Source of the DNA: Fimbriimonas sp.
GTDB lineage: Bacteria; Armatimonadota; Fimbriimonadia; Fimbriimonadales; Fimbriimonadaceae
Reading direction: 5' to 3'
Assembly: GCA_031292555.1 (NCBI GenBank)
Contig: JARLGV010000051.1
Coordinates: 1 to 64,000, forward strand
Length of the DNA: 64,000 nucleotides
In this document: piece after piece, positions 1 to 64,000 of the stretch
Layout of the letters: the number at the start of each line of letters is the position of its first letter
How positions within the stretch are numbered: the stretch's first letter is position 1
The notes under the pieces: model-generated
Database searches by the model: none
Told to the model about the DNA's origin: nothing
The model's input: the letters and a program-made list of their open reading frames with translations, nothing else
Translations under genes and position numbers: made by a program

Positions 1-73
1 ACCCGGCATCAAGAACGAAGACTCCGATGCAGATATTCAAAGACGACAAGCCGCCACACCGAGCGGCTCGTAA
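1..73 (+). CDS. C-terminal end of an upstream gene (partial)
   Basis: Reading from base 2, the frame runs open from the window edge for 23 codons, ends in Gly-Ser and stops at TAA (71-73). Its third codon positions are richer in G/C than the other frames, which is why I prefer it. The residues are polar and charged and I recognise no family. The gene body lies outside the window, so function cannot be judged, and the call rests only on frame openness and base composition. Confidence 0.35.
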   Translation, partial: PGIKNEDSDADIQRRQAATPSGS

Positions 74-306
74 CTTGACGCTCACGGGGACCGCCATATC
101 CGTTCCCGCTACCCGCGACCCTCGCCCCGCTCACCGCTACCCTGCTGACTCTTCGAAAGGCGTACACTTAGGGGCGAAATCGGTGCGAATTGGCTCTGAA
201 TCCGGCAATTTTCCCTCCGGGGAACTTGGCAACTGGCGCTCAGGCGTAGGACCGGTATCGAAACAGAATGCGCCACGCATTCCGGAGCATTGTTCACGGA
301 GGAAAA

Positions 307-1344
307 ATGACGATTCTAGCGACAGCCCTATTAATGGGCTCAACCGCGCTCATGTCTGACGGGGGCCCACTTTCCGTAACGGTCGGCCCGATTATCACCG
401 GCCTGCGGCCGATTGCACTTGCGCCCGCCCCGACCGGATCCAAGTTCATCGTCTGCCTTGAAGATGGGTCCGTTCGCATCATGGATGCGAAGACGCGATC
501 CACGGTTCGGATTCTCGCCAAGCACCCGGATCCCGCTTATGCCGCCGCCTGGAGCCCGGACGGAACCTACGTGGCCACGGGAGACGAGAGGGCGCGCATC
601 TACATCGAGAGCCCGATCACCGGCGGAAAGATCCGCGAATACCGAACCCACACAAAGGGCATCCAGAAGCTGAGTTTCAACATGACCAGGCAGTACCTGG
701 CCAGCACGGGCAAGGACGACCAGATCAACATCTACGACCTTTCGAAGCCCTCGATCAGGGAAGCACGGCACATCCTCGGTAAGGGAGCCAATTTCTACGG
801 CGCGAGCTTTAGCCCCAAACTCCCTTACGACATCTCGACCGGCATCCTCGGTCCGGGTGGCCGCACCTACAACAGTAACTCGGGGCAGGTCACCGGATTT
901 CTGACCACCGAGGACCAGCAGGGCGTTTTCGACGTCAATTTCGATGGCGCTGGAACCCATGAGGTAACGGCAGGGCGCGACGGTGAGGCGATCGTTTGGG
1001 ACAGCAAGACCCGAAAGAAGATCGGGACTCTGATGGGGCACAAAGACTGGGTGGTCTATGCGGTGTACTCTCCGAACGGCAAGTTTATCGCCACCTCGTC
1101 CACCGACCAAACCGTCAAGGTCTGGAACGCGGCGACGCTTCAGAAGGTGGCCGACCTTCCGTCTCAGACTTCGGTCGGTTCGCCGCTATGTTTCACCGCC
1201 GACGGAAACACTCTGGTGACGGTGAGCGATCAAGGATTCCTAGAGTTCAACAACGTAAGTCCTTCGGTGAAAGCGATCGAAGCGCCTGCCCCGGCCAAGG
1301 CCAAGGCCAAGAAGCCGCGGCGACGACGCCATCGCGGGTCTTGA
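307..1344 (+). CDS. WD40-repeat protein with basic C-terminal tail
   Basis: This 345-residue protein carries degenerate WD40 repeats, with recurring WSPDG / FSP / YSPNG blades followed by a polar turn and a hydrophobic strand ending in W or Y. It is probably a single beta-propeller used for protein-protein contact. The start at 307 is chosen over an upstream in-frame ATG at 268 because GGAGG lies at 298-302, four bases before it. The N-terminus (MTILATALLMGSTALM) is hydrophobic and looks like a short signal peptide, suggesting export. The last 25 residues are Ala/Pro/Lys/Arg rich and end in a run of arginines, unusual for an exported propeller. No catalytic domain is visible. The neighbour downstream (SGNH hydrolase) is on the same strand 28 bases away but has its own promoter-like element. 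Partner and pathway are unknown. Confidence 0.8.
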   Translation: MTILATALLMGSTALMSDGGPLSVTVGPIITGLRPIALAPAPTGSKFIVCLEDGSVRIMDAKTRSTVRILAKHPDPAYAAAWSPDGTYVATGDERARIYIESPITGGKIREYRTHTKGIQKLSFNMTRQYLASTGKDDQINIYDLSKPSIREARHILGKGANFYGASFSPKLPYDISTGILGPGGRTYNSNSGQVTGFLTTEDQQGVFDVNFDGAGTHEVTAGRDGEAIVWDSKTRKKIGTLMGHKDWVVYAVYSPNGKFIATSSTDQTVKVWNAATLQKVADLPSQTSVGSPLCFTADGNTLVTVSDQGFLEFNNVSPSVKAIEAPAPAKAKAKKPRRRRHRGS

Positions 1345-1359
1345 CTGGTCTGCTTGGAA

Positions 1360-1365
1360 TATGCT
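1360..1365 (+). promoter_or_regulatory. -10 element of a leaderless-type promoter
   Basis: TATGCT is followed by seven bases and then ATG at 1373. This spacing would put transcription initiation at or within a base or two of the start codon. Confidence 0.45.
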
Positions 1366-1372
1366 GACGGGC

Positions 1373-2149
1373 ATGGAGTTACGTAGGCTATGCTCGTCGG
1401 CGTTTGTCGCCGGAATCTTCCTCGCCAGTGCGGCAGCCCAGCAGTCCGGGCTGCCCGACACCGTGAAGCCCGTCATCGACCAAGCGCCGATGGATGCTCA
1501 CAGCTACGACTGGATGGCGCGTCATAACGCCGTCGTCGATCGCGTCAAACAAGGGCACGTGGACCTCCTCCTGATCGGCGATTCGATCACCCATATGTGG
1601 GGCGGGGTGCCGGATGAGCAGGCGATCCACGGTCGGGGCGACTTCCTGTGGGACAAGTATTTCGGGAGCCGCAACGCCGTCAACCTCGGGTTCGGTTGGG
1701 ACCGCACCCAACACGTCCTGTGGCGCTTCGAGCACGGCGAGATCGACGGGATCCACCCCAAAGTCGCCGTCGTGATGATCGGAACCAACAACATGGGAAC
1801 GAACACCACCGACGACATCGTCACCGGGATCGACACGATCGTCAGTCAGTTACGCCACCGGCTCCCTAAGACCAAGATCCTCCTTCTTGGTATCTTCCCA
1901 CGCGACCCGAAGCCCGACACCCCGTCGCGCAAGCAGATCGCCGAGGTGAACGAGCGGATCTCGGTCCTTGGCAAAGAAAAGGGGATCACCTATCTGGACC
2001 TAGGCTCCAAGTTCCTGCAGGCAGACGGGACGATATCGACCGACATCATGCCCGACTACCTCCATCCCAGCCAAAAAGGCTACGACATCTGGGCCAAAGC
2101 GATGGAGCCCACGCTAGCCAAGCTCTTCGGCGACAAGCCGAGAAGCTAG
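1373..2149 (+). CDS. SGNH/GDSL-family hydrolase, secreted
   Basis: A 258-residue member of the SGNH hydrolase (GDSL lipase/esterase) superfamily, which cleaves ester or acetyl groups from lipids or polysaccharides. Block I is GDSI (69-72, nucleophile Ser71), block III is GTNN (137-140), and block V is DYLHPSQKGY with Asp228 and His231 completing the triad. The arrangement resembles platelet-activating-factor acetylhydrolase-like or carbohydrate-esterase-like SGNH proteins. The N-terminus (about 1-22) is a signal peptide ending near SAAAQ, so the enzyme probably acts outside the cytoplasm. The start at 1373 is preferred over an in-frame ATG at 1361 because a TATGCT box ends seven bases before it, and because 1361 lies inside that box. 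Given the neighbours, the likely substrate is an acetylated sugar, but this is inference. Confidence 0.85.
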   Translation: MELRRLCSSAFVAGIFLASAAAQQSGLPDTVKPVIDQAPMDAHSYDWMARHNAVVDRVKQGHVDLLLIGDSITHMWGGVPDEQAIHGRGDFLWDKYFGSRNAVNLGFGWDRTQHVLWRFEHGEIDGIHPKVAVVMIGTNNMGTNTTDDIVTGIDTIVSQLRHRLPKTKILLLGIFPRDPKPDTPSRKQIAEVNERISVLGKEKGITYLDLGSKFLQADGTISTDIMPDYLHPSQKGYDIWAKAMEPTLAKLFGDKPRS

Positions 2150-2303
2150 ACGCGGGGAGCAGGACGCGGGCCAAACGACAAGCAACCGTTTCGGCTTTCC
2201 ACTCGCCCATTCTTCATCCTCCAAGGGGAAGATGTCGCGCAACGACAGAAGGGAGGCCAATCGGTTGAACGCCAAAAGTCCGCTTCTTGATAGGCCGATC
2301 GGC

Positions 2304-2320
2304 GCGGATTCTCGATCCGC
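2304..2320. terminator. weak hairpin between convergent genes
   Basis: GCGGAT, a five-base loop and ATCCGC form a short stem between the convergent SGNH and GxGYxYP genes. There is no T-run, so terminator function is only plausible. Confidence 0.3.
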
Positions 2321-2341
2321 CGCTACCCGCTACCCGCTACC
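2321..2341. repeat. 7-bp tandem repeat (CGCTACC), three copies
   Basis: Three perfect copies of CGCTACC run up to and over the stop codon (2337-2339, minus strand) of the GxGYxYP gene. A related CCGCTACC-rich stretch lies at about 107-142 near the window start. Confidence 0.7.
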
Positions 2342-3815
2342 CGCTTGGGTGATTCTTCTTTAGCAGATCGATCAACTGGCTTGCGGTGACTACCCTCGTA
2401 TCGGCCGGGAGCTTTGAGATCACGCGGCGGACAGCTTCGATGGGGCCGCCGATTGAGCCGTAGGACCAGGCGTGGACGTTGATCAGCGCATAGCTGGCCG
2501 ACTTCGCCAAGGGTTCAGTCGGCATTTTGGCGATCTGGTCGGCCAAATCGTCGATTCCCAGCAGGTTCTCCCAGAGGACGAACCGGTAGGCAACGACCGG
2601 CTTGCCATTGTGCCAGGCGACCTCTCCCTTGCGGCGATTGTAGGGCGAGTAGTCTTTGTAGATCACTGCGTCGACGCTGCCCAGATCGAGCCAAGGAAAA
2701 GTTTCCTCCAAGTTCCCATCGTTCTGGTTAAGGATCGATGCAATTCGAAGCCCCGAGTCCTTGAGGAACGGGTCGCTTTGCTTGGCAAGTGCCGGTCGAT
2801 CCGGCTCCACATGCGGGTACATGTAGCCGGGCAGACCGGCGCCGGTGACGAAATCGTCGTTCGGCCGCGCCGCTCCGTAGATCTGACGAAGCACGCGGGG
2901 AGCATAGGTCGCCAACAACGGCGAGACTTCCCACGTGAACGGAAATAGCCCTCGCAGCGAGCTGCCGTAGAACTTCGGGTCGGTAGCAAATCCGCCAGTC
3001 AGCCACTGGACGTTATCGCCGTCGCTGAGCACGAACGCCACATAGCGGACGTGATCTTCGTTCTTCGCCGGCTTCCAGGCAGGCGGACGCAGGTGGCCGG
3101 GCTTCAATTTCTCCAGCGCAGACAGGTTGACGCACCAGTCGGCGGCAACGCCTGTTCCGCCAGCAGCGCTAACGTCCGAGATCCAGCTGTATTCGTCGGG
3201 TCCCCAGCCGAATACAAGCGCGTTCGGTCCATACGCTTCGATCACCTTCTTGCGGAAATCGCTGTCGCGCGTATCCATCACGAACGCATCGTGGGCCACC
3301 GCAAAATCGCGCAATGCGCCGGGTTTATCGATCGACTGCTCCACCACGATCCCACTCGCATACTGCAAACGGAACGACTCGAATGCTTGTTTCTCGGTAA
3401 ATGATCGCGCGTCGAGGATCGATTTCAAGCCGTGTTCGGCGGCCGTCTTCATCTGGGATTCGTCCACCGCGATCGAGTGCATCGGCCCACAGAATCCCGT
3501 CGCTACGTTTAAGCTTTGGGTACCAAGCTTATACGGAATCATCCCGTTCACCTCGGACTTGAAGGTATCGACCAGGCTCCAAACGTCCTTGGCGGGACGA
3601 ATCTCCCACCCGTCCTTTCTCAATCCATCCAGCACCGCCGCCTCGACCCCGTTGGTCTTGAGCCAGATGTGAGGCTCCTCTTTGCCGACCAAACCTTGGA
3701 GCGTCTGCGCAAGTACCTGATCGGCCGGGCTCAGAGCGTCGCGATCAAGGGTGTAGAGGACCTTGTCTCCGGGAACCGACAGGAGAACTCCAAGCGTCAG
3801 AGCAAGCGCGATCAT
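2337..3815 (-). CDS. GxGYxYP-family secreted protein (putative glycoside hydrolase)
   Basis: A 492-residue protein of the GxGYxYP family, found with polysaccharide-degrading genes in Bacteroidota and related groups; its reaction is not established. The defining segment GAGLPGYMYPH is present, preceded by VAFVLSDGDNVQW, where a DGDN motif may bind metal or substrate. Other recognisable blocks are FGWGPDEYSW and FTWEVSPLLA. The N-terminus from 3815 (MIALALTLGVLLSVPG) is a signal peptide. The frame stays open upstream to 3962, but that extension would overlap the divergent isomerase gene and encodes no plausible signal, so I start at 3815, where a CACAAT box lies seven bases upstream. A 7-bp tandem repeat runs into its stop codon. 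Confidence 0.8.
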   Translation of the reverse strand: MIALALTLGVLLSVPGDKVLYTLDRDALSPADQVLAQTLQGLVGKEEPHIWLKTNGVEAAVLDGLRKDGWEIRPAKDVWSLVDTFKSEVNGMIPYKLGTQSLNVATGFCGPMHSIAVDESQMKTAAEHGLKSILDARSFTEKQAFESFRLQYASGIVVEQSIDKPGALRDFAVAHDAFVMDTRDSDFRKKVIEAYGPNALVFGWGPDEYSWISDVSAAGGTGVAADWCVNLSALEKLKPGHLRPPAWKPAKNEDHVRYVAFVLSDGDNVQWLTGGFATDPKFYGSSLRGLFPFTWEVSPLLATYAPRVLRQIYGAARPNDDFVTGAGLPGYMYPHVEPDRPALAKQSDPFLKDSGLRIASILNQNDGNLEETFPWLDLGSVDAVIYKDYSPYNRRKGEVAWHNGKPVVAYRFVLWENLLGIDDLADQIAKMPTEPLAKSASYALINVHAWSYGSIGGPIEAVRRVISKLPADTRVVTASQLIDLLKKNHPSG

Positions 3816-3938
3816 CGTTCGTATTGTGGACGATCTTGCGGGTTCTCCCAGCCTCTGCGTCCAATGGGCTCGATCCAGAATCTTCGTTCGATCAGTGGGG
3901 TCTAATGGTTGGAACGTGGAGAGCGAACGAATTTGGCA

Positions 3939-4508
3939 ATGAAACGGAGCGAAATCAACCAACTGGTCTCAGATGCGACCGCCTGTTTCCAACGCAATGG
4001 GTGGATACTTCCCCCCAACCCGAAGTGGGACGTGACCGACTTCGGGCTGGGCGACTGGAAATCCTACGGCCTCGTGCTCGTGAATCTGGCTGACCAGCCG
4101 GAGTACTGCGAGAAGTTGATGTACGCCAAGTCCGGTATGACGACCCCTGCGCATTGCCACCGGTCGAAGAAAGAGGACATCATCGCACGGAATGGAGTGC
4201 TGAGGGTCCAGCTTTGGGCAGACGTCCCGGACGAGAGTGCGGGCAAGCCGGTATCGGTCCTCGTCAACGGCGAGCCGAAGTCGATCGACTCGGGCGCGTT
4301 CGTCGACCTGCATTCCGGTTGGCGCGTTACGATAACCCCAGGCGTCTTCCACGAGTTCGTCCCGCTCTCCGAGGAATGCGTCATCGGCGAGGTTTCCACC
4401 GCCAACGACGATCTGCACGACAACTACTTCATCGACGCCATGGTCGGCCGCTACCCCGAAGTAACCGAGGATGCGACCCCAATCGTGAGACTGCTCAGCG
4501 ACGCCTAG
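3939..4508 (+). CDS. D-lyxose isomerase-like cupin
   Basis: A 189-residue single-cupin sugar isomerase of the D-lyxose ketol-isomerase family. Known members interconvert D-lyxose and D-xylulose, or D-mannose and D-fructose, using Mn2+ in the cytoplasm. The metal site is visible as HCHRSKKE (His72, His74, Glu79) and PGVFHEF (His138), matching the HxHx4E...H cupin signature. The start at ATG 3939 gives MKRSEIN, the usual N-terminus of the family; a TTG at 3909 in the same frame is less likely. The stop codon interlocks with the stop of the convergent FGGY kinase (CTAG, 4505-4508). A kinase acting on a ketose next door fits a small pentose or hexose pathway, although the convergent arrangement means they are not co-transcribed. 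The exact sugar is uncertain. Confidence 0.85.
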   Translation: MKRSEINQLVSDATACFQRNGWILPPNPKWDVTDFGLGDWKSYGLVLVNLADQPEYCEKLMYAKSGMTTPAHCHRSKKEDIIARNGVLRVQLWADVPDESAGKPVSVLVNGEPKSIDSGAFVDLHSGWRVTITPGVFHEFVPLSEECVIGEVSTANDDLHDNYFIDAMVGRYPEVTEDATPIVRLLSDA

Positions 4509-5854
4509 GCGATCGGGCGGTACACCTTGGTGTGCGCGCTCTTCGACACGATCTCGAACATCTCGGGCATCGATCCGATCTGCCCGGATGCGAGCAATTG
4601 GAGCCCCAGGTTCCCGAGGACCGTCGCTTCGGCCGGGCCGGCGTAGACCGGAAGGCCGCTTTCGTTGGCGAGGGACTGGCAGAACGAATGGCTTTGGGAA
4701 CCGCCTCCGCCGACCCGCAGACTCGCGAACTTCCGCCCGGTCAGCTTCTCCAACTCGGCCGGCTGTTTGGCGATCGTCGAGGTCAGGCTGCTGAGGGCCA
4801 GCCCGGCCCATTCCGCCTCGTTCGTTGGACGGCGGCCGGCAAGTTCGGCGCAGATCTCGACCATCGAGGGCGGATTGTAGAAATCGGGATGAAGCAGATC
4901 GATCCGCTCGTCCACCGCCAGCGCGTCGGCGAGCCATTGTGGGACCGGCATCTTCAGCCCAAGTTCCTCGTGGATCCGGTTGATGACGTAGAAGCCGGGG
5001 ATGTTCTTGAGGAACCGGACTCGCCCATCGATCGTCCGTTCGTTCGTGAACATCGCCGCCTCCGCCTCGGGGCTCGCCAATGGTCGGTCGATGACACAAC
5101 CGACAAGCGACCATGTCCCCACGTTTAGGAACACTTGGTCGTCCGCCAACTGGCCGAAGCCGCACACCGCCGACGCGGTGTCGTGGCTGCCGACGTGAGC
5201 GATCCTCACGTTCCCTTCGCCTAGGCGAGGGCCAAGACCACCCGGCAGGGTCGGCTCGATTTCGGGAGTTGGCCAACCGATCATCTCGAACGCCTCTGGG
5301 CTCCACTTGTCGTCCAGTCCGAGCAGCTGGGTCGTCGACGCCTGGGTCAACTCCATGTTCTTCTCGCCGGTAAGCACGTAACCCAAGTAGTCGGGCAGGA
5401 TGTACCAGTTCGCCGCCTTCTTGGGCAGGTCCGGGTCGTTCAACCTACGGGCCAATAGCTGGCAAATCGTGTTGAACGGCTGATGCTGGATACCGGTCAA
5501 CGCGTAGAGTCGTGCTCGATGAGGGGCCAACATCTCGAACGCCTTCAGGTGCGAGGTCTCCCGGTAGCAGACCGGCGCGCCAAGCGGCTTGCCGTCGTGA
5601 CCGACAAAGCCGTGATCGACGCCCCAAGTGTCGATACCGAGGGTTGACGACTCGAAACGGGATTCCGCGTGAGCGGCGGCAGCGCGGCAAAGGCCGACGA
5701 GACGGTCGATATCCCATTCCAGGCGGCCGTTCCGCTCTTCCGGACCATGAGGTACTTGATCGACGATCTCGAATCGAATTTGCCCGTCTTCCAGCCATCC
5801 GGCGGCGTACCGGCCGGAAGAAGCCCCGAAGTCCACTGCGACTGCTCCAATCAT
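4505..5854 (-). CDS. rhaB: FGGY-family carbohydrate kinase, rhamnulokinase-like
   Basis: A 449-residue FGGY sugar kinase that phosphorylates a ketose with ATP in the cytoplasm. The phosphate-binding loop is VDFGASSGR near residue 8. The segment GIDTWGVDHGFV is characteristic of L-rhamnulokinases, and HVGSHDTASAV and FLNVGTWSLVG match the FGGY ATP-binding half. Near the C-terminus, LRVGGGGSQSHSFCQSLAN forms the adenosine loop. It starts 10 bases after the csoR stop on the same strand, so it is probably read through from csoR; a TAAAAC box seven bases before the ATG could also serve as a private leaderless promoter. No rhamnose isomerase or aldolase is nearby, while a lyxose-isomerase-like gene converges on it, so the true substrate could be rhamnulose, xylulose or another ketose. 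The symbol reflects family similarity only. Confidence 0.75.
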   Translation of the reverse strand: MIGAVAVDFGASSGRYAAGWLEDGQIRFEIVDQVPHGPEERNGRLEWDIDRLVGLCRAAAAHAESRFESSTLGIDTWGVDHGFVGHDGKPLGAPVCYRETSHLKAFEMLAPHRARLYALTGIQHQPFNTICQLLARRLNDPDLPKKAANWYILPDYLGYVLTGEKNMELTQASTTQLLGLDDKWSPEAFEMIGWPTPEIEPTLPGGLGPRLGEGNVRIAHVGSHDTASAVCGFGQLADDQVFLNVGTWSLVGCVIDRPLASPEAEAAMFTNERTIDGRVRFLKNIPGFYVINRIHEELGLKMPVPQWLADALAVDERIDLLHPDFYNPPSMVEICAELAGRRPTNEAEWAGLALSSLTSTIAKQPAELEKLTGRKFASLRVGGGGSQSHSFCQSLANESGLPVYAGPAEATVLGNLGLQLLASGQIGSMPEMFEIVSKSAHTKVYRPIA

Positions 5855-5864
5855 GGGCCGAGTT

Positions 5865-6152
5865 TTACTTCAAAAACCGGTTCAGTGTGACCTTGATTTC
5901 GGCCAATCGCTCTTCGGAGGTCATGTCGCTGCAGTTATCGTTCTCCGAACGGTCGTTGCCGTACACGCAGTTCTCCAGGTGGGTGGAAAGCATAATCAGG
6001 CCGAACTGGTCGAGAGCAGCCCGCAGAGCCGACACCTGGGTGAGGATGTCTACGCAGTAGCGGCCCTCATCCACCATCTTTTGGATACCGGCAACCTGCC
6101 CGGCGATCCTCGCAAGGCGCTTCTTCGCATCAAGGCTAACACTCTCGTTCAT
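5865..6152 (-). CDS. csoR: CsoR-type metal-sensing repressor
   Basis: A 95-residue all-helical repressor of the CsoR/RcnR/FrmR family (DUF156). The conserved core RLARIAGQVAGIQKM is followed by RYCVDIL, QVSALRAAL and THLENCV. The inner-sphere ligands Cys33, His58 and Cys62 have the 25- and 4-residue spacing of Cu(I)-sensing CsoR, rather than the ligand sets of RcnR or FrmR. Known CsoR proteins are tetramers that leave DNA when Cu(I) binds. Here no copper pump or chaperone is adjacent; the gene downstream, 10 bases away, is a sugar kinase. The target is therefore unclear and may be distant. I see no obvious inverted G-tract operator upstream. Confidence 0.85.
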   Translation of the reverse strand: MNESVSLDAKKRLARIAGQVAGIQKMVDEGRYCVDILTQVSALRAALDQFGLIMLSTHLENCVYGNDRSENDNCSDMTSEERLAEIKVTLNRFLK

Positions 6153-6303
6153 GGCACCACATGTATTCTAACGTTTTTCGGGGTAGGTCGGGACACGGGA
6201 CAGGCAGATAGGGGCAGATACATCTCGCCTCTACGGGCCCAGACGATTACCTCGATGCATCCAGCCGCCGAAACTGGACCTGCAGAGTTGGTCAGCGGCG
6301 ATT

Positions 6304-6594
6304 CTAACTTTTCCTGCCCATGCTTTGAGTCTTCAGATGCATTACCGCCAAGTATCCAACTTCGACCGCTACCACGACGACGCAGAGAGCCAAGCTCGTA
6401 CCGATCAGGGGTGTCAGCGATCGGATGACAAGGTATGCGGCAATGCCGATTCCTAAACCCAAGACAGCCAGTTTCAGTCTGTCTATGCGGTGCGCCAAGC
6501 CAGCCCTCCGAAGTAGAGCATCGACTATGGGACGTATCCGTGGAGTTAGGAGATCCCTTTTCACGATCTGGGGCGACGCAGGGCCAACACCCAT
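6304..6594 (-). CDS. small two-helix membrane protein
   Basis: About 96 residues. A charged N-terminal stretch (VKRDLLTPRIRPIVDALLRRAG) precedes two predicted transmembrane helices, LAVLGLGIGIAAYLVI and SLALCVVVVAVEVGYLAV, and a short basic tail (MGRKS). The frame is open up to 6675, but that extension would run into the start of the divergent cysS and is Arg/Gly-rich, so I prefer the internal ATG at 6594; no ribosome-binding site decides it. I recognise no family. The hairpin-like two-helix topology suggests a small inner-membrane protein. The divergent layout with cysS gives no functional clue. Confidence 0.5.
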   Translation of the reverse strand: MGVGPASPQIVKRDLLTPRIRPIVDALLRRAGLAHRIDRLKLAVLGLGIGIAAYLVIRSLTPLIGTSLALCVVVVAVEVGYLAVMHLKTQSMGRKS

Positions 6595-6662
6595 CTCTGG
6601 ATCATGGGGTCGATGAAATTGACGCCCGAGCCGAATGGAATCGCCCCCTGCGGCCAACCGAG

Positions 6663-6668
6663 TAAACT
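6663..6668 (+). promoter_or_regulatory. -10 element, leaderless-type, of cysS
   Basis: TAAACT is followed by seven bases and the ATG of cysS at 6676. No Shine-Dalgarno sequence precedes the start. Confidence 0.45.
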
Positions 6669-6675
6669 CCGCCAA

Positions 6676-8169
6676 ATGTCCGAACGAACGTTACGCCTAT
6701 ACGACACGATGACTCGCCAGGTCAAGCCGCTTGAGCTAATCGAGCCGGGTTGCCTGCGGTTCTATTCGTGCGGACCGACGGTGTACTCGTATGCCCATAT
6801 CGGCAACTTTCGGACGTTCCTGACCGCCGACCTCGTCATTCGCACGGCGGAGGCGATCGGCTGGACGGTGAAGTACGTCAGCAACATCACCGACGTCGGC
6901 CATTTGACTCAAGACGACGTGGCGGACGCCGGCGGCGAGGACAAGATGGCGAGCGCGCTCAAATCCAAGGAGGGGGAGCAGTTCAACAACGTCTGGGAGC
7001 TAGCCGAGTATTACGAGGACGCCTTTCGCGAGGACTGGGCACGCCTGAACCTCCGCGAGCCATTTGTGCGGCCTCGCGCCACCCAGCACATGCGCGAGCA
7101 GATCGTAGCCGCCGAGCAGCTCATCGAGCAAGGGTACGCGTACGAGACCCCCACCGGGGTCTATTTCAGCGTGGATAGCTTCAAGGGGTACGGCAAGCTC
7201 AGCGGAAACACGCAAGAGAACCTCCGCAAGGCAGTCCGCGAAGTCGTACTCGACGATAACAAGAAGGAACAGGCGGACTTCGCCCTTTGGAAGAAGGACG
7301 ACAAGCACCTGATGCAGTGGTACTCCCCGTTCGGCTGGGGCTTCCCAGGCTGGCATTTGGAATGCTCGGTGATGGCGCGGATGTACCTGGGCGACACGCT
7401 GGACCTGCACGCCGGCGGCGAGGATCTGGTCTTCCCTCATCACGAGTGCGAGATCGCTCAGTCCGAGGCACTCACCGGCAAACCTTTCTCGAACCACTGG
7501 ATCCACACCCGGTTCCTGCAAGTGAATGGCGAGAAGATGAGCAAGCGCACCGGCAACTTTTACACCGTGCGCTCGCTGCTAGAGAAAGGCGCCGACCCGC
7601 TGGCAATTCGATACGCCTTGATTTCCGGTATCTACACCAAGCCGCTGAACTTCACCGACCAGGGACTGAGCGATGCAATGGGTAACATCGAGCGCTTCAA
7701 GCGCAGCGATGCGGCAGTTGCGGCGGCACTGGAAAACGGCGGCGACGGGCCGGACACGATCGGGGTGGCGCTCGACGAGTTGTACGAGCAGGCTTTGGAC
7801 GCGATGACGAACGACCTGAACACGTCGGTCGCCTTGGCCAAAGCCCTTGAAGGAACTCGCGTCATTCAGAGAGAAGCGGAGTCCCTCTCCAAAGCGTCAG
7901 GGGAGAGCGGCAAGCGATACCTGGACCGGATCAACGCACTTCTCGGCATCGTGCGACCCGAGCGCGAAGTGGCAGGTCCGGCGGTAGTAACCCCGGCATC
8001 CAAAGTCGACGAGGCTCGAATCCAGGCCTTGATCGACGAGCGGGCAGCCGCCAAGAAGGCGAAGAACTTCGCCCGAGCGGACGAGATCCGCAAAGAGTTG
8101 GACGCCGAAGGCATCGAGCTTCGGGACTCGCCGGAAGGCACGAACTGGGTTGTGAAGACAGCCCTTTAG
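6676..8169 (+). CDS. cysS: cysteinyl-tRNA synthetase
   Basis: A 497-residue class I aminoacyl-tRNA synthetase that charges tRNA-Cys. The start at 6676 gives MSERTLRLYD, the family's usual beginning; an in-frame ATG at 6604 would add 24 unrelated residues. Zn ligands are Cys32 in YSCGPTVY, the Cys in GWHLECSVM and the His/Cys of FPHHECEIAQSEA. The HIGH equivalent is HIGN (41-44), and KMSKR (287-291) is intact. The C-terminal helical anticodon-binding region ends in DEIRKELDAEGIELRDSPEGT, as is normal. Length is typical. Transcription likely starts at or next to the ATG (TAAACT seven bases upstream) and ends at a strong hairpin shared with convergent lexA. Confidence 0.97.
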   Translation: MSERTLRLYDTMTRQVKPLELIEPGCLRFYSCGPTVYSYAHIGNFRTFLTADLVIRTAEAIGWTVKYVSNITDVGHLTQDDVADAGGEDKMASALKSKEGEQFNNVWELAEYYEDAFREDWARLNLREPFVRPRATQHMREQIVAAEQLIEQGYAYETPTGVYFSVDSFKGYGKLSGNTQENLRKAVREVVLDDNKKEQADFALWKKDDKHLMQWYSPFGWGFPGWHLECSVMARMYLGDTLDLHAGGEDLVFPHHECEIAQSEALTGKPFSNHWIHTRFLQVNGEKMSKRTGNFYTVRSLLEKGADPLAIRYALISGIYTKPLNFTDQGLSDAMGNIERFKRSDAAVAAALENGGDGPDTIGVALDELYEQALDAMTNDLNTSVALAKALEGTRVIQREAESLSKASGESGKRYLDRINALLGIVRPEREVAGPAVVTPASKVDEARIQALIDERAAAKKAKNFARADEIRKELDAEGIELRDSPEGTNWVVKTAL

Positions 8170-8176
8170 GGCCAAA

Positions 8177-8211
8177 GAAGGCGGGCCATCGTCAATTGAT
8201 GGCCCGCCTTC
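8177..8211. terminator. bidirectional hairpin between cysS and lexA
   Basis: A perfect 14-bp stem, GAAGGCGGGCCATC paired with GATGGCCCGCCTTC around a seven-base loop, sits in the 48-base gap between the convergent genes. T-tracts on both sides are short. Confidence 0.8.
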
Positions 8212-8217
8212 ATCGTT

Positions 8218-8847
8218 TCAGAACGCCATCCCTTCGTAGTCTCGAATCAAACCGATCACCTTGCCGATGATACGAGCGTCGTCTTGCTTGATCTCGATCG
8301 GATCATAGGCGGGATTGCTGGGCATCAGCTTGTAGCCCTTCGAATCACGGTGAAGCCGCTTTACAGTAGCGTCATCTCCGAGAAGCGCGGCCACGAGATC
8401 GCCGTGGTTGGCGGTGATCTGGGGCTTGACAACGACCAAGTCGCGAGGCATGATTCCTTCGCCCGACATCGAATCGCCCTTTACCCGAAGCAAAAAGGCG
8501 CTCTCGATGTTTCGTACCATCTCGCTGGGGACCGCGATCAGATCCTCCACGTGCTCCTGGGCATGGATCGGCACACCGGCCGCGATACTTCCCAAGAGAG
8601 GAAGCATCACAACCCGATTGGAGGATTGGAAGGCAGGGTGAATGACCTTGATGGAGCGGGGCGTGTTGGACCGCGAGATGAACTCCTTCCGCTCGAGAGC
8701 ATCCAAGTGCACGGTAACGCCCCTCAACGATCCGATGTTGAATTGAGCGCCGATCTCTCGAATTGAGGGTGGATATCCTTCCTTCTGAACGTAATCCAGA
8801 ATGTACTGGAGGATCATTTGCTGTCGTTTGGTGAGTCCCTTCGCCAT
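8218..8847 (-). CDS. lexA: LexA repressor
   Basis: A 209-residue SOS regulator. The winged helix-turn-helix covers about 25-65 (SIREIGAQFN, then LRGVTVHLDALERKEFI). The latent protease follows: cleavage site Ala90-Gly91 in GSIAAGVP, Ser126 in KGDSMSGEGI and Lys163 in DDATVKRL. RecA-stimulated self-cleavage at Ala-Gly would inactivate it after DNA damage. The start at 8847 is supported by GGAGAA eight bases upstream and by the family-typical MAKGLTKRQQ; the frame extends to 8892 without a ribosome-binding site. Its promoter contains a 10-bp inverted repeat around the -10, so self-repression is very likely. Confidence 0.97.
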   Translation of the reverse strand: MAKGLTKRQQMILQYILDYVQKEGYPPSIREIGAQFNIGSLRGVTVHLDALERKEFISRSNTPRSIKVIHPAFQSSNRVVMLPLLGSIAAGVPIHAQEHVEDLIAVPSEMVRNIESAFLLRVKGDSMSGEGIMPRDLVVVKPQITANHGDLVAALLGDDATVKRLHRDSKGYKLMPSNPAYDPIEIKQDDARIIGKVIGLIRDYEGMAF

Positions 8848-8894
8848 AGTCCGCTTCTCCCTGATACTACTCCTGCATTTAATCTCTGCCAAAG

Positions 8895-8932
8895 AGTAGA
8901 CAAATGATACACCCTATTTTGTCTACTGTAAA
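8895..8932 (-). promoter_or_regulatory. lexA promoter with candidate LexA operator
   Basis: Read on the minus strand, TTTACA (8927-8932) and TATCAT (8904-8909) are separated by exactly 17 bases. A perfect inverted repeat, AGTAGACAAA (8895-8904) and TTTGTCTACT (8918-8927), has one arm immediately after the -10 and one next to the -35. This is a strong candidate operator for LexA and differs from the E. coli (CTGT-N8-ACAG) and Gram-positive (GAAC-N4-GTTC) boxes. Confidence 0.75.
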
Positions 8933-9062
8933 GGGGGTGCGGGCAGGAACCTTGCCCTATATATCGGAGGGTTGCCGTGCAACCGGTGCAACTAACATGC
9001 CCCGAATTGGGCCTGCCATGCCATACTACATCGCTTGTAAATAGCGCTACGGTGACCATCAA

Positions 9063-10955
9063 GTGTCGATTAATAAGTTTCAGGAAAGAGTGTTTCGGAC
9101 CGGCTGCGGAAGCGCGGTTCTGTATGTTTGCGCAGGCGTCTTCTTTGCCGGCATGTTCTATCTCGGGTGCGGTACCGGTTCCCGTGTGGCCAACCAGAAC
9201 GATGAAGAGAACAAGAAAGTCGCTGTCACAGTAGGGGATTACCCGGTCTACGCAGACGATCTTGCCAAGCAGATCGACTCACAGCGCCAGACGGCGATCA
9301 GCAACGCGCAAGGTTCAGAGGGACCGGACGCCCTTCCGCCAAAGGACGACGCCTTCATGGAGGGCCGGGTCATCCAGCAAGCGATAGAAGGGGTGGCGTG
9401 CGTGTATCTGGCCCACAAGCAGGGGATCCAGTTCAGCGACGACGCGCTCCGCAAGCAGATGGGTCAGGAATTTGAGATGGAGCTGATGCGCGAGAAGTTC
9501 CAAATCCAGCAGCAGCAGAAATCCCAGTCTATGATGACGGACAAGCAGCTGGACGACTTCCTCAAGGCCAGCAAGCAGCCGAGTATCGCCGAGCAGAAAA
9601 AGCAGTTCAGCAAGACGATCGAGACTGACCTGAAGGACACCAAGATTCGAGCCACCCTCGAATCCGCCCTCGCGAGACAGCTATTGACCGATGCGCTAGA
9701 GTCGCGAGTCAAGCCAAGCGATGCCGAACTCAAGGCGAACTACGACAGCTACGAGTTCAAGCGCATTCAGTTCTCCACCGACCCAACTTCAGACGTTTCC
9801 GCCCAGATCACCAAGGCCCAAGCCGACCTCAAGGGCGGCCTGACGTTCGAGCAGGCGATGGATCGTTACTCCAAGGAACCGCCCCTCAAGGGCAAAAAGG
9901 TCAGTGACAACATCCAGACGATGATGGTCAGCGAACTCAACCGCGTCGCCAACTACGCGGCGCTGAAGAAGCTAAAGCCAGGCGAAGTCAGCGACGTCAT
10001 CGACATGCCGGCCGGCAAAGCGATCTTCAAACTGATCAGCGTCAAGAACAGCGCGCCGGCGGACCTGCTGAAGAACAAGGCCACCTACGTCAAATCGTAC
10101 GCTTCGGGTATCGCGAGCGACCAGGTCGACAAGAGCCTCAAGGAACTCGTCAAATCGAGCGTCGTCAAGTGGGACGCCAAGGGCTATAAGGCTCTGTACG
10201 ACTATGTTCAGGCTAACAACGAGGCGAACCCCATGGCAAGCGCGGCCGAGACAACCGCCAAGTTCCAGCCGATCGTTGACGAAGCCAAAAAGGCGGTCAC
10301 GTCCAGCCAGGGCTTCGACTCGCGAGCCGCTCTGCTTGCCTGGTACGGCGCGTTCGACGCTATCTGGGCGGCGAAGGACGCGGACAAGACCAAGCTGAGA
10401 GCTGATCGCATCGAAGTGCTCAAGGCGCTTACCGCGGATACCCCTTACTTCACTCTCAAGTTGGAACTCGTCGATCTGGAAATCGACGCCAAGTCGGGTC
10501 CCGAAGCGGCCGCATTGCTGCTCGACGCCGCGTCGTCGAACTACGCGTTCGATGCCACTGGGCAGCGCAATTTCCAGGACATTAACGCCCGCCTCCTCAA
10601 ACTGAGAGCCAACAGCATGCTGACTCCCGACCAGGAAAAGGCGATTCAGAAGGCTCAGGACGACTGGTTGAAGAACAACGCCGACGTCGAGAAACAGAAG
10701 GCCGACGCAAAGAAGGCAGAAGCGGTAGCGCAGGCAGAGGCCGATAAGCTCAAGGCCCAGCAGCTTGCCGAAGCGGCCAAGGCCAGAGCCGAAGCTTCGA
10801 AGCAATCCAAGGGCACTGCTCCGGCTGCACCCGGAAAGACGTCCCCGCCTCCGGCCGCTCCCGGCGCCGTACCCAAGGTAACGTTCGGCACTGGGGCGTC
10901 CAACAAGGCGCCGGCCGCTCCGACGGGCGGCGGAACGGCGCCGAAGAAACCGTGA
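9063..10955 (+). CDS. membrane-anchored parvulin-like foldase (SurA/PrsA type)
   Basis: A 630-residue exported protein. Residues about 15-37 form a hydrophobic anchor or signal (VLYVCAGVFFAGMFYLGCG, lipobox-like at the end). A SurA_N-like helical region follows (VGDYPVYADDLAKQ onward). At about 228-335 is a rotamase-like segment: EFKRIQFSTD, TFEQAMDRYSKEP, then LKPGEVSDVIDMPAGKAIFKLISV, which is the usual end of a PpiC domain. Residues about 530-585 are Ala/Lys-rich coiled coil, and the last 45 are Pro/Ala/Gly-rich and probably disordered. The start is GTG 9063 with no clear ribosome-binding site, so the true start is uncertain. Its last codons overlap rsmI by four bases, indicating an operon. 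The likely role is folding of exported proteins; activity of the degenerate PPIase is not certain. Confidence 0.8.
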   Translation: MSINKFQERVFRTGCGSAVLYVCAGVFFAGMFYLGCGTGSRVANQNDEENKKVAVTVGDYPVYADDLAKQIDSQRQTAISNAQGSEGPDALPPKDDAFMEGRVIQQAIEGVACVYLAHKQGIQFSDDALRKQMGQEFEMELMREKFQIQQQQKSQSMMTDKQLDDFLKASKQPSIAEQKKQFSKTIETDLKDTKIRATLESALARQLLTDALESRVKPSDAELKANYDSYEFKRIQFSTDPTSDVSAQITKAQADLKGGLTFEQAMDRYSKEPPLKGKKVSDNIQTMMVSELNRVANYAALKKLKPGEVSDVIDMPAGKAIFKLISVKNSAPADLLKNKATYVKSYASGIASDQVDKSLKELVKSSVVKWDAKGYKALYDYVQANNEANPMASAAETTAKFQPIVDEAKKAVTSSQGFDSRAALLAWYGAFDAIWAAKDADKTKLRADRIEVLKALTADTPYFTLKLELVDLEIDAKSGPEAAALLLDAASSNYAFDATGQRNFQDINARLLKLRANSMLTPDQEKAIQKAQDDWLKNNADVEKQKADAKKAEAVAQAEADKLKAQQLAEAAKARAEASKQSKGTAPAAPGKTSPPPAAPGAVPKVTFGTGASNKAPAAPTGGGTAPKKP

Positions 10956-11650
10956 ACGACCCGGAAAGCGGCAAGCTCATGCTGGTCGCGACCCCGATCG
11001 GAAACCTCGGCGATCTCTCGCCGAGAGCAGTCGAAGCTCTCGGCGAAGCCGAATTTTGGCTGGTTGAGGACTCCCGTGTGAGCGGAAAGCTTGCCAGCCA
11101 CCTCGGCCTGAAGAAGCCGATGAAAGTGCTAAACGAGCACACTTCACCGGGCCAGATGGACCGGTACCTCGTTGAACTGAAGCGAGGCGCCCGTGCGGCG
11201 TTGCTCACCGACGGTGGTTCTCCGTCCATCAGCGACCCCGGAGCGATCCTCACCGATCGGTGCCACGATGCCGGTGTTGCGGTGGACGGGGTGCCCGGCC
11301 CCAGTGCGGTAATCGATGCGCTAATGCTGAGCGGGTTCTTCGCCCAACGCTTCGCGTTCCTCGGATTCCTCGGGCGGAAGCCCGGTGCGATACGCGGCGA
11401 ACTCACAGCGTTTGCGGATTCCCCGCTCACGCTCGTTCTCTTCGAGTCGCCCCACCGGCTCGACGCGATGCTCAAGGTCGCGCATGAGGCACTCGGAAAC
11501 CGGCGTTATGCGGTATGCCGAGAGCTGACGAAGTTGCACCAGCAGATCTACCGGTCGATCCTTCCCGATGTACCCTCTGAGACGGAGGTTCCGCGCCGGG
11601 GCGAAATCACTCTTATCATCGAAGGCAGGCGTCGCCAAAGCGAAGACTAG
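10952..11650 (+). CDS. rsmI: 16S rRNA (cytidine-1402-2'-O)-methyltransferase
   Basis: A 232-residue tetrapyrrole-methylase-fold enzyme. RsmI 2'-O-methylates C1402 of 16S rRNA with S-adenosylmethionine. Diagnostic segments are LMLVATPIGNLGDLSPRA at the N-terminus, AEFWLVEDSRVSGKL, LLTDGGSPSISDPG, GVPGPSAVIDAL and FLGFLGRKPG, all near their usual spacing. The protein is slightly short because the C-terminal helical extension of the E. coli protein is missing, as in many RsmI homologues. The GTG start overlaps the preceding stop (GTGA), so the gene is translationally coupled to the foldase. Its stop interlocks with that of the convergent oxidoreductase (CTAG, 11647-11650). Confidence 0.95.
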   Translation: MNDPESGKLMLVATPIGNLGDLSPRAVEALGEAEFWLVEDSRVSGKLASHLGLKKPMKVLNEHTSPGQMDRYLVELKRGARAALLTDGGSPSISDPGAILTDRCHDAGVAVDGVPGPSAVIDALMLSGFFAQRFAFLGFLGRKPGAIRGELTAFADSPLTLVLFESPHRLDAMLKVAHEALGNRRYAVCRELTKLHQQIYRSILPDVPSETEVPRRGEITLIIEGRRRQSED

Positions 11651-12750
11651 GCCACGCGTTCGTCGGCATAGGAATCCGCTCGCATCGCCTCGGGCCGTTC
11701 CACTTGGCTTTCCAGATGCACGTGCTTGTCTGAATCGGACGACTTGGCGAACGCATGCATTACCTCGAGCACGTGATACGCGAGGTCCCCGCTCGCTCGG
11801 TGCGCCCCTCCGTTACGAATCGCGTAGCACATGTCCACGACGCCGATGCCACGCTCGCCCTCGGTATAGCCGTGCGTCAGTTCGACCGCGTGAAATTCAG
11901 TGTCCTTTGCCTGTTTCAGCATCGGCTGGCCACCGAAGCCGTTCGGGTCGGGCACGACCAACGTTCCTTCCGAGCCATATATGACGATGTTGGGTAGTGG
12001 GCTCGAATAGACGTCGAAGCTCATGGTGACTTGACCGATCGCGCCGTTGACGAAATCGATCGCCCCGCACAGGTGAGTGGGTGTCTCCACTTGGATGACC
12101 GTTCCGGCCTTCGGTTGGCTGGTGATCGTGCGGGTCGGGAAGGAGATTCTGGCGGAGGCCGCCACTCGCTTGACCGGACCGATCAGGTTCACGAGCGCAG
12201 TTAGGTAATAGGGCCCCATGTCGAACATGGGACCGCCGCCCAACTGGTAGTAGAACTCGGGCGACGGATGCCAGGACTCGTGTCCCCGGCCCATCATGAA
12301 CGCATTCGCGGCGACCGGTTCGCCTATGGCGCCGGAGTCGATCAGGGCTCGGCAGGTCTGGATTCCACCACCCAAGAACGTATCGGGCGCTGAGCCGACC
12401 AGCACGCCTTTGCTTTTGGCTGTGTCAAGGAGCGTCTTGGCGTCCTCCATCGAAATGCAGAGAGGCTTCTCGTTATACACGTGCTTTCCGGCTTGAGCGG
12501 CGGCGATCGCGATCGGTCCGTGCGCATTCGGAATCGTCAAATTCAGGACAAACTCTACGTCGGCAGATGCCAGAAGCGCCTTTGGCGCCATCGCTTGCGG
12601 AATGCCGTGCTTCTCCGCGACAAATCGGGCACGATCCGCGTCGATGTCGGCTACCGCCACGATTTCGGTGCTTCGAAACTCCTTGAGATTCTTGAGGTAG
12701 ATGCCGCTGATATTGCCGACGCCGATGATTCCAATCCTGACCGGTTGCAT
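11647..12750 (-). CDS. Gfo/Idh/MocA-family oxidoreductase
   Basis: A 367-residue NAD(P)-dependent sugar or inositol dehydrogenase-like protein. The Rossmann motif GIIGVGNISG is at about 7-16. The EKP motif, whose Lys acts in catalysis, appears as HVYNEKPLCIS near residue 93. The C-terminal alpha/beta domain carries GGGPMFDMGPYYLTALVNLIGPV, the usual active-site segment with Asp. Members oxidise or epimerise sugars, inositols or glycosides; the substrate cannot be read from sequence. A TAAGCT box lies seven bases before the ATG with no Shine-Dalgarno sequence, suggesting a leaderless transcript. There is no signal peptide, so it is cytoplasmic. Confidence 0.92.
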   Translation of the reverse strand: MQPVRIGIIGVGNISGIYLKNLKEFRSTEIVAVADIDADRARFVAEKHGIPQAMAPKALLASADVEFVLNLTIPNAHGPIAIAAAQAGKHVYNEKPLCISMEDAKTLLDTAKSKGVLVGSAPDTFLGGGIQTCRALIDSGAIGEPVAANAFMMGRGHESWHPSPEFYYQLGGGPMFDMGPYYLTALVNLIGPVKRVAASARISFPTRTITSQPKAGTVIQVETPTHLCGAIDFVNGAIGQVTMSFDVYSSPLPNIVIYGSEGTLVVPDPNGFGGQPMLKQAKDTEFHAVELTHGYTEGERGIGVVDMCYAIRNGGAHRASGDLAYHVLEVMHAFAKSSDSDKHVHLESQVERPEAMRADSYADERVA

Positions 12751-12757
12751 GGTCGGG

Positions 12758-12763
12758 AGCTTA
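12758..12763 (-). promoter_or_regulatory. -10 element, leaderless-type, of the oxidoreductase gene
   Basis: TAAGCT on the minus strand is separated by seven bases from the ATG at 12750. Confidence 0.4.
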
Positions 12764-12819
12764 CAGTCTGGGCCGTTTCACATGCCACAGACATCCGTGT
12801 ATACGGTGTCGATTTAGCG

Positions 12820-14172
12820 TCAGGCGGCCAGCACCGCCTCGATGGTCTTTCCCAGAAGATCGACGAAAAGATCGATCTCCTCCTCGGTCACCGAGAGATT
12901 GGGGCGTGTTCGAATGGATCGGTTCCCGGCGCCAAGCAGGATTAGCTGGAACCGGTCACGGGCTACTTCTATCACATTGGCCTTTCGCTCCGGAGTATCG
13001 AGCGAAACTCCCTGGTAAAGGCCGAGGCCGCGCACGTTATGCAGCACCGGATGGAACCGTTCGACGAGACCGCAAAGTCCCTCTGCAAGCCGCTTACCCT
13101 TCGTCGCCGCCTGGGCAATGAGATCCTCTTGCTCGACGATCTCCATCTCGCGAACCACACGCACCATGTCCGCCAGCGAACCGCCCCAGGTGGAATCCAG
13201 CACGCCGATATCGTCGAGCGATTCGAGCATGTAGACGACTCCGTTGCCGAACTTCTTTCCGGTCGCGATCGCCATCGGCGGATAGGGCAGATTGAAGTGG
13301 TCGATCGCCCACATCTTGCCGGTCACGCCAAGCCCGGTCTGCACTTCATCGAACGCGAGGTAGACGTTGTGCTGGTGAGCCAGACGCGAGAGCCCCTGAA
13401 AGAATTCAGGCAGGGCCACCCGATGGCCTCCCGCGCCCTGGATCGGCTCGACAATGATGCCTACAACGTCGTCCGACATCAGGCCGAGCACCGACTCCAC
13501 TTGTTCCAACGCCTTAACTGCGTTGTCCATGTTCTGCCGGGAGCTGGCTCCGCTATCGAACACGGGAAACGGAAGCCGAATGTTCCCACCGGTAGTCAGA
13601 CCCTGAAAGTCCTTCGTTGCTACCGGATCGATGGTCTGGGTTACACCGAGGGCGAACACCGTGCGACCGTGGAACGCCTTGTCGAAGTAAAGGAACCGCC
13701 GGTTCGATGCCATGCGGCTCGCGTTCATTCGCTTCTGATTGAACTTGGCAATCAGGTACTTCATCATGTTCTCGACCGCCTCAGCGCCGGAATTGACGGC
13801 GTACACTTCGAGGGCATCGTTCCGCATGATCTCGGGAGCGACCCGAAACAGCATCCGGTAATAGTCCAGGCAGTATTTCGTTAGGAAATCCGGATTGGCG
13901 GTCTTGTTGTTTGCGGCGATCACGAGGCGCCTGGTGTATGCGTCGTCGTACAGACCCGGGTGGTTGTGGCCGATGAGTTTGGAGCCGAAGTATCCGGCCC
14001 AATCGAACAGACGCTGACCGTCTTCGGTGACCATCCACATCCCTTCGCACTTCGCCAAATCCAGCACGAACGGATATGGTTGGGCGATCACATAGCGGTT
14101 CAGTTCGGCCAACATTTCGGCCGACTTTGGCCCGGGAAATACAGTGGGTTCAGGCACAGGAATAGGCATCAT
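12820..14172 (-). CDS. lat: class III aminotransferase, L-lysine 6-transaminase-like
   Basis: A 450-residue PLP enzyme. The class III landmarks are NSGAEAVENMMK (phosphate-binding loop), FHGRT, IIVEPIQGAGGHR, LAFDEVQTGLGVTGK with the Asp that contacts the pyridine nitrogen, and ATGKKFGNG, where the Schiff-base Lys lies. The N-terminal block LFDWAGYFGSKLIGHNHPG and the overall length resemble L-lysine epsilon-aminotransferase, which transfers the side-chain amino group of lysine to 2-oxoglutarate. The related 4-aminobutyrate and ornithine enzymes are alternatives. It is cytoplasmic and monocistronic. I see no clear ribosome-binding site upstream; a CATAAT box about 20 bases before the start could be its -10. 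Confidence 0.8.
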   Translation of the reverse strand: MMPIPVPEPTVFPGPKSAEMLAELNRYVIAQPYPFVLDLAKCEGMWMVTEDGQRLFDWAGYFGSKLIGHNHPGLYDDAYTRRLVIAANNKTANPDFLTKYCLDYYRMLFRVAPEIMRNDALEVYAVNSGAEAVENMMKYLIAKFNQKRMNASRMASNRRFLYFDKAFHGRTVFALGVTQTIDPVATKDFQGLTTGGNIRLPFPVFDSGASSRQNMDNAVKALEQVESVLGLMSDDVVGIIVEPIQGAGGHRVALPEFFQGLSRLAHQHNVYLAFDEVQTGLGVTGKMWAIDHFNLPYPPMAIATGKKFGNGVVYMLESLDDIGVLDSTWGGSLADMVRVVREMEIVEQEDLIAQAATKGKRLAEGLCGLVERFHPVLHNVRGLGLYQGVSLDTPERKANVIEVARDRFQLILLGAGNRSIRTRPNLSVTEEEIDLFVDLLGKTIEAVLAA

Positions 14173-14221
14173 CGTCTGTTCGGGGAACTACATTATGTCA
14201 CCGCTCCCCCGCTGTTTTCCC

Positions 14222-14256
14222 AACGAGCCGGCCGGAGTGCCTCCGGCCGGCTCGTT
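14222..14256 (-). terminator. terminator hairpin downstream of pseudopilin gene
   Basis: A perfect 16-bp GC-rich stem (AACGAGCCGGCCGGAG and its complement) with a three-base loop lies 14 bases beyond the stop of the pseudopilin gene. No long T-run follows. Confidence 0.75.
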
Positions 14257-14275
14257 CGTTCAGTTCAGTTCAGTT
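14254..14275. repeat. 5-bp microrepeat (TTCAG) across a stop codon
   Basis: Four TTCAG units in tandem run from the terminator base into the last codons and stop (14270-14272) of the pseudopilin gene. Slippage here could alter the C-terminal residues. Confidence 0.6.
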
Positions 14276-15040
14276 CAGGTTGTAGTAATCGTCGGTGGTC
14301 AGGTCCCCGTTCTTGGTGATATCGCCCAGGTGGTTCGCGATGAAGTCCGAGGCGCTAAACCCGTAGCCGAAGGCGCCGGTCCGATAGGTCGGCCTCATCG
14401 CCTTCACATGTCCGTCGCACCAAAGCACATTCCCGACTTCGCCGACGTTGCGGGCGTGAAATCCTGGGTTCATGCTGCTAGGCGGGTCAAGGTAGGTGTT
14501 CCCTTCGAGTGTCGGCGACGAATAAGACCAGTTATTGATACGCGCGGCGGTAGCGAACGATAGGGTTTCGGCGGGGTGCCCGATCTGGCTGTAGTTGACG
14601 GGAACGTCGGATTCGTTCCAATCCGGAGGCAGATAAGTCGCCGGGCTCAGATACATGTAATTGTAGCCGTAGCCGGTCAGGCCGAGGTTCGTCCGCATCT
14701 TGTTATCGAAGCTCGGATCGGCGTCGACTCCCTGGTTCTTCGTGTAAGGGTAGAGAAGCCCTTCCTGCGGCAACAGATTTGTGCCGTCCCAACTGCCCCA
14801 CCAGTAGTAGGTTTTGACGGCGCCTTGGGTTTCCACCCTCATGCAAGTGTCATCGCAATCCTGAACGTAGAGCGTCCAGGCGAGACCAATTTGTTTAAGA
14901 TTCGAGGCCGAAACCGTCTTCTTTGCCGCGCCCTTTGCTTGAGCGAATACGGGAAAGAGGATGGCGGCGAGTATCGCGATAATGGCGATCACGACGAGTA
15001 ACTCGATGAGCGTGAAAGCGTATACAGTTTTTCGAAGCAC
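14270..15040 (-). CDS. type IV pseudopilin-like protein (prepilin N-terminal domain)
   Basis: A 256-residue protein starting with a short leader and the prepilin cleavage/methylation motif FTLIELLVV, followed by the hydrophobic helix ending [15 protein letters not shown]. This is the DUF1559-like pattern common in Planctomycetota and Armatimonadota. Near the C-terminus, the segment [11 protein letters not shown] carries the DGH motif of that family. The protein is presumably processed by prepilin peptidase and sits in the envelope as a pseudopilin. The GTG start at 15040 is chosen because GAGGA lies six bases upstream and because it puts a basic residue pair (LRK) just before the cleavage motif; the frame is open to 15142. 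No assembly genes are nearby, as is usual for these scattered copies. Confidence 0.9.
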
Positions 15041-15317
15041 GATTGTCCTCACTTGCGCGCAAACGCGCAGACGGGTGAGGCCATCGAACGGCCCTTTAAT
15101 GGACGAGACGCAAAGGGCCGGAGCCCTCGTTGTTTCGTCCACCTATGCTCGTAGGCGACGGCGTCACAAGACGCATGCAAGGCGGGCACTCGGGCTCGGG
15201 CAAAAACGCCCACACCGTTGCGGCACAGCGCCGGAATCTCACCGGTCTTCCCCCACTACAAGATCATCAAGGCCGATCTCCTCGCAAGTGATTGGAGCAT
15301 ACCTTGATGGCCATTCA

Positions 15318-17270
15318 TCAGGGCTTGGTCCTATCCTCCTTCGAAAGATCCTTAGGGAGTTTGAAAACAAGATAGCCGGTTTGGATCTTCCGACTCTCGA
15401 TTTCGAAGGCAGCGACCTCCGGGAGAGCGATCGCATCTCCCTCCGTCTCCGTCGCGTCGCGGTCCAGGTCGTAACAAGACCAGAGGGGCGATGTCGCCAC
15501 TTCCTGGCGATAGCTGGTGATCTTCAGCGGGATGCGCGCTCCCGACTTCATCCTCGCGAATGTGCGGGTTTCCATTCCCGCCAGATCCGGCGTCGAGCAG
15601 GGCTTGTCTACCGGCGCGCGGTTGGGGTCCCGAAAAGCGATATGCACTTTCGATCCGACCTCAAGTGTGTAGAGCCGATATTCGGGCCCCTGGGGCTTGA
15701 TGTCCTCCGGATCGGGAACGATCTCAGCCGCCTTCTGCCAGGGGCCCGATGCGATCTCGAAGCGAAACTGGGCATACGTCGTGTGGGGCTTTAGTGCGAA
15801 CGAGGCCCAGAGTCCGTCCGCAGGCAATTCACGTGTCTGACCGTAAGCATTCCAGTGCAGCGGCGTCAGGTTCCAGTCTTCGTGAACGTCCTCACCCGGT
15901 CGGTCTGAGTTTGATCCAACTACTTCGACTTTCCCGCGCGGTCGCGAGTCGCCAGAGGCGAGGCCCTGAAACTGCAAGTGGGCGATCCAGGGCGCCGGAA
16001 GCGGCCGAGGCTGCGAGATCTTGCCGGTCCGCGGGTCGACGGACGGTGCGGCTTCCACCATGGGTCCGGTGGCGCCATCGTAGGAAGTGGAATGGTCGCG
16101 CCAGATATGTCCATCCGGCGTATACAGCTTGTCGAATACGTATTGGTTCTTGTTCCAATCCTGCTCGCCCGGTTTACTGCACGACACCGCGGTCAATTCG
16201 GCAGTAACCTCTCCGACCCGAACCTTCACGGACGGCTGATTCGGACCCCACACGTACTGCCGCCACAGGGATGGCTCTGGATCGAAATGGAGGTCGGCGA
16301 ATTCGATATAGCGATAGGGACGGGCCTGAATCGCCACCGTCGCGATCTTGGTCATCACGTTGAATCCGATCGTGGCCCGGTTCTGGCGCGACCACATCAT
16401 GGCCACCTCAGCGCCTGCCGCATCGTACGCCTTCAGACGGAGCTCCTGGTCGTATAAATCCTCCGGCGGGACCATCTGGAGTTCGATAGCGGGAATGGAC
16501 TTCGCGGACGCGATGAACTGATCGCGACCGATTCCACCAACCGCTACCAGTCGCCCCCACGAACCGGTAACGACGACCTGCCCCTTCGTCATCTTCATAC
16601 TGAAAGTGCACTTGGCAGTGTCGATCGTCGACCAACTGCCGGCAGCGATACCAAAAAGGAACTTGTCGGCGGATGGATCGTCCACGTACACTCCCGCCTT
16701 CTGCATCACCGGCATTTTGCCGAGTCGCAATTCCTGGGGAATGTCCCAGCCATGGAATGGCTGCTCCAACGGCGTGAGCCCCTGATGGACGACGTCCGGA
16801 ACGTAGCCAAGATAGCTGTCGTCCTGCACCGAATCCGGCGCGCTGACCTCGAACCGGAGTTCGCGGAACCGCCCGTCCGTGCGGGGAGCGAAGTCGGGAA
16901 TATTCGTCGGATAGGGATACGGAGATTGGGACAACGGAGCACCATTGGCGTCCCACCAGTGCTCCCAATTCTCGGTGTTGCCCTTGCTTATCGAAATCAG
17001 GCGAACCTTGATGCAGTCCGGGCCCATGCCAACCCCGTCTTTGGCGACCACGATCGACTTGGGCAACGGTACGGGAGGACCGGCATGTTCGACTGGATGG
17101 ATGTTCGGCATGTCCGGGTAGTCCCATGGCGCAACCGAAACATGAGGGCGGCTTGGAACGTGCCGATGCCTCATCACGAAGCCCAAGGATGCAGCACCGA
17201 CCACGACCGTCATTGCGACGATCCCAGCGATCCGAACCCAAAACGCGCTCGAACGGTTTTTCTCCACCAT
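15318..17270 (-). CDS. large membrane-anchored protein of unknown function
   Basis: A 650-residue protein with one N-terminal transmembrane helix (about 10-32, WVRIAGIVAMTVVVGAA) and a large extracytoplasmic part rich in Trp, Tyr and Pro. It appears to contain at least two related beta-rich halves, each with a Trp-rich motif followed by a Pro-rich loop (NTENWEHWWDANGAP; EQDWNKNQYVFDKLYTPDG). No catalytic signature is recognisable. The start at 17270 is preferred over GTG 17273 because a TACTAA box lies seven bases upstream. It begins 57 bases past the stop of the SbcC-like gene on the same strand but has its own promoter element. It may be a lineage-specific surface protein. Confidence 0.75.
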   Translation of the reverse strand: MVEKNRSSAFWVRIAGIVAMTVVVGAASLGFVMRHRHVPSRPHVSVAPWDYPDMPNIHPVEHAGPPVPLPKSIVVAKDGVGMGPDCIKVRLISISKGNTENWEHWWDANGAPLSQSPYPYPTNIPDFAPRTDGRFRELRFEVSAPDSVQDDSYLGYVPDVVHQGLTPLEQPFHGWDIPQELRLGKMPVMQKAGVYVDDPSADKFLFGIAAGSWSTIDTAKCTFSMKMTKGQVVVTGSWGRLVAVGGIGRDQFIASAKSIPAIELQMVPPEDLYDQELRLKAYDAAGAEVAMMWSRQNRATIGFNVMTKIATVAIQARPYRYIEFADLHFDPEPSLWRQYVWGPNQPSVKVRVGEVTAELTAVSCSKPGEQDWNKNQYVFDKLYTPDGHIWRDHSTSYDGATGPMVEAAPSVDPRTGKISQPRPLPAPWIAHLQFQGLASGDSRPRGKVEVVGSNSDRPGEDVHEDWNLTPLHWNAYGQTRELPADGLWASFALKPHTTYAQFRFEIASGPWQKAAEIVPDPEDIKPQGPEYRLYTLEVGSKVHIAFRDPNRAPVDKPCSTPDLAGMETRTFARMKSGARIPLKITSYRQEVATSPLWSCYDLDRDATETEGDAIALPEVAAFEIESRKIQTGYLVFKLPKDLSKEDRTKP

Positions 17271-17277
17271 CACACCA

Positions 17278-17283
17278 TTAGTA
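17278..17283 (-). promoter_or_regulatory. -10 element, leaderless-type
   Basis: TACTAA on the minus strand lies seven bases before the ATG at 17270. Confidence 0.35.
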
Positions 17284-17326
17284 GCGTGAGGGGTCGCAAG
17301 GGTTCATCGACTTTGCCGATCTTGGC

Positions 17327-20014
17327 CTACGAAAGTTCGAGTTTGATCACTTTCCCGCCCAAGCCTGCGTAGCGATTCTCGTCACACGTGGTGACGATCA
17401 TCTGCCCCTCCGCCGCGATCTGCCTAAGGATAACTGCAAAGCGATCCATCCGGATAGGATCGGTGTTGACCAGACGATCGTCCAGCACGACAGGAAACGG
17501 CCGGCTTCCGCCCACCAGCTTGGCCAAAGCCAGGCGAACCAACAGTCCGGTCTGTTCCTTTGCGCCCCGGCTGAGGCAATCGACCGGCATCGGTTCATGA
17601 TCGTACGGCCTCTGCAATCCCACCGGCAAGAGGTTGGCGCCGATGCTCATCTCGTCATAGCGGCCATTCGTGAGGTAACGAAGCCACGGGTTAACAAGCT
17701 CGGCGACCGGTTGTACAAGTGCCATCGCCTGCTTGCCCCGCTCCTTTCGCACGAGTTCGCGCAACAGCTTAAGGCCTTCACCGCGCAGCTTGATCTGTTC
17801 GAATCGTCGCTGCTTCTCGTCAAGTTCATCCTCCGCATCGGCGAGCTTGCCGGCAAAGCCGTCGCCGACTTCGTGATCGAGGATGCCAAGGCTCATACCG
17901 ATTTGCGTAGCAAGGGCCTTGATCGATTCGCGATTATCTTCGATCGCCCGTCGCGCGACGGCATATTGGTCTCTTGGAGCGGTCACGCGAATCGCAAAGT
18001 CCTCGGTTGAGCGGGCGAGTTCGGACTCGGTAAGTTCCAATTCCCTGGCGGCCTGCTCGTTACGATCGAGGAGGAGGGTTCGGGAACCGTACTCCATGAT
18101 GATTTTTCCGTTCTGATCCTCCAGCACCGACCGCTTAGCCTGCAAGGCGGCGATCGTCTTCTCGTCGTCGATTGCTTCGGCAAACAGCCTTTGACCTTCG
18201 GCCAGCGCTCTTTCGGCGTCGCCCTCGTTTCGTTTGATTTCGTCGTCCAGCTGTTTCTTGCCTGCTTCCAGGTCTTGGATCATCTTGCGAATGGATTCGC
18301 CGCCCCAAGTCTCCCAGCCCTCTTCGAGTCCTTGAACCCTCTCATACTCCTCCGCCGCCCCGTGTACGGCGCGGTCGAGATCGTCTTTCAGATTCGGCTG
18401 CTGTTTGATCTCCTTGGCAAGGTCCTTCTCTCGACCGGCGATCCGATCCCGGAGGCGTCCTCCTTCGAAATTGCGCCGCTCCATGTCGTCGTCGCTCTCG
18501 ATGCCGTACCGGTCGAAGAGATCGGCCCTTGCATTCTGCAGCGACGACAGGGTGGAGTCGAGTTCGGTTACCGTCTTGCCTCCGCCACTGACAGTAACGG
18601 CGCCCACATTCTTGACCGTAAAAGTCGTTTTGGCCGTAATCAGAAAATCTTGGCCACCGGATGACTGAAGCGGCGGATCGGCGTCGATCTGAGCCAGTGG
18701 ATCGTTGAGTGCGAATTGCACGCGGATGGCGCTGAATTCGCGTTGCGCGTTTGCCTCGATCAGCTTCACGTGAAGCGACTGGAATTGACGATACTCCTCA
18801 GTTGTTGGAGCACGTAGGCTGGCCAAGTCGGCACGCATCGCCGATAGCTCCGCCCCGATCTGGTCGACCCGCGCAATCGAGTGCTTCAATTCCGCAATTG
18901 TTCCCTGCAGCTTTCGGAGGTTATGGGCGGCTTGCAGCGATTGCGACCGGATGTCCATCTGGTGGCGTCTCGGCCGTTGCTCGGAAAGGACCTCGAGGAT
19001 TTGCAGCCGACGTGCCGATTCCGCATCGTGACGAGCCCGCTTTTGTGCCGATTGCGTACGGGCACGATTCAGGTCCTCGTCGAGCCTTACGATGGACGCC
19101 TCGTTCTCGGTGAGGGTCGCGTACTGCTTTCGGATCGTCTCGCTGGCAGCGCGCACCGTAGAGGCATTCTGTTCCAATTCCGCATGCCGGGCGGCGAAAG
19201 CCTCTGCGGACTCCAAGACCGTTTGCATCGACTCAAAGGCCTCGTTTCGTGCCGCGAGCGAACGCTCCAACTGCCGCCGCTCATCTTCCAGGCTCGCAAT
19301 GGTCAATCGAAGACCATCGACGGCGCGACTCTTCTCGGTCAGGCGTTCGAACTCGGCCCGAGCGCGTTGCTGGTCAGTGTCGGCCCGACCCCATTCGCCA
19401 TCTCCCTTCACCCGCCCGGTGTCCGTAAACCAAGCGAGAAACTCCTTCTCCAGCGCATCTACGAACGCCCGGGTTGCCGGCGAATCGGCGGCAGTGGCCA
19501 CTTGTCCGCCAATACCTTCAACGACTTGCTGCGTCCAGGCCTTTTCGGGCAACTCATCTGCGTCCGTCTGTAGGAGCCATAGGGCCTGGGCCAATCCTCT
19601 TAGTTCGGGCAGCAAAACTCGCGAACTGCCACGCTCGCCTCCATGGACTAATTCGCGAACCTGCGAATCGGCCCGGTCGCCTTCGGCCATCCTCTCGAAT
19701 GAGTCCCCCCTTCGCTTGGACAGTACGCTCGTTTTGTGGCCCAAGAAGCGCTTGTATATGCGAAACGACTCCTCCCCAATCTGGAAGTCCACCGTGACCT
19801 CAGGTTCAAGCGAAGAGCCGTGGGGCCGGATCGCGTCGATCTCACGATTCCCGCCCGAATGCTTCTCGTAGAACCCGCGAACCAGCCCGTCTAGCAACGT
19901 ACTCTTCCCGGTCTCGTTCTGTCCGACCAGTACGTTGAGCCCTCTGTCGAATTCGAAGCGCCGTTCCTCGGTGAAGCAACGCCAATTACGCAGGGTGATG
20001 GCTTCGATGTTCAT
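17327..20014 (-). CDS. SbcC/Rad50/YhaN-like ATPase for DNA repair
   Basis: An 895-residue SMC-like ATPase. The N-terminal half has INIEAITLRNWRCF-type beta strands and Walker A GQNETGKST at about 32-40. The centre is a long coiled coil (about 200-740) rich in Glu, Arg and Gln. The C-terminal half has the signature LSRGAKEQTGLLVRLALA and Walker B with FPVVLDDRLVNTD. No zinc-hook CxxC is visible at the coiled-coil apex, which points to the YhaN type rather than classical SbcC/Rad50. The start at 20014 overlaps the upstream nuclease stop by four bases (ATGA), so the pair is translationally coupled. It would form a complex with the nuclease on DNA ends. The frame remains open further upstream, but only inside the nuclease gene. 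Confidence 0.88.
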   Translation of the reverse strand: MNIEAITLRNWRCFTEERRFEFDRGLNVLVGQNETGKSTLLDGLVRGFYEKHSGGNREIDAIRPHGSSLEPEVTVDFQIGEESFRIYKRFLGHKTSVLSKRRGDSFERMAEGDRADSQVRELVHGGERGSSRVLLPELRGLAQALWLLQTDADELPEKAWTQQVVEGIGGQVATAADSPATRAFVDALEKEFLAWFTDTGRVKGDGEWGRADTDQQRARAEFERLTEKSRAVDGLRLTIASLEDERRQLERSLAARNEAFESMQTVLESAEAFAARHAELEQNASTVRAASETIRKQYATLTENEASIVRLDEDLNRARTQSAQKRARHDAESARRLQILEVLSEQRPRRHQMDIRSQSLQAAHNLRKLQGTIAELKHSIARVDQIGAELSAMRADLASLRAPTTEEYRQFQSLHVKLIEANAQREFSAIRVQFALNDPLAQIDADPPLQSSGGQDFLITAKTTFTVKNVGAVTVSGGGKTVTELDSTLSSLQNARADLFDRYGIESDDDMERRNFEGGRLRDRIAGREKDLAKEIKQQPNLKDDLDRAVHGAAEEYERVQGLEEGWETWGGESIRKMIQDLEAGKKQLDDEIKRNEGDAERALAEGQRLFAEAIDDEKTIAALQAKRSVLEDQNGKIIMEYGSRTLLLDRNEQAARELELTESELARSTEDFAIRVTAPRDQYAVARRAIEDNRESIKALATQIGMSLGILDHEVGDGFAGKLADAEDELDEKQRRFEQIKLRGEGLKLLRELVRKERGKQAMALVQPVAELVNPWLRYLTNGRYDEMSIGANLLPVGLQRPYDHEPMPVDCLSRGAKEQTGLLVRLALAKLVGGSRPFPVVLDDRLVNTDPIRMDRFAVILRQIAAEGQMIVTTCDENRYAGLGGKVIKLELS

Positions 20015-21105
20015 CGGGCCACCCTCACGGCTAGTTCGGCCATCCACGTTTGCGCCTCCGTGGCAGTTTCGATCGACAGGCCGTTTTCGCCGGGATGACT
20101 CAGCGCCTCGAACACACCTCGGAGATATCCGTCCGGGATCCGCTCGACCGCCTCCGCCAACGAGAATTCTTCTGCCTTGGTTTGCAGCCAAAAGGCATCC
20201 GACAATTGGGCCGTCAGTTCGCGACGGGCTTGGATCGTCTCCGGCCTCGCGTCTGGGCTGACTCGCAAGGACAAGTCCAGGACGAGCGATTCAACCGGGC
20301 CAAGCTGCCGAATTTCGGAGCGAAGCGCCTCGACGTCGGTCAGATCTCGAACCGTCCGGTCGATCCGTGCCCAAACGCACTTACCGACTCGATGGGGCCG
20401 GATAACGGGAACGGCCCCAGCTTCAGCGATCTCCACAACAAGCACGTTGCCGGATTCGCGGTCGGCAAAGCTGGTCTGCTCGTGCGTGCCCGGATAGGCG
20501 GTTGCCCCCACAATCCGCATCCCGTGCCAATCCCCCAAGGCAAGGTAGTCGAGCCCGGCTTTCGCAGCCCGGTCGGTGGCGATCGGGAATTCCATGGGAG
20601 TCTGCTCGTTGAGGATCTTCAGGGAACCGTGTGCCAGTCCGATCCGAACCGATCGATCGCCCGTTTGCCGGTCGGGAATCCACGCGGTTGGATCTTCGAT
20701 GCTCGTCTTCTGGAAGATCGGACAGGCAAACAGAGTACAGCCACCGGGCGCGTCGACCGGGCCAGGGACATCCAGGAATCGAACATGCCCGAGTCTCGAT
20801 TTCCACGACTGGGACTCCCATACGCTCATCGGCAGAAGCGGGTCGTGGTTGCCCGGGATCACGAAGATCGGCACGCGAGACTGGTTGAGTATGTTCACCA
20901 ACTCGTCGATCGTGCCGCGTTCAACGTCCGGGTGGTCGAACAGGTCTCCCGCGATCAAAATGAAGTCAGCTGCCTCAGATACAGCTAAGTTGAGGATCGC
21001 CTTTGCCGATTCAAGGCGAACTACCCGAAGGGCGGCGCCGCGGGCGCCGGCGTGGCGAGCACGCAATCCGATGTGCCAGTCAGCAGTATGGAGAAATTTA
21101 GGCAT
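20011..21105 (-). CDS. SbcD/Mre11/YhaO-like DNA exonuclease
   Basis: A 364-residue metallophosphoesterase. The metal-binding motifs are in order: LHTADWHIG (Asp, His), ILIAGDLFDHPD, IFVIPGNHDPLL and, further on, LALGDWHGMR. These match the Mre11/SbcD/YhaO nucleases that trim DNA ends in complex with an SMC-like ATPase, here encoded just downstream with a four-base overlap. Start ATG 21105 gives MPKFLHTADWHIG, the normal family N-terminus, with AAGG close upstream. A TATAAT box at 21127-21132 lies 21 bases before the start, so the leader would be about 15 bases. The C-terminal 100 residues probably form the capping and ATPase-contact domain. Confidence 0.9.
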   Translation of the reverse strand: MPKFLHTADWHIGLRARHAGARGAALRVVRLESAKAILNLAVSEAADFILIAGDLFDHPDVERGTIDELVNILNQSRVPIFVIPGNHDPLLPMSVWESQSWKSRLGHVRFLDVPGPVDAPGGCTLFACPIFQKTSIEDPTAWIPDRQTGDRSVRIGLAHGSLKILNEQTPMEFPIATDRAAKAGLDYLALGDWHGMRIVGATAYPGTHEQTSFADRESGNVLVVEIAEAGAVPVIRPHRVGKCVWARIDRTVRDLTDVEALRSEIRQLGPVESLVLDLSLRVSPDARPETIQARRELTAQLSDAFWLQTKAEEFSLAEAVERIPDGYLRGVFEALSHPGENGLSIETATEAQTWMAELAVRVAR

Positions 21106-21126
21106 CCTTGGGACCGTCCGGCCCTG

Positions 21127-21132
21127 ATTATA
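21127..21132 (-). promoter_or_regulatory. -10 element of the nuclease-ATPase operon
   Basis: A perfect TATAAT on the minus strand lies 21 bases before the ATG of the SbcD-like gene; no good -35 is visible. Confidence 0.5.
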
Positions 21133-21199
21133 GCCAAGCGGTTTTACTGCGAATGATCGACGGTTGCGATCCCGAGTCGGATATGCTGGCACCGTCTGT

Positions 21200-23407
21200 A
21201 TGAAATACCGGGGCTTCCACTGTCGTTGGCTCGTCGTTTTCGCATTGGGATCGACTCAACTCCTGTCGAGTTCGATCAAAGCGCAGGATGCGTTCCGAGA
21301 TCCGACCAAACCACTTGACGTCCGGGTGAACGACCTCCTCTCCAAACTCACTCTTGAGGAGAAGATCGGATTCATCCACAGCGCAAGCAAGTTCTCCACT
21401 GCGGGCGTACCTCGCCTTGGCGTTCCGCCGCTCTGGATGTCAGACGGACCGCACGGCGTGCGCGAAGAGATTGGTCCCGATTCCTGGAACCCGGCCGGGC
21501 GCACCGACGATTTCGCAACCGCGATGCCGGTAGGCATTTGTCTTGCCGCGACATGGGACCCGGAGATGGCTCGGCTTAGCGGCCTGACCATCGGACAAGA
21601 GGCACTCGTTCGAGGCAAGAACATCATGCTTGGCCCTGGCGTGAACATCATGCGCACGCCGCTGAACGGACGCAACTTCGAGTATTTGGGCGAGGACCCG
21701 TATCTGGCATCAAGAATGGCGGTTGGCTTCATCGAAGGGGAGCAATCTCAAGGGGTCGCATCGTGCGTCAAGCACTACGCGGGTAACGATCAGGAGACCA
21801 AGCGGAATTCGATCGACGTTCAAATGGACGACCGGACCCTGCACGAGATCTACCTGCCTCCCTTCAAGGCAGCGATCAAAGAAGCCAAGGCCTGGTCCGT
21901 CATGGGGGCCTATAACCTGTTTCGAGGCGTCCACTGCTGTGAGAATCCCTTTCTCATCAACCAATTGCTCAAGCACGATTGGGGTTTCCAGGGACTGGTT
22001 ATGTCCGATTGGGGCGGCGTGCACTCAACGGCCGGCGCAGTGAACGGCGGGCTTGACTTGGAGATGGGAACGAACGGACGATACGAGCGGAACTTCCTCG
22101 CCAATCCCTATATCGACGGGCTCAAGAAGGGCCTGTTCTCGCAGAAGGCGCTGGACGACAAGGTGGCACGTGTGCTGCGCGTCCTGATCGCCACCCATGC
22201 GCTTGACACGAAACCGACGGGGTCGATAAACACTCGTCAGCACCAGACAAACGCACGAACAATCGCTGAAGAGGGCATCGTCCTCCTCAAGAACGCCACT
22301 TCGCTTCTTCCCCTCGACTCCGGTCAAGTTCACTCCATCGCCGTCATCGGTAGCGACGCAAACACGAAGTTTGCCTATGGCGGACAGAGTTCCGGCATTA
22401 AGGCGTTCTATGAGGTTCCCGCACTCGAAGGGATTCTACGACGGCTCGGCGACAAGGCAACCGTGACCTACTCGCCGGGTTACGCGATCCCGCGTCGACA
22501 GTGGCGGCCTTCGGCCCAACCTCGTCCGGCAACTCCCAGTTCGGATGCAATCCGACTGATGGACCAGGCGGTCGAGGCGGCCAAGCGGGCCGACGTTGCG
22601 ATCGTCGTTGCCGGTCTAAACCACGATTACGACACCGAGGGTTCCGACCGCCCTGACATGAAACTGCCAGCAGGACAAGACGAGCTCATCCGGCGGGTTG
22701 CGGCAGCCAATCCGAAGACAGTCGTCGTGCTGGTGTCCGGTTCGCCGATTGAGTTGTCGCGCTGGATCTCGGCCGTCCCGAGCGTGCTCGAGGCGTGGTA
22801 CGGGGGGTCGGAGGGAGGAAACGCGGTCGCGCGCGTGCTATTCGGGGACGTGAATCCTTCTGGCAAGCTTCCCTGCACTTTCCCTATTCGGGATGAGGAT
22901 ACGCCAACAAGCCATTTTCAGTCATATCCGGGAGCCAACGGCATCGAGAAATACTCGGAGGGCCTGCTCGTCGGCTACCGGTGGTACGACACCAAAAACA
23001 TCGATCCGCAGTTCCCGTTCGGGTTCGGGCTGTCCTACACTCGATTCGCCTACGATCGGCTATCCGTCAAGGGCGAAGATCTTCCGACCGAGTTGTCGTT
23101 CGATTGCTCAAACGCAGGAAACCGGGATGGAGCCGAGGTGGTTCAAATCTACGTCCACCCAGTTCATCCCAAGGTCATGCGGCCCGATCAGGAGTTGAAG
23201 GCCTTCAAAAAGGTGGCCCTGATACCAAACGAGAAAGAGGCAGTAGTCCTGCCGGTAGAGCCTTCTTGGTTCACATACTACGATCCGGCCAAGGAAGGCT
23301 GGGTGCTGGAACCGGGAGACTACGAGATTCGGGTCGGCAGTTCGTCGCGCGATATTCGGCTTCGTACGGTTGTCCACGTCAAGCAGTCCGGGGTCTATCC
23401 GGACTGA
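21200..23407 (+). CDS. GH3 beta-glucosidase-like enzyme, secreted
   Basis: A 735-residue glycoside hydrolase family 3 protein that should hydrolyse beta-linked glucosides or xylosides from non-reducing ends. The N-terminal barrel begins with VNDLLSKLTLEEKIGF and has PLWMSDGPHGVRE, GPGVNIMRTPLNGRNFEYLGEDP and CVKHYAGNDQE. The catalytic nucleophile is Asp270 in VMSDWGGVHST. The alpha/beta sandwich follows (IAVIGSDAN; VVVAGLNHDYDTEGSDRPD), and the C-terminus is fibronectin type III-like. A signal peptide (WLVVFALGSTQLLSSSIKA) indicates export. The start at ATG 21200 is inferred from the signal peptide; a TATGCT box ends 12 bases upstream. The next gene starts 28 bases downstream on the same strand. 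Confidence 0.95.
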   Translation: MKYRGFHCRWLVVFALGSTQLLSSSIKAQDAFRDPTKPLDVRVNDLLSKLTLEEKIGFIHSASKFSTAGVPRLGVPPLWMSDGPHGVREEIGPDSWNPAGRTDDFATAMPVGICLAATWDPEMARLSGLTIGQEALVRGKNIMLGPGVNIMRTPLNGRNFEYLGEDPYLASRMAVGFIEGEQSQGVASCVKHYAGNDQETKRNSIDVQMDDRTLHEIYLPPFKAAIKEAKAWSVMGAYNLFRGVHCCENPFLINQLLKHDWGFQGLVMSDWGGVHSTAGAVNGGLDLEMGTNGRYERNFLANPYIDGLKKGLFSQKALDDKVARVLRVLIATHALDTKPTGSINTRQHQTNARTIAEEGIVLLKNATSLLPLDSGQVHSIAVIGSDANTKFAYGGQSSGIKAFYEVPALEGILRRLGDKATVTYSPGYAIPRRQWRPSAQPRPATPSSDAIRLMDQAVEAAKRADVAIVVAGLNHDYDTEGSDRPDMKLPAGQDELIRRVAAANPKTVVVLVSGSPIELSRWISAVPSVLEAWYGGSEGGNAVARVLFGDVNPSGKLPCTFPIRDEDTPTSHFQSYPGANGIEKYSEGLLVGYRWYDTKNIDPQFPFGFGLSYTRFAYDRLSVKGEDLPTELSFDCSNAGNRDGAEVVQIYVHPVHPKVMRPDQELKAFKKVALIPNEKEAVVLPVEPSWFTYYDPAKEGWVLEPGDYEIRVGSSSRDIRLRTVVHVKQSGVYPD

Positions 23408-23423
23408 CACCAAATCCTGGGGG

Positions 23424-23429
23424 TACTTT
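23424..23429 (+). promoter_or_regulatory. possible -10 element, leaderless-type
   Basis: TACTTT is separated by six bases from the ATG at 23436. Read-through from the GH3 gene is an alternative. Confidence 0.3.
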
Positions 23430-23435
23430 CCAATC

Positions 23436-25346
23436 ATGCCATCCGATGTGTCGGAAATCATCGAGCCGCCAGTGGACCCGTCCAATTGGAACGAGTGGCG
23501 CACTGAGATGCATTCGTGGCGCGTAGAGCGAAGGGCTACGCTGAATTACGTAGGTGAGACGTACCGTCGCCCCGAATATCAGTGGGTGTCCTCGTGCTAT
23601 AGCTGCAACATGCTGATGGCCTGGGACGAGACGTTCCTCGACTCGGTCAACGGGAAGTACAAGGTCGAGGAGTACCTTCACGAGAATGCGCGCCATTTTG
23701 GTGGTTACGACGCCGTCGTGCTATGGCATGCCTACCCCCGAATTGGCTTTGATCGTCGCAATCAGACCGACTACTACCGAGAATTGCCGGGCGGCTTGGA
23801 CGGCCTAAAGGATGTCGTGCGCCGGTTTCACGCCCATCGGGCACGCGTATTCATCGATTACAACCCGTGGGACACCGGCACGCGCCGCGAGCCAATGACC
23901 GACGCCGAAGCAATCGCCTCGGTAGTTCACGCGACTGGGGTTGATGGGATCTTCCTCGACACCTTGAAGCAGGGCAGTTTGGACATGCGTCACGCTGTCG
24001 ACCGTGCAAGGCCTGGCGTAGCGTTTGAATCGGAGGACGCGCTGCCACTGGAGGGGCTTTCGCTCAATCACCTTTCGTGGGCGCAATGGTTCGGATACGG
24101 CGAGGTTCCCGGCCTGCTCCGTAACAAGTGGTTCGAGCAGCGCCATATGATGCACGTGATTCGGCGATGGGACACCGACCACACAAACGAACTGCACCTT
24201 GCTTGGATGAACGGCGTGGGCATGCTGGTTTGGGAGAACGTCTTCGGTTCCTGGGTCGGTTGGTCGGCGCCGGACCGCAAGCTGCTCCGTGACATGACTC
24301 CAATCCAGCGTCATTTCACTCGGCACTTCTCGGAAGGGACCTGGACTCCGCTTATTCCAACCGGGAAGGCCGGAGTCTATGCCCATCGCTGGGACCACGA
24401 CGGCACAACTCTCTATACGATCGTCAACCGGCGCGGACAAGCAACCAAGGGCTCGCCGGTGGAAATCAAAGCAGATCCTGGCGAATCGGTTTATGATCTG
24501 TTGACTGGACTGCCGGCCGAACTGGGTTCGATGGAGGTTCCCGGCCTGGGTATTGGCGCACTTTTGGTTGCGCCGAAAGATCGTCAATCACCGGAACTGA
24601 ACGCGTTTCTGAGTAGCAAAGCGGCTATCCAAGGCTTGTCCGATCGAACATCGCGCAGCCTCCACCCGCTGTCGATCGCGCCGAGGACCGAAACCTCCGG
24701 CACACTTCCTGCCCCTTCGGACATGATCGTCGTCAATGCCGGCGAGCACTCGGTGCAGACGCATTTCCGCGTTCGTGAATGCGGCGAGCGCGACTATGCT
24801 CGATTGCTCGATTCCAGCTATCCTGGCCTACATCAGGACGTCGCCGAACACCGAACCTTCAGGCTAGGCAGGTTCGCGGTCTCGCGAGGTGACGTGACCA
24901 ACATCGAATTTCTTAGGTTCGTTCAGGCCACCGGATATCGTCCGCGCGTTCGCGAGAATTTCCTGCTTCACTGGGTCGACGGCAAGCCGAAATCCGGCGA
25001 AGAGAACCTTCCCGTCGTCTATGTCGACCTATTGGACGCGAGGGAGTATGCCCGATGGCGTGGCATGCGATTGCCCACCGAGGCGGAGTGGCAGGTGGCG
25101 ATGGCGCAAGCCAACCCGGATCGAGGCGAGCGCCCCGTTTGGAACTGGACCGACAGCGAGTACTCGGATGGCCGCACCCGTTTTTGCCTGATCAAGGGCG
25201 GAAGTTGGTTCGAAGCCAAGGGTTCGGAGTGGTACGCGGACGGTGGTGAAAAGGGTCCGGAGTTCGCTGCGAAGTTCATTGAGATCTGGCCCGGACTGGA
25301 TCGGTGCGAGACTCTGGGCTTTCGCCTGGCCACGTCGCTCGAATAG
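23436..25346 (+). CDS. TIM-barrel glycosidase-like domain fused to FGE-like domain
   Basis: A 636-residue two-part protein. Residues about 30-400 look like a TIM-barrel glycoside-hydrolase-like fold: VVLWHAYPRIGFDRRNQ, RARVFIDYNPWDTG, GVDGIFLDTL (likely catalytic or structural Asp) and FESEDALPLEGL. A beta-sandwich-like stretch follows (TTLYTIVNRRGQ...YDLLTG). From about 470 to the end it has the formylglycine-generating-enzyme/sulfatase-modifying fold: FRLGRFAVSRGDVTNIEFLRF, DAREYARWRGMRLPTEAEW, CLIKGGSWF, and the terminal GFRLA. The paired active-site cysteines of true FGE are not evident, so the domain is probably a binding module. No signal peptide is seen, unlike the GH3 gene 28 bases upstream. 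The first domain's family is tentative. Confidence 0.75.
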   Translation: MPSDVSEIIEPPVDPSNWNEWRTEMHSWRVERRATLNYVGETYRRPEYQWVSSCYSCNMLMAWDETFLDSVNGKYKVEEYLHENARHFGGYDAVVLWHAYPRIGFDRRNQTDYYRELPGGLDGLKDVVRRFHAHRARVFIDYNPWDTGTRREPMTDAEAIASVVHATGVDGIFLDTLKQGSLDMRHAVDRARPGVAFESEDALPLEGLSLNHLSWAQWFGYGEVPGLLRNKWFEQRHMMHVIRRWDTDHTNELHLAWMNGVGMLVWENVFGSWVGWSAPDRKLLRDMTPIQRHFTRHFSEGTWTPLIPTGKAGVYAHRWDHDGTTLYTIVNRRGQATKGSPVEIKADPGESVYDLLTGLPAELGSMEVPGLGIGALLVAPKDRQSPELNAFLSSKAAIQGLSDRTSRSLHPLSIAPRTETSGTLPAPSDMIVVNAGEHSVQTHFRVRECGERDYARLLDSSYPGLHQDVAEHRTFRLGRFAVSRGDVTNIEFLRFVQATGYRPRVRENFLLHWVDGKPKSGEENLPVVYVDLLDAREYARWRGMRLPTEAEWQVAMAQANPDRGERPVWNWTDSEYSDGRTRFCLIKGGSWFEAKGSEWYADGGEKGPEFAAKFIEIWPGLDRCETLGFRLATSLE

Positions 25347-25399
25347 AGCGGCGACCCTCGGGCCGAGATTCGAGGTCCGCAACAGAAACGGTTAAGCTG

Positions 25400-25405
25400 T
25401 ATAAT
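25400..25405 (+). promoter_or_regulatory. -10 element, leaderless-type, of halogenase-like gene 1
   Basis: A perfect TATAAT is separated by seven bases from the ATG at 25413. No Shine-Dalgarno sequence is possible in that gap. Confidence 0.65.
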
Positions 25406-25412
25406 TCAGCCC

Positions 25413-27128
25413 ATGCACTATGACGTGGCGATCGTTGGCGGCGGACCGGCCGGAAGCACGACAGCGGCCTTTCTCCGAAAGCATGACCCAACCTGCAAAG
25501 TGGTCATTTTCGAACGTGAGAAGTTCCCCCGCGACCACGTCGGCGAGAGCCAGTTACCCCCGATTTCCCGAATCTTGGACGAGCTTGGAGTTTGGGAGAA
25601 GGTCGAAGCGGCTAATTTTCCGATCAAGATCGGCGCGTCATACCGTTGGGGAAAGACGCCCGAGATTTGGGACTTCGAGTTCGTTCCGCGCGGCATGTTT
25701 CGGGACGAGCCCCGCCCGGCCAAGTTCGAAGGGCAGAGGCGTTGGACAGCGTTTCAAGTGGACCGCGCCATCTACGACGAAATCCTACTGCGCCATGCCG
25801 AAGAGTTGGGCGCCGAGGTCCACGAGGAGACCCGAATCGCCAAGATTCACAAGGAAGGCGACCGGATCACCGGCCTTGGAATGGACTCGGGCGAGGTAGT
25901 CACCGCAGACTTCTACGTCGACGCATCCGGCCACCCAGGGGTCATTCGGCGCGCCATGGGAGTCGAGACCTCGCACCCTACAAACCTCCAGAACATCGCG
26001 GTGTGGGACTACTGGCAAAATGCCGATTGGGCAGTGAAGGTCGGGGTGGGCGGCACCCTGGTCCAAGTGTTCAGCCTCGGATATGGCTGGTTCTGGTTCA
26101 TCCCTTTGGGGCCGACCAGAACCAGCATCGGATTTATCACGTCGGCAGACTATTTCAAAAAGACCGGTCTCACGACTGAGGAACTATACAAGAAGGCATT
26201 CGCGGAGGAGCCTCGCCTCCAAGAACTGACCAAGAATGCGACCAGCGAGGACAAGCTTCAGGCCACGAAGGATTGGTCCTTCGTTTCCACGCGCATGACA
26301 GGCGAGAACTGGATGCTTGTGGGAGAAAGCGCGGGATTTGCCGACCCAATTCTGGCGGCAGGATTGTCGCTCACCCATTCGGCAGCCAGAGAAGCGGCGT
26401 TTACGATCCTGGAGTTTCGGAGAGGTCAAGAGGACCCCATGTGGCTGCGCGAGCAGTTTGAGAAGATTCAAACGCGGCGAGTCGGCAACCACATCCGATT
26501 TGCGGATTATTGGTACACGGCCAACACTCAGTTCACCGATCTCCAGGAATTCACGAGCGAAATCGCAAGAACGAACGGCTTGGAATTGACGCCGGACAAG
26601 GCGTGGGCGTGGCTTGCCCAGGGAGGTTTCATCGACGAGGAGTTCGCGATCGGCTTGGCCGGCTTTACGCTCGACCAAGTGAAAGACCTTGGAAGCCACC
26701 TGACCGAGATTCAGCCGACCGAGCATGTCGCGGGAAACAATGTCTTTGAGCTGAATCTTGATGGCGCGAATAGGATCGATCGAGCGGTCTATCCAAAGGG
26801 CCAAGTCAAGCGTTCACCGTGTTTCGAACGAGATGGCCGGGTCCTTCCGGTTCTCGGCAGTACCGATCTGATCATCCATCTGCTGCAAAAGGGTACGGAG
26901 AGAAACGAACTTGCGGGGAACCTGCTTGACGTGGCAAGGCACTATTCGACTAACGAGACCTTCGTTTTCCAGGTGCTCGCGCCGTTCGAGATTACTCTTG
27001 AAGCGATGATCTCCGATGGGTGGATCAAGGCGACCTATGAGCCATCCGTGCCAATGACCCCGCTGCCCAACAATCGCACGGTCCTTCAGTGGCTTGTGGA
27101 TAACGGATTGCCTACCCCAAATGCATGA
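25413..27128 (+). CDS. flavin-dependent halogenase-like oxidoreductase, paralogue 1
   Basis: A 571-residue FAD enzyme. The dinucleotide fold is DVAIVGGGPAGS (4-15). FPRDHVGES (39-47) and the WxWxIP motif WFWFIP (226-231) are the hallmarks of flavin-dependent halogenases. Lys72 in FPIKIGASYRWG sits where phenolic halogenases place the catalytic lysine that carries the chloramine or hypohalous acid. GENWMLVGESAGFADP (about 302) is the second FAD contact. Residues about 450-560 form an extra C-terminal domain whose LIIHLLQKG...ILEAMISDGWI pattern vaguely recalls PqqD-like winged helices. Substrate and true halogenation activity are unknown; an electron-transfer partner is not encoded nearby. A paralogue lies 1.7 kb downstream. 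It has no signal peptide and is presumably cytoplasmic. Confidence 0.82.
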   Translation: MHYDVAIVGGGPAGSTTAAFLRKHDPTCKVVIFEREKFPRDHVGESQLPPISRILDELGVWEKVEAANFPIKIGASYRWGKTPEIWDFEFVPRGMFRDEPRPAKFEGQRRWTAFQVDRAIYDEILLRHAEELGAEVHEETRIAKIHKEGDRITGLGMDSGEVVTADFYVDASGHPGVIRRAMGVETSHPTNLQNIAVWDYWQNADWAVKVGVGGTLVQVFSLGYGWFWFIPLGPTRTSIGFITSADYFKKTGLTTEELYKKAFAEEPRLQELTKNATSEDKLQATKDWSFVSTRMTGENWMLVGESAGFADPILAAGLSLTHSAAREAAFTILEFRRGQEDPMWLREQFEKIQTRRVGNHIRFADYWYTANTQFTDLQEFTSEIARTNGLELTPDKAWAWLAQGGFIDEEFAIGLAGFTLDQVKDLGSHLTEIQPTEHVAGNNVFELNLDGANRIDRAVYPKGQVKRSPCFERDGRVLPVLGSTDLIIHLLQKGTERNELAGNLLDVARHYSTNETFVFQVLAPFEITLEAMISDGWIKATYEPSVPMTPLPNNRTVLQWLVDNGLPTPNA

Positions 27129-27156
27129 ATGGGCCGCTCGATGAGCGGCCCTATTC
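27127..27156 (+). terminator. terminator of halogenase-like gene 1
   Basis: GAAT-GGGCCGCTC, a three-base loop, and GAGCGGCCC-T-ATTC form a 13-bp interrupted stem that begins within the stop codon region. Confidence 0.75.
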
Positions 27157-27205
27157 ATTGCGTCAACTATAGTCCAGGTCCGACCTTCAAGAGGCGAGAT
27201 ATCCC

Positions 27206-27490
27206 TTACTTGCCGGTGTAAACCATGTGGCCGAAGGCTTCGCGCGAGTGGGCTTCGCTTCCGGTGAGCTTGGCAAGCGCCACCTTGTCCTCGGGACTCA
27301 AGGCGTCGTAATTGCCCTTCGCCTTGTCGAAATACGATCGCATCGCTGCGGCCGAGTCGACGCGCGTCTTGGTCAGCGTCGGATCTTCCTTTACCATTCC
27401 GTCGCCCGAGCATCCGGAGAGAGCCAGTACGGACGGAAGGAGCATCGCCGATAAGACTCCGAGCAGGAGCATGTTTTTGTTTAGTTTCAT
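27206..27490 (-). CDS. small lipoprotein
   Basis: A 94-residue protein with a basic N-terminus (MKLNKN), a hydrophobic stretch and a lipobox ending LALSGC, so it should be lipidated and anchored at a membrane. The mature part is short and charged, with a predicted helix (DSAAAMRSYFDKAKGNYDALSPEDKVALAKL). I recognise no family. It lies downstream of the pseudopilin gene on the same strand, separated by a stable hairpin at 27508-27536, so it may be read partly through that hairpin. ATG 27490 is chosen because the frame upstream runs through the hairpin. Confidence 0.7.
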   Translation of the reverse strand: MKLNKNMLLLGVLSAMLLPSVLALSGCSGDGMVKEDPTLTKTRVDSAAAMRSYFDKAKGNYDALSPEDKVALAKLTGSEAHSREAFGHMVYTGK

Positions 27491-27507
27491 AGGCCTATAA
27501 ATGGACG

Positions 27508-27536
27508 GACCCGGAAGGGGTTGTTCCTTCCGGGTC
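27508..27536 (-). terminator. hairpin between pseudopilin and lipoprotein genes
   Basis: A perfect 11-bp stem (GACCCGGAAGG with CCTTCCGGGTC) and a seven-base loop lie 20 bases past the pseudopilin stop. There is no T-run; partial termination or mRNA stabilisation is plausible. Confidence 0.65.
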
Positions 27537-27555
27537 AATGGGTGTATCCGTCAGA

Positions 27556-28455
27556 CTACTGATTCTTCTGAGGCATACTCGTGCAGAACTGGGCGACGGC
27601 ATTCGGGAACTGGCCCCAAGTGTTCGCAACTGCTGCATTGATGTCGTTCTCAGAGAAGTTCCAGAAGCCCTCTGCGTTGGGATCGCCCTTCCATACGGGG
27701 GCCGGACCCGAGAAGATGCCGGCATCGACGCCGACGTTGGCGAACTGGCTGCACTCGCTGACGTACATCGTTCGCTTGGCATGACCGTCCATGAAGGCGA
27801 CGTTCTCTGCCTGATCGTTGTACTTGCCGCTCAGGTTTCCACCGATCAAACCGGTGGTGGGGTTACCCGCCATCCAAGACGTCTCGGAGTCCACGCTGTC
27901 GTTCCAGTTCTGAGCGAATGGGCCCTTGTCGGTCGTGAAGCTCTTCGCTTCGACGATGTCGCCAACCGATGCAGGCGTCGAAACGCTGCTCATGCTGAGG
28001 CCGGGGTTGTCGAAGTAGCCGCCGCCGCCACGCTGACCGAAGACGTTGTTATAGTCGTAGCCGCGCTGAATCATCGGCAATCCGTTGAGAGGAGCGAGCG
28101 CCGTACCGCAGATGGCGGTTCGGCCCGCCGGGTCGGTGAAAGCATCCCAATAGGCCGATGCCGGATTGGCCGGATCGTGGAAGATGCCCGCACTCTTGGT
28201 GTACGGATAGATGAGGTCGCGCCAGCTCTCGCAGATGCTGGAGTCGATCATCTGTCGACCTTCTCGCATGTCGTCGAAATCGTTGTAGTAGATCTGCTGG
28301 GCGAGGCCAATCTGCTTAACGTTGGAAAGACCGGACGATGCCTTTGCAGCGGCCTTCGCCTGAGCGAATACCGGGAACAAGATCGCGGCCAAGATGGCGA
28401 TGATGGCGATAACCACCAGAAGTTCAATAAGAGTAAATGCGCTTTTTTTGATCAT
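27556..28455 (-). CDS. type IV pseudopilin-like protein (prepilin N-terminal domain)
   Basis: A 299-residue protein beginning [15 protein letters not shown], an ideal short leader plus prepilin peptidase site, followed by the same helix and [14 protein letters not shown] junction as the copy at 14270-15040. The mature domain differs almost completely from that copy apart from [15 protein letters not shown] and the DGH motif ([12 protein letters not shown]). It belongs to the DUF1559-like pseudopilin group. The start at 28455 is chosen for the leader; GACGGAAA upstream may serve as a ribosome-binding site. It is divergent from the second halogenase-like gene, with a shared 332-base regulatory gap. 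Confidence 0.92.
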
Positions 28456-28787
28456 TTGTGTTTCCGTCTTTGGACTCAACAATATGGCGAGGCCCATCCC
28501 GTCAATCGACGAAACAGGAACGTATGAATTCGGGGGAGGGACAAAAGAAATAGCTATGGAACAACAACCGGCGAATCGCCGGTTCTGCGTTTGCCAGCCA
28601 ATCCATGGCTTGCTTAACCGTCTCAGCAGTATAACAGCAGATTAACGTACATCCAAACTTTTTTTGATATTTTTTGATTTAAAGCATTATCACCAGGTAG
28701 GCGATATTCTACTAATTGGCTCAAGCCGGCCTTTTGGCTTGGTGAACCGGTTCATCAATGTGGCGCGGCCCTTGCTATAATGCGCAC
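28456..28787. other. divergent intergenic region with regulatory palindromes
   Basis: This 332-base gap separates the pseudopilin gene from halogenase-like gene 2. It holds a near-perfect 19-bp palindrome (AACCGGCGA/TCGCCGGTT, 28566-28584), an AT-rich stretch with a doubled TTTTTTGAT (about 28661-28680), and the operator and promoter of the halogenase-like gene at its right end. I see no gene in it. Confidence 0.6.
28743..28781 (+). promoter_or_regulatory. palindromic operator and leaderless-type promoter of halogenase-like gene 2
   Basis: TGAACCGGTTCA (28743-28754) is a perfect 12-bp palindrome. It is followed by 21 bases, TATAAT (28776-28781), six bases and the ATG at 28788. The palindrome covers the place of a -35 box and resembles LacI-family operators with a central CG. 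Near-identical sites precede the lacI-type gene and the GH144-like gene. Confidence 0.65.
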
Positions 28788-30512
28788 ATGAATTGCGACG
28801 TGGCAGTGATTGGCGGGGGGCCAGGCGGGAGCACGCTTGGGACGTTTCTTCGGAAATACGACCCGAAGCTTAAGGTCGAGATCTTCGAAAGAGAAGTATT
28901 TCCCCGCGACCATGTCGGTGAAAGCCATCTCCCTCTCATCTCCTACTACCTGGATGAGATGGGTGTTTGGGATCGGATCGAGGCGGCGGGATTCCCGATC
29001 AAGATCGGTGCGACGTATAAGTGGGGCAAGACCAAGGAGCTGTGGGACTTCGATTTCATCCTCGGCGGGAAGCTCCAGGACGAGCCGCGTCCCGCAAAGT
29101 TCGAGGGTCAGCGCCGCTACACCGCCTTTCAGGTGGATCGAGCCCACTATGACGAGATCCTACTGGACTATGCCCAGGAACTCGGCTGCGGCGTTCATGA
29201 AGGAGTCGGCGTCACCAAGGTAAATCGATCCGGCGACCGGGTCGACAGCCTGGAACTCAGCAACGGCGAGACAGTCACCGCTCGATACTATATCGACGCA
29301 TCGGGTCACACCGGGATCTTGAGAAGGGCGCTCGATGTGCCGGTGGAATACCCGACCGGACTGCAGAACATCGCGGTTTGGGACTACTGGCAGAATGCCC
29401 GTTGGGCGGAGAACATCGGCATCGGAGGCACCCGCGTTCAGGTTATCAGCGTCGGCTATGGCTGGATATGGTTCATCCCTCTCGGCCCCACTCGCACTAG
29501 CATCGGACTGATCATGCCAGTCGACTATTACAAGGCGTCGAAAAAGCGACCGGAGGAGCTGTACATGCAGGCTCTTTCCGACGAGCCACGGATATCCGAG
29601 TTGATTCGCGAGGCTACACGGGAGTTCAAACTGGCAACCACAAAGGATTGGTCATTCCTCGCACGCCGCCTATATGGTGAGAACTGGTTCCTGGTCGGAG
29701 AGAGCGCCGGCTTTGCCGATCCAGTGTTGGCGGCCGGCCTAACGATCACGCACGGATCGGCACGCGAGGCGGCGTTCACGATCCTCGAGTTGGATCGCGG
29801 CTGGCATGAAGCGGCATGGCTCAAGGAGGAATACCAAAAGCTCCAGGAAAACAGGGTGCGCAATCATCAGCGCTTCGCCGCTTACTGGTACAGCGCGAAC
29901 GAGCAGTTCTCCGACCTCAAGGAGTTCACGTCCAAGATCGCCGATATGAACGGCCTCGACCTCTCTCCGGAGAAGGCCTGGCAATGGTTGGCTCAGGGAG
30001 GCTTCATCGACGACGACCACGTCGCGGGAACGGCCACGCTATCGCTTTCCGCTTTGAAGGGCCTGGGAACGTACTTGACTCCGATGGAGATCAGAAGCCC
30101 ACTCGGTGAAAACAACGTGTTCAAGCTGAATTTGGAGGGGGCAAAGAAGGTCCGGCGAGCCAAGTATGAGCTGGGCGGCGTGAGGAGGTTTGTCGCTTAC
30201 CAGCGAGGCGCCATGACACTCCCTCTTGAGGGAGTTTTCGAGATGCTATTCAACGTACTGAAAGAGCATTCGACCCTTGAGGAGATCGTCGCCGAGTTGA
30301 ACCGGATTGCGATCAGCCGGAAGGGAGACAAGGAATTCGAGACGTGGTATATCAATCGAGTGCCAGTGGCCTTCGAAGCCATGATTGTGGGCGGCTGGAT
30401 CGACGCGTCTCTCGATCCCGAGAAACCAGTTATGCCGGTGACCAGCAATACAGGCGTCATGCACTGGCACGTTGACACAAACGAAGCGCTTCGCAAGATC
30501 GCGGAATCCTAG
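28788..30512 (+). CDS. flavin-dependent halogenase-like oxidoreductase, paralogue 2
   Basis: A 574-residue FAD enzyme closely related to the gene at 25413-27128: 56 of the first 80 residues match by eye and no gap is needed through residue 231. It keeps DVAVIGGGPGGS, FPRDHVGES, Lys72 in FPIKIGATYKWG, and the WxWxIP motif as WIWFIP (226-231). The C-terminal extension (about 455-560) is also shared, with MLFNVLKEHSTLEEIVAELN and AFEAMIVGGWI resembling a PqqD-like winged helix. The start is ATG 28788, six bases after TATAAT; an upstream in-frame start at 28758 lies inside the promoter. A palindromic operator suggests control by the LacI-type regulator encoded 381 bases downstream. The substrate is unknown. 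It could be a halogenase or an oxidase of the same fold. Confidence 0.82.
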   Translation: MNCDVAVIGGGPGGSTLGTFLRKYDPKLKVEIFEREVFPRDHVGESHLPLISYYLDEMGVWDRIEAAGFPIKIGATYKWGKTKELWDFDFILGGKLQDEPRPAKFEGQRRYTAFQVDRAHYDEILLDYAQELGCGVHEGVGVTKVNRSGDRVDSLELSNGETVTARYYIDASGHTGILRRALDVPVEYPTGLQNIAVWDYWQNARWAENIGIGGTRVQVISVGYGWIWFIPLGPTRTSIGLIMPVDYYKASKKRPEELYMQALSDEPRISELIREATREFKLATTKDWSFLARRLYGENWFLVGESAGFADPVLAAGLTITHGSAREAAFTILELDRGWHEAAWLKEEYQKLQENRVRNHQRFAAYWYSANEQFSDLKEFTSKIADMNGLDLSPEKAWQWLAQGGFIDDDHVAGTATLSLSALKGLGTYLTPMEIRSPLGENNVFKLNLEGAKKVRRAKYELGGVRRFVAYQRGAMTLPLEGVFEMLFNVLKEHSTLEEIVAELNRIAISRKGDKEFETWYINRVPVAFEAMIVGGWIDASLDPEKPVMPVTSNTGVMHWHVDTNEALRKIAES

Positions 30513-30892
30513 TAAGGGAGTTCGCGCCCTTGTGCGCACGATGGAAGCCAGTACATGTGTCTTTGGCATCGATGAAAAAAAAGACCTGCAATTCAAAATG
30601 GTTTAATGTACAATGCAGAATCGATTCACTAGGCGCCCGATCCAGTGAACCGATTCAGACGATGGCAACCTCCATGCTTCCGGATGTCCCGTCGCGGTGC
30701 GTTTCAGCCTATGGCCGAGCCAAAATCGCGAAAAATGCCAGGCTCGTTGCCGTCGTTGGAACTCGTCCGACCGACATAGTCTTTAGCCGAAACCGCGCCG
30801 AAAAGGCTAGAAAATGGCCCGAACTCGAACCTTTCGCAACCCAACTTGATCCCGATCACAAAGGCGGTCAGCGTCTAGCGATGAAATAAGCG
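30513..30892. other. long leader region of the lacI-type gene
   Basis: This 380-base gap contains the promoter and two palindromes described separately. From ATG 30661 a frame of about 75 codons runs to TAA at 30887-30889, three bases before the regulator's ATG, but its composition is atypical and it resembles nothing, so I do not call a gene. A weak stem (AAGGG/CCCTT, 30514-30531) just past the upstream stop may terminate the halogenase-like transcript. Confidence 0.5.
30609..30657 (+). promoter_or_regulatory. promoter and twin operators of the lacI-type gene
   Basis: TACAAT (30609-30614) is a plausible -10. Just downstream are AGAATCGATTCA (30617-30628) and TGAACCGATTCA (30646-30657), with centres 29 bases apart. 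Sites this close to the start of transcription fit autorepression. Confidence 0.55.
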
Positions 30893-31933
30893 ATGCCCAA
30901 TTCAACAGCAAGATCACAGAAGCGGCCGACGATATCAGACGTGGCAAAGCTCGCCGGAGTGAGCAAGGTTACGGTCAGCTATGTCTTGAACGGGCATAGC
31001 GTATCCGCACGTATCAGCCCGGCGACTCAGGAGAAGGTGTCACGCGCCGCCGACGAGTTGGGATACCGCCCGAGCGTAATCGCGAGGAGTATGGTCACCG
31101 GTCGCGCGGAGACGATCGGCGTTGTTTTCCAGGATCCTCTCTACTTCGCTGTCCGATCCGATTTCATCCGCGAAGTCATGCATGGAGTGAACCTGGCCGC
31201 CGTTTCGGTCGGCTACGATCTTCTTTTGCACACGAAGCCGGTGCCCAATGCGCTCGTCGAGTGTTCGGTCCTTACCGACGGACGGGTCGACGGAGTGCTC
31301 ATCCTCCGAAATCGGGACGACGAGACGCTTCGACTTCTGCTGGAGCAAGGCTTCCCGTCGGTACTATTCTTCTCGCGCTCTGACCATGAGCACATCTCCT
31401 TTGTCGACTGCGACAACTATGGCGGCGCGGTTTTGGCGACCGAACACTTGGTTTCGCTCGGCCACCGCCAAATCGGGATGGTGCTGGGCCACCATGCTTC
31501 GACAAGTTCATCGGAGAGGCTAGCCGGGTACTGCGACACGCTGAATCGATCTTCCATCGAATTCGACGGTCGGCTGGTCATGCGCCCGACGCCTGGTAAC
31601 GAATTTCAATGTATTCGTAATTTTATCGTTGAGCAGAAACCTACCGCGATCTTCTGCATATCAGACCTCTATGCGATCTACACGCTGATGGTCGCCAACG
31701 ACCTCGGCTTGAGGGTGCCCGAGGAGCTTTCGGTGGTCGGCTTTGACTCACTGGAGTCTTGCGAACGGTCAAACCCGCCTCTCACGAGCGTCAGACAGCC
31801 AGTGCTCGAAATCGCCAGGAAGGCGACCGAGATTCTCGTCAGCATGGCGCGAAACGAGAAGGTGGAGAGTAGAAGGGTGATCTTCCCCACCGAACTCGAT
31901 ATCCGTCAATCGACGGCGCCGCCGATTCGCTAG
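30893..31933 (+). CDS. LacI-family transcriptional regulator
   Basis: A 346-residue regulator. The LacI helix-turn-helix is TISDVAKLAGVSKVTVSYVLNG (split about 13-34), followed by the hinge region ELGYRPSVIARSM. The rest is a periplasmic-binding-protein-like effector domain: TIGVVFQDP, DGVLILRN, FVDCDNYGGAVLATEHLVSLGHRQIGMVLG, AIFCISDLYAIYTLM and LSVVGFDSLE. The ligand is probably a sugar. Palindromes of the form TGAAYCGRTTCA occur in its own promoter and upstream of the flanking halogenase-like and GH144-like genes, so it likely represses all three until its ligand appears; this is inference. Its stop interlocks with that of the convergent GH144-like gene (CTAG). No strong ribosome-binding site is visible. 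Confidence 0.93.
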   Translation: MPNSTARSQKRPTISDVAKLAGVSKVTVSYVLNGHSVSARISPATQEKVSRAADELGYRPSVIARSMVTGRAETIGVVFQDPLYFAVRSDFIREVMHGVNLAAVSVGYDLLLHTKPVPNALVECSVLTDGRVDGVLILRNRDDETLRLLLEQGFPSVLFFSRSDHEHISFVDCDNYGGAVLATEHLVSLGHRQIGMVLGHHASTSSSERLAGYCDTLNRSSIEFDGRLVMRPTPGNEFQCIRNFIVEQKPTAIFCISDLYAIYTLMVANDLGLRVPEELSVVGFDSLESCERSNPPLTSVRQPVLEIARKATEILVSMARNEKVESRRVIFPTELDIRQSTAPPIR

Positions 31934-33207
31934 CCGACTTTTAGCGGTCGCTTGTCGCTCGGGCCCTCGTCCGTATGGTGGAAGCCTGCCCGACGCAGGC
32001 CCTCTCGGTAGATCGGGCTGGCCAAGCTTAGCTTCTGAGGGAGTTCGTCTCGCGCAGATTCGATCGCGAGCAATTCCATGCCAAGGTCAATGCCGATCAC
32101 GTCGGGGCTTTGCCATTTCTTACTTGGGTTGATGCCGTTGGCAAACCCGTAGATCCCAAGCGATTCCGGGTAGTCGCGCGCCAGGTGGTTAGCGACTCCG
32201 ACCGCGTTGGCTCGATCATAGATGATGCTGGCGATGGCTCCGGTCGGCGAGATCGTCCCATCGTCGCTACCTGTACCTTCCGGCATGCCGTTCCCGACAT
32301 AGCCAGATGGTGCGTCGCCGGCATTAAGCCCCCAAAAGTCGGCCCCGTAACCCTTGAACTTCATCGGATTGTCAATCGCGTAGGCGCGTTGAGCATGGCA
32401 GTCGTTCTTGCCTTCGACCCAATAGTCGTATCCGAGCGAGTCGCGCTGATCTTTGAAGTCGATGAAGACCTGGCTCATCTGGTGCATGAAGATGCAGCCG
32501 CCGATAATGAACTCGTTGCCGCGATAGGTGACCAGCGGAGTCCGCCGAATCGACGGCCATAGCGTGTCGGGAACGACCTTGCTGGCGCCGAGGGCGATCA
32601 GGTTGAAGAACGTGCTCTCGTACTGCCCGTCCCAACGCGCCTTGATGAAGCCGTGCTCAGGGTCCCAGCCCATACAAATCGTCGTGGAGGCCGGCTTGGC
32701 CCCGCCGTCCGTTAACATGAATCCCCAGTCGACGTTCTTGAACGTCTCATTTACCATCTTCGTGAGCTCAGGGTCCTTGAACTCCTGCTCGGCGATAATC
32801 TCGCCTGCCAGCAGCAACCCGGTGTCGATTGTCGAGGACTCGCTGTTCCAATGCCGCTCTCCGTTTCGCCAGTCGACAAAGTGGAAGAACCAACCGTGTT
32901 CCTTCAACCCGTGCTTGTTAAGCCAGTCGACGGTCAGGCGACTCCGCTCCAAAGCGGCTTCGCGCGGTAGCCAATGCCGGTGAGAGCCAATCGCGTAGGC
33001 AGAAAGAGCGTATCCGCAGGCGGCGACGCTTGCGACGATGTAGTCATCCTTCTTCTTGAAGTTGGCCGCCCGATCCTTCGTCAAGCCGGTAACCGGATTG
33101 GACTGTTCCCAGAAGAACTTAACCGCCTTCTGAGAAAGTTCGTCGAGCAAAGCCTGACCCTGAAGGGGGCCTGCCATCACCATCGAAAGCAAAGCGGGTA
33201 GGAGCAT
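31930..33207 (-). CDS. GH144-like (glycoamylase domain) secreted enzyme
   Basis: A 425-residue protein of the glycoamylase/PF10091 family, which includes GH144 endo-beta-1,2-glucanases. It is an (alpha/alpha)6-barrel type: KAVKFFWEQSNPVTGLTKDRA, YIVASVAACGYALSAYAIG, WFFHFVDWRNGER, SSTIDTGLLLAGEI with the usual Glu/Asp-rich loop, and FGWGFM-like DWGFMLTDGG. DGTISPTGAIASIIY is a conserved late block. The N-terminus (MLLPALLSMVMAGPLQGQ) is a signal peptide. TATAAT lies eight bases before the ATG and a TGAAYCGRTTCA palindrome 20 bases further upstream, so it is probably leaderless and controlled by the neighbouring LacI-type regulator. The substrate may be a beta-glucan, but the family is not uniform. 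Confidence 0.87.
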   Translation of the reverse strand: MLLPALLSMVMAGPLQGQALLDELSQKAVKFFWEQSNPVTGLTKDRAANFKKKDDYIVASVAACGYALSAYAIGSHRHWLPREAALERSRLTVDWLNKHGLKEHGWFFHFVDWRNGERHWNSESSTIDTGLLLAGEIIAEQEFKDPELTKMVNETFKNVDWGFMLTDGGAKPASTTICMGWDPEHGFIKARWDGQYESTFFNLIALGASKVVPDTLWPSIRRTPLVTYRGNEFIIGGCIFMHQMSQVFIDFKDQRDSLGYDYWVEGKNDCHAQRAYAIDNPMKFKGYGADFWGLNAGDAPSGYVGNGMPEGTGSDDGTISPTGAIASIIYDRANAVGVANHLARDYPESLGIYGFANGINPSKKWQSPDVIGIDLGMELLAIESARDELPQKLSLASPIYREGLRRAGFHHTDEGPSDKRPLKVG

Positions 33208-33215
33208 GTCGCGAC

Positions 33216-33253
33216 ATTATACAGCGAATGAACCCCAACGGTGAATCGGTTCA
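33216..33253 (-). promoter_or_regulatory. palindromic operator and leaderless-type promoter of the GH144-like gene
   Basis: On the minus strand TGAACCGATTCA (33242-33253) is followed by 20 bases, TATAAT (33216-33221), eight bases and the ATG at 33207. The layout is almost identical to that of halogenase-like gene 2. A further half-site (TGAACC, plus strand) is at 33229-33234. Confidence 0.65.
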
Positions 33254-33261
33254 GCGAAAAC

Positions 33262-34182
33262 CTAAAGCGGTTTTAGGCCAGCCTCGATTTCGGCTCTTCG
33301 GTCTTCGAGGAACGGCGGGAGGGCGAGGTGTTGGCCCAGGGTTTCGGCGCTCTCGTCGCTGGCAAAGCCGGGGCCGTCGGTGGCGAGTTCGAAGAGAACA
33401 CCGCCTGGCTCCCGAAAGTAGACGCTGTGGAAGTAAAAGCGATCGATATAGCCCGACGTCTGAATTCCCGCCGCCTCGATTTTGGCTTTCAGCGCCAATA
33501 GCTCTTCGTCGTCGGAAACGCGGAAAGCGACGTGATGGACCCCGCCGGCGCCGACCCGGCCCACTCTGCGCGCATCCGGGTGGTTGATCTTGATCTGCGA
33601 ATACGAGCCTTCGTCTTGGGCGGCGAACGTGTCGTCGCTGCCAATGAGCGGGCGATATCCCAGAAGTTCCACCAATACGCGCTGGGTCATTAATGGACGA
33701 GCGCTATCCAGTTCGACTCCAAAAAAACCGCGAATCGCCCACTCTGGCGGCACGTGCGCACTCCAGGGCGTCGACTGGCCGGCGAGTCCGGTGTCATCGA
33801 CCAGTTCAAGTCGTTGCCCCTCGGGGTCCGTGAACTGAATGCGGGATCGGTCGAACTCGTCGGGCGCCAACTCGGGATACGCGTCCGCCTCAAGCAGCCT
33901 CGCCTCCCACCACTCGAGCGACTCGCCCGGCACTTTGAAAGAAGTCACCGCTACGGTTCCCGGCCCAGGAACCGCCGACCCGATCATCGGCCAATCGAAG
34001 AACGTCATATCGGTCCCCGGAGACCCAACCGCATCGGCGTAGAAAAGGTGATAGGCGCTAACGTCGTCTTGATTGACGCTCTTCTTGACCAGTCGCAGAC
34101 CAAGGGTTTCGGTGTAGAACTTCAGATTTCGCTCGATCTGTGCCGTCACAGCGGTGACGTGGTGTAGGGTTTGTGCAGCCAC
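33262..34182 (-). CDS. ring-cleaving dioxygenase, VOC/glyoxalase superfamily
   Basis: A 306-residue two-module vicinal-oxygen-chelate protein resembling MhqO/MhqA-type ring-cleaving dioxygenases that act on hydroquinones or catechols with Fe2+. The first module starts TLHHVTAVT with ERNLKFYTETLGLRLVKKSVNQDD; the second has GGVHHVAFRVSDDEE and the metal-binding Glu of GGVLFELATDGPG. The GTG start at 34182 is chosen because TAGAAT lies eight bases upstream and because family members begin right at this HHVTA motif; the frame runs open to 34431 over the divergent gene. It is a cytoplasmic protein likely used in quinone or phenol detoxification. Confidence 0.9.
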   Translation of the reverse strand: MAAQTLHHVTAVTAQIERNLKFYTETLGLRLVKKSVNQDDVSAYHLFYADAVGSPGTDMTFFDWPMIGSAVPGPGTVAVTSFKVPGESLEWWEARLLEADAYPELAPDEFDRSRIQFTDPEGQRLELVDDTGLAGQSTPWSAHVPPEWAIRGFFGVELDSARPLMTQRVLVELLGYRPLIGSDDTFAAQDEGSYSQIKINHPDARRVGRVGAGGVHHVAFRVSDDEELLALKAKIEAAGIQTSGYIDRFYFHSVYFREPGGVLFELATDGPGFASDESAETLGQHLALPPFLEDRRAEIEAGLKPL

Positions 34183-34190
34183 TAATTGCC

Positions 34191-34196
34191 ATTCTA
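34191..34196 (-). promoter_or_regulatory. -10 element, leaderless-type, of the dioxygenase gene
   Basis: TAGAAT on the minus strand is separated by eight bases from the GTG start at 34182. Confidence 0.45.
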
Positions 34197-34314
34197 CGCC
34201 TTGGCCGCTCCTGTAGGTTGCCCGGTTAGCGCCCCTGGCGATCCCAGGTTGTCCCCTCGTCAACACATTCCAATGGAATCTGCTCAGAGACGGCTGCCGG
34301 TGGGTAACGTACAG

Positions 34315-35772
34315 ATGGACCCCATGGCCTTCACTTACCTTCCCCGCACAAGCCCCGAATCGGTCGGCGTTTCCTCCCCAAATATCGTCGCGTTCGTTCA
34401 GGCGGTGAACCGCAGCGGTATCGGACTCCACAGTTTCATGCTGCTACGAAAGGGGGCAGTAATTGCCGAGGGCTGGTGGGAACCGTATCAAAAGCACGAC
34501 GTTCACCTCCTGTACTCTCTAAGCAAGAGTTTCACTTCGACGGCGGTCGGCTTGGCTGTCCAAGACGGTTCACTCTCGTTGGACGACCCGGTGATCTCCT
34601 TCTTCCCAGACGAGACGCCGACCAACCCGTGTGAGAACTTGAAGGCGATGAAGGTACGCCACCTGCTTTCGATGTCGTGCGGCCACGCCAAGGACGATAT
34701 GGCGGACATGTATGCCCGCGAAGACGGCAACTGGGTCCGCGGTTTTCTCGAGCGCGACGTCGAATTCAAACCAGGCACTCATTTCCTCTACAACTCAAGT
34801 GCGAGCTATATCCTATCGGCCATCGTCCAGCACGTAACCGGCTCTACCGTCCTCGACTACCTTGGTCCACGCCTTCTCGACCCAATCGGGATCGAACAGG
34901 CGACCTGGGAAATGAGCCCGCAGGGCATCAACACAGGGGGCTGGGGCATGAGCGTGACAACCGAGGCGATCGCTCGATTTGGTCAGCTTTACCTTCAGAA
35001 AGGTGCATGGAACGGGCAGATTATCATGTCTGAAGAGTGGATCGCCGAAGCGACGCGCGCTCACGTTTCCAATGGCTCCAACCCTGACAGCGATTGGGAA
35101 CAAGGCTACGGGTTCCAATTCTGGCGTTGCCGGAACGACTGCTATCGAGGAGACGGCGCATTCGGTCAGTACTGCATCGTGATGCCGGACAAAGAGATGG
35201 TCGTCGCAATCACGTCAGCAGTCGACAACATGCAGGACGTCCTCAACCTTGTTTGGGAGCATCTGTTGCCAGCCGTCAAATCGGACCGGCTTACCGAAGA
35301 CTATGCGGCCCAAAGGGCATTGGCACGGGAACTCGTCGCCCTCCAACTCACCGGCCCAGAGGGATACTCTGTGTCGACCCTTCGCGACACGATTTCGGGC
35401 AAGACCTATCGGCGCAGCGAGGGAGAAGGCGATATCCAGTGGTGCCGGTTTGACCTCTCGCCGTCAGAAGGGTTTGGCCCCGGAGAATGTCGCCTGACTA
35501 TTTGCCGCGGCGGAATAGAACATACAATCCGCGCCGGCGGAGTCGAGTGGATCCATGGGGAATCGGACATCGAAACGCCCGGGCAGAAGATCGCCGCCTT
35601 CGGCGCTTGGGTCAAAGACGATCTTTACGAGATGAAGATCGTAGACACCCGAAGCCCATCGGGCGCAACTATTCGCGCCAGCTTCTCTGGCGACCGAGTC
35701 GAGTTGACGACAACCCTCCAGTATCGCTTCGGCCCGCCCGAGGGACCGTCATTCGTCGGTCAAGCGTGCTGA
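34315..35772 (+). CDS. serine hydrolase of the beta-lactamase family
   Basis: A 485-residue protein of the class C beta-lactamase/EstB/D-aminopeptidase fold. The catalytic SxxK is SLSK (Ser68, Lys71) in LLYSLSKSFTS. The Y-N motif is FLYNSSASY (Tyr159, Asn160), and the third box is GDGAFGQYCIVMPDKEMVV near residue 283. The last 110 residues form an added beta-rich domain seen in many esterase members. Probable activity is esterase or peptidase rather than antibiotic resistance. There is no signal peptide, so it is cytoplasmic. ATG 34315 or 34324 are both possible starts. Its stop codon lies in the arm of a terminator hairpin. Confidence 0.87.
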   Translation: MDPMAFTYLPRTSPESVGVSSPNIVAFVQAVNRSGIGLHSFMLLRKGAVIAEGWWEPYQKHDVHLLYSLSKSFTSTAVGLAVQDGSLSLDDPVISFFPDETPTNPCENLKAMKVRHLLSMSCGHAKDDMADMYAREDGNWVRGFLERDVEFKPGTHFLYNSSASYILSAIVQHVTGSTVLDYLGPRLLDPIGIEQATWEMSPQGINTGGWGMSVTTEAIARFGQLYLQKGAWNGQIIMSEEWIAEATRAHVSNGSNPDSDWEQGYGFQFWRCRNDCYRGDGAFGQYCIVMPDKEMVVAITSAVDNMQDVLNLVWEHLLPAVKSDRLTEDYAAQRALARELVALQLTGPEGYSVSTLRDTISGKTYRRSEGEGDIQWCRFDLSPSEGFGPGECRLTICRGGIEHTIRAGGVEWIHGESDIETPGQKIAAFGAWVKDDLYEMKIVDTRSPSGATIRASFSGDRVELTTTLQYRFGPPEGPSFVGQAC

Positions 35773-35791
35773 AAGCGTGCGACGCTTTCAG
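35769..35791 (+). terminator. terminator of the serine hydrolase gene
   Basis: CTGAAAGCGT and ACGCTTTCAG form a perfect 10-bp stem with a three-base loop; the TGA stop (35770-35772) is inside the left arm. Confidence 0.7.
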
Positions 35792-35907
35792 ATCATGCGG
35801 TAGATCGCCATGTTTTGCTTGACTAATGCGAACAACTGCATATTCCTGGTTGCTAAACCGGTAAAACGCTGATACTCTACGGCTTAACCGTACACTGGGA
35901 GTAACCG

Positions 35908-38535
35908 TTGCCGACCTGTATTCGCCGTCCGTCCATTTCCCTAAAAAGCCTTTTTAGGTTTCTCCTGCTATCCGGAGTGCTTGCCCTCTCTGCAGCATCT
36001 GGTGCTCAGACGTCCCCGCTTTTCTTCTGGGGTTACTCGCCGATCACCTTCTTTGGCTGCGTGGCCTTTTCCCCGGACAGCTCGAAGTTCGTTTTGGAGG
36101 GATCTTCCGGAATTCAGGTATTCAACAACGCAACCGGCACGCTAATAGGGTGTCTGTCCACCAACTTGTCTGACGTAGGATGCGTCGCCTTCTCGCCTGA
36201 CGGCAGCCTTTTGGCGATCGGAGGGATCAACTATGCCGGTTCGGTAACAGGCGAGGTCGAGCTGTGGGACACCGCTCACTGGAAGCTGGTGGGAACTATC
36301 GCGCCCAAGTCATCGAACGTCAATTCGATCACATTCAGTCCCGACAGCCAGACGCTCGTGGTAGGCAGCAGCATCGCTTCGCTGGCAGTAGGCGGCCAAC
36401 CGCTCAGTTTGTGGAACGTCAAACGTCGAAGCTTTGTCGCCGAGCTCGGCACGTCCGCCCAAGTGGTAAACGCCGTTCGTTTGTCGAGCGACGGAAAGCG
36501 ATTGATCGTAGGTGGAATCACCTCGAACTCAGCGGTCGTAGAGGTCTGGAACTTGCCGGCCCGTACTGTCTCGCAGACTGTCAAGACGCAAGCCCAGACG
36601 GTCAATTCGGTGGATATCTCTATCGATGGATCCAGAATCGCGGTCGGAGGATCCTACCTAACCAAGCCCAGCTACCAGACCTATGGCGTGCTTGAAGTTT
36701 GGAACGCGACGACCGGAAAACTCCTTCATAGCTTGGGCACGGCAGGCACATACATACAATGCGTTCAGTTCTCTCCCGACGGCACTACGCTCGTCAACAG
36801 CGCAAATACCGGGATTTGGTATGGGGGAGGAGCCGAGATGTGGAATGTGACAAGCGGAAAACTCATACGGTCCATCAACCAAACGCCTTACCTGGGCGTC
36901 AGCAGCCTCACTTACGAGCCGGATGGCCGATCGATTCTGTTAGGAGGAAACGGCTACTATCTCACGTCAGGCCAGGTGTACGCATATGCACAGCAATGGA
37001 ACGCTTCTGCGACCTCGGTCAAGCGAACGATTATGCCCGCCATCCTCACCGGCGCCGCCTGTTCCGCATTCTCGTTGGATGGCAACACGCTTACGGTTGC
37101 GGTTTCGAATACGGGAGTCGACAAGCAATTCGGCGTTGGCGCCCTAGAGTATTGGGACACGGCTACCGGCAAACTCCTCCGCAGCGTCGATACGTCAGAG
37201 GGTATCCGATCGATCGCCTATTCATCGGACAGAACAGTACTTGCCGACGGAGGCGCGGACGAAACCAGCGGCATCCTCGAATTGAGAGATGGAACGACCG
37301 GCAATCTCCTCACATCTCTCAACAGCACTCCCTCTCACAACTACGACGAGGTCGCTCTGTCGCCAGACGGAAAGCGGCTTGCGGCGTGCGGGTACGACCT
37401 TGCGACTCACGAGCCAATCCTTGAGATTTGGAGCACCCAAACACGACAGCAAACCTATTCCCTAGATTTTGGCGACAATGTCGAGTTGCAGACGATCTCG
37501 TTCTCGCCCGACGGAAGCACGATCGCAGTCGGCGGCCGCGAAGGGCTCTTTGAACTGTGGGACGCAGCGAGTGGAACCCAGTTGGCGGTTCTCTATCCAA
37601 GTGAATTCATGGTGAACGCCATCCGGTTTTCGCCGGACGGCAAGACCCTTTGCGTTGCCGGCGTACGATTCCTATCTGCCCAGAACGCGACCTGTGCAGG
37701 AGCCGAACTGTGGGACGTTGCTTCCCTGACCCGGCTCGCCGATCTTCCGATTCCCACGACGACTTCAGGCGGCAACGCAGTTGCCTTCTCGGCGGATGGA
37801 AAGGAGGTGTATGTCAGCATGACGTCAGAAGTGGACTCCTATAGCACCGAGTCGTACAGGCTTCTTGGAGCACAGCCCCTCCTTGATCCGGTGTCGCTAA
37901 CATTTTCGCCAAAAGGGTCCTATCTCGCATTCACCTCCTATCAAATGGGGCCTCGCCTGGGTCTGTTGACGAATCCGATCGCCGGACTCAGGGTCTCGGT
38001 TAATCCGATTATTGGTGGGAAGGTCATCAACGCGACGGTCACGTTGTCCGAGGCGGCGCCAACCGGCGGCCTTGAAGTTGCGCTCGAGTCCAGCGACGGA
38101 CACGCGCTCGTGTCCTCATCCGTGTTAGTACCTGCGGGCAGCAAGACAGCGACGTTCCCGATTCAAACTGTCGGAGTCACTGCAACGGTGAACCCTACGA
38201 TAACTGCACAGGTATTGGGTTTTTCCCAGTCGCTAGATCTGGAAGTCCGGCCTCCCGCAATCGTCTCGCTCAAGCTGAAGCCAACGTCGGTGGTTGGTGG
38301 TCAGTCGAGTTTGGGGACGATAACGATGAGCGCCAAGGCGCCAACGGGAGGTCTTGTCGTGAACCTATCGGGCTCAAGTACGGCCGCTTCGGTTCCGCAG
38401 ACGGTCACCGTCCCTGCGGGATCGACGTCCGTGACATTTACAATCACGACCAAAGCGGTCACCAGGAAGTCATCGGCGGTGATCACTGCCGTCTGCGGTC
38501 CGACGAACCAATCCGCTACGTTAACGGTCCACTGA
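35908..38535 (+). CDS. secreted WD40 protein with two C-terminal Ig-like repeats
   Basis: An 875-residue exported protein. The signal peptide is FLLLSGVLALSAASGAQ. Residues about 40-690 hold a dozen or so WD40-type blades with recurring FSPDG...LAVGG and LELWDAATGK-like ends, enough for two propellers. Residues about 695-785 and 786-875 are two related beta-sandwich repeats (TLSEAAPTGGLEVALES...VPAGSKTATFPI; TMSAKAPTGGLVVNLSG...VPAGSTSVTFTI) of a bacterial Ig-like type. The start is TTG 35908, with GGGAG six bases upstream. The protein probably works at the cell surface in binding or adhesion. It has no enzyme domain. The convergent amidohydrolase gene ends 30 bases away. Confidence 0.88.
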   Translation: MPTCIRRPSISLKSLFRFLLLSGVLALSAASGAQTSPLFFWGYSPITFFGCVAFSPDSSKFVLEGSSGIQVFNNATGTLIGCLSTNLSDVGCVAFSPDGSLLAIGGINYAGSVTGEVELWDTAHWKLVGTIAPKSSNVNSITFSPDSQTLVVGSSIASLAVGGQPLSLWNVKRRSFVAELGTSAQVVNAVRLSSDGKRLIVGGITSNSAVVEVWNLPARTVSQTVKTQAQTVNSVDISIDGSRIAVGGSYLTKPSYQTYGVLEVWNATTGKLLHSLGTAGTYIQCVQFSPDGTTLVNSANTGIWYGGGAEMWNVTSGKLIRSINQTPYLGVSSLTYEPDGRSILLGGNGYYLTSGQVYAYAQQWNASATSVKRTIMPAILTGAACSAFSLDGNTLTVAVSNTGVDKQFGVGALEYWDTATGKLLRSVDTSEGIRSIAYSSDRTVLADGGADETSGILELRDGTTGNLLTSLNSTPSHNYDEVALSPDGKRLAACGYDLATHEPILEIWSTQTRQQTYSLDFGDNVELQTISFSPDGSTIAVGGREGLFELWDAASGTQLAVLYPSEFMVNAIRFSPDGKTLCVAGVRFLSAQNATCAGAELWDVASLTRLADLPIPTTTSGGNAVAFSADGKEVYVSMTSEVDSYSTESYRLLGAQPLLDPVSLTFSPKGSYLAFTSYQMGPRLGLLTNPIAGLRVSVNPIIGGKVINATVTLSEAAPTGGLEVALESSDGHALVSSSVLVPAGSKTATFPIQTVGVTATVNPTITAQVLGFSQSLDLEVRPPAIVSLKLKPTSVVGGQSSLGTITMSAKAPTGGLVVNLSGSSTAASVPQTVTVPAGSTSVTFTITTKAVTRKSSAVITAVCGPTNQSATLTVH

Positions 38536-38540
38536 AATCG

Positions 38541-38560
38541 GGGCGGCCATTCGACCGCCC
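38541..38560. terminator. short hairpin between convergent genes
   Basis: GGGCGG and CCGCCC enclose an eight-base loop in the 29-base gap between the WD40 and amidohydrolase stops. Confidence 0.5.
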
Positions 38561-38564
38561 AGAG

Positions 38565-41249
38565 TCACTTCAGCCGCTTTAGGTACTGGTCTCGTAGGCG
38601 TGTGAACCGGCTGGTCATGTCGGCCGGCTGTCCGTTCACGAAGATCCAGCGAATATTGGACGTCAGCTCCAGTGGATCGCCATCGGAGATCACGAGGTTC
38701 CCGAGTTTCCCAGGGGCGATGCTTCCGACTTTGTCCGCCACACCCAGTATTTCGGCGGCCGACAACGTCAACGCACGCAAGGCGTCGTCCGGCGCAAGGC
38801 CATAGGCACAGGACTCGGCCGCTCGTTGCGGCAAGTTCATTGAGTCGGAGTACCCGTCGCTCTGGAAGCAGAACTTCACGCCCGCTCGCTTAAGGAATCC
38901 GGCCGCCACGTACGGCGAATCGTATGGATCCCAGTCGTTCGAGACAGTGTTGGCAGTCAGGGTGGACTTTCCCGCTGCATTGAGGATGACGGGAATCTTG
39001 CTGCCGGCCAGCAGCTCTGCTTCCTTCCAGGCGTCGCCGCCCCCTACTAAAACGACCTTCAGCTTGTATTTCTTGGCGAACTTCACGATCGCCCGAATCG
39101 CCGAAGTGCTTGAAGCATGGATAAACACGGGCAATTCGCCTTTGAGATAAGGCTGCATCGCTTCCAGGCCCAGGTCGATCTCGTCGTGGGACTTGCCGTA
39201 CTTGATCGCCTTGTCGAAATACGCGGTGATCTCCTCGGCTCCGATGTCGTCGGAAGCCGCCTGCCCGCTCGATGCCGAAGCGCCAGCTAGTTGCGGACCG
39301 CTTGCAGCAGCCCGCGTGCCACGGGTCCTGGGTTGCCGAGTTCGTTGAGGGTCGCTCCCCATGTCGTCGGTGTTTTCCGCACTCAGGTCGTGATCCCCTT
39401 CGTCGTAGTCGACGTCGCCATCGAAGCTGAACGCACCGCCGCCGGGCCAGTTGATGGAAAGCCCCGCCTTACGCTTGATGCCCATCAACTCACCGGTCCA
39501 GCCCGCAAGGTTCAAGACCGACGCCTGACCCGAAATTGTGCCCCCTCGCGCCGATGTGAGGGCGGTAAGTACTCCTTGATCCCGCGTCGTCGGGAAGTGC
39601 TCGCTCTGAGCTTGCACCGCAGTCAGCGACACGAGATCGGCCTGATTGTTGCCAAGCTCGCGTGCATCGGTAGCCTGACCGACTTGGCCAAACTCGGTTA
39701 GTCCAAGAGTCGTGCCCCCATCGATGAATCCGGGCGTCACTTGCATTCCCCGAGCATCGACGACAACCGCATGGGGCGGAATGGTCACTTTGGCCCCCAC
39801 CGCCTTGACGATGCCATCCTGAAGGATGACCGTTCCGTTCTTGATGATGGGACCGGAAACCGGATGGATGGTCGCACCGACAATAGCATAGGTGTTTGCC
39901 GCCGGCGGAAGCGATCGTTCACGCACGTATCGGAACGGATCGAGCTTGTTCTTGATGGTTGAAACTCGATCGATATTGAACGCGTCACGTCGCTGGAAAT
40001 AGACCTCGCCTTCGATGATCGTCGTGTTGACGCGCGAATATATGCTAAGCGGATGGCCGTCCCAAATGACCACGTCCCCGTCTTTGCCGACGTCGATGCT
40101 GCCGGTGCGATGGTCGATTCCCAACTCCTTGGCCGGATTGATCGTAATCAGGTCAAGGGCCTGCTGCTCAGATAATCCGCCGTAGCGCATTGTCTTCGCG
40201 GCATCGATATTGATCGCCGTCGTGCCCGAGACTCCGTCGGTATTGACCGAGACGTTGACACCCGCCTTTGTCAGAATCGAGGCGGCATACGGGATGCAAT
40301 CGTACAACTCAAGCTTGCCCGCCCATTCGTCGGCAAAGATCGACACTCCGACTCCGGCCTTGGCCAACTCCGGAGCGATCTTGTAGGACTCCAGGGCGTG
40401 CTGCATTGCCCCGATCTTGAAGCCGAACTCCTGGCTCAGGCGAACCAGCATGAGGATTTCGTCGGCGCGGTATGAGTGACACTGCACCCAGATCCGCTTG
40501 CGTAGGATGTCCGCGAGGGTTTCGAGCCGTAGATCGCGCTGCGGCGGTACCGCCTTCGGGTCCGAACCCCTCTTGGCTTGATAGGCGTCCCACTTCTTCA
40601 TGTACTCCCGAGCCTGGGTAAAGGCTCGTCGGTAAGTCGCCTCAACCCCCATGCGGGTATGGGGAAATCGCGACGAGTTTTGCTGTCCAGTTCGAGTGAC
40701 GTTCTCGCCGAGCGCGAACTTGATCATCCGCGGCGCATCCTTGATGGGCAGATCGTTCGCGGAGTGTCCGTACTTCAGCTTGACGACCAAACTTTGACCG
40801 CCGACCGGGTTGGCGCTGCCGTGCAGGATCAAACCACTCGTCTCGCCGCTTGCGACTGCTTGCCAAATGTTCTTGTTGTCCGGATTCAGCACATCGAGTA
40901 CGCGTACCTCACCGACGATCGCATCGGACCCTTCGTTGGTCGTGTCCAGCCCTCGGTGGATGTGGGCATCCACGATGCCCGGAGAGACGACTTTGCCGGT
41001 CGCGTCAATGACCGGCACTCCCGGGGGAGCCGTGACGTTTCCGATGGCCGCGATCTTCCCGTTGCGAATAAGGATGGAGCCCTTTTCGATCGTGCCGTGG
41101 GTCGCGGTCAGAATTCGACCGTTCTTGATGAACACGTCACCGTGAGTGACCAACTTCGGCTTACGGTCGGAACTGGTTTCGACTGGCAGAACCTGCGAGC
41201 AGGCGATCGCGCCGGCTGCAAGTGCGAAACAAACTGCGAGTGGTTTCAC
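38565..41249 (-). CDS. tandem amidohydrolase, one active-looking and one degenerate module
   Basis: An 894-residue exported protein made of two amidohydrolase (imidazolonepropionase-like) modules. The first (about 38-430) has the metal-binding DAHIH after VVSPGIV, further His in QCHSYRADE and MQHALES, and VSVNTDGVSG with the likely catalytic Asp. The second (about 460-890) begins TYAIVGATIHPVSG but has GFIDGGTTLG in place of GFIDxHxH, so its metal site is damaged; it retains FIHASSTSAI and FCFQSDGYSD. A low-complexity Gly/Ala/Ser linker lies inside the second module near 620-655. The N-terminus is a signal peptide. The GTG start overlaps the stop of the upstream amidohydrolase gene (GTGA). 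The substrate is unknown, possibly a peptide or cyclic amide. Confidence 0.87.
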   Translation of the reverse strand: MKPLAVCFALAAGAIACSQVLPVETSSDRKPKLVTHGDVFIKNGRILTATHGTIEKGSILIRNGKIAAIGNVTAPPGVPVIDATGKVVSPGIVDAHIHRGLDTTNEGSDAIVGEVRVLDVLNPDNKNIWQAVASGETSGLILHGSANPVGGQSLVVKLKYGHSANDLPIKDAPRMIKFALGENVTRTGQQNSSRFPHTRMGVEATYRRAFTQAREYMKKWDAYQAKRGSDPKAVPPQRDLRLETLADILRKRIWVQCHSYRADEILMLVRLSQEFGFKIGAMQHALESYKIAPELAKAGVGVSIFADEWAGKLELYDCIPYAASILTKAGVNVSVNTDGVSGTTAINIDAAKTMRYGGLSEQQALDLITINPAKELGIDHRTGSIDVGKDGDVVIWDGHPLSIYSRVNTTIIEGEVYFQRRDAFNIDRVSTIKNKLDPFRYVRERSLPPAANTYAIVGATIHPVSGPIIKNGTVILQDGIVKAVGAKVTIPPHAVVVDARGMQVTPGFIDGGTTLGLTEFGQVGQATDARELGNNQADLVSLTAVQAQSEHFPTTRDQGVLTALTSARGGTISGQASVLNLAGWTGELMGIKRKAGLSINWPGGGAFSFDGDVDYDEGDHDLSAENTDDMGSDPQRTRQPRTRGTRAAASGPQLAGASASSGQAASDDIGAEEITAYFDKAIKYGKSHDEIDLGLEAMQPYLKGELPVFIHASSTSAIRAIVKFAKKYKLKVVLVGGGDAWKEAELLAGSKIPVILNAAGKSTLTANTVSNDWDPYDSPYVAAGFLKRAGVKFCFQSDGYSDSMNLPQRAAESCAYGLAPDDALRALTLSAAEILGVADKVGSIAPGKLGNLVISDGDPLELTSNIRWIFVNGQPADMTSRFTRLRDQYLKRLK

Positions 41250-42523
41250 TTGGCGCCTCCCTTCTTCATATCGAAGCGCTTGCCTTCGACGAACACGGAA
41301 AGAATCGTGCTCTTGTCTGCGGCGAAGTCGCCGCTCATGATGACGAGATTCGCCAAATGCCCGGGCTGGATCACGCCGATCCTATCTGACACACCCAAAA
41401 TAGCGGCTGCTCCGGAAGTCATCGCTTTGAGAGCTGCGCTCCTTGGCAGCCCGGCGGCGATTATCTTGCGCACCCCGTCTAGGTATTCGCCGAAGCTCGA
41501 ACCCAACCCGAAAGCCAACGGTATCCCGGCTTCATCAAGCACCTGAGCGTTCTTGGAGTGCTCCTTCCAGGTTTCATAGCGATCGAGGAGTACCGCTTCA
41601 GGAGTGGCGTCGGGACCGGTCTCCGCTTTCTTAGTCGGGGCGTCCGGAACATCGAGGCTCAGTATCACGGGCGTGTGGGCCTTCTTGAGTAGGTCCAGTT
41701 CCCGATAGGCCTCGCGTCCGCCTTGCACGATCCATTTCAGATCGAATTCATCAGCAATCCGTTGCGCCCTGACGATCTCCCGCGCGGTGTCTGCTATGAA
41801 CAGTGCCGGAATCTCTCCCTTGACCAGCGATCTGAGGTTCTCCAATGAAGCATCTTTGGCCGGCTTTTCGGTGGCGGAATAGGTCTGCGCGTCGGCGAGA
41901 ATCTGTCGGGTGAGCGCGGTTACGCCAAATAGCGTTCCCGGGTAGCCTCCCCCTCCGCCGCCGCCGAATCCACCCCCTTTGAGCGCGATCGACTCGACCG
42001 CCATTCGCGACAGAACGCTGCCTTTGCCTAAGTAGTCGACCACTGAGGCGGTTCCGCGAATCGAACCTGAATCGGAAGCGAGCAGTGCGGTGGTGACACC
42101 CATGGCATAGCTGTCTGTCACGCGCGACTTGAGATCCAGGCAATCGGCCGCAACAACATCGCTTCGGATTCCCCGCCGATTGGCGTGCCACATCGAGGCT
42201 GGAGCGGTGTTGCGCGAATCGGGCGGAGTTCCCGAAACCGGCGCAGAAGGCAATTTCAGACCCTCAGTGCAATAGGCGTCGATGAACCCGGGATAGATGA
42301 ACCAGCCCTTTCCGTCTACGACTTCCGCGCCGGCAGGTGCGTCAACGGTAGGTCCGACCGACAGGATCTTTCCGTCATGAATCAGAATCGAACCCGTCGA
42401 AATCACGGCGCCGTCCCCGGTTTCAATGGATGCGCCGTTGATGACGATGTCCTTCGTTTGGGACATCGCGACAGGGGCCAATAGGCCAAGAGCGAATGTA
42501 AACAACCCGAATCGAAAACTCAT
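41246..42523 (-). CDS. degenerate amidohydrolase, probable partner of the downstream tandem protein
   Basis: A 425-residue exported amidohydrolase-fold protein with a signal peptide (FGLFTFALGLLAPVAMSQ). It has the beta-sandwich start DIVINGASIETGDGAVI and the C-terminal GVSDRIGVIQPGHLANLVIMSGD of the family. The HxH metal motif is replaced: YPGFIDAYCTEG. The later His is also replaced: LFIADTAREI where the downstream protein has FIHASSTSAI. It carries a Gly-rich loop, GGGFGGGGGGGYPG. It resembles the second module of the downstream protein more than the first. The four-base overlap suggests co-translation and perhaps a complex in which only one module is catalytic. GAGGG upstream of the ATG is a good ribosome-binding site. 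Confidence 0.85.
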   Translation of the reverse strand: MSFRFGLFTFALGLLAPVAMSQTKDIVINGASIETGDGAVISTGSILIHDGKILSVGPTVDAPAGAEVVDGKGWFIYPGFIDAYCTEGLKLPSAPVSGTPPDSRNTAPASMWHANRRGIRSDVVAADCLDLKSRVTDSYAMGVTTALLASDSGSIRGTASVVDYLGKGSVLSRMAVESIALKGGGFGGGGGGGYPGTLFGVTALTRQILADAQTYSATEKPAKDASLENLRSLVKGEIPALFIADTAREIVRAQRIADEFDLKWIVQGGREAYRELDLLKKAHTPVILSLDVPDAPTKKAETGPDATPEAVLLDRYETWKEHSKNAQVLDEAGIPLAFGLGSSFGEYLDGVRKIIAAGLPRSAALKAMTSGAAAILGVSDRIGVIQPGHLANLVIMSGDFAADKSTILSVFVEGKRFDMKKGGAK

Positions 42524-42623
42524 GAGCCCTCAGAAAGTCGGCGAACGGTCAACGCCCCACCGATCAGATCCCCATATTAACGGTGATGGGCTACGGCACG
42601 GGGAGTAGAAAGGTTCGAAATCT

Positions 42624-43916
42624 CTAGGAATTCGAGCCAGAGGGGTCCTCGATCTTGGGCACGAGGAACTGAATCGCGGCAAGAGCGACGAGATAGGCAG
42701 TGGGCGCGATAAGGAAGATGATCAGGTAGTTGTTGTGCGTCCACTTCAGCACCGCGCCGACGAACACCGAAAAGAAGATTCCCGCCACTGCCCCTGCCAT
42801 CCCGCCCATCCCCACGACGGAACCGACAGCCTTGCGGGGAATCGTGTCGGAAACGAAGGTATAGAGGTTCGCCGACCAGCCTTGATGGGCCGCCGCCGCC
42901 AGTCCGATGAGGCAAACCGCTACCCACTGGTTGGACACGCGCGAAGCCATTACGACGGGGACAACGCATAGTGCGCAGACCAGAAGGGCCAGCTTTCGGG
43001 AGAAGTTGACGGTACGCCCGCGTTTGATCAACCAAGAGGAGAACCACCCTCCGGCGACGCTGCCTACGTCGGCAATCAGATAGACGGTAATCAGGGGCAA
43101 CCCGATGTTCTTGAGGTCGACGCCGAATTGGTCGTACAAAAAGCCGGGAACCCAGAAGAGATAGAACCACCAGATTGGCCCGCTAAGCGCCATCCCGACC
43201 GCAAACGCCCAAGTCGCCCGGTACTTGAGAAGGCTTGCCCATGAGATTTTCTCGCTCGTATCGGGCGGGTCGCTCTGAATGAGCCGAAGCTCGGACGCCG
43301 AAACACGCGGATGTTCCTCCGGAGGACGATACATCGCCAACCACGGGATCAACCAAACGAGACCGATCATGCCTGTGCCCAGGAACGCAGCTGGCCAACC
43401 GAACCGAAGCGTGATCCAAGGCACCATGACGGCCGACACCATGACGCCGACATTCGAACCTGCGTTAAAAATGCCGGTAGCCAGGGCTCGCTCCTTCCGG
43501 GGAAACCACTCGCTAACCGACCGAACGGACGCTGGAAAATTGCCGCCCTCCGCTAATCCGAGCGCGGCCCGAGCGAAAGAGAATCCGCCGACGGTTCGCA
43601 CCAACGCGTGTGCCATGGCAGCCAAACTCCAGACAAATACGGATACTGCGTAGCCCCGCCTCACACGCAAGATGTCGTTCATCCGCCCGGCAAGAAGGTA
43701 GCCGGCCGCATAGGCGGTTTGGAACCAAGCGACGATCGCCGCATACTGCTGCTCGTCCATGTGAAGATCCGATTTGAGGGAATTCTTCAGGACGGCGATG
43801 ACCTGCCGGTCGAGGTAGCAAATGGTAGTGCCGAAGAACAACAGGGCGCAAATCCACCACCGGTATCGAGTGATCCCCGACCCGTCCTCATCGGCCCCGG
43901 CGTCAACATTGCCCAC
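42624..43916 (-). CDS. MFS transporter, ACS family (hexuronate/ExuT-like)
   Basis: A 430-residue carrier with about 12 transmembrane helices. The anion:cation symporter signature appears as ICYLDRQVIAVLKNSLKSDL and AALGLAEGGNFPASVRSVSEWFP, both typical of hexuronate and related acid-sugar permeases (ExuT type). GRMNDILRVRRGYAVSV is the loop 2-3 MFS motif. It lies in the inner membrane and probably imports a sugar acid with protons. The GTG start at 43916 is chosen because TATAAC lies seven bases upstream; the frame extends to 44111 without similarity. It is divergent from the 1614-residue gene, whose N-terminal region looks like an alpha-glucuronidase-type enzyme, which fits uptake of its product. 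Confidence 0.9.
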   Translation of the reverse strand: MGNVDAGADEDGSGITRYRWWICALLFFGTTICYLDRQVIAVLKNSLKSDLHMDEQQYAAIVAWFQTAYAAGYLLAGRMNDILRVRRGYAVSVFVWSLAAMAHALVRTVGGFSFARAALGLAEGGNFPASVRSVSEWFPRKERALATGIFNAGSNVGVMVSAVMVPWITLRFGWPAAFLGTGMIGLVWLIPWLAMYRPPEEHPRVSASELRLIQSDPPDTSEKISWASLLKYRATWAFAVGMALSGPIWWFYLFWVPGFLYDQFGVDLKNIGLPLITVYLIADVGSVAGGWFSSWLIKRGRTVNFSRKLALLVCALCVVPVVMASRVSNQWVAVCLIGLAAAAHQGWSANLYTFVSDTIPRKAVGSVVGMGGMAGAVAGIFFSVFVGAVLKWTHNNYLIIFLIAPTAYLVALAAIQFLVPKIEDPSGSNS

Positions 43917-43923
43917 CGGGCAG

Positions 43924-43929
43924 GTTATA
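43924..43929 (-). promoter_or_regulatory. -10 element, leaderless-type, of the MFS gene
   Basis: TATAAC on the minus strand lies seven bases before the GTG start at 43916. Confidence 0.45.
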
Positions 43930-44154
43930 CCATTCTCTTCGGGGGATGCGGGGAGCGGTCTCTGATCTGAACGTAGACGATGGAGCCAAGGCAAATGGAA
44001 TAAAGTCGATCCGGCAGCGGTTTGGCGGACTGTCCGCTCGAGACTCCATGTCGGCTGCTTCGATCGCATACAGTCGCCTGGTGCTCTCCGCTCCCCGCAA
44101 AGCCTGCCCAATCGAAAGGATATTTGATATGCTGCTACCGTTACGAGGAAGTAG

Positions 44155-47100
44155 ATGATTGCACTAGCCGTACTTGTGTTTGGATTTCAGAAAACGGGCC
44201 CCGTGGACTTTGGGGCGGCGGCGATTCGGGAGACGGCGGGGGATCGAGCGGGCAACGTGTCGATCTCGGTGCGGCCCGGTAAGACGAAGGAGTCGTACAC
44301 GATCACCAGCAAGGACGGCAAAGTTTCGATCGTCGGCACCGATCCTGCGGGGGCGATGTATGGTGCGTTCGAATTTGCCGAGCGTTTGCACCAGCAGGGA
44401 GACTCTGCCTGGGCTTCGAACGTCGAAGGAAAGCCCTTCCTGCCGGATCGCGGACTGAATCTGTTCACAACCCTCCCATGGAGCTACACCAAGAACAACA
44501 CGGATTACGATGTCGCAGCACTGACTGACTCGTCTCGGTGGTGGTTCCAGAACGACGACTACTGGACCACGTTGCTCGATACCATGGCCCACAGCCGCTT
44601 GAATTGGCTAGATATCCACGGAATGTGGGACGTCAGCGTCACGAGCGCGCCTAACCTCTATGCCTACTTCGTCACGAGCCCCTCATTTCCAAAGGTCGGC
44701 GTTCCCTCTGAGGTGAAGGCGGCTAATCTGGCACGTCTCAACAAGGTCGTCGAAATGGCACACGAACGCGGCATCCGCGTTAGCTTAATGGCATACGATG
44801 CGGACCTGAACATCCCTCAGAACCCGAATCCGCCCTATCCTCAAACGGAACCGAACATCTACAAGTACACACGCGAAGCGGTGGAGCAGATGATTCGTGG
44901 GGTTCCCCGCCTCGACGCCATCGGCTTCCGAATCGGTGAAAGCGGAAAGAGCGAATCGTTCTTCAAGTGCTATGGCGAAGCCGTCAAGCTGAGCGGACGG
45001 CACATCCCGCTGATCACGCGCAGTTGGGTCACTCGGCGCCAGCGCGTGCTGCCCTTGGCCCGAGACTCCAAGGATTTCACCGTCGAGATAAAGTACAACG
45101 GCGAGCAGTGGGGCGCCCCGTATCCGGTTGCGGGCGGACGCATGGCGACCTGGAACAGCTACTCATTCGAAGACTATCTCAGCGATGCGGGAGACGCCCG
45201 AAAGAACGCAAAGACCTGGGCTGGATGGCCGGCAGAGGGCGGGGGAACGTGGCCGGGCAATCCGTACAAAGTTGTTTGGCAGGTCCGCGCGAACGGTACC
45301 CATCGAATCTTCCCGTTCTACAACCCCGATTGGGTGCGCCGATCGATCGCCGCGATGAAGATCGGGACTGCATCGGGCTACACGATCGAGGGCGAGGACG
45401 CTTACTATCCAAAATCGCCGCTCTATTACCTGTCCAACCCTCAAGATCAGTATTGCGACTGGATTCACCAGCGAGACGAGCTCTACTGGATGACATGGGG
45501 TCGCCTCGGCTATGACCCGAAAACGCCGGACTCAGTTTTCGATGCCAAGGTCACCGATTGGTTCGGCGCACAGGGCTCCATGGTCGCCAAGGTATGGAAG
45601 GAAGCCAGCACGGTGGTACCGCTCGCCTATATGGCTCGCTCGATCGGCCCCGACCACCGGGACCACGCCCCTGAACTCGAAACGGGAGGCGATACCCAAT
45701 CCTTCATCGAAGGGCAGCCATTCGATCCGTTCGTGTTCCGCGATGTGATGGAGACGGTGGGTATGAAGGCGATGGGCGTTACCGACGGCCGTATCGGAGT
45801 GGATCAGGTCGGGGCAAGGCTTGGCCAGATCTCGGCCGATATCCGGCAAGCGACCCCGTCGGTAGACGAGGCCACGCTCAACCCTCTTGGTCGGAAGCGG
45901 TTTCACGAGCTAAAGGCTGCCCTCGGCATGCTCTCGGCACTTGCCGAATACTACTGCGGGCGGTTCCTCTCGGCTGAGTCCCTGGCCGAAGCAAACTTGG
46001 AGGGGCGATTCGAGCCGATTCCGCTTATCGGACGTTCTTGGGGCTTGCCGTTAAGTAGGCTCGACCCTTGGTCAGTGCGCTCGGATACTTCTGGCGCAGC
46101 CCTTTTTCACGGTGTCGCCCAAGGCTGGAGCATTCTTTCCGATTCTTCGGTGGCGGATTTCTATCGCCCCTTCACCGAGCGACTTCGAATGCACACCAAC
46201 ACTTTCGCATGGAAGTCGGAGCTGCCGTCGATCGTAAAGGAGAACCTCCAAGCGCTTGGGGCTTCGATCAAGAACATCGCATTTCCTGCCGCCCCAACGG
46301 CGGCCTCCAACGTGGAACTGACCTGGACGCGAAGAACTGACACCATCAACATATCGTTGCCAGCCCAAGGCGCCACCAAGGCATGGCTTCTCTACAAGCC
46401 GCTTCCAAGCTCGACCTTCTTCCACAAACTCCCGATGCAGAGGCAAGGAAACGAATTCGTCACGACAATTCCCGACGAGCGTTGGGGCGCATGCATCGCG
46501 GCCGAGATCGAGAATCCGTCCGGCAAGGTACGGGTCCCAAGTTTTGAAGCGGGATTCAAGCCTTACATCGTCGTTCCCGCCCATTCAGGACCAACCGCCC
46601 AAATCTACGGATGCGAGGAGGCGATGACGTTCCTCGATCCGAAGGACTTGTCGCCTGACAAGTACGGAACGCTGATCGTTGCCCCGCGCGCAAGCGACTA
46701 CTTCCGCGAATTCGACAGAACGACGCGACGCAAACTGCTCGATCCGGTTGCCCGGGGCATGACACTGCTTGTACTCCAGCAGGACTTTGTCTCCCGTCGA
46801 TACAATCTCGACTTTCTGCCGAGGCCACTTCAAGTCGAGAATAATCCCAAGCCGGATGAGTTCGATCCAGGTGACATGCTGGGGCTCTCGCCGATCTACA
46901 CGCCGGGAATTACGTGGCAGCATTTTCTTCCGAGCGACGGTTGGGATGTGCCTGGCAATGGCGGCATCGCCCATATGGCGTTCGGAAAGGGCCATATATA
47001 CGTACTGACCGGACGCTTCATGCAATTAATGGACAAAAAAGGAGTAGCCAAAGACCTCCAGAAGCTGCTGGAACTTAACGGACGCTCGCAGCCGGCGGTT

Positions 47101-48999
47101 ATTGTCGACCCGGGTACGGAGGGCGCGCTCTATTCGTCCGCGTTCTATCCGGACATCTTGAACGCCTTGGACATCCCGTTCCTAACGCTTGGCGAGGTCG
47201 TCGCAAAGGAACAGGGACCGAACGATCTCACACCGATACCAGGACCGATTATGGATGACGATGTATTAGGCGGCAAAGCCCGCGAGTTGGCGGACGCGTT
47301 CCTCAAGGGCCGCGTCGAGAAGATGTCGGCGGTACCGACCCCGGCCCTTTCCGAATTCGAGAAGCTCCGGGTTAGCCGGAAGAAGGAGCTCTTCCGAGCT
47401 CTTGGCCTCGACCCGATGCCCCCCAAGACCCCCCTCAATGCTCGAAAGACCGGTGAGCTTCACGGCAACGGGTTCCACATCGAGAAGGTGGTCTTCGAGA
47501 GCCGACCCAAGTTCTATGTGACCGCCCACGTTTATCTACCCGACAACAAGCCGGCTCAGAGATTGCCGGTGATCGTCAATGTGAACGGTCACTGGGCACA
47601 CAAAAAGGATGAGGACCGGATTCAGATGCGATGCCAGTTCCAGGCTCTCCAGGGCTATATTGCGATCGCAATAGACAGCCCCGGTCATAGCTTCGAGGGG
47701 AACAACCTCATCGAGCGCCGGCCCGAGGGCGAACACAACGACTACGCCCTCGTCGAAGGCGGCACCAATACGACCGGTTACTACGTGTGGGACGCGATTC
47801 GCTGCCTCGACTACATGGCGACCCGCGACGACACCGACATGGAGCACATCGGCATCACCGGCGCGTCGGGCGGAGGGTTGGCGACGCTCTACACCTTCGC
47901 GGCAGACGATCGCTACAAGGCTGCGGTACCCGTTGTGTACATGTCCAGCCTCGAATTGGCTCCTGATAACGGGTGCCTCTGCAACCACGTTCCGGGAACC
48001 TGCCAGATCGGCGATCGGTCCGATGTAATTGGCATTCAGGCCCCGAAGCCGGTCTACATCATGGGAGCCCAGAATGACGGCGAATTCACTCCCGCCGGCA
48101 TGCTCCTGACCCACAAGAAGATGGAGGAGACGTGGAACCTCTTCGGCAGAGGCAAGGACACCTATGTTCAGGTCTATGCCGGAGGTCACGACTATAGCAA
48201 GCCCATGAGGGAGTCGATGATCGGCTTCTTCAACAAGTACTTGAGGGGCGTCGGCGATGGTTCGCCAGTTCCGGAGCCGCCCCTCAAGGTTTGGGATTCC
48301 GAAGACCGGCAGCTCCTCGTTCTGGATCCGCCGATCCCTGGCGAGCGTACTATGCGCGATCTCTCCAGGGAGTATCTGGACCACGCACCCGCCAACGTTT
48401 CGGTTGCCGACGTCTTCAAGGTGAATGGAGGTCTTCCCGCGAAGTCGGACCTCAAATACCGCGAAATCGGCTCCGGCCGGAAGCGGGCGGTCGTCTTCGA
48501 GCCACAACCGGGCCTGCAAATCCCTGGGGTGCTCTGCCTACCGGATGGCAAGGTCGATGCGATCAATATCGTTCTGGTGGATGCCGGAAAGGCGGAAGGC
48601 GAGAAGATCTCGCCGCCGACCGGCAACGAGGGCTATCTCTATCTGGATGCCCTTGGGATCGGCGAGTTGGCCGAGATCGAGATGCGGTATTCGGTGTACA
48701 TGGGGGCGTCGGTGCCCTTCCTGAACGGATGGGAAATCGTCCGGGCAGCGGAAGCTATGAAGAAGTACTCCGGCCACATCAAGTTACTCGGGTGCGGGCC
48801 AATCTCCTCCCAGTCGGTCATGTTTGCCGGCCTGATGGATTCGTCCTTCGAGAGCGTTGCCGGCCAAGGGTGTCTTCACCAGTGGAAGGACGTATTCAAC
48901 GACGGAGTTTCCGACTACGCAATACAGCCGCGAGCCCACCTCTGCGGGACGCTGGAGCATCTGCGGTCGCTGGTTAAGAACGCAAAGTGGAGTTTCTGA
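44155..48999 (+). CDS. 1614-residue multidomain enzyme: glycosidase-like plus alpha/beta-hydrolase
   Basis: A very large single chain. Residues about 20-100 resemble the N-terminal domain of GH67/GH20-type enzymes (SYTITSKDGKVSIVGTD, GAMYGAFEFAERL). About 100-700 look like a TIM barrel and helical extension (LPDRGLNLFTT, NWLDIHGMWD, AIGFRIGESGK, GYTIEGEDAYY). About 705-1060 contain beta-sandwich and Rossmann-like parts of uncertain family. About 1065-1400 form an acetyl-xylan-esterase-like alpha/beta-hydrolase with GASGGG (Ser1238), Asp1308 in GAQNDGEFTP and His1345 in GGHDYSK. About 1410-1614 repeat the hydrolase style without a clear nucleophile. GAGGAAG precedes the ATG. The N-terminus is short and hydrophobic, and export is uncertain. 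It is probably a glucuronoxylan-type debranching enzyme, which is inference. Confidence 0.8.
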   Translation: MIALAVLVFGFQKTGPVDFGAAAIRETAGDRAGNVSISVRPGKTKESYTITSKDGKVSIVGTDPAGAMYGAFEFAERLHQQGDSAWASNVEGKPFLPDRGLNLFTTLPWSYTKNNTDYDVAALTDSSRWWFQNDDYWTTLLDTMAHSRLNWLDIHGMWDVSVTSAPNLYAYFVTSPSFPKVGVPSEVKAANLARLNKVVEMAHERGIRVSLMAYDADLNIPQNPNPPYPQTEPNIYKYTREAVEQMIRGVPRLDAIGFRIGESGKSESFFKCYGEAVKLSGRHIPLITRSWVTRRQRVLPLARDSKDFTVEIKYNGEQWGAPYPVAGGRMATWNSYSFEDYLSDAGDARKNAKTWAGWPAEGGGTWPGNPYKVVWQVRANGTHRIFPFYNPDWVRRSIAAMKIGTASGYTIEGEDAYYPKSPLYYLSNPQDQYCDWIHQRDELYWMTWGRLGYDPKTPDSVFDAKVTDWFGAQGSMVAKVWKEASTVVPLAYMARSIGPDHRDHAPELETGGDTQSFIEGQPFDPFVFRDVMETVGMKAMGVTDGRIGVDQVGARLGQISADIRQATPSVDEATLNPLGRKRFHELKAALGMLSALAEYYCGRFLSAESLAEANLEGRFEPIPLIGRSWGLPLSRLDPWSVRSDTSGAALFHGVAQGWSILSDSSVADFYRPFTERLRMHTNTFAWKSELPSIVKENLQALGASIKNIAFPAAPTAASNVELTWTRRTDTINISLPAQGATKAWLLYKPLPSSTFFHKLPMQRQGNEFVTTIPDERWGACIAAEIENPSGKVRVPSFEAGFKPYIVVPAHSGPTAQIYGCEEAMTFLDPKDLSPDKYGTLIVAPRASDYFREFDRTTRRKLLDPVARGMTLLVLQQDFVSRRYNLDFLPRPLQVENNPKPDEFDPGDMLGLSPIYTPGITWQHFLPSDGWDVPGNGGIAHMAFGKGHIYVLTGRFMQLMDKKGVAKDLQKLLELNGRSQPAVIVDPGTEGALYSSAFYPDILNALDIPFLTLGEVVAKEQGPNDLTPIPGPIMDDDVLGGKARELADAFLKGRVEKMSAVPTPALSEFEKLRVSRKKELFRALGLDPMPPKTPLNARKTGELHGNGFHIEKVVFESRPKFYVTAHVYLPDNKPAQRLPVIVNVNGHWAHKKDEDRIQMRCQFQALQGYIAIAIDSPGHSFEGNNLIERRPEGEHNDYALVEGGTNTTGYYVWDAIRCLDYMATRDDTDMEHIGITGASGGGLATLYTFAADDRYKAAVPVVYMSSLELAPDNGCLCNHVPGTCQIGDRSDVIGIQAPKPVYIMGAQNDGEFTPAGMLLTHKKMEETWNLFGRGKDTYVQVYAGGHDYSKPMRESMIGFFNKYLRGVGDGSPVPEPPLKVWDSEDRQLLVLDPPIPGERTMRDLSREYLDHAPANVSVADVFKVNGGLPAKSDLKYREIGSGRKRAVVFEPQPGLQIPGVLCLPDGKVDAINIVLVDAGKAEGEKISPPTGNEGYLYLDALGIGELAEIEMRYSVYMGASVPFLNGWEIVRAAEAMKKYSGHIKLLGCGPISSQSVMFAGLMDSSFESVAGQGCLHQWKDVFNDGVSDYAIQPRAHLCGTLEHLRSLVKNAKWSF

Positions 49000-49021
49000 A
49001 CCGAATCCAGCATTCGGTTCA
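48997..49021. terminator. hairpin carrying the stop codons of two convergent genes
   Basis: TGAACCGAAT (48997-49006) and ATTCGGTTCA (49012-49021) pair around a five-base loop. The left arm starts with the TGA of the plus-strand gene and the right arm ends with the TGA (as TCA) of the minus-strand kinase. Confidence 0.7.
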
Positions 49022-50152
49022 TGCCTTCACGTAAACGCCGCCCTGGAGATGCCAATCCGATGGCATCTTCAGGGGACGATTCGACCACCCATTCCGAATC
49101 CTGGAATCGGTAGCCGGCCACGATTGAACGCCAGTCACCGCATCGGCTTGCTCGCAACAGCAACCACCAACGGCGGCCGCCGCACGCAAAGCGTCCTCTG
49201 GCCGCATTCCTCGTATCCACCCCATTAGCAGCCCGGCGATCGTCGCATCTCCGGCTCCGGTCGTGCCCTTTACATCCACCTCGAATACAGGCGCCCACAT
49301 GTGGCAGCTTTGCCACGGCATAGGGTCGGCGGGCGCGCCGCGGCCCAGGCCGTCCAGTTCGTCTCGTGAGCGTAGGTAGAGCCCCAGCGATCCTGCCTTG
49401 ACGGCAATGACCTTGGCCCCAAGCGAGATCGCTTCCATGGAAAGCCGCTCGAATTCGCTGACTGGAACCGGCTCGCCCTTCAGCGTTTCGAACCTTGACC
49501 GATCCAACATGAACACCAACTCCTCCGCGCTTGGAAGGAACAGGTCGGTGTACGGAAGAACGCGCGTGAGAATCTTGCGCCAGTCGGCCTTTCCGGCTGC
49601 TCCGGCCAAATCGGGGAGGCTCACATCCAGCGAAGTGGTTGCCCCAAGCCGTTTGGCGCGTTCGAACAAACTCAGCGTCTCGCGCCCATCGTCCTCGAAC
49701 ATCCGCGCCATCAAAGTCGGATAGCCGAAGTGGACAAGATCGGCATCGAGAATCGCTTGATCGGTTACGTCTGAGGCGACGAACGTATTGTTGCAGCCGG
49801 GAGCATGGAGGAACATTCGGTCTTCGCCAGAGAGGTTGATGACCACCGTGTACGACGTGGCATCGGTCGGCGAGACCGTCATTCCCCGGCTTAGCCCGCT
49901 TCCGCAGCGCTCCAAGGTGTCGCATACCGCCTTCCCAAACAGATCGTCGCCGATCTTGCCGGCGAGCGCAGTCTTGATGCCGAGCTTGTGAAGCGCCTGA
50001 CCCGTGTTGGAGACCACGCCTCCCGTGCTGATCAGGGCGTCACCCACTTCGAACAGGCGTCCCGGATCGAATGTCACCTTTCCCAAGAAGCCCGGAATGA
50101 TATCCAGGCAAATATGTCCGGCAACCAGCACGTCATTGAGGGCTTTCGGCAT
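49019..50152 (-). CDS. PfkB-family sugar kinase
   Basis: A 377-residue ribokinase-fold kinase. The N-terminal motif is DVLVAGHICLDIIPG, followed by STGGVVSNTGQALHKLG and GKIGDDLFGK, the sugar-binding entry of PfkB proteins. The catalytic block is KGTTGAGDATIAGLLMGWIRG with the base Asp in GAGD. The family includes ribokinase, fructokinase and 2-keto-3-deoxygluconate kinase; the substrate cannot be assigned here. A C-terminal tail of about 30 residues is longer than usual and ends in GGVYVKA. A TAAACT box ten bases before the ATG suggests a very short leader. It is cytoplasmic. Confidence 0.9.
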   Translation of the reverse strand: MPKALNDVLVAGHICLDIIPGFLGKVTFDPGRLFEVGDALISTGGVVSNTGQALHKLGIKTALAGKIGDDLFGKAVCDTLERCGSGLSRGMTVSPTDATSYTVVINLSGEDRMFLHAPGCNNTFVASDVTDQAILDADLVHFGYPTLMARMFEDDGRETLSLFERAKRLGATTSLDVSLPDLAGAAGKADWRKILTRVLPYTDLFLPSAEELVFMLDRSRFETLKGEPVPVSEFERLSMEAISLGAKVIAVKAGSLGLYLRSRDELDGLGRGAPADPMPWQSCHMWAPVFEVDVKGTTGAGDATIAGLLMGWIRGMRPEDALRAAAAVGGCCCEQADAVTGVQSWPATDSRIRNGWSNRPLKMPSDWHLQGGVYVKA

Positions 50153-50226
50153 GTAGCCGGGCAGTTTACACTTCCTGTAATAGAATGTCCGGATCGGAGG
50201 GGGATCGAGTCCCCCTTCTCGCCGAG

Positions 50227-52335
50227 TTACAAACCAAGGATCTTCTGGATGAGCGCCTTTTGGGCGTGGAGGCGATTCTCCGCTTGGTCGACGACCTTAC
50301 TTTGGGGGCCGTCGATGACTTCGGTGGTGACCTCGAAACCGCGCCGGGCGGGCAGGCAGTGAAGAAAGATCGCGTCCTTCTCGGCGATGCTCATAAGGCG
50401 TCCATTTACCTGGTACGGCTCGAAAACTTTAAGCCGGTGCTCCTGCTCATGCTCGTCTCCCATCGAGACCCAAACGTCGGTATAGACCACCTGCGCGCCG
50501 TCCAAGCCCTCTTCGATGTCGGTTGTCTGGGTTAGCCCTTCCATCGGCTCCAAGCGGAAATTCTCAGGCCCGCAGATCGTCACCGGATACCCGATACGAG
50601 TAGCAAGTTTCGCAAGTGAACGGGCGACGTTGTTGCCGTCGCCGATATAGGCGATCTTCACTTTGTCCTGGCCGAAGTTCTCCTGAATCGTCTGCATATC
50701 GGCCAGCGCCTGGCATGGGTGTTCCCACTCTGTGAGCGCGTTGATAACGGGCACGTTAGCCTCTTCGGCGAGTTCGACAAGGTGCTTCTGCCAGTAGAGG
50801 CGGGCCACGATGAGATTGCACCAACGCGACAGGTTCTGGGCGACATCTGCAACCGAGTCCCGTGCCCCCATCGCAATGTCGCCTTTGCCGAGATAGACCG
50901 GATGGCCCCCCAACTCGACGATCGCGGTCTCGAACGAAACGCGCGTACGCAGCGACTGCTTCTCGAACACCATCGCGACGGTCCGGTTCTCGACTGGATT
51001 GATCACCGACGGCGCAATCCTTCGCCGCTGCTTGCTGTAGACCGCAAGGTCGATCACTTCTTCGATCTGAGCCGTCGAAAGGTCGTCGATCGACAATACG
51101 TCGTGGAGTGGTTTGACAAGCGCTTTCGCGCGAACGCCTGACCGCGGGATCATCGGGGCAGGGACACTCATTGCCTCGGCAAGGATTCCCAGCGCATGCA
51201 CAATCTGATCCTCAGTGACGATTAGGGGCGGAACGAATCGCAGAGTGTAGTCGTCGGTCGCGTTGATGATCAGCTTCTTCTCGAAGCATTTCTTGACGAG
51301 GTCCTTGGCAATCGGCTTGTCTAGAGCGGCGCCAATCATCAGTCCCTTGCCGGTGACCGTCAGGCCCATCGCGGCAAGGCCGGTGGCAAGAAGGTTGCCA
51401 ATATGGGTGACGTGCTCAAGCAGGTCCTGGTGCTCGATCGTGTCGATAACGGCAAGCGCGGTCGCACAGGCAAGTGGGCTGCCTCCGAAGGTTGAACCGT
51501 GGTCTCCCGGCTCCAAGATCTCAGCAGCTCTTCCGCATGCGAGCGTCGCTCCGATGGGCACCCCGCCACCAAGGGCCTTGGCAAGCACGAGCACGTCCGG
51601 CTTGATTCCATAGTGCTGGTATGTGAACCACTTGCCGCTTCGGCCCATTCCGCACTGGACCTCGTCGAACATCAGAAGGGCGTTGTGTTCTTGACACAAT
51701 CGCTGGGCCTCTCGCAAGTAGTCCTCGGTCAGTTCAAGGATGCCCCCCTCGCCCATGATCGGCTCCAGCAGGATCGCCGCCGTGCTATGGGAGAACGCTT
51801 CCCGAAGCTCTTCAAGGTTGTTGGCCTCGACATGAACGAAGCCAGGAACGATCGGCTTGAACGGCCGCTGGTACTTCAGTTGTCCGGTGGCCGATAGCGC
51901 ACCGAGGGAGCGACCGTGAAAAGACCGGTTCAGGGTAATGATTTGATAGTCGCCATCTGGCCGCTTGGAGTTACCGTGCTTCTTCGCGATCTTGATCGCG
52001 CACTCGTTTGCGGTGGCGCCGCATCCGCACAGGAAGACGCGGTCCATGCCGCTGATTTCGCAAAGCCGCTTGGCCAATTGGGCCTGTGGAGCGGTAAGTA
52101 GGAGGTTGGAAGTATGAATCAGCTGTTGGGCTTGACGGGTGATCGCCGCGACCACCGCCGGGTGGCAGTGCCCAAGTTGGCAAACTGCGATTCCCGCAAG
52201 GAGGTCCAAATATTCGTTCCCTCGGTTGTCCCAGAGGCTGCAGCCGGAGCCTTGGACGAAAAGCGCGGGCATCCGCGTGTATGTCCGCATGAGGAATTCG
52301 TCATCCGTCGATTTAATCGTGTCGTATTTGAGCAT
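50227..52335 (-). CDS. argDF: ArgD-ArgF fusion: acetylornithine aminotransferase and ornithine carbamoyltransferase
   Basis: A 702-residue single chain joining two arginine-biosynthesis enzymes. Residues 1-391 are an acetylornithine aminotransferase: CGATANECAIKIAK, SFHGRSLGALSATG, LLMFDEVQCGMGRSG and Lys253 in VLAKALGGGVPIGA for PLP. After a short linker, about 404-702 are an ornithine carbamoyltransferase: FEKQSLRTRVSFE (carbamoyl-phosphate loop 461-465), EWEHPCQALADM, IGDGNNVARSL, TDVWVSMGDE and HCLPARRG (659-666). The frame is continuous with no stop or start at the junction. It would catalyse steps 4 and 6 of the pathway; the deacetylation step between them is not encoded here. ATG 52335 is chosen because it gives a normal ArgD N-terminus; the frame upstream is unrelated. 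A structured leader precedes it. Confidence 0.93.
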   Translation of the reverse strand: MLKYDTIKSTDDEFLMRTYTRMPALFVQGSGCSLWDNRGNEYLDLLAGIAVCQLGHCHPAVVAAITRQAQQLIHTSNLLLTAPQAQLAKRLCEISGMDRVFLCGCGATANECAIKIAKKHGNSKRPDGDYQIITLNRSFHGRSLGALSATGQLKYQRPFKPIVPGFVHVEANNLEELREAFSHSTAAILLEPIMGEGGILELTEDYLREAQRLCQEHNALLMFDEVQCGMGRSGKWFTYQHYGIKPDVLVLAKALGGGVPIGATLACGRAAEILEPGDHGSTFGGSPLACATALAVIDTIEHQDLLEHVTHIGNLLATGLAAMGLTVTGKGLMIGAALDKPIAKDLVKKCFEKKLIINATDDYTLRFVPPLIVTEDQIVHALGILAEAMSVPAPMIPRSGVRAKALVKPLHDVLSIDDLSTAQIEEVIDLAVYSKQRRRIAPSVINPVENRTVAMVFEKQSLRTRVSFETAIVELGGHPVYLGKGDIAMGARDSVADVAQNLSRWCNLIVARLYWQKHLVELAEEANVPVINALTEWEHPCQALADMQTIQENFGQDKVKIAYIGDGNNVARSLAKLATRIGYPVTICGPENFRLEPMEGLTQTTDIEEGLDGAQVVYTDVWVSMGDEHEQEHRLKVFEPYQVNGRLMSIAEKDAIFLHCLPARRGFEVTTEVIDGPQSKVVDQAENRLHAQKALIQKILGL

Positions 52336-52716
52336 CTTTGTTGTTGAACTTTTCGCAAATGACGCGCACCTTTGCGCGCTTGGATGAGCGAGAAATAAGG
52401 GGAGGCGGGTTGCGACGTCGCAAGCTGGCAGAGGGCCGACTCCCCTAAATACGAGAGGCACGACGGCGCGTCTCACGCGAAACCAGCGTGATCGTGTTGA
52501 TTCCCAAGGTGCGGGAGGCGCCCAACATCTCGTTTACATTACCCCAACTTCACATTGGTACAGGAAGTCCTTGCATGTACGACCGACCAAGACTATAATG
52601 CCAGTGCAGTTTGAACCTGCAACCTATTTTGGGTATTGAGGGTATAACCCCCTAAGCGCTGGTTCAATCGGCGCAATAACGCTCCCAACAGGGGCGGTCC
52701 GTCAGGAGGTGTTTGT
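52336..52716. other. structured divergent region between argDF and a small lipoprotein gene
   Basis: This 381-base region holds, toward argDF, a perfect 14-bp palindrome TTGCGACGTCGCAA (52410-52423) nested between GGGGAG (52399-52404) and CTCCCC (52440-52445), so the argDF leader can fold into a branched structure. TAATGT on the minus strand near 52545 may be its -10. The right part carries the lipoprotein promoter and a leader of about 110 bases. I see no gene. Confidence 0.5.
52571..52599 (+). promoter_or_regulatory. near-consensus sigma-70 promoter of the small lipoprotein gene
   Basis: TTGCAT (52571-52576) and TATAAT (52594-52599) are separated by exactly 17 bases. Confidence 0.75.
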
Positions 52717-52860
52717 ATGACTAAGAAGATTTTTGCGCTCGTAATGGTGGTCAGCGTTCTCGGTGCATTTTTGGCTGGTTGCAAGAAGGACGATGCTACG
52801 GATAGCAGCTCGTCTGCTTCGGCTTCGGGTACTGGTGCAGCCGCCGATACCAGCAAGTAA
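52717..52860 (+). CDS. 47-residue lipoprotein
   Basis: A short gene with its own promoter, a perfect AGGAGGT ribosome-binding site (52704-52710) and a strong terminator. It encodes MTKKIFALVMVVSVLG followed by the lipobox FLAGC; the mature part is only about 26 residues, Lys/Asp at first and then Ser/Ala/Thr/Gly rich. It should be lipidated and membrane-anchored. The strong signals on both sides suggest high expression, as for abundant small lipoproteins that line the envelope, but no family is recognisable. The next gene, on the opposite strand, is another lipoprotein sharing the terminator. Confidence 0.85.
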   Translation: MTKKIFALVMVVSVLGAFLAGCKKDDATDSSSSASASGTGAAADTSK

Positions 52861-52883
52861 GAGACTGCCCATTTAGCGGGTAC

Positions 52884-52926
52884 AAAAACGGTCCTCGGCC
52901 ACCTGGCCGGGGACCCCGTTTTTTTT
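52884..52926. terminator. bidirectional intrinsic terminator
   Basis: AAAAACGG (52884-52891) and CCGTTTTT (52916-52923) flank a GC core (CGGCC, loop ACCT, GGCCG) followed by an eight-T run. The T-run serves the plus-strand lipoprotein gene, and the mirrored A-run serves the minus-strand one. Confidence 0.9.
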
Positions 52927-53482
52927 ATAGTCCGACCGAGTGGGCGGCATCCTCAACTTTCTTCGTGGAGTCCTTCACTTTCTGGCTGGCATCGTCGAAT
53001 GCCGCCTGTGCGTCCGCGAGCTTCTTCTGAAGGCTCCGGTATTCGGCATCCGCCGCATCTAGCTTGGCTTTGACATCGTCAACGCTCTTTTCAGCGTTAT
53101 CCTTCGCCTTCTTGGCGTCATCGACTTTGGCATCGATCTCCGACTTGATCTTCTGGAGGTTCAAGGCCGCATCTAGGCGCTTGATCTGATCCTTGATCGC
53201 GTCGAGTTTCAGCCCGTCAATGCCAGACTTGGATTTCAGCTCCGCCAACTTGCCTTGCATGCCGACCAAATTGGCCTTTGCCGATTCCAGGGCGGCACGG
53301 CCCGAATCGGCGGACAGCTTACTTGCGGCATCGGTCGCCGATTTCCAGGCGCTTCCAGCGAGTTCGGTCGCCTTGTTCACCGCTGCCCGGCCCTGAGCCA
53401 AAGCCGCATCCTGGTCCTTTTGCTCGCATCCGCCCAACAACAGGAGGCACAGCGTGGCCCCCGTCAATAACAAGATCTTCAT
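52925..53482 (-). CDS. coiled-coil lipoprotein
   Basis: A 185-residue protein. The signal is MKILLLTGATLCLLLLGGC, a clear lipobox. The mature chain is almost entirely charged helix rich in Ala, Lys and Asp (KSEIDAKVDDAKKAKDNAEK; AKLDAADAEYRSLQKKLADA), predicting a long coiled coil. Such proteins may tether the outer membrane to peptidoglycan or act as spacers; this is inference. ATG 53482 is chosen for the signal, with AAGGG upstream; TTG 53488 would add two residues. It follows the nucleotidyltransferase gene by two bases, so the two are probably one transcript. Confidence 0.82.
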   Translation of the reverse strand: MKILLLTGATLCLLLLGGCEQKDQDAALAQGRAAVNKATELAGSAWKSATDAASKLSADSGRAALESAKANLVGMQGKLAELKSKSGIDGLKLDAIKDQIKRLDAALNLQKIKSEIDAKVDDAKKAKDNAEKSVDDVKAKLDAADAEYRSLQKKLADAQAAFDDASQKVKDSTKKVEDAAHSVGL

Positions 53483-53484
53483 GT

Positions 53485-54417
53485 TCAACCCTTGTAGTTG
53501 CCGTGGAGAATCGTATTTTCGATATCTCCATCAATCGATACGGGTCCGCCGATGATTGAGTGGCGGATGTTTCCGGAAACTTTTACGTGAGCGCCGGGCA
53601 GAATCACCGAATCTTCGATCGACCCGCACTCCAGCCGGGCCCCTTCGCCGATTGCGACGTTGTTCGAGAGGTCTCCTACGGCTGTAGCAGTCGGCGCCAC
53701 CAGAACTCCGCCGTGAAGATAGAAAGCGGACGTCTCAAGGTAGAAATCGAGAGTTCCGGTATCGAACCATCGATCCTTGAAGATCCCGGCGAGAACGGGC
53801 AAACCTCGGTCGACCAGAATCTGAATCGCATCGGTGATCTCATATTCGCCACGAAAGCTCGGTTTCAGCTCAGGCAGGACGCTCCAGAGTTCAGGGCCAA
53901 AGAAATACAAGCCCGCCATGCACAAATTGCTTTCCGGCACCTTCGGCTTCTCCACAAGCTTGACAATTCGATCCCCTTCGACGTTGGCCACTCCGAAGTG
54001 AGTCGGGTCAGGCATCTCCTTGACGACGCTCAGATTTGCGCAACCTGACTCCTTGAACCGGGCGGCGAACTTCTGGAAACCGCCGCTGTAGATCGCGTCA
54101 CCCAAATATAAAACGAACGAATCGTCTCCCACGAAATCGCGAGCGAATCCGACGGCATGAGCCAGACCGTGCGGTTCGATCTGTCGGACGTAAGTGAGGT
54201 TTACGTCGAACGACGCGCCGTCGCCGAGTGCCCGACGCATCTGCTCTTCGGTCTCGCCGATCACGATACAGATGTCATGGACGTCCATCTCCTTCAAGCG
54301 GTCGAAGGCGTACTCGAGCGTCGTTCGGTTCGCGATGGGAAGGAGTGGCTTTGGAATCAGCTTCGTTACTGGATTCAGACGAGTGCCTCGACCCGCCGCT
54401 AGAATGACGCCTTTCAT
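53485..54417 (-). CDS. NDP-sugar pyrophosphorylase (glucose-1-phosphate thymidylyltransferase-like)
   Basis: A 310-residue nucleotidyltransferase. The signature MKGVILAAGRGTRLNP with IPKPLLPI binds the nucleotide. YLGDAIYSGG carries a metal-binding Asp, EKPKVPESN is the sugar loop, and RWFDTGTLDFYLETS is typical of RmlA/StrD-type enzymes. The last 60 residues form left-handed beta-helix-like hexapeptides (VGDLSNNVAIGEGARLECGSI), as in the long-form thymidylyltransferases. It would make an activated sugar such as dTDP-glucose for cell-surface glycans. ATG 54417 is chosen for the family start; no ribosome-binding site is evident. It is followed at once by the coiled-coil lipoprotein gene. Confidence 0.9.
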   Translation of the reverse strand: MKGVILAAGRGTRLNPVTKLIPKPLLPIANRTTLEYAFDRLKEMDVHDICIVIGETEEQMRRALGDGASFDVNLTYVRQIEPHGLAHAVGFARDFVGDDSFVLYLGDAIYSGGFQKFAARFKESGCANLSVVKEMPDPTHFGVANVEGDRIVKLVEKPKVPESNLCMAGLYFFGPELWSVLPELKPSFRGEYEITDAIQILVDRGLPVLAGIFKDRWFDTGTLDFYLETSAFYLHGGVLVAPTATAVGDLSNNVAIGEGARLECGSIEDSVILPGAHVKVSGNIRHSIIGGPVSIDGDIENTILHGNYKG

Positions 54418-54742
54418 GGAACTTTGCGGGATTGAATTCGACAACTGAACCCAAACCCGCCCCCGATGATACTCCGTGCCGATTCTCTTTGTGGGGACAT
54501 CGCTCATCAAGCTTTCGGCTCATCGGAGAATAATCCAACGCAGAAACTTGCTTATCACTATCTTTTAGTCCTTTTCTTATAGATATCCGATGAGATACTT
54601 CGTCCTCGCCCTGCTTTGGGCCAATTTCGCGAATTCGGGGTCATTCTGATTTCACTCAGCGACGTTCACGGTATTGGGCAATGGCCGAATCCGATGGATA
54701 CTATAGATTAGGTTAAGAACGGGACGGGTAACCTATACTTCT
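54418..54742. other. divergent intergenic region
   Basis: This 325-base gap between the pyrophosphorylase and a lipoprotein gene includes a frame at 54590-54649 encoding 19 hydrophobic-leaning residues (MRYFVLALLW...), which looks like an isolated signal peptide, perhaps a relic. TATACT (54734-54739) lies three bases before the lipoprotein ATG. I see no other gene. Confidence 0.45.
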
Positions 54743-55972
54743 ATGGCGGACGGTCGAGTGCATCCATACCTATGCGGCTCCATCGTCGCAGTTTGCCTGC
54801 TCGGGGGGTGTCATTCCAACCTCGAACTCATGGATTCCTTCGGCCCGCGCGAGATCATTCCCTATACTCCTCGAGCCAACAGTCAAAACGCATTCGACGC
54901 ATACGCCCTCGCCGCGCTTGATGCCGAGAAGCTAGCGGGACCGTACGTGTCCCGTGTGTCCTTCTTCCCCGATCAGAAAACCGAGATCATCAAGGCGCTT
55001 CGACCTTGCGTCAGACAGGTCTCGGAGGCTACCAGGCTCGACTGCGAGTTTCGATTCGTTCCCCATAGGCCGTTCACCCAGATCCCCTACCAGAACGGTT
55101 GGCGGTTCATCGGACGGGTATACGAATGGAACGCCGACCGGGCTTGTACGACAGGCGACTACGACACCGCAATTGCCAACGTGACGGTGGGCACGAAATT
55201 CGGCTTTGACTTGACGGCAGGAGGGGCAACCGACGCTTCGCTCGGCCTATCCATCGTCGACGAATTGCGACGCTCGATCGCGCCCTATCTCGCGAAAATG
55301 TCTCCCTCCCAACTCGACCGGTTGGCAAGGGGAATCAAGGACGATGTGCAGCGTGAGCCTTCCATCGCCACGGCCATAAAGAACGAGCACGAGAATATTC
55401 TCCAGTCGCTGCGCTTTGTCGAAGAGTGCATGACAAAAAACAACTATGATGCGCTGCTGGACAACATGGGGCCGGACGTCAACGAGGCGATTCGATTCCT
55501 CAGCGAGATCGGAGGCAACGAACGCAAACAGCAGACGTTCCTGACCGAACTGACGCAGGCCTGCGAATCTGAGTACGCGACCGTCCAGCAGGATGCGAAT
55601 GTGCCCACTATCAAGCGCCCCCAAACCAAAATCGAATTCAAAAAGCAGTGGAGGAAACTGCCCAAGTATCTTCTCGGATCGCTCCGACCGCTACTGAGTA
55701 TGAGTGACGCAACATGCGCCCGAACACGTCTCCTCTTGCTCTACGCGGAGATCCTCAAATTCGGCAAGGAGCAGAAGCCCTTTCCGTCCGGATTAAGCGT
55801 CTTTTCAAACGACCTAACGATCGATCCGTTCACTGGAAAGCCGTTTCTCTATCATGCGGACCAAGCCGAGTTCACGCTCTACAGCGTGGGGGCCAACTGC
55901 CGGGATGATGGTGGAGATACCGACGAAACCTACTCCACTCCAGACCTAAAGCTGGAGTGTCCGGGTCCGTAA
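54743..55972 (+). CDS. lipoprotein of unknown function
   Basis: A 409-residue exported protein. The signal ends in the lipobox CLLGGC. The mature part is mostly helical with several Cys residues. At the C-terminus, DPFTGKPFLYHADQAEFTLYSVGANCRDDGGDTD closely follows the pattern found at the end of type II secretion pseudopilin-like domains (VGxxxxDDGG), suggesting a shared fold or calcium-binding loop, although no prepilin N-terminus is present (split motif given by parts; position about 345-385). The ATG lies three bases after TATACT, too close for a normal leader, so either the promoter is elsewhere (TATAG at about 54704) or translation is leaderless. Neighbours give no clue. Confidence 0.75.
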   Translation: MADGRVHPYLCGSIVAVCLLGGCHSNLELMDSFGPREIIPYTPRANSQNAFDAYALAALDAEKLAGPYVSRVSFFPDQKTEIIKALRPCVRQVSEATRLDCEFRFVPHRPFTQIPYQNGWRFIGRVYEWNADRACTTGDYDTAIANVTVGTKFGFDLTAGGATDASLGLSIVDELRRSIAPYLAKMSPSQLDRLARGIKDDVQREPSIATAIKNEHENILQSLRFVEECMTKNNYDALLDNMGPDVNEAIRFLSEIGGNERKQQTFLTELTQACESEYATVQQDANVPTIKRPQTKIEFKKQWRKLPKYLLGSLRPLLSMSDATCARTRLLLLYAEILKFGKEQKPFPSGLSVFSNDLTIDPFTGKPFLYHADQAEFTLYSVGANCRDDGGDTDETYSTPDLKLECPGP

Positions 55973-55977
55973 AGCGA

Positions 55978-56009
55978 ATCGCCGTGCAAGCCTGAGCTTG
56001 CACGGCGAT
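55978..56009. terminator. hairpin between convergent lipoprotein and aconitase genes
   Basis: ATCGCCGTGCAAGC and GCTTGCACGGCGAT form a perfect 14-bp stem around CTGA. Confidence 0.8.
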
Positions 56010-56025
56010 CACCGGTCTACGGTAC

Positions 56026-58689
56026 CTAGACTAGCGACCGAAGCACGTACTGGAGGATGCCGCCGTTCAGGTAGTACTGGTTCTCCTGCGGCGTGTCGAT
56101 TCGCACCTTCACCGCGATTTCGAGTTTCGAGCCGTCCGGCTTGACAGCGGTCAATGTGAGCACCTTGCCGTTTGCGAAGTTCGTGCCGACCCCCTCGGAA
56201 AGTCCCGCCAGATCGAAGACCTCGTGCCCGGTCAAACCAAGGCTCTCCACTGACTGTCCGTCGACGAATTCGAGCGGCACGACCCCCATTCCGATCAAGT
56301 TCGATCGGTGGATCCGCTCGAAGCTCTGCGCAAGCACGGCTTTGACGCCAAGCATGTAAGTACCCTTGGCCGCCCAGTCGCGGCTCGAGCCAGAACCGTA
56401 CTCCTTGCCCGCAAGCACCAACAAAGGCGTGCCCGACTCCTGGTACTTCATCGACGCATCGTAGATCGTGGTCACCTCGCCGGTCGGCAGATAAGTCGTG
56501 AATCCTCCTTCCGTTCCGGGCGCCAGTTGGTTTCGCAGTCGGATGTTGGCGAACGTGCCTCGCACCATGACCTCGTGGTTGCCGCGACGCGAGCCATAGG
56601 AGTTGAACATTGCAGTCGCTACGCCGTGCTCGGTCAGATACTTGCCTGCGGGAGAATTCAATTTAATGCTTCCGGCTGGAGAAATGTGGTCAGTAGTTAT
56701 ACTGTCACCAAGTACCGCCAAAGCACGCATGCCGGTAAGGTCCTTGACTTTGGACGGCGCGGTCGCGTTCATCCCGTCGAAGTAGGGAGGGTTCTTGACG
56801 TACGTGGAAGCATCCTGCCAGGCGAAGTTGTCTCCGCCCGAAACCGAGATCTCTGCCCACCGCTCGTCGCCCTTGAACACGTCCTCATAGTTGTCGATGT
56901 AGAGTTCTCGGCGCACTGCTTGAGCGTTCGTCTCGGCGATCTCGCCTTGGCTGGGCCAAATATCGCGAAGATAGACTGGGTTCCCGTCCCGATCGTTACC
57001 AAGGGGATCGACGTTCATGTCGATGTCGATCGTCCCAGCCAGTGCATATGCGACGACCAACGGAGGCGACATCAGATAGTTCGCTTTGATGTCTTGGTTG
57101 ATTCGTCCCTCGAAGTTTCGGTTGCCGCTGAGCACGCTACACACCACGAGGTTGCGGTCGTTCACCTGCTTCGAAACCTCTTCTGGAAGGGGGCCCGAGT
57201 TGCCGATGCAGGTCATGCAACCATAGCCGACAACGTTGAACTTGAGTTCGCGCAAGGCATCCATTAGCCCTGCCTTCTCAAGTATGTCGCTCGCAACCCG
57301 CGAGCCAGGCGCCAGCGACGTCTTGACCCACGGCTTTGACTGAAGTCCCTTGGCTACCGCTTTCTTGGCAAGCAATCCTGCCGCCGTCATCACCGATGGG
57401 TTCGACGTATTTGTACAGCTGGTGATCGACGCCAGGACGACCGACCCATGATTCACCGACATACCGTTGTGGCTGCTGTCGGCTTCGCCGGTCAACTGCG
57501 ACTCGAATACCTTATTGAAGTTCGCCTTCGCCTGATTGAGAAGAAGCCGGTCCTGCGGCCGCTTCGGTCCGGCGACACTGGGAACCACCGTCGACAGATC
57601 GAGGGTCAGCACGTCAGTGTAATCGCATTCCGGTGTGTCGGCGGTGTGGAACAGGCCCTGCTCCTTGAAGTAGTCCTCTACCAACTGGACGAGTTCCTCC
57701 GACCTGCCGGTGAGGCGAAGGTATCGGAGCGCTTCCTCGTCGACCGGGAAGATCGCGCAGGTCGCACCGAATTCGGGAGACATATTGCCGATCGTGGCTC
57801 GATCTGCCAGGGGAAGGTTCTGGAGGCCGGGGCCAAAGAACTCGACGAATTTGCCGACCACGCCCTTCTTACGCAGCATCTCAGTGACGGTAAGTACGAG
57901 GTCGGTCGCGGTGGCGCCCTCGGGGAGCTTGCCGGTGAGGCGGAAACCAATAACCTGCGGGATAAGCATGCTGACGGGTTGACCAAGCATTGCCGCCTCC
58001 GCCTCGATACCACCAACGCCCCATCCCAACACGCCGATTCCGTTTATCATCGTCGTATGGGAGTCGGTGCCGACGAGCGTGTCCGGGTAGAGGGTCTTGG
58101 TCGAGCCGCCGTCCTTGACGAATGCGACGCGCGCCAGATGCTCCAGATTGACCTGGTGGACGATTCCGGTATTGGGTGGAACGACCCGGAAGTTGTTCAG
58201 GGCCTTCTGGCCCCACTTCAAGAACTCGTAGCGCTCCTGGTTTCGTTCGAATTCGAGGTCGCGGTTGATCAGCAGGGCCGCTTCGCTTCCATAGGCATCG
58301 GCTTGGACTGAGTGGTCGATGACCAATTCGACAGGCTGAAGCGGGTTGATCTTCTTCGGATCGCCACCAAGCGCCACCATCGCATCGCGCATAGCCGCAA
58401 GATCGACAACGCACGGCACGCCGGTGAAGTCCTGAAGGATGACGCGAGCAGGAGTGAACGCGATCTCCTTGCTTGGCTCCGCCTTTGGGTCCCAAGACGC
58501 GAGCGCTTCGATATCCTCTGCAAAGACGCTGCGACCGTCTTCAGTTCGAAGGAGATTCTCAAGGAGAATCCGCAGCGAATAGGGGAGCTTCTGCAGGTTG
58601 TGTCCCTTGTCCGCAAGGGTCTTCAAACTGTAGATCTGATACTCGACGCCGCCGCTAGTGAATTTCTTTTTGGCCTGAAAACTGTTCAA
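56026..58689 (-). CDS. acnA: aconitate hydratase
   Basis: An 887-residue aconitase A of normal length, interconverting citrate and isocitrate in the TCA cycle. The [4Fe-4S] cluster Cys ligands are in [15 protein letters not shown] and [15 protein letters not shown]. Other landmarks are the early [76 protein letters not shown], and the swivel-domain [18 protein letters not shown]. The start is TTG 58689, preceded by AGGAGG eight bases upstream. It is cytoplasmic and monocistronic. The leader has features described separately. Aconitase A can bind RNA when its cluster is lost; nothing in the sequence shows this here. Confidence 0.97.
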
Positions 58690-58982
58690 AGAGTCCGCCT
58701 CCTAATATGCCCGGTCTCCCGGTCGTATCAAAGGGGTATCCCAAGGGCCAAGGAGAGGTTTAGAGGTTCAATATACCCGTCTTGGCTAGGCGCAGTCCCG
58801 GTGAAAGGGACCACCTGCCACATGGAAAGGCAGTCCCTTACTCGAATTCCGATCCTGCTTCACCCAGGACGACGACCTAATGCCGGCGAAGAGACCGCCC
58901 TGTCGGGCTGGTCTGCAGAACTTAGGTTAGCGATTTATTAACCTATGTTCCGTTGAACATGGATCAATACTGAAACAAGGAA
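58690..58982. other. divergent region between acnA and an STN-like gene with alternative stems
   Basis: GCAGTCCC (58792-58799), GGGACCACCTGCC (58807-58819) and GGCAGTCCC (58829-58837) can pair in two mutually exclusive ways: the middle segment with the first or with the third. Further right are inverted repeats AGGTTA/TAACCT (58924-58944) and ATGTTC/GAACAT (58945-58960). No gene is seen. Which strand is transcribed across the stems is not clear. Confidence 0.45.
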
Positions 58983-61148
58983 ATGGAGACGGTTCTTCGG
59001 TTCTTGGCTGCCGGGTTGTACCTGGGCGTTATCGCGCCAACGCAAAGCCCTGGCAATGCCCGGCCCGTAACGATCACTATTCAGGCTTCGGCCGTATCCA
59101 AGGCGCTCAAGCAGTTGGGAGCCTTGATCGGGACTCCGCTCTCGCCGTCGCGCCGACTGTCCGACGAGATCATCTCAATGCGATTTCAAGACGTACCTGT
59201 TGCCGACGCGATGAAGCGGGTCGCCGACGTGCTCGATGCAACTTGGCAGAAGGAGGGTTCCGGCTATCGGCTTGTCCGAACCCCCGAACAGGACAAGGCA
59301 GAGGAACGCATCGAATTCGAAGCGAGGGTCGAGAGGTTTCGAAAGGGGATTCAGGCAACGTCGAAGCGAGTCAGTTCCATGTCATCTTGGTCCACCGATC
59401 AAGCCGACCAGCTCTCGGTAAAGGTTGAGGCGCTGCTGAACGGCCAAAGCCATGCATCCACTCCGAACTATCGGCTGGCGAACCAGCTCACACGCCAGCT
59501 GCCGATCGCCCGCGCCGTACAGGAAATCGTCGCCCACCTCGATCCAAACAATCTGGCTGCGCTGCCACCGTATATCGATACTGTTTGGTCGTCGCGTCCG
59601 ACACCCATACAGACCGAGATGCCTTCGAGTACCGGACCGATTTTTGAAGAGTATCAACGTGAGCAAGCCGACTGGGTCAATGCACTTCGCCGGAGGCGCC
59701 TACCGACGAACACGAGCGAACTGCAAGCCCTCTTGGGATCGGATTTCAGTGTAGCGCAGGGCATCGCCGACCAAAAGGTGGACGTTATCCTGCTTAAGGC
59801 GCACTCTTCATCGCCGAACTCGTTTATGACAGTCACTATGTCTGCCTTCAATGCCTCCGGCAAGAGGCTCGGACAGGCAGAATGCACGTTCGGGGGCGAC
59901 TATGACGCAGGCTTTGCCTCCGCGATGAGGACATCCCAGCCTTCACCGCCTGGCGAAAAGAAGATCGAGCTTGAGGGCGACGGGAAGATCCTTATGGAAT
60001 CTCAAATGCCGGCTAACCGAGCATCAGGACGCTCCTTACCGACCGACCTCATCGCCAAGATCGCTCACCCGGATCGATCCGATCCGCTCAGTCTCATGAT
60101 GTCCCCGCCACTCGTTCAGGCGGCTGAGGCCAAGCAGTTGAACCTAATCGCTTGCCTGGCCGACCAGAACTTCTATTCTGCTGCCGGCACCCGAGCCAGC
60201 CTTTCTGTCAGCGATTTCCTGTTGCGGTCGGCATACCCCGCGACCTCGATCGAAACACGGGACGGTTGGATTACGGTGAGACCGAACCGTCCAGTGGAGG
60301 CCCGCGAGGCTCGGGCCGATCGAAGGGTTCTGGGGCAGTACCTGCGCCGTCTCCTCGAAAAGAGACGGCTATCGATCGAGGATCGAGCCGCCTACTCCCT
60401 TTTGCTGCCGGCCCCGGATTCGAACAGCATGCCGGCGTACTTGGCGAGGTTTCTCAGGATTCCGGCAACCAATTTCGACGACGACATCAATGTGCTTCGA
60501 TTCTACGGACTGCTTACGGCCCAGCAGCGATCGAGACTGATGGCGGACAGACTGCCCATCGGATCGCTACGGCCCGACCAAGCGGAGTACGTCAGGCGAA
60601 TGGTCTATGGCTCTGACGGCAGTCTCGAGTATCGTGCTTCCCAGACTGTCGGCAGCGAGGAACAGGAGTTGCACACCACCGGCATCTTGAGCGAAGCCAC
60701 CGAATCGTTGCCGACCGGACTTCCCGTGGATGGTTCCGTCAGCGCAAAAGCCGATGACTCGTTCGTCGCATTCAGAACCGACGAACCGTCGGGCACGTCC
60801 GGCGATTCGACAAACGAACTTGCGGCAACGGACTTGGCATGGAGAGTGTTCGTTCAAGATCACCCCCTGCTGTTTCCTAGGGCAAGTAGCCTTTCCCCAA
60901 GGATCGAGTTGGCAAAGCTCAAATTTGCGAGGCGCCTTCAGATGACGTTCACGTTCCAATTCACCCCGCGCCTGTTCCTGATCAAGACGCTGGAAGACAG
61001 CAGTGCGGAGGATTTCCTCAAGTCCGCGCAATCGACCATGCCGGAGGACTTCAAGAAGCAACTGGATCGCGAATACGAGTCATTGACTAGAGCATACGCG
61101 GGGGCGAAACCGGGACAAGGCGTTGAACCCGTTCACCCGCCGCCCTAG
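58983..61148 (+). CDS. secreted protein with an STN-like N-terminal domain
   Basis: A 721-residue protein. After a short signal (FLAAGLYLGVIAPTQS) it has an STN/secretin-short-domain-like fold: VTITIQASAVSKALKQLGAL and MRFQDVPVADAMKRVADVL, the alpha/beta arrangement used in TonB receptors and secretins. A coiled region follows, then a long part with no recognised family (PPYIDTVWSSRPTP; VDVILLKAHS; MLSAF-like MSAFNASGKRL). It starts at ATG 58983 with AAGGA just upstream. The gene at 62999 is a paralogue over its N-terminal 330 residues. It is probably a lineage-specific envelope protein. Confidence 0.75.
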   Translation: METVLRFLAAGLYLGVIAPTQSPGNARPVTITIQASAVSKALKQLGALIGTPLSPSRRLSDEIISMRFQDVPVADAMKRVADVLDATWQKEGSGYRLVRTPEQDKAEERIEFEARVERFRKGIQATSKRVSSMSSWSTDQADQLSVKVEALLNGQSHASTPNYRLANQLTRQLPIARAVQEIVAHLDPNNLAALPPYIDTVWSSRPTPIQTEMPSSTGPIFEEYQREQADWVNALRRRRLPTNTSELQALLGSDFSVAQGIADQKVDVILLKAHSSSPNSFMTVTMSAFNASGKRLGQAECTFGGDYDAGFASAMRTSQPSPPGEKKIELEGDGKILMESQMPANRASGRSLPTDLIAKIAHPDRSDPLSLMMSPPLVQAAEAKQLNLIACLADQNFYSAAGTRASLSVSDFLLRSAYPATSIETRDGWITVRPNRPVEAREARADRRVLGQYLRRLLEKRRLSIEDRAAYSLLLPAPDSNSMPAYLARFLRIPATNFDDDINVLRFYGLLTAQQRSRLMADRLPIGSLRPDQAEYVRRMVYGSDGSLEYRASQTVGSEEQELHTTGILSEATESLPTGLPVDGSVSAKADDSFVAFRTDEPSGTSGDSTNELAATDLAWRVFVQDHPLLFPRASSLSPRIELAKLKFARRLQMTFTFQFTPRLFLIKTLEDSSAEDFLKSAQSTMPEDFKKQLDREYESLTRAYAGAKPGQGVEPVHPPP

Positions 61149-61275
61149 ATTCGATCATAAAGCAGTGGACGGCAAACATCGCCCCACGAGCCCTGTCAAA
61201 CTTAGGCAAGACGTAAGGGCCTCCTTGTCAGGAAGGTCCCCTTTGCTAGCGTCGGTTTTGACTGGAGACTCAACG

Positions 61276-62940
61276 ATGAGGTGGATATTCCTAATGCTGC
61301 TAATTGCCGGAGCTTCGAACGGATCGGCTCAGACCGTCCAAGTTTGGCCCGTCGATCCATTGACGAAAGTATTCCAAGACGACAAACCTTCGGATCTGGC
61401 CATTGTGCCGATTGAGGTCGCGAGAGGCGAGCAAGCGGAGTGGCAGTTGGTTATCCGTTGCGACTCGGAGATCGACGAACTCCGAGTTTCCACCGGGCCA
61501 CTACGATCGCTCGATGCCTCGCTTCGAAGTCCTCGAGTCCGCTTTGAGGGCTATGTGCCCGTCGACCGAAGCATGAGCGAACCGGCGAAGGACCTGCTTA
61601 GGCCGGCTCCCGCCGACTATCCGGACCCGCTCATAACCGAACCCCCAAAGACATTGAAGGCAGGCATATGCCTCCCGATATGGATCGACACCCCGGTCTC
61701 CGCATCGGCGGCCTCCGGCGACTATCGGGCAGATGTGAAGATCACGGGACAAGCGGGAGGAAAGTCGTTCCAACTGCAGACCGAAGTTCGGATGAAGGTC
61801 TACGACGTGTCGGTGGGCAAGTCGCGTCTATGGGTCACCAACTGGTTCTTCACGGGAACTGGCCACATGCCTGGTTCGAACAGCCCGGGCAGCCACGAGG
61901 AGGAGATATACCTTCGAGTGCTTGCCAAATCCATGGCTGCCCATCGCCAGAACGTTGCCCTGATCAACCCCATGGACCTGGCGAAGTTCTCTTGGACCCC
62001 TGACGGCAAGATGTCGGCCGACTTCTCTCGATTCGATACCTGGGTGCGAATCTTCAAGGATGCCGGCGTCATTGGACGGATCGAGGGGGGGCATATCGGA
62101 GGCCGCGTATCCGAAGCGTGGGAGTCCCAGTTCGGCGTGACCGTGAAATCCGCCGGAAAGGACGGAGTGGTCTCCAAGCAGGTTGCGCCGGATAGTCCGG
62201 AGGCGACCGCCTTCTACTCTCAATACTTGCCGCTTCTCGTCAAGCACCTTAAGGTCAAGAGGCTGCTGTCGGCGTATATGCAGCACCTCGGCGACGAGCC
62301 GATTGACGCGAACCACGGCACCTACATGGCGATGGCCGCTCTGGTCCGTCGCTATGCTCCCGAGCTCAAGATCATCGAAGCCACCCATACGCGCGAAGTG
62401 GCAGGAGCCATTCAGATCTGGGTGCCCCAACTCAACTATGCACACGAAGGTTATGACTTCTATCGGGAGCAACAAACCAAGGGGGACGAGTTCTGGACCT
62501 ACACCTGCGTGTGGCCGGAGGGCGAATACGCAAATCGGTTCATCGAACTGCCGCTGATCAAGACTCGGCTCTTGCACTGGATCAACTACCGGTATGGAAT
62601 GACCGGATACCTTCACTGGGGATTCAACTACTGGGTCAAGGACGATCCATTCAGCGACGTGACGCGAACGAAGGCGAAGGACGGGTGGGGAGGGTTTTTG
62701 CCCGCCGGCGATTCGTGGATCGTCTATCCCAAGGACGGCAGGCTTCTCGACTCGATTCGGTACGAGACTATGCGGGACGGCATCGCAGACTACGAATTGC
62801 TATCGATGTTGGGTGAGCGAGATCCGGCAGCGGCCCACCGGCTGGCAGAGGAACTGATCCTGGCTTTCGACCATTACGTGACCGATGTTTCGGCGTTCCG
62901 GAGGGTCAGACACCGATTGCTCGAACGTCTCTTGCCGTAG
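61276..62940 (+). CDS. DUF4091/GH123-like secreted glycoside hydrolase
   Basis: A 554-residue exported protein. The signal is MRWIFLMLLIAGASNGSAQ. An N-terminal beta-sandwich (VQVWPVDPLTKVFQDD; RGEQAEWQLVIR) precedes a TIM barrel with NQNVALINPMD-like strands, YMQHLGDEPID (Asp-Glu, as in GH123 acid pair), IEATHTREVAGAIQIWVPQLN, FWTYTCVWPEG and GMTGYLHWGFNYWVKDDP. The C-terminal SIRYETMRDGIADYELL is the DUF4091 hallmark. GH123 members cleave N-acetylgalactosaminides with substrate help; the substrate here is not known. GGAG lies eight bases before ATG 61276, the chosen start; the frame is open upstream into the preceding gene. It lies between two paralogous STN-like genes. Confidence 0.88.
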   Translation: MRWIFLMLLIAGASNGSAQTVQVWPVDPLTKVFQDDKPSDLAIVPIEVARGEQAEWQLVIRCDSEIDELRVSTGPLRSLDASLRSPRVRFEGYVPVDRSMSEPAKDLLRPAPADYPDPLITEPPKTLKAGICLPIWIDTPVSASAASGDYRADVKITGQAGGKSFQLQTEVRMKVYDVSVGKSRLWVTNWFFTGTGHMPGSNSPGSHEEEIYLRVLAKSMAAHRQNVALINPMDLAKFSWTPDGKMSADFSRFDTWVRIFKDAGVIGRIEGGHIGGRVSEAWESQFGVTVKSAGKDGVVSKQVAPDSPEATAFYSQYLPLLVKHLKVKRLLSAYMQHLGDEPIDANHGTYMAMAALVRRYAPELKIIEATHTREVAGAIQIWVPQLNYAHEGYDFYREQQTKGDEFWTYTCVWPEGEYANRFIELPLIKTRLLHWINYRYGMTGYLHWGFNYWVKDDPFSDVTRTKAKDGWGGFLPAGDSWIVYPKDGRLLDSIRYETMRDGIADYELLSMLGERDPAAAHRLAEELILAFDHYVTDVSAFRRVRHRLLERLLP

Positions 62941-62998
62941 TAACGAATAGTCGCTTGGTGTCGCCCGACATCGAACGCATACTGTATGGGGAGTGTCT

Positions 62999-64000
62999 GT
63001 GAAAAGAATCGCTATCGGCGCCGGTCTATTGTGGTTGGTTTGCACCGCGGTGTCGTCGCTTGGCCCAACGAAGGGCTTTGAGCCGACCGCCACGATCACC
63101 CTGCAAGCCACAAGTGCCAAGCAGGCGCTGAAGGCGCTCAGCGACGCTTATCAGACTCGCTTGGAAGCCACTCCCCAGACAGCGGCCGAAACCGTCACGA
63201 TTCGCTTCAAGGCCGTCCCGCTTTCGGAAGCGATGAGGCGAATTGCAGACGCGGTCGACGGAAGTTGGAAGCAGGAGGGTGAGTCCTTTTTGCTGATTCG
63301 GACCGCCGACCAGCAACGGGCGGAGCGCAAGTCCGAGTTCGATCTAGACGTCGCCGGGATTCGCAAGGCGATTCAGAAGAGGGTCGAAGATATGGGCAAG
63401 ATGCAGGCATGGAACGCCGATGAGGCAGATAAGCTGGCAACGAAGGTCAAGAACCTCGTCAAGACATTCAATCCAAACGCCCAGCAGCAAGCATTCTATC
63501 GACAGGCGACCCAACTGAGTCAGGAGGCACCGATCGGCCGGGCAGTGTCCCAGATCGCTGCGATCATGGACCCCCAGGAGCTTGCCGCCGTACCGCCCTA
63601 CTATAAGACGGTCTGGTCTACGAATCCAACCGCGATGCAGCGTCCGTTGCCTGCCGCGGTCGCGCCCATCATCGAACAGTTCATCAGCAACCAGGCCCAA
63701 TGGGCGGCGGCCATCGAGAACCACCATTTGACCGCCCCCACCGTCGGAGGTACGACCTATTGGGTAGGTGATCTCGGCGACTTCCAGAACATGGAGTCCT
63801 CGGGCAAAGTTGAGGTCGTCTTGCTAACGGTTCAGCGATGGAATGAGTCGTCGTCGTTCAACTTCGAGCTTTCTGCTTACGACTCGAAGGGCAAGCGGAT
63901 CGCCCAGACCCAAAGTTCTCTGGGCAACATTGTCGAGAACTACATGGAGTCCATGAAGGACGTTCCGCCTCAGCCAGGTGAGAAAGGCATAACTCAGACG
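62999..64000 (+). CDS. STN-like secreted protein, paralogue of 58983-61148 (cut by window end)
   Basis: The visible 334 residues start at GTG 62999, five bases after GGGGAG, with signal GAGLLWLVCTAVSS. The STN-like domain repeats the layout of the other copy: ATITLQATSAKQALKALSDAY, VTIRFKAVPLSEAMRRIADAV, DGSWKQEGESFLLIRTADQQRAE. Further shared blocks include IGRAVSQIAAIMDPQELAAVPPYYKTVWS and VEVVLLTVQRW...LSAYDSKGKRIAQT. The gene continues beyond the window, so length and C-terminus are unknown. The frame is open to the last base. Confidence 0.82.
   Translation, partial: MKRIAIGAGLLWLVCTAVSSLGPTKGFEPTATITLQATSAKQALKALSDAYQTRLEATPQTAAETVTIRFKAVPLSEAMRRIADAVDGSWKQEGESFLLIRTADQQRAERKSEFDLDVAGIRKAIQKRVEDMGKMQAWNADEADKLATKVKNLVKTFNPNAQQQAFYRQATQLSQEAPIGRAVSQIAAIMDPQELAAVPPYYKTVWSTNPTAMQRPLPAAVAPIIEQFISNQAQWAAAIENHHLTAPTVGGTTYWVGDLGDFQNMESSGKVEVVLLTVQRWNESSSFNFELSAYDSKGKRIAQTQSSLGNIVENYMESMKDVPPQPGEKGITQT

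Follow-up and report, generated by a model that had tools for sequence, protein, structure and literature searches.

The window analysed here, a stretch of 64,000 nucleotides from a genome of Fimbriimonas sp., carries on its minus strand an argD-argF fusion gene at positions 50227 to 52335. The frame runs from an ATG at 52335 to a stop codon at 50229-50227 and encodes 702 amino acids (76.8 kDa) with zero internal stops, which confirms the one continuous frame of 702 codons that had been read from the letters alone. The plus-strand reading of the same coordinates was ruled out, as stops occur within its frame. Upstream of the ATG the frame remains open as far as a GTG at 52476; the start is probably at 52335, a placement supported by the conserved N-terminal sequence MLKYDTIK and by two relatives in which the frame opens exactly at this point. 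Scans for sigma-70-like promoters and Shine-Dalgarno sequences gave matches not above chance level. An open frame of such length, conserved across dozens of species, cannot be due to chance.

On the same strand, 75 bp downstream of the fusion, lies a gene for a PfkB-family sugar kinase (49019 to 50152), which is a neighbour only in the closest relatives and is probably unrelated to the function of the fusion. Upstream, also on the minus strand, a nucleotidyltransferase gene (53485 to 54510) is a conserved neighbour across much of the family and serves as a synteny marker; its position upstream of many fusions, even the most divergent, indicates vertical descent. Three plus-strand genes of the window were also noted: one encoding a 409-residue protein with no Pfam match (54743 to 55972) and conserved near the fusion in many of the genomes that have it; one encoding a 721-residue protein, also with no Pfam match (58983 to 61148); and one encoding a 1614-residue protein (44155 to 48999), for which the sole Pfam match is a weak one to esterase/peptidase S9 around residues 1109-1261, the greater part of the protein being unassigned.

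The fusion protein contains three Pfam domains, with E-values of 1e-42 to 1e-109, and no full Pfam match beyond the aminotransferase and OTC domains was obtained. The ArgD half comprises residues 1-388 (52335 down to 51172), with the Aminotran_3 match (PF00202) extending over residues 18-388, and scores 458.6 bits against the NCBIfam ArgD model TIGR00707, for which the curated cut-off is 410.05. The PLP-binding lysine, K253, lies in the sequence LAKALGGG and is kept in all 28 fused proteins compared. Furthermore, the top fold match of the predicted structure is the ArgD of T. maritima (2ord), at 48% identity and 1.5 A rmsd. Judged by the cut-off, the PLP lysine and the modelled class III aminotransferase fold, this half is predicted to be a complete acetylornithine aminotransferase.

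The ornithine carbamoyltransferase (OTC) half comprises residues 409-702 (51111 down to 50230) and matches OTCace_N (PF02729) over residues 412-552 and OTCace (PF00185) over residues 558-696; its score against TIGR00658 is 330.9 bits, above the curated cut-off of 280.85. The carbamoyl-phosphate motifs SxRTR (SLRTR, 461-465) and HPxQ (HPCQ, 539-542), as well as the ornithine motifs DxxxSMG (DVWVSMG, 620-626) and HCLP (659-662), are the same at their fixed positions in 28/28 fused proteins, with variation confined to positions such as C541 (25/28) and V623 (17/28). The curated cut-off and the ornithine motifs together mark this half as a putative complete ornithine carbamoyltransferase. The claim that all ArgD and OTC motifs are intact thus stands, the motif residues being unchanged or nearly so throughout the fused proteins.

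Between the two halves is a linker, residues 389-408 (51171 down to 51112), which differs freely in sequence and length among the 28 fused proteins, while the active-site motifs are fixed. It contains two in-frame ATG codons, Met389 (51171) and Met395 (51153), so the sequence-only reading was not literally correct in stating that there is no internal start, although these codons are not conserved (10/28 and 2/28 fused proteins, respectively). The AlphaFold model consists of two confident domains with a pTM of 0.60, and pLDDT falls below 50 only at residues 399-408, which are predicted to be disordered; from these values the relative placement of the two domains is not fixed. Among the 60 solved-structure matches shown, none was a chain spanning both halves. 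In nine of nine pairwise comparisons, nonsynonymous divergence was far lower than synonymous divergence in both halves. This low nonsynonymous change, together with the strong constraint on the motifs, argues that both halves are maintained by selection, as would be expected for working enzymes.

The fused architecture recurs in other genomes. In a survey of 70 Fimbriimonadaceae genomes, each at least 90% complete, the fused frame was found in 25, with relatives at 59-84% identity and no internal stop in any. Most of the genomes with the fusion are metagenome assemblies, but the fusion is also present in the finished chromosome of Fimbriimonas ginsengisoli Gsoil 348 (G008), a single contig of 5,231,762 bp in agreement with the published size (PMC4072686), and in two further genomes that are each a single contig (G079 and G080). 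All 24 of the best-matching named contigs (L040-L063), which are labelled Armatimonadota or unnamed bacterium and are drawn in part from these same genomes, carry both halves in one frame. In a lower-quality metagenome assembly, G009 (L023), whose sequence appears to be that of L068, the OTC half contains a single in-frame TAG, which could be either a sequencing error or a sign of gene decay.

In the arginine pathway ArgD carries out step 4 and OTC step 6, and ArgJ, the enzyme of step 5, therefore acts between them. That a single chain joins ArgD to ArgF with the intervening step absent is borne out by homology, by the motifs and by the 25 conserved cases in the family. The missing step would be supplied from elsewhere in the source genome, where ArgJ is encoded by a single-copy gene on contig C123 that overlaps and directly follows a gene reading as argC, an assignment made by sequence inspection; ArgH is encoded on contig C132. 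Also, no separate argF is present: the only other carbamoyltransferase is PyrB-like, with a pyrC-like gene following it, and the fusion is therefore the only OTC of the genome.

Across the family, ArgJ is present in 25/25 fusion genomes and in 1/45 non-fusion genomes, the exception being G016, a fragmented assembly that is 94% complete. As ArgJ is a separate gene in every one of these fusion genomes, the earlier caution that direct hand-off of product would not be simple holds. A match to N-acetylornithine carbamoyltransferase (NF003384) above the 288-bit cut-off was found in 31 of the 45 non-fusion genomes and never alongside the fusion or ArgJ, and the source genome has no match to it at E 1e-60. 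The associations among the fusion, ArgJ and this enzyme gave Fisher p values of 4e-18 and 3e-9, which ignore shared ancestry, and the counts may rest on few evolutionary events. Thirteen of the 70 genomes lack the fusion, ArgJ and NF003384, and five of these (G023, G035, G061, G063 and G067) have a stand-alone OTC.

Two side observations concern enzymes of this pathway. Many Fimbriimonadaceae genomes without ArgJ, even within the genus of the window, probably use an N-acetylornithine carbamoyltransferase (acetylcitrulline) route (L118-L130; 31 genomes), whose carbamoyltransferase gene often adjoins an argD-like gene. The ArgJ of F. ginsengisoli (G008:C1:2278602-2279792) matched in two pieces within one frame of 487 codons, which suggests that roughly 28 extra residues are inserted midway along the protein.

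Phylogenetic analysis grouped the OTC halves of the fusions with the stand-alone OTC from G023 in one clade (support 100/99), with the G023 sequence nested within the fused clade in both OTC trees. The G023 gene lies at the syntenic position of the fusion, following the nucleotidyltransferase gene and the neighbour u409, and has no ArgD remnant; the genome is without ArgJ. The simplest reading is that the ArgD half was lost here after the ArgJ route had been lost. In the sister family f2, ArgJ is present with argD and argF separate and unlinked, so the ArgJ route does not require the fusion. In five genomes from other families of the phylum (G101, G102, G134, G143 and G183), argD and argF are neighbours that share a frame and are parted only by a stop and a short spacer, as would be expected of a stage before fusion; same-frame adjacency is over-represented in this count, because the protein search joins only same-frame pairs.

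A second ArgD-OTC fusion was found in family f10, in G107 (L180) and G242 (L169), which are 92% identical and have an open frame of 737 codons uninterrupted by any stop. In the trees both halves fall among f10 sequences that are unfused (OTC, 99/100; ArgD, 92/94) and outside the clade of the first fusion, and the second fusion thus has an independent origin. Long open frames in G104 and G241 were considered as a three-part fusion and rejected, as the frames proved to be separate and the OTC to be extended at its N-terminus. Such an extension, of about 160 residues, was seen on f10 OTCs in G103 (L176), G104 (L174), G241 (L175), G108 (L177), G110 (L178) and G111 (L181), and that of G103 includes a match to Clp_N (PF02861, E 1.6e-15). 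Clp_N is the N-terminal domain of Clp chaperones; this unexpected pairing might connect OTC with protein quality control.

We consider it highly likely that the fusion is a bifunctional ArgD-OTC enzyme catalysing the steps before and after that of ArgJ, and the sole OTC of the species that use the ArgJ route, with equal dosage and closeness of two enzymes common to the ornithine branch as the most likely benefit. The ArgD half would make N-acetylornithine, the separately encoded ArgJ would convert this to ornithine with return of the acetyl group to glutamate, and the OTC half would then make citrulline. The gene would have arisen among the ancestors of the Fimbriimonadaceae when argD was joined to argF, probably because the stop codon separating two same-frame neighbours was lost, and would since have been kept as the only OTC in species on the ArgJ route. 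Equal dosage and closeness are favoured as the benefit because the halves appear to fold independently on a flexible tether; a sealed tunnel is unlikely, since ArgJ must act in between, and physical channelling or a complex with ArgJ is possible. Since ArgD is active as a dimer and OTC as a trimer, we infer that the minimal closed complex would be hexameric, at about 460 kDa, with two OTC trimers bridged by three ArgD dimers, a layout resembling that of aspartate carbamoyltransferase.

As to benefit, a serious rival is that the join was neutral: two same-frame neighbours would have lost the stop that parted them, with both enzymes still functional and no gain conferred. This differs from the bifunctional reading only on the matter of benefit, and we regard it as possible. 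The five same-frame argD-argF pairs in other families, over-represented as such pairs are by the search, indicate that one mutation could suffice to join the genes. However, the fusion has been kept in some 25 species despite turnover of the linker, with no re-splitting into two genes in high-quality genomes, and a second fusion arose independently, in the two f10 species.

Alternatively, ArgJ might dock between the two halves, so that the fusion would be the scaffold of a three-enzyme complex channelling both N-acetylornithine and ornithine. The strict co-occurrence with ArgJ, the persistence of the OTC half alone at the corresponding locus of G023, which lacks ArgJ, and the two origins within the phylum would all fit such a complex. 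Nevertheless we think it unlikely, as the linker is short and variable with no conserved docking motif, argJ is located apart from the fusion gene in the source genome, and the co-occurrence is expected in any case because the ArgJ route needs both enzymes. A more doubtful elaboration still is that a fusion scaffold of D3 symmetry recruits free ArgJ between its halves, with enzymes one and three of the series covalently joined and the middle one exchangeable; the convergence of two families would then reflect selection for this geometry.

It is very improbable that the gene yields two proteins, through internal initiation or through proteolysis in the linker. The source species does have two ATG codons there and the linker is predicted to be disordered, but the codons are not conserved and the scan listed no Shine-Dalgarno-like match at them. 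Direct use of N-acetylornithine by the OTC half, which would make the chain one of consecutive steps, is scarcely credible: some family members do have an N-acetylornithine carbamoyltransferase, often encoded beside an argD-like gene, but the fused half exceeds the OTC cut-off and has the OTC ornithine motifs, NF003384 matches relatives and not the source genome at the threshold given above, and ArgJ accompanies every high-quality fusion genome. Finally, an assembly or frameshift artefact, which the prevalence of metagenome assemblies among the carriers and the TAG in one of them might have suggested, has a probability of virtually nil, being already refuted by the identical architecture in independent assemblies, namely the finished type-strain chromosome and the single-contig G079 and G080.

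The bifunctional ArgD-OTC enzyme proposed here bears on how fusions are understood, since the usual explanation of an enzyme fusion is that one step hands its product to the next, whereas here the step of another enzyme intervenes. A fusion that has lasted through a bacterial family and has arisen twice offers a test of whether dosage or closeness is by itself enough to keep enzymes fused. The Fimbriimonadaceae, little-studied bacteria of soil and freshwater in which the fusion is old and occurs in more than two dozen species, provide a comparative set around a cultured type strain, with members that have the fusion, members that have the acetylcitrulline route and members that have shed the ArgD half. 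For annotation, best-hit naming is predicted to miss one of the two activities of the fusion.

Two-enzyme fusions in the arginine pathway are already known, and the ArgD-OTC pairing is apparently undescribed, though the architecture may be listed in domain databases such as InterPro or in subscription papers; the literature search, which covered open-access papers, yielded no description of it. The N-acetylglutamate synthase-kinase of Xanthomonas carries two arginine-pathway activities on one chain (PMC1865377), but these are different enzymes and act in consecutive steps, whereas ArgD and OTC have the ArgJ step between them. ArgH(A) of marine gammaproteobacteria is reported as another fusion with two arginine-pathway activities on one chain (PMC1382215), formed from enzymes other than ArgD and OTC. 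The domain composition of neither protein was seen in the Pfam matches of our fusion. Loci in Zoogloea, Verrucomicrobiota, Lentisphaerota and Rhodospirillales (L064-L117), which were distant matches over both halves, encode the same two enzymes in the same order at roughly 36-50% identity per half; unlike the fusion, they are neighbouring separate genes with a stop between, and were rejected as fusions. The N-acetylornithine carbamoyltransferase route of sister species resembles the fusion in its pairing, with an argD-like gene often beside the carbamoyltransferase gene, and differs in that the substrate is acetylated, so that the two steps are consecutive, and in that the genes are unfused and ArgJ is absent. 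The closest likeness in architecture is the f10 fusion, a protein of 721 aa with the same domain order and no stop, whose origin is separate from that of the Fimbriimonadaceae fusion.
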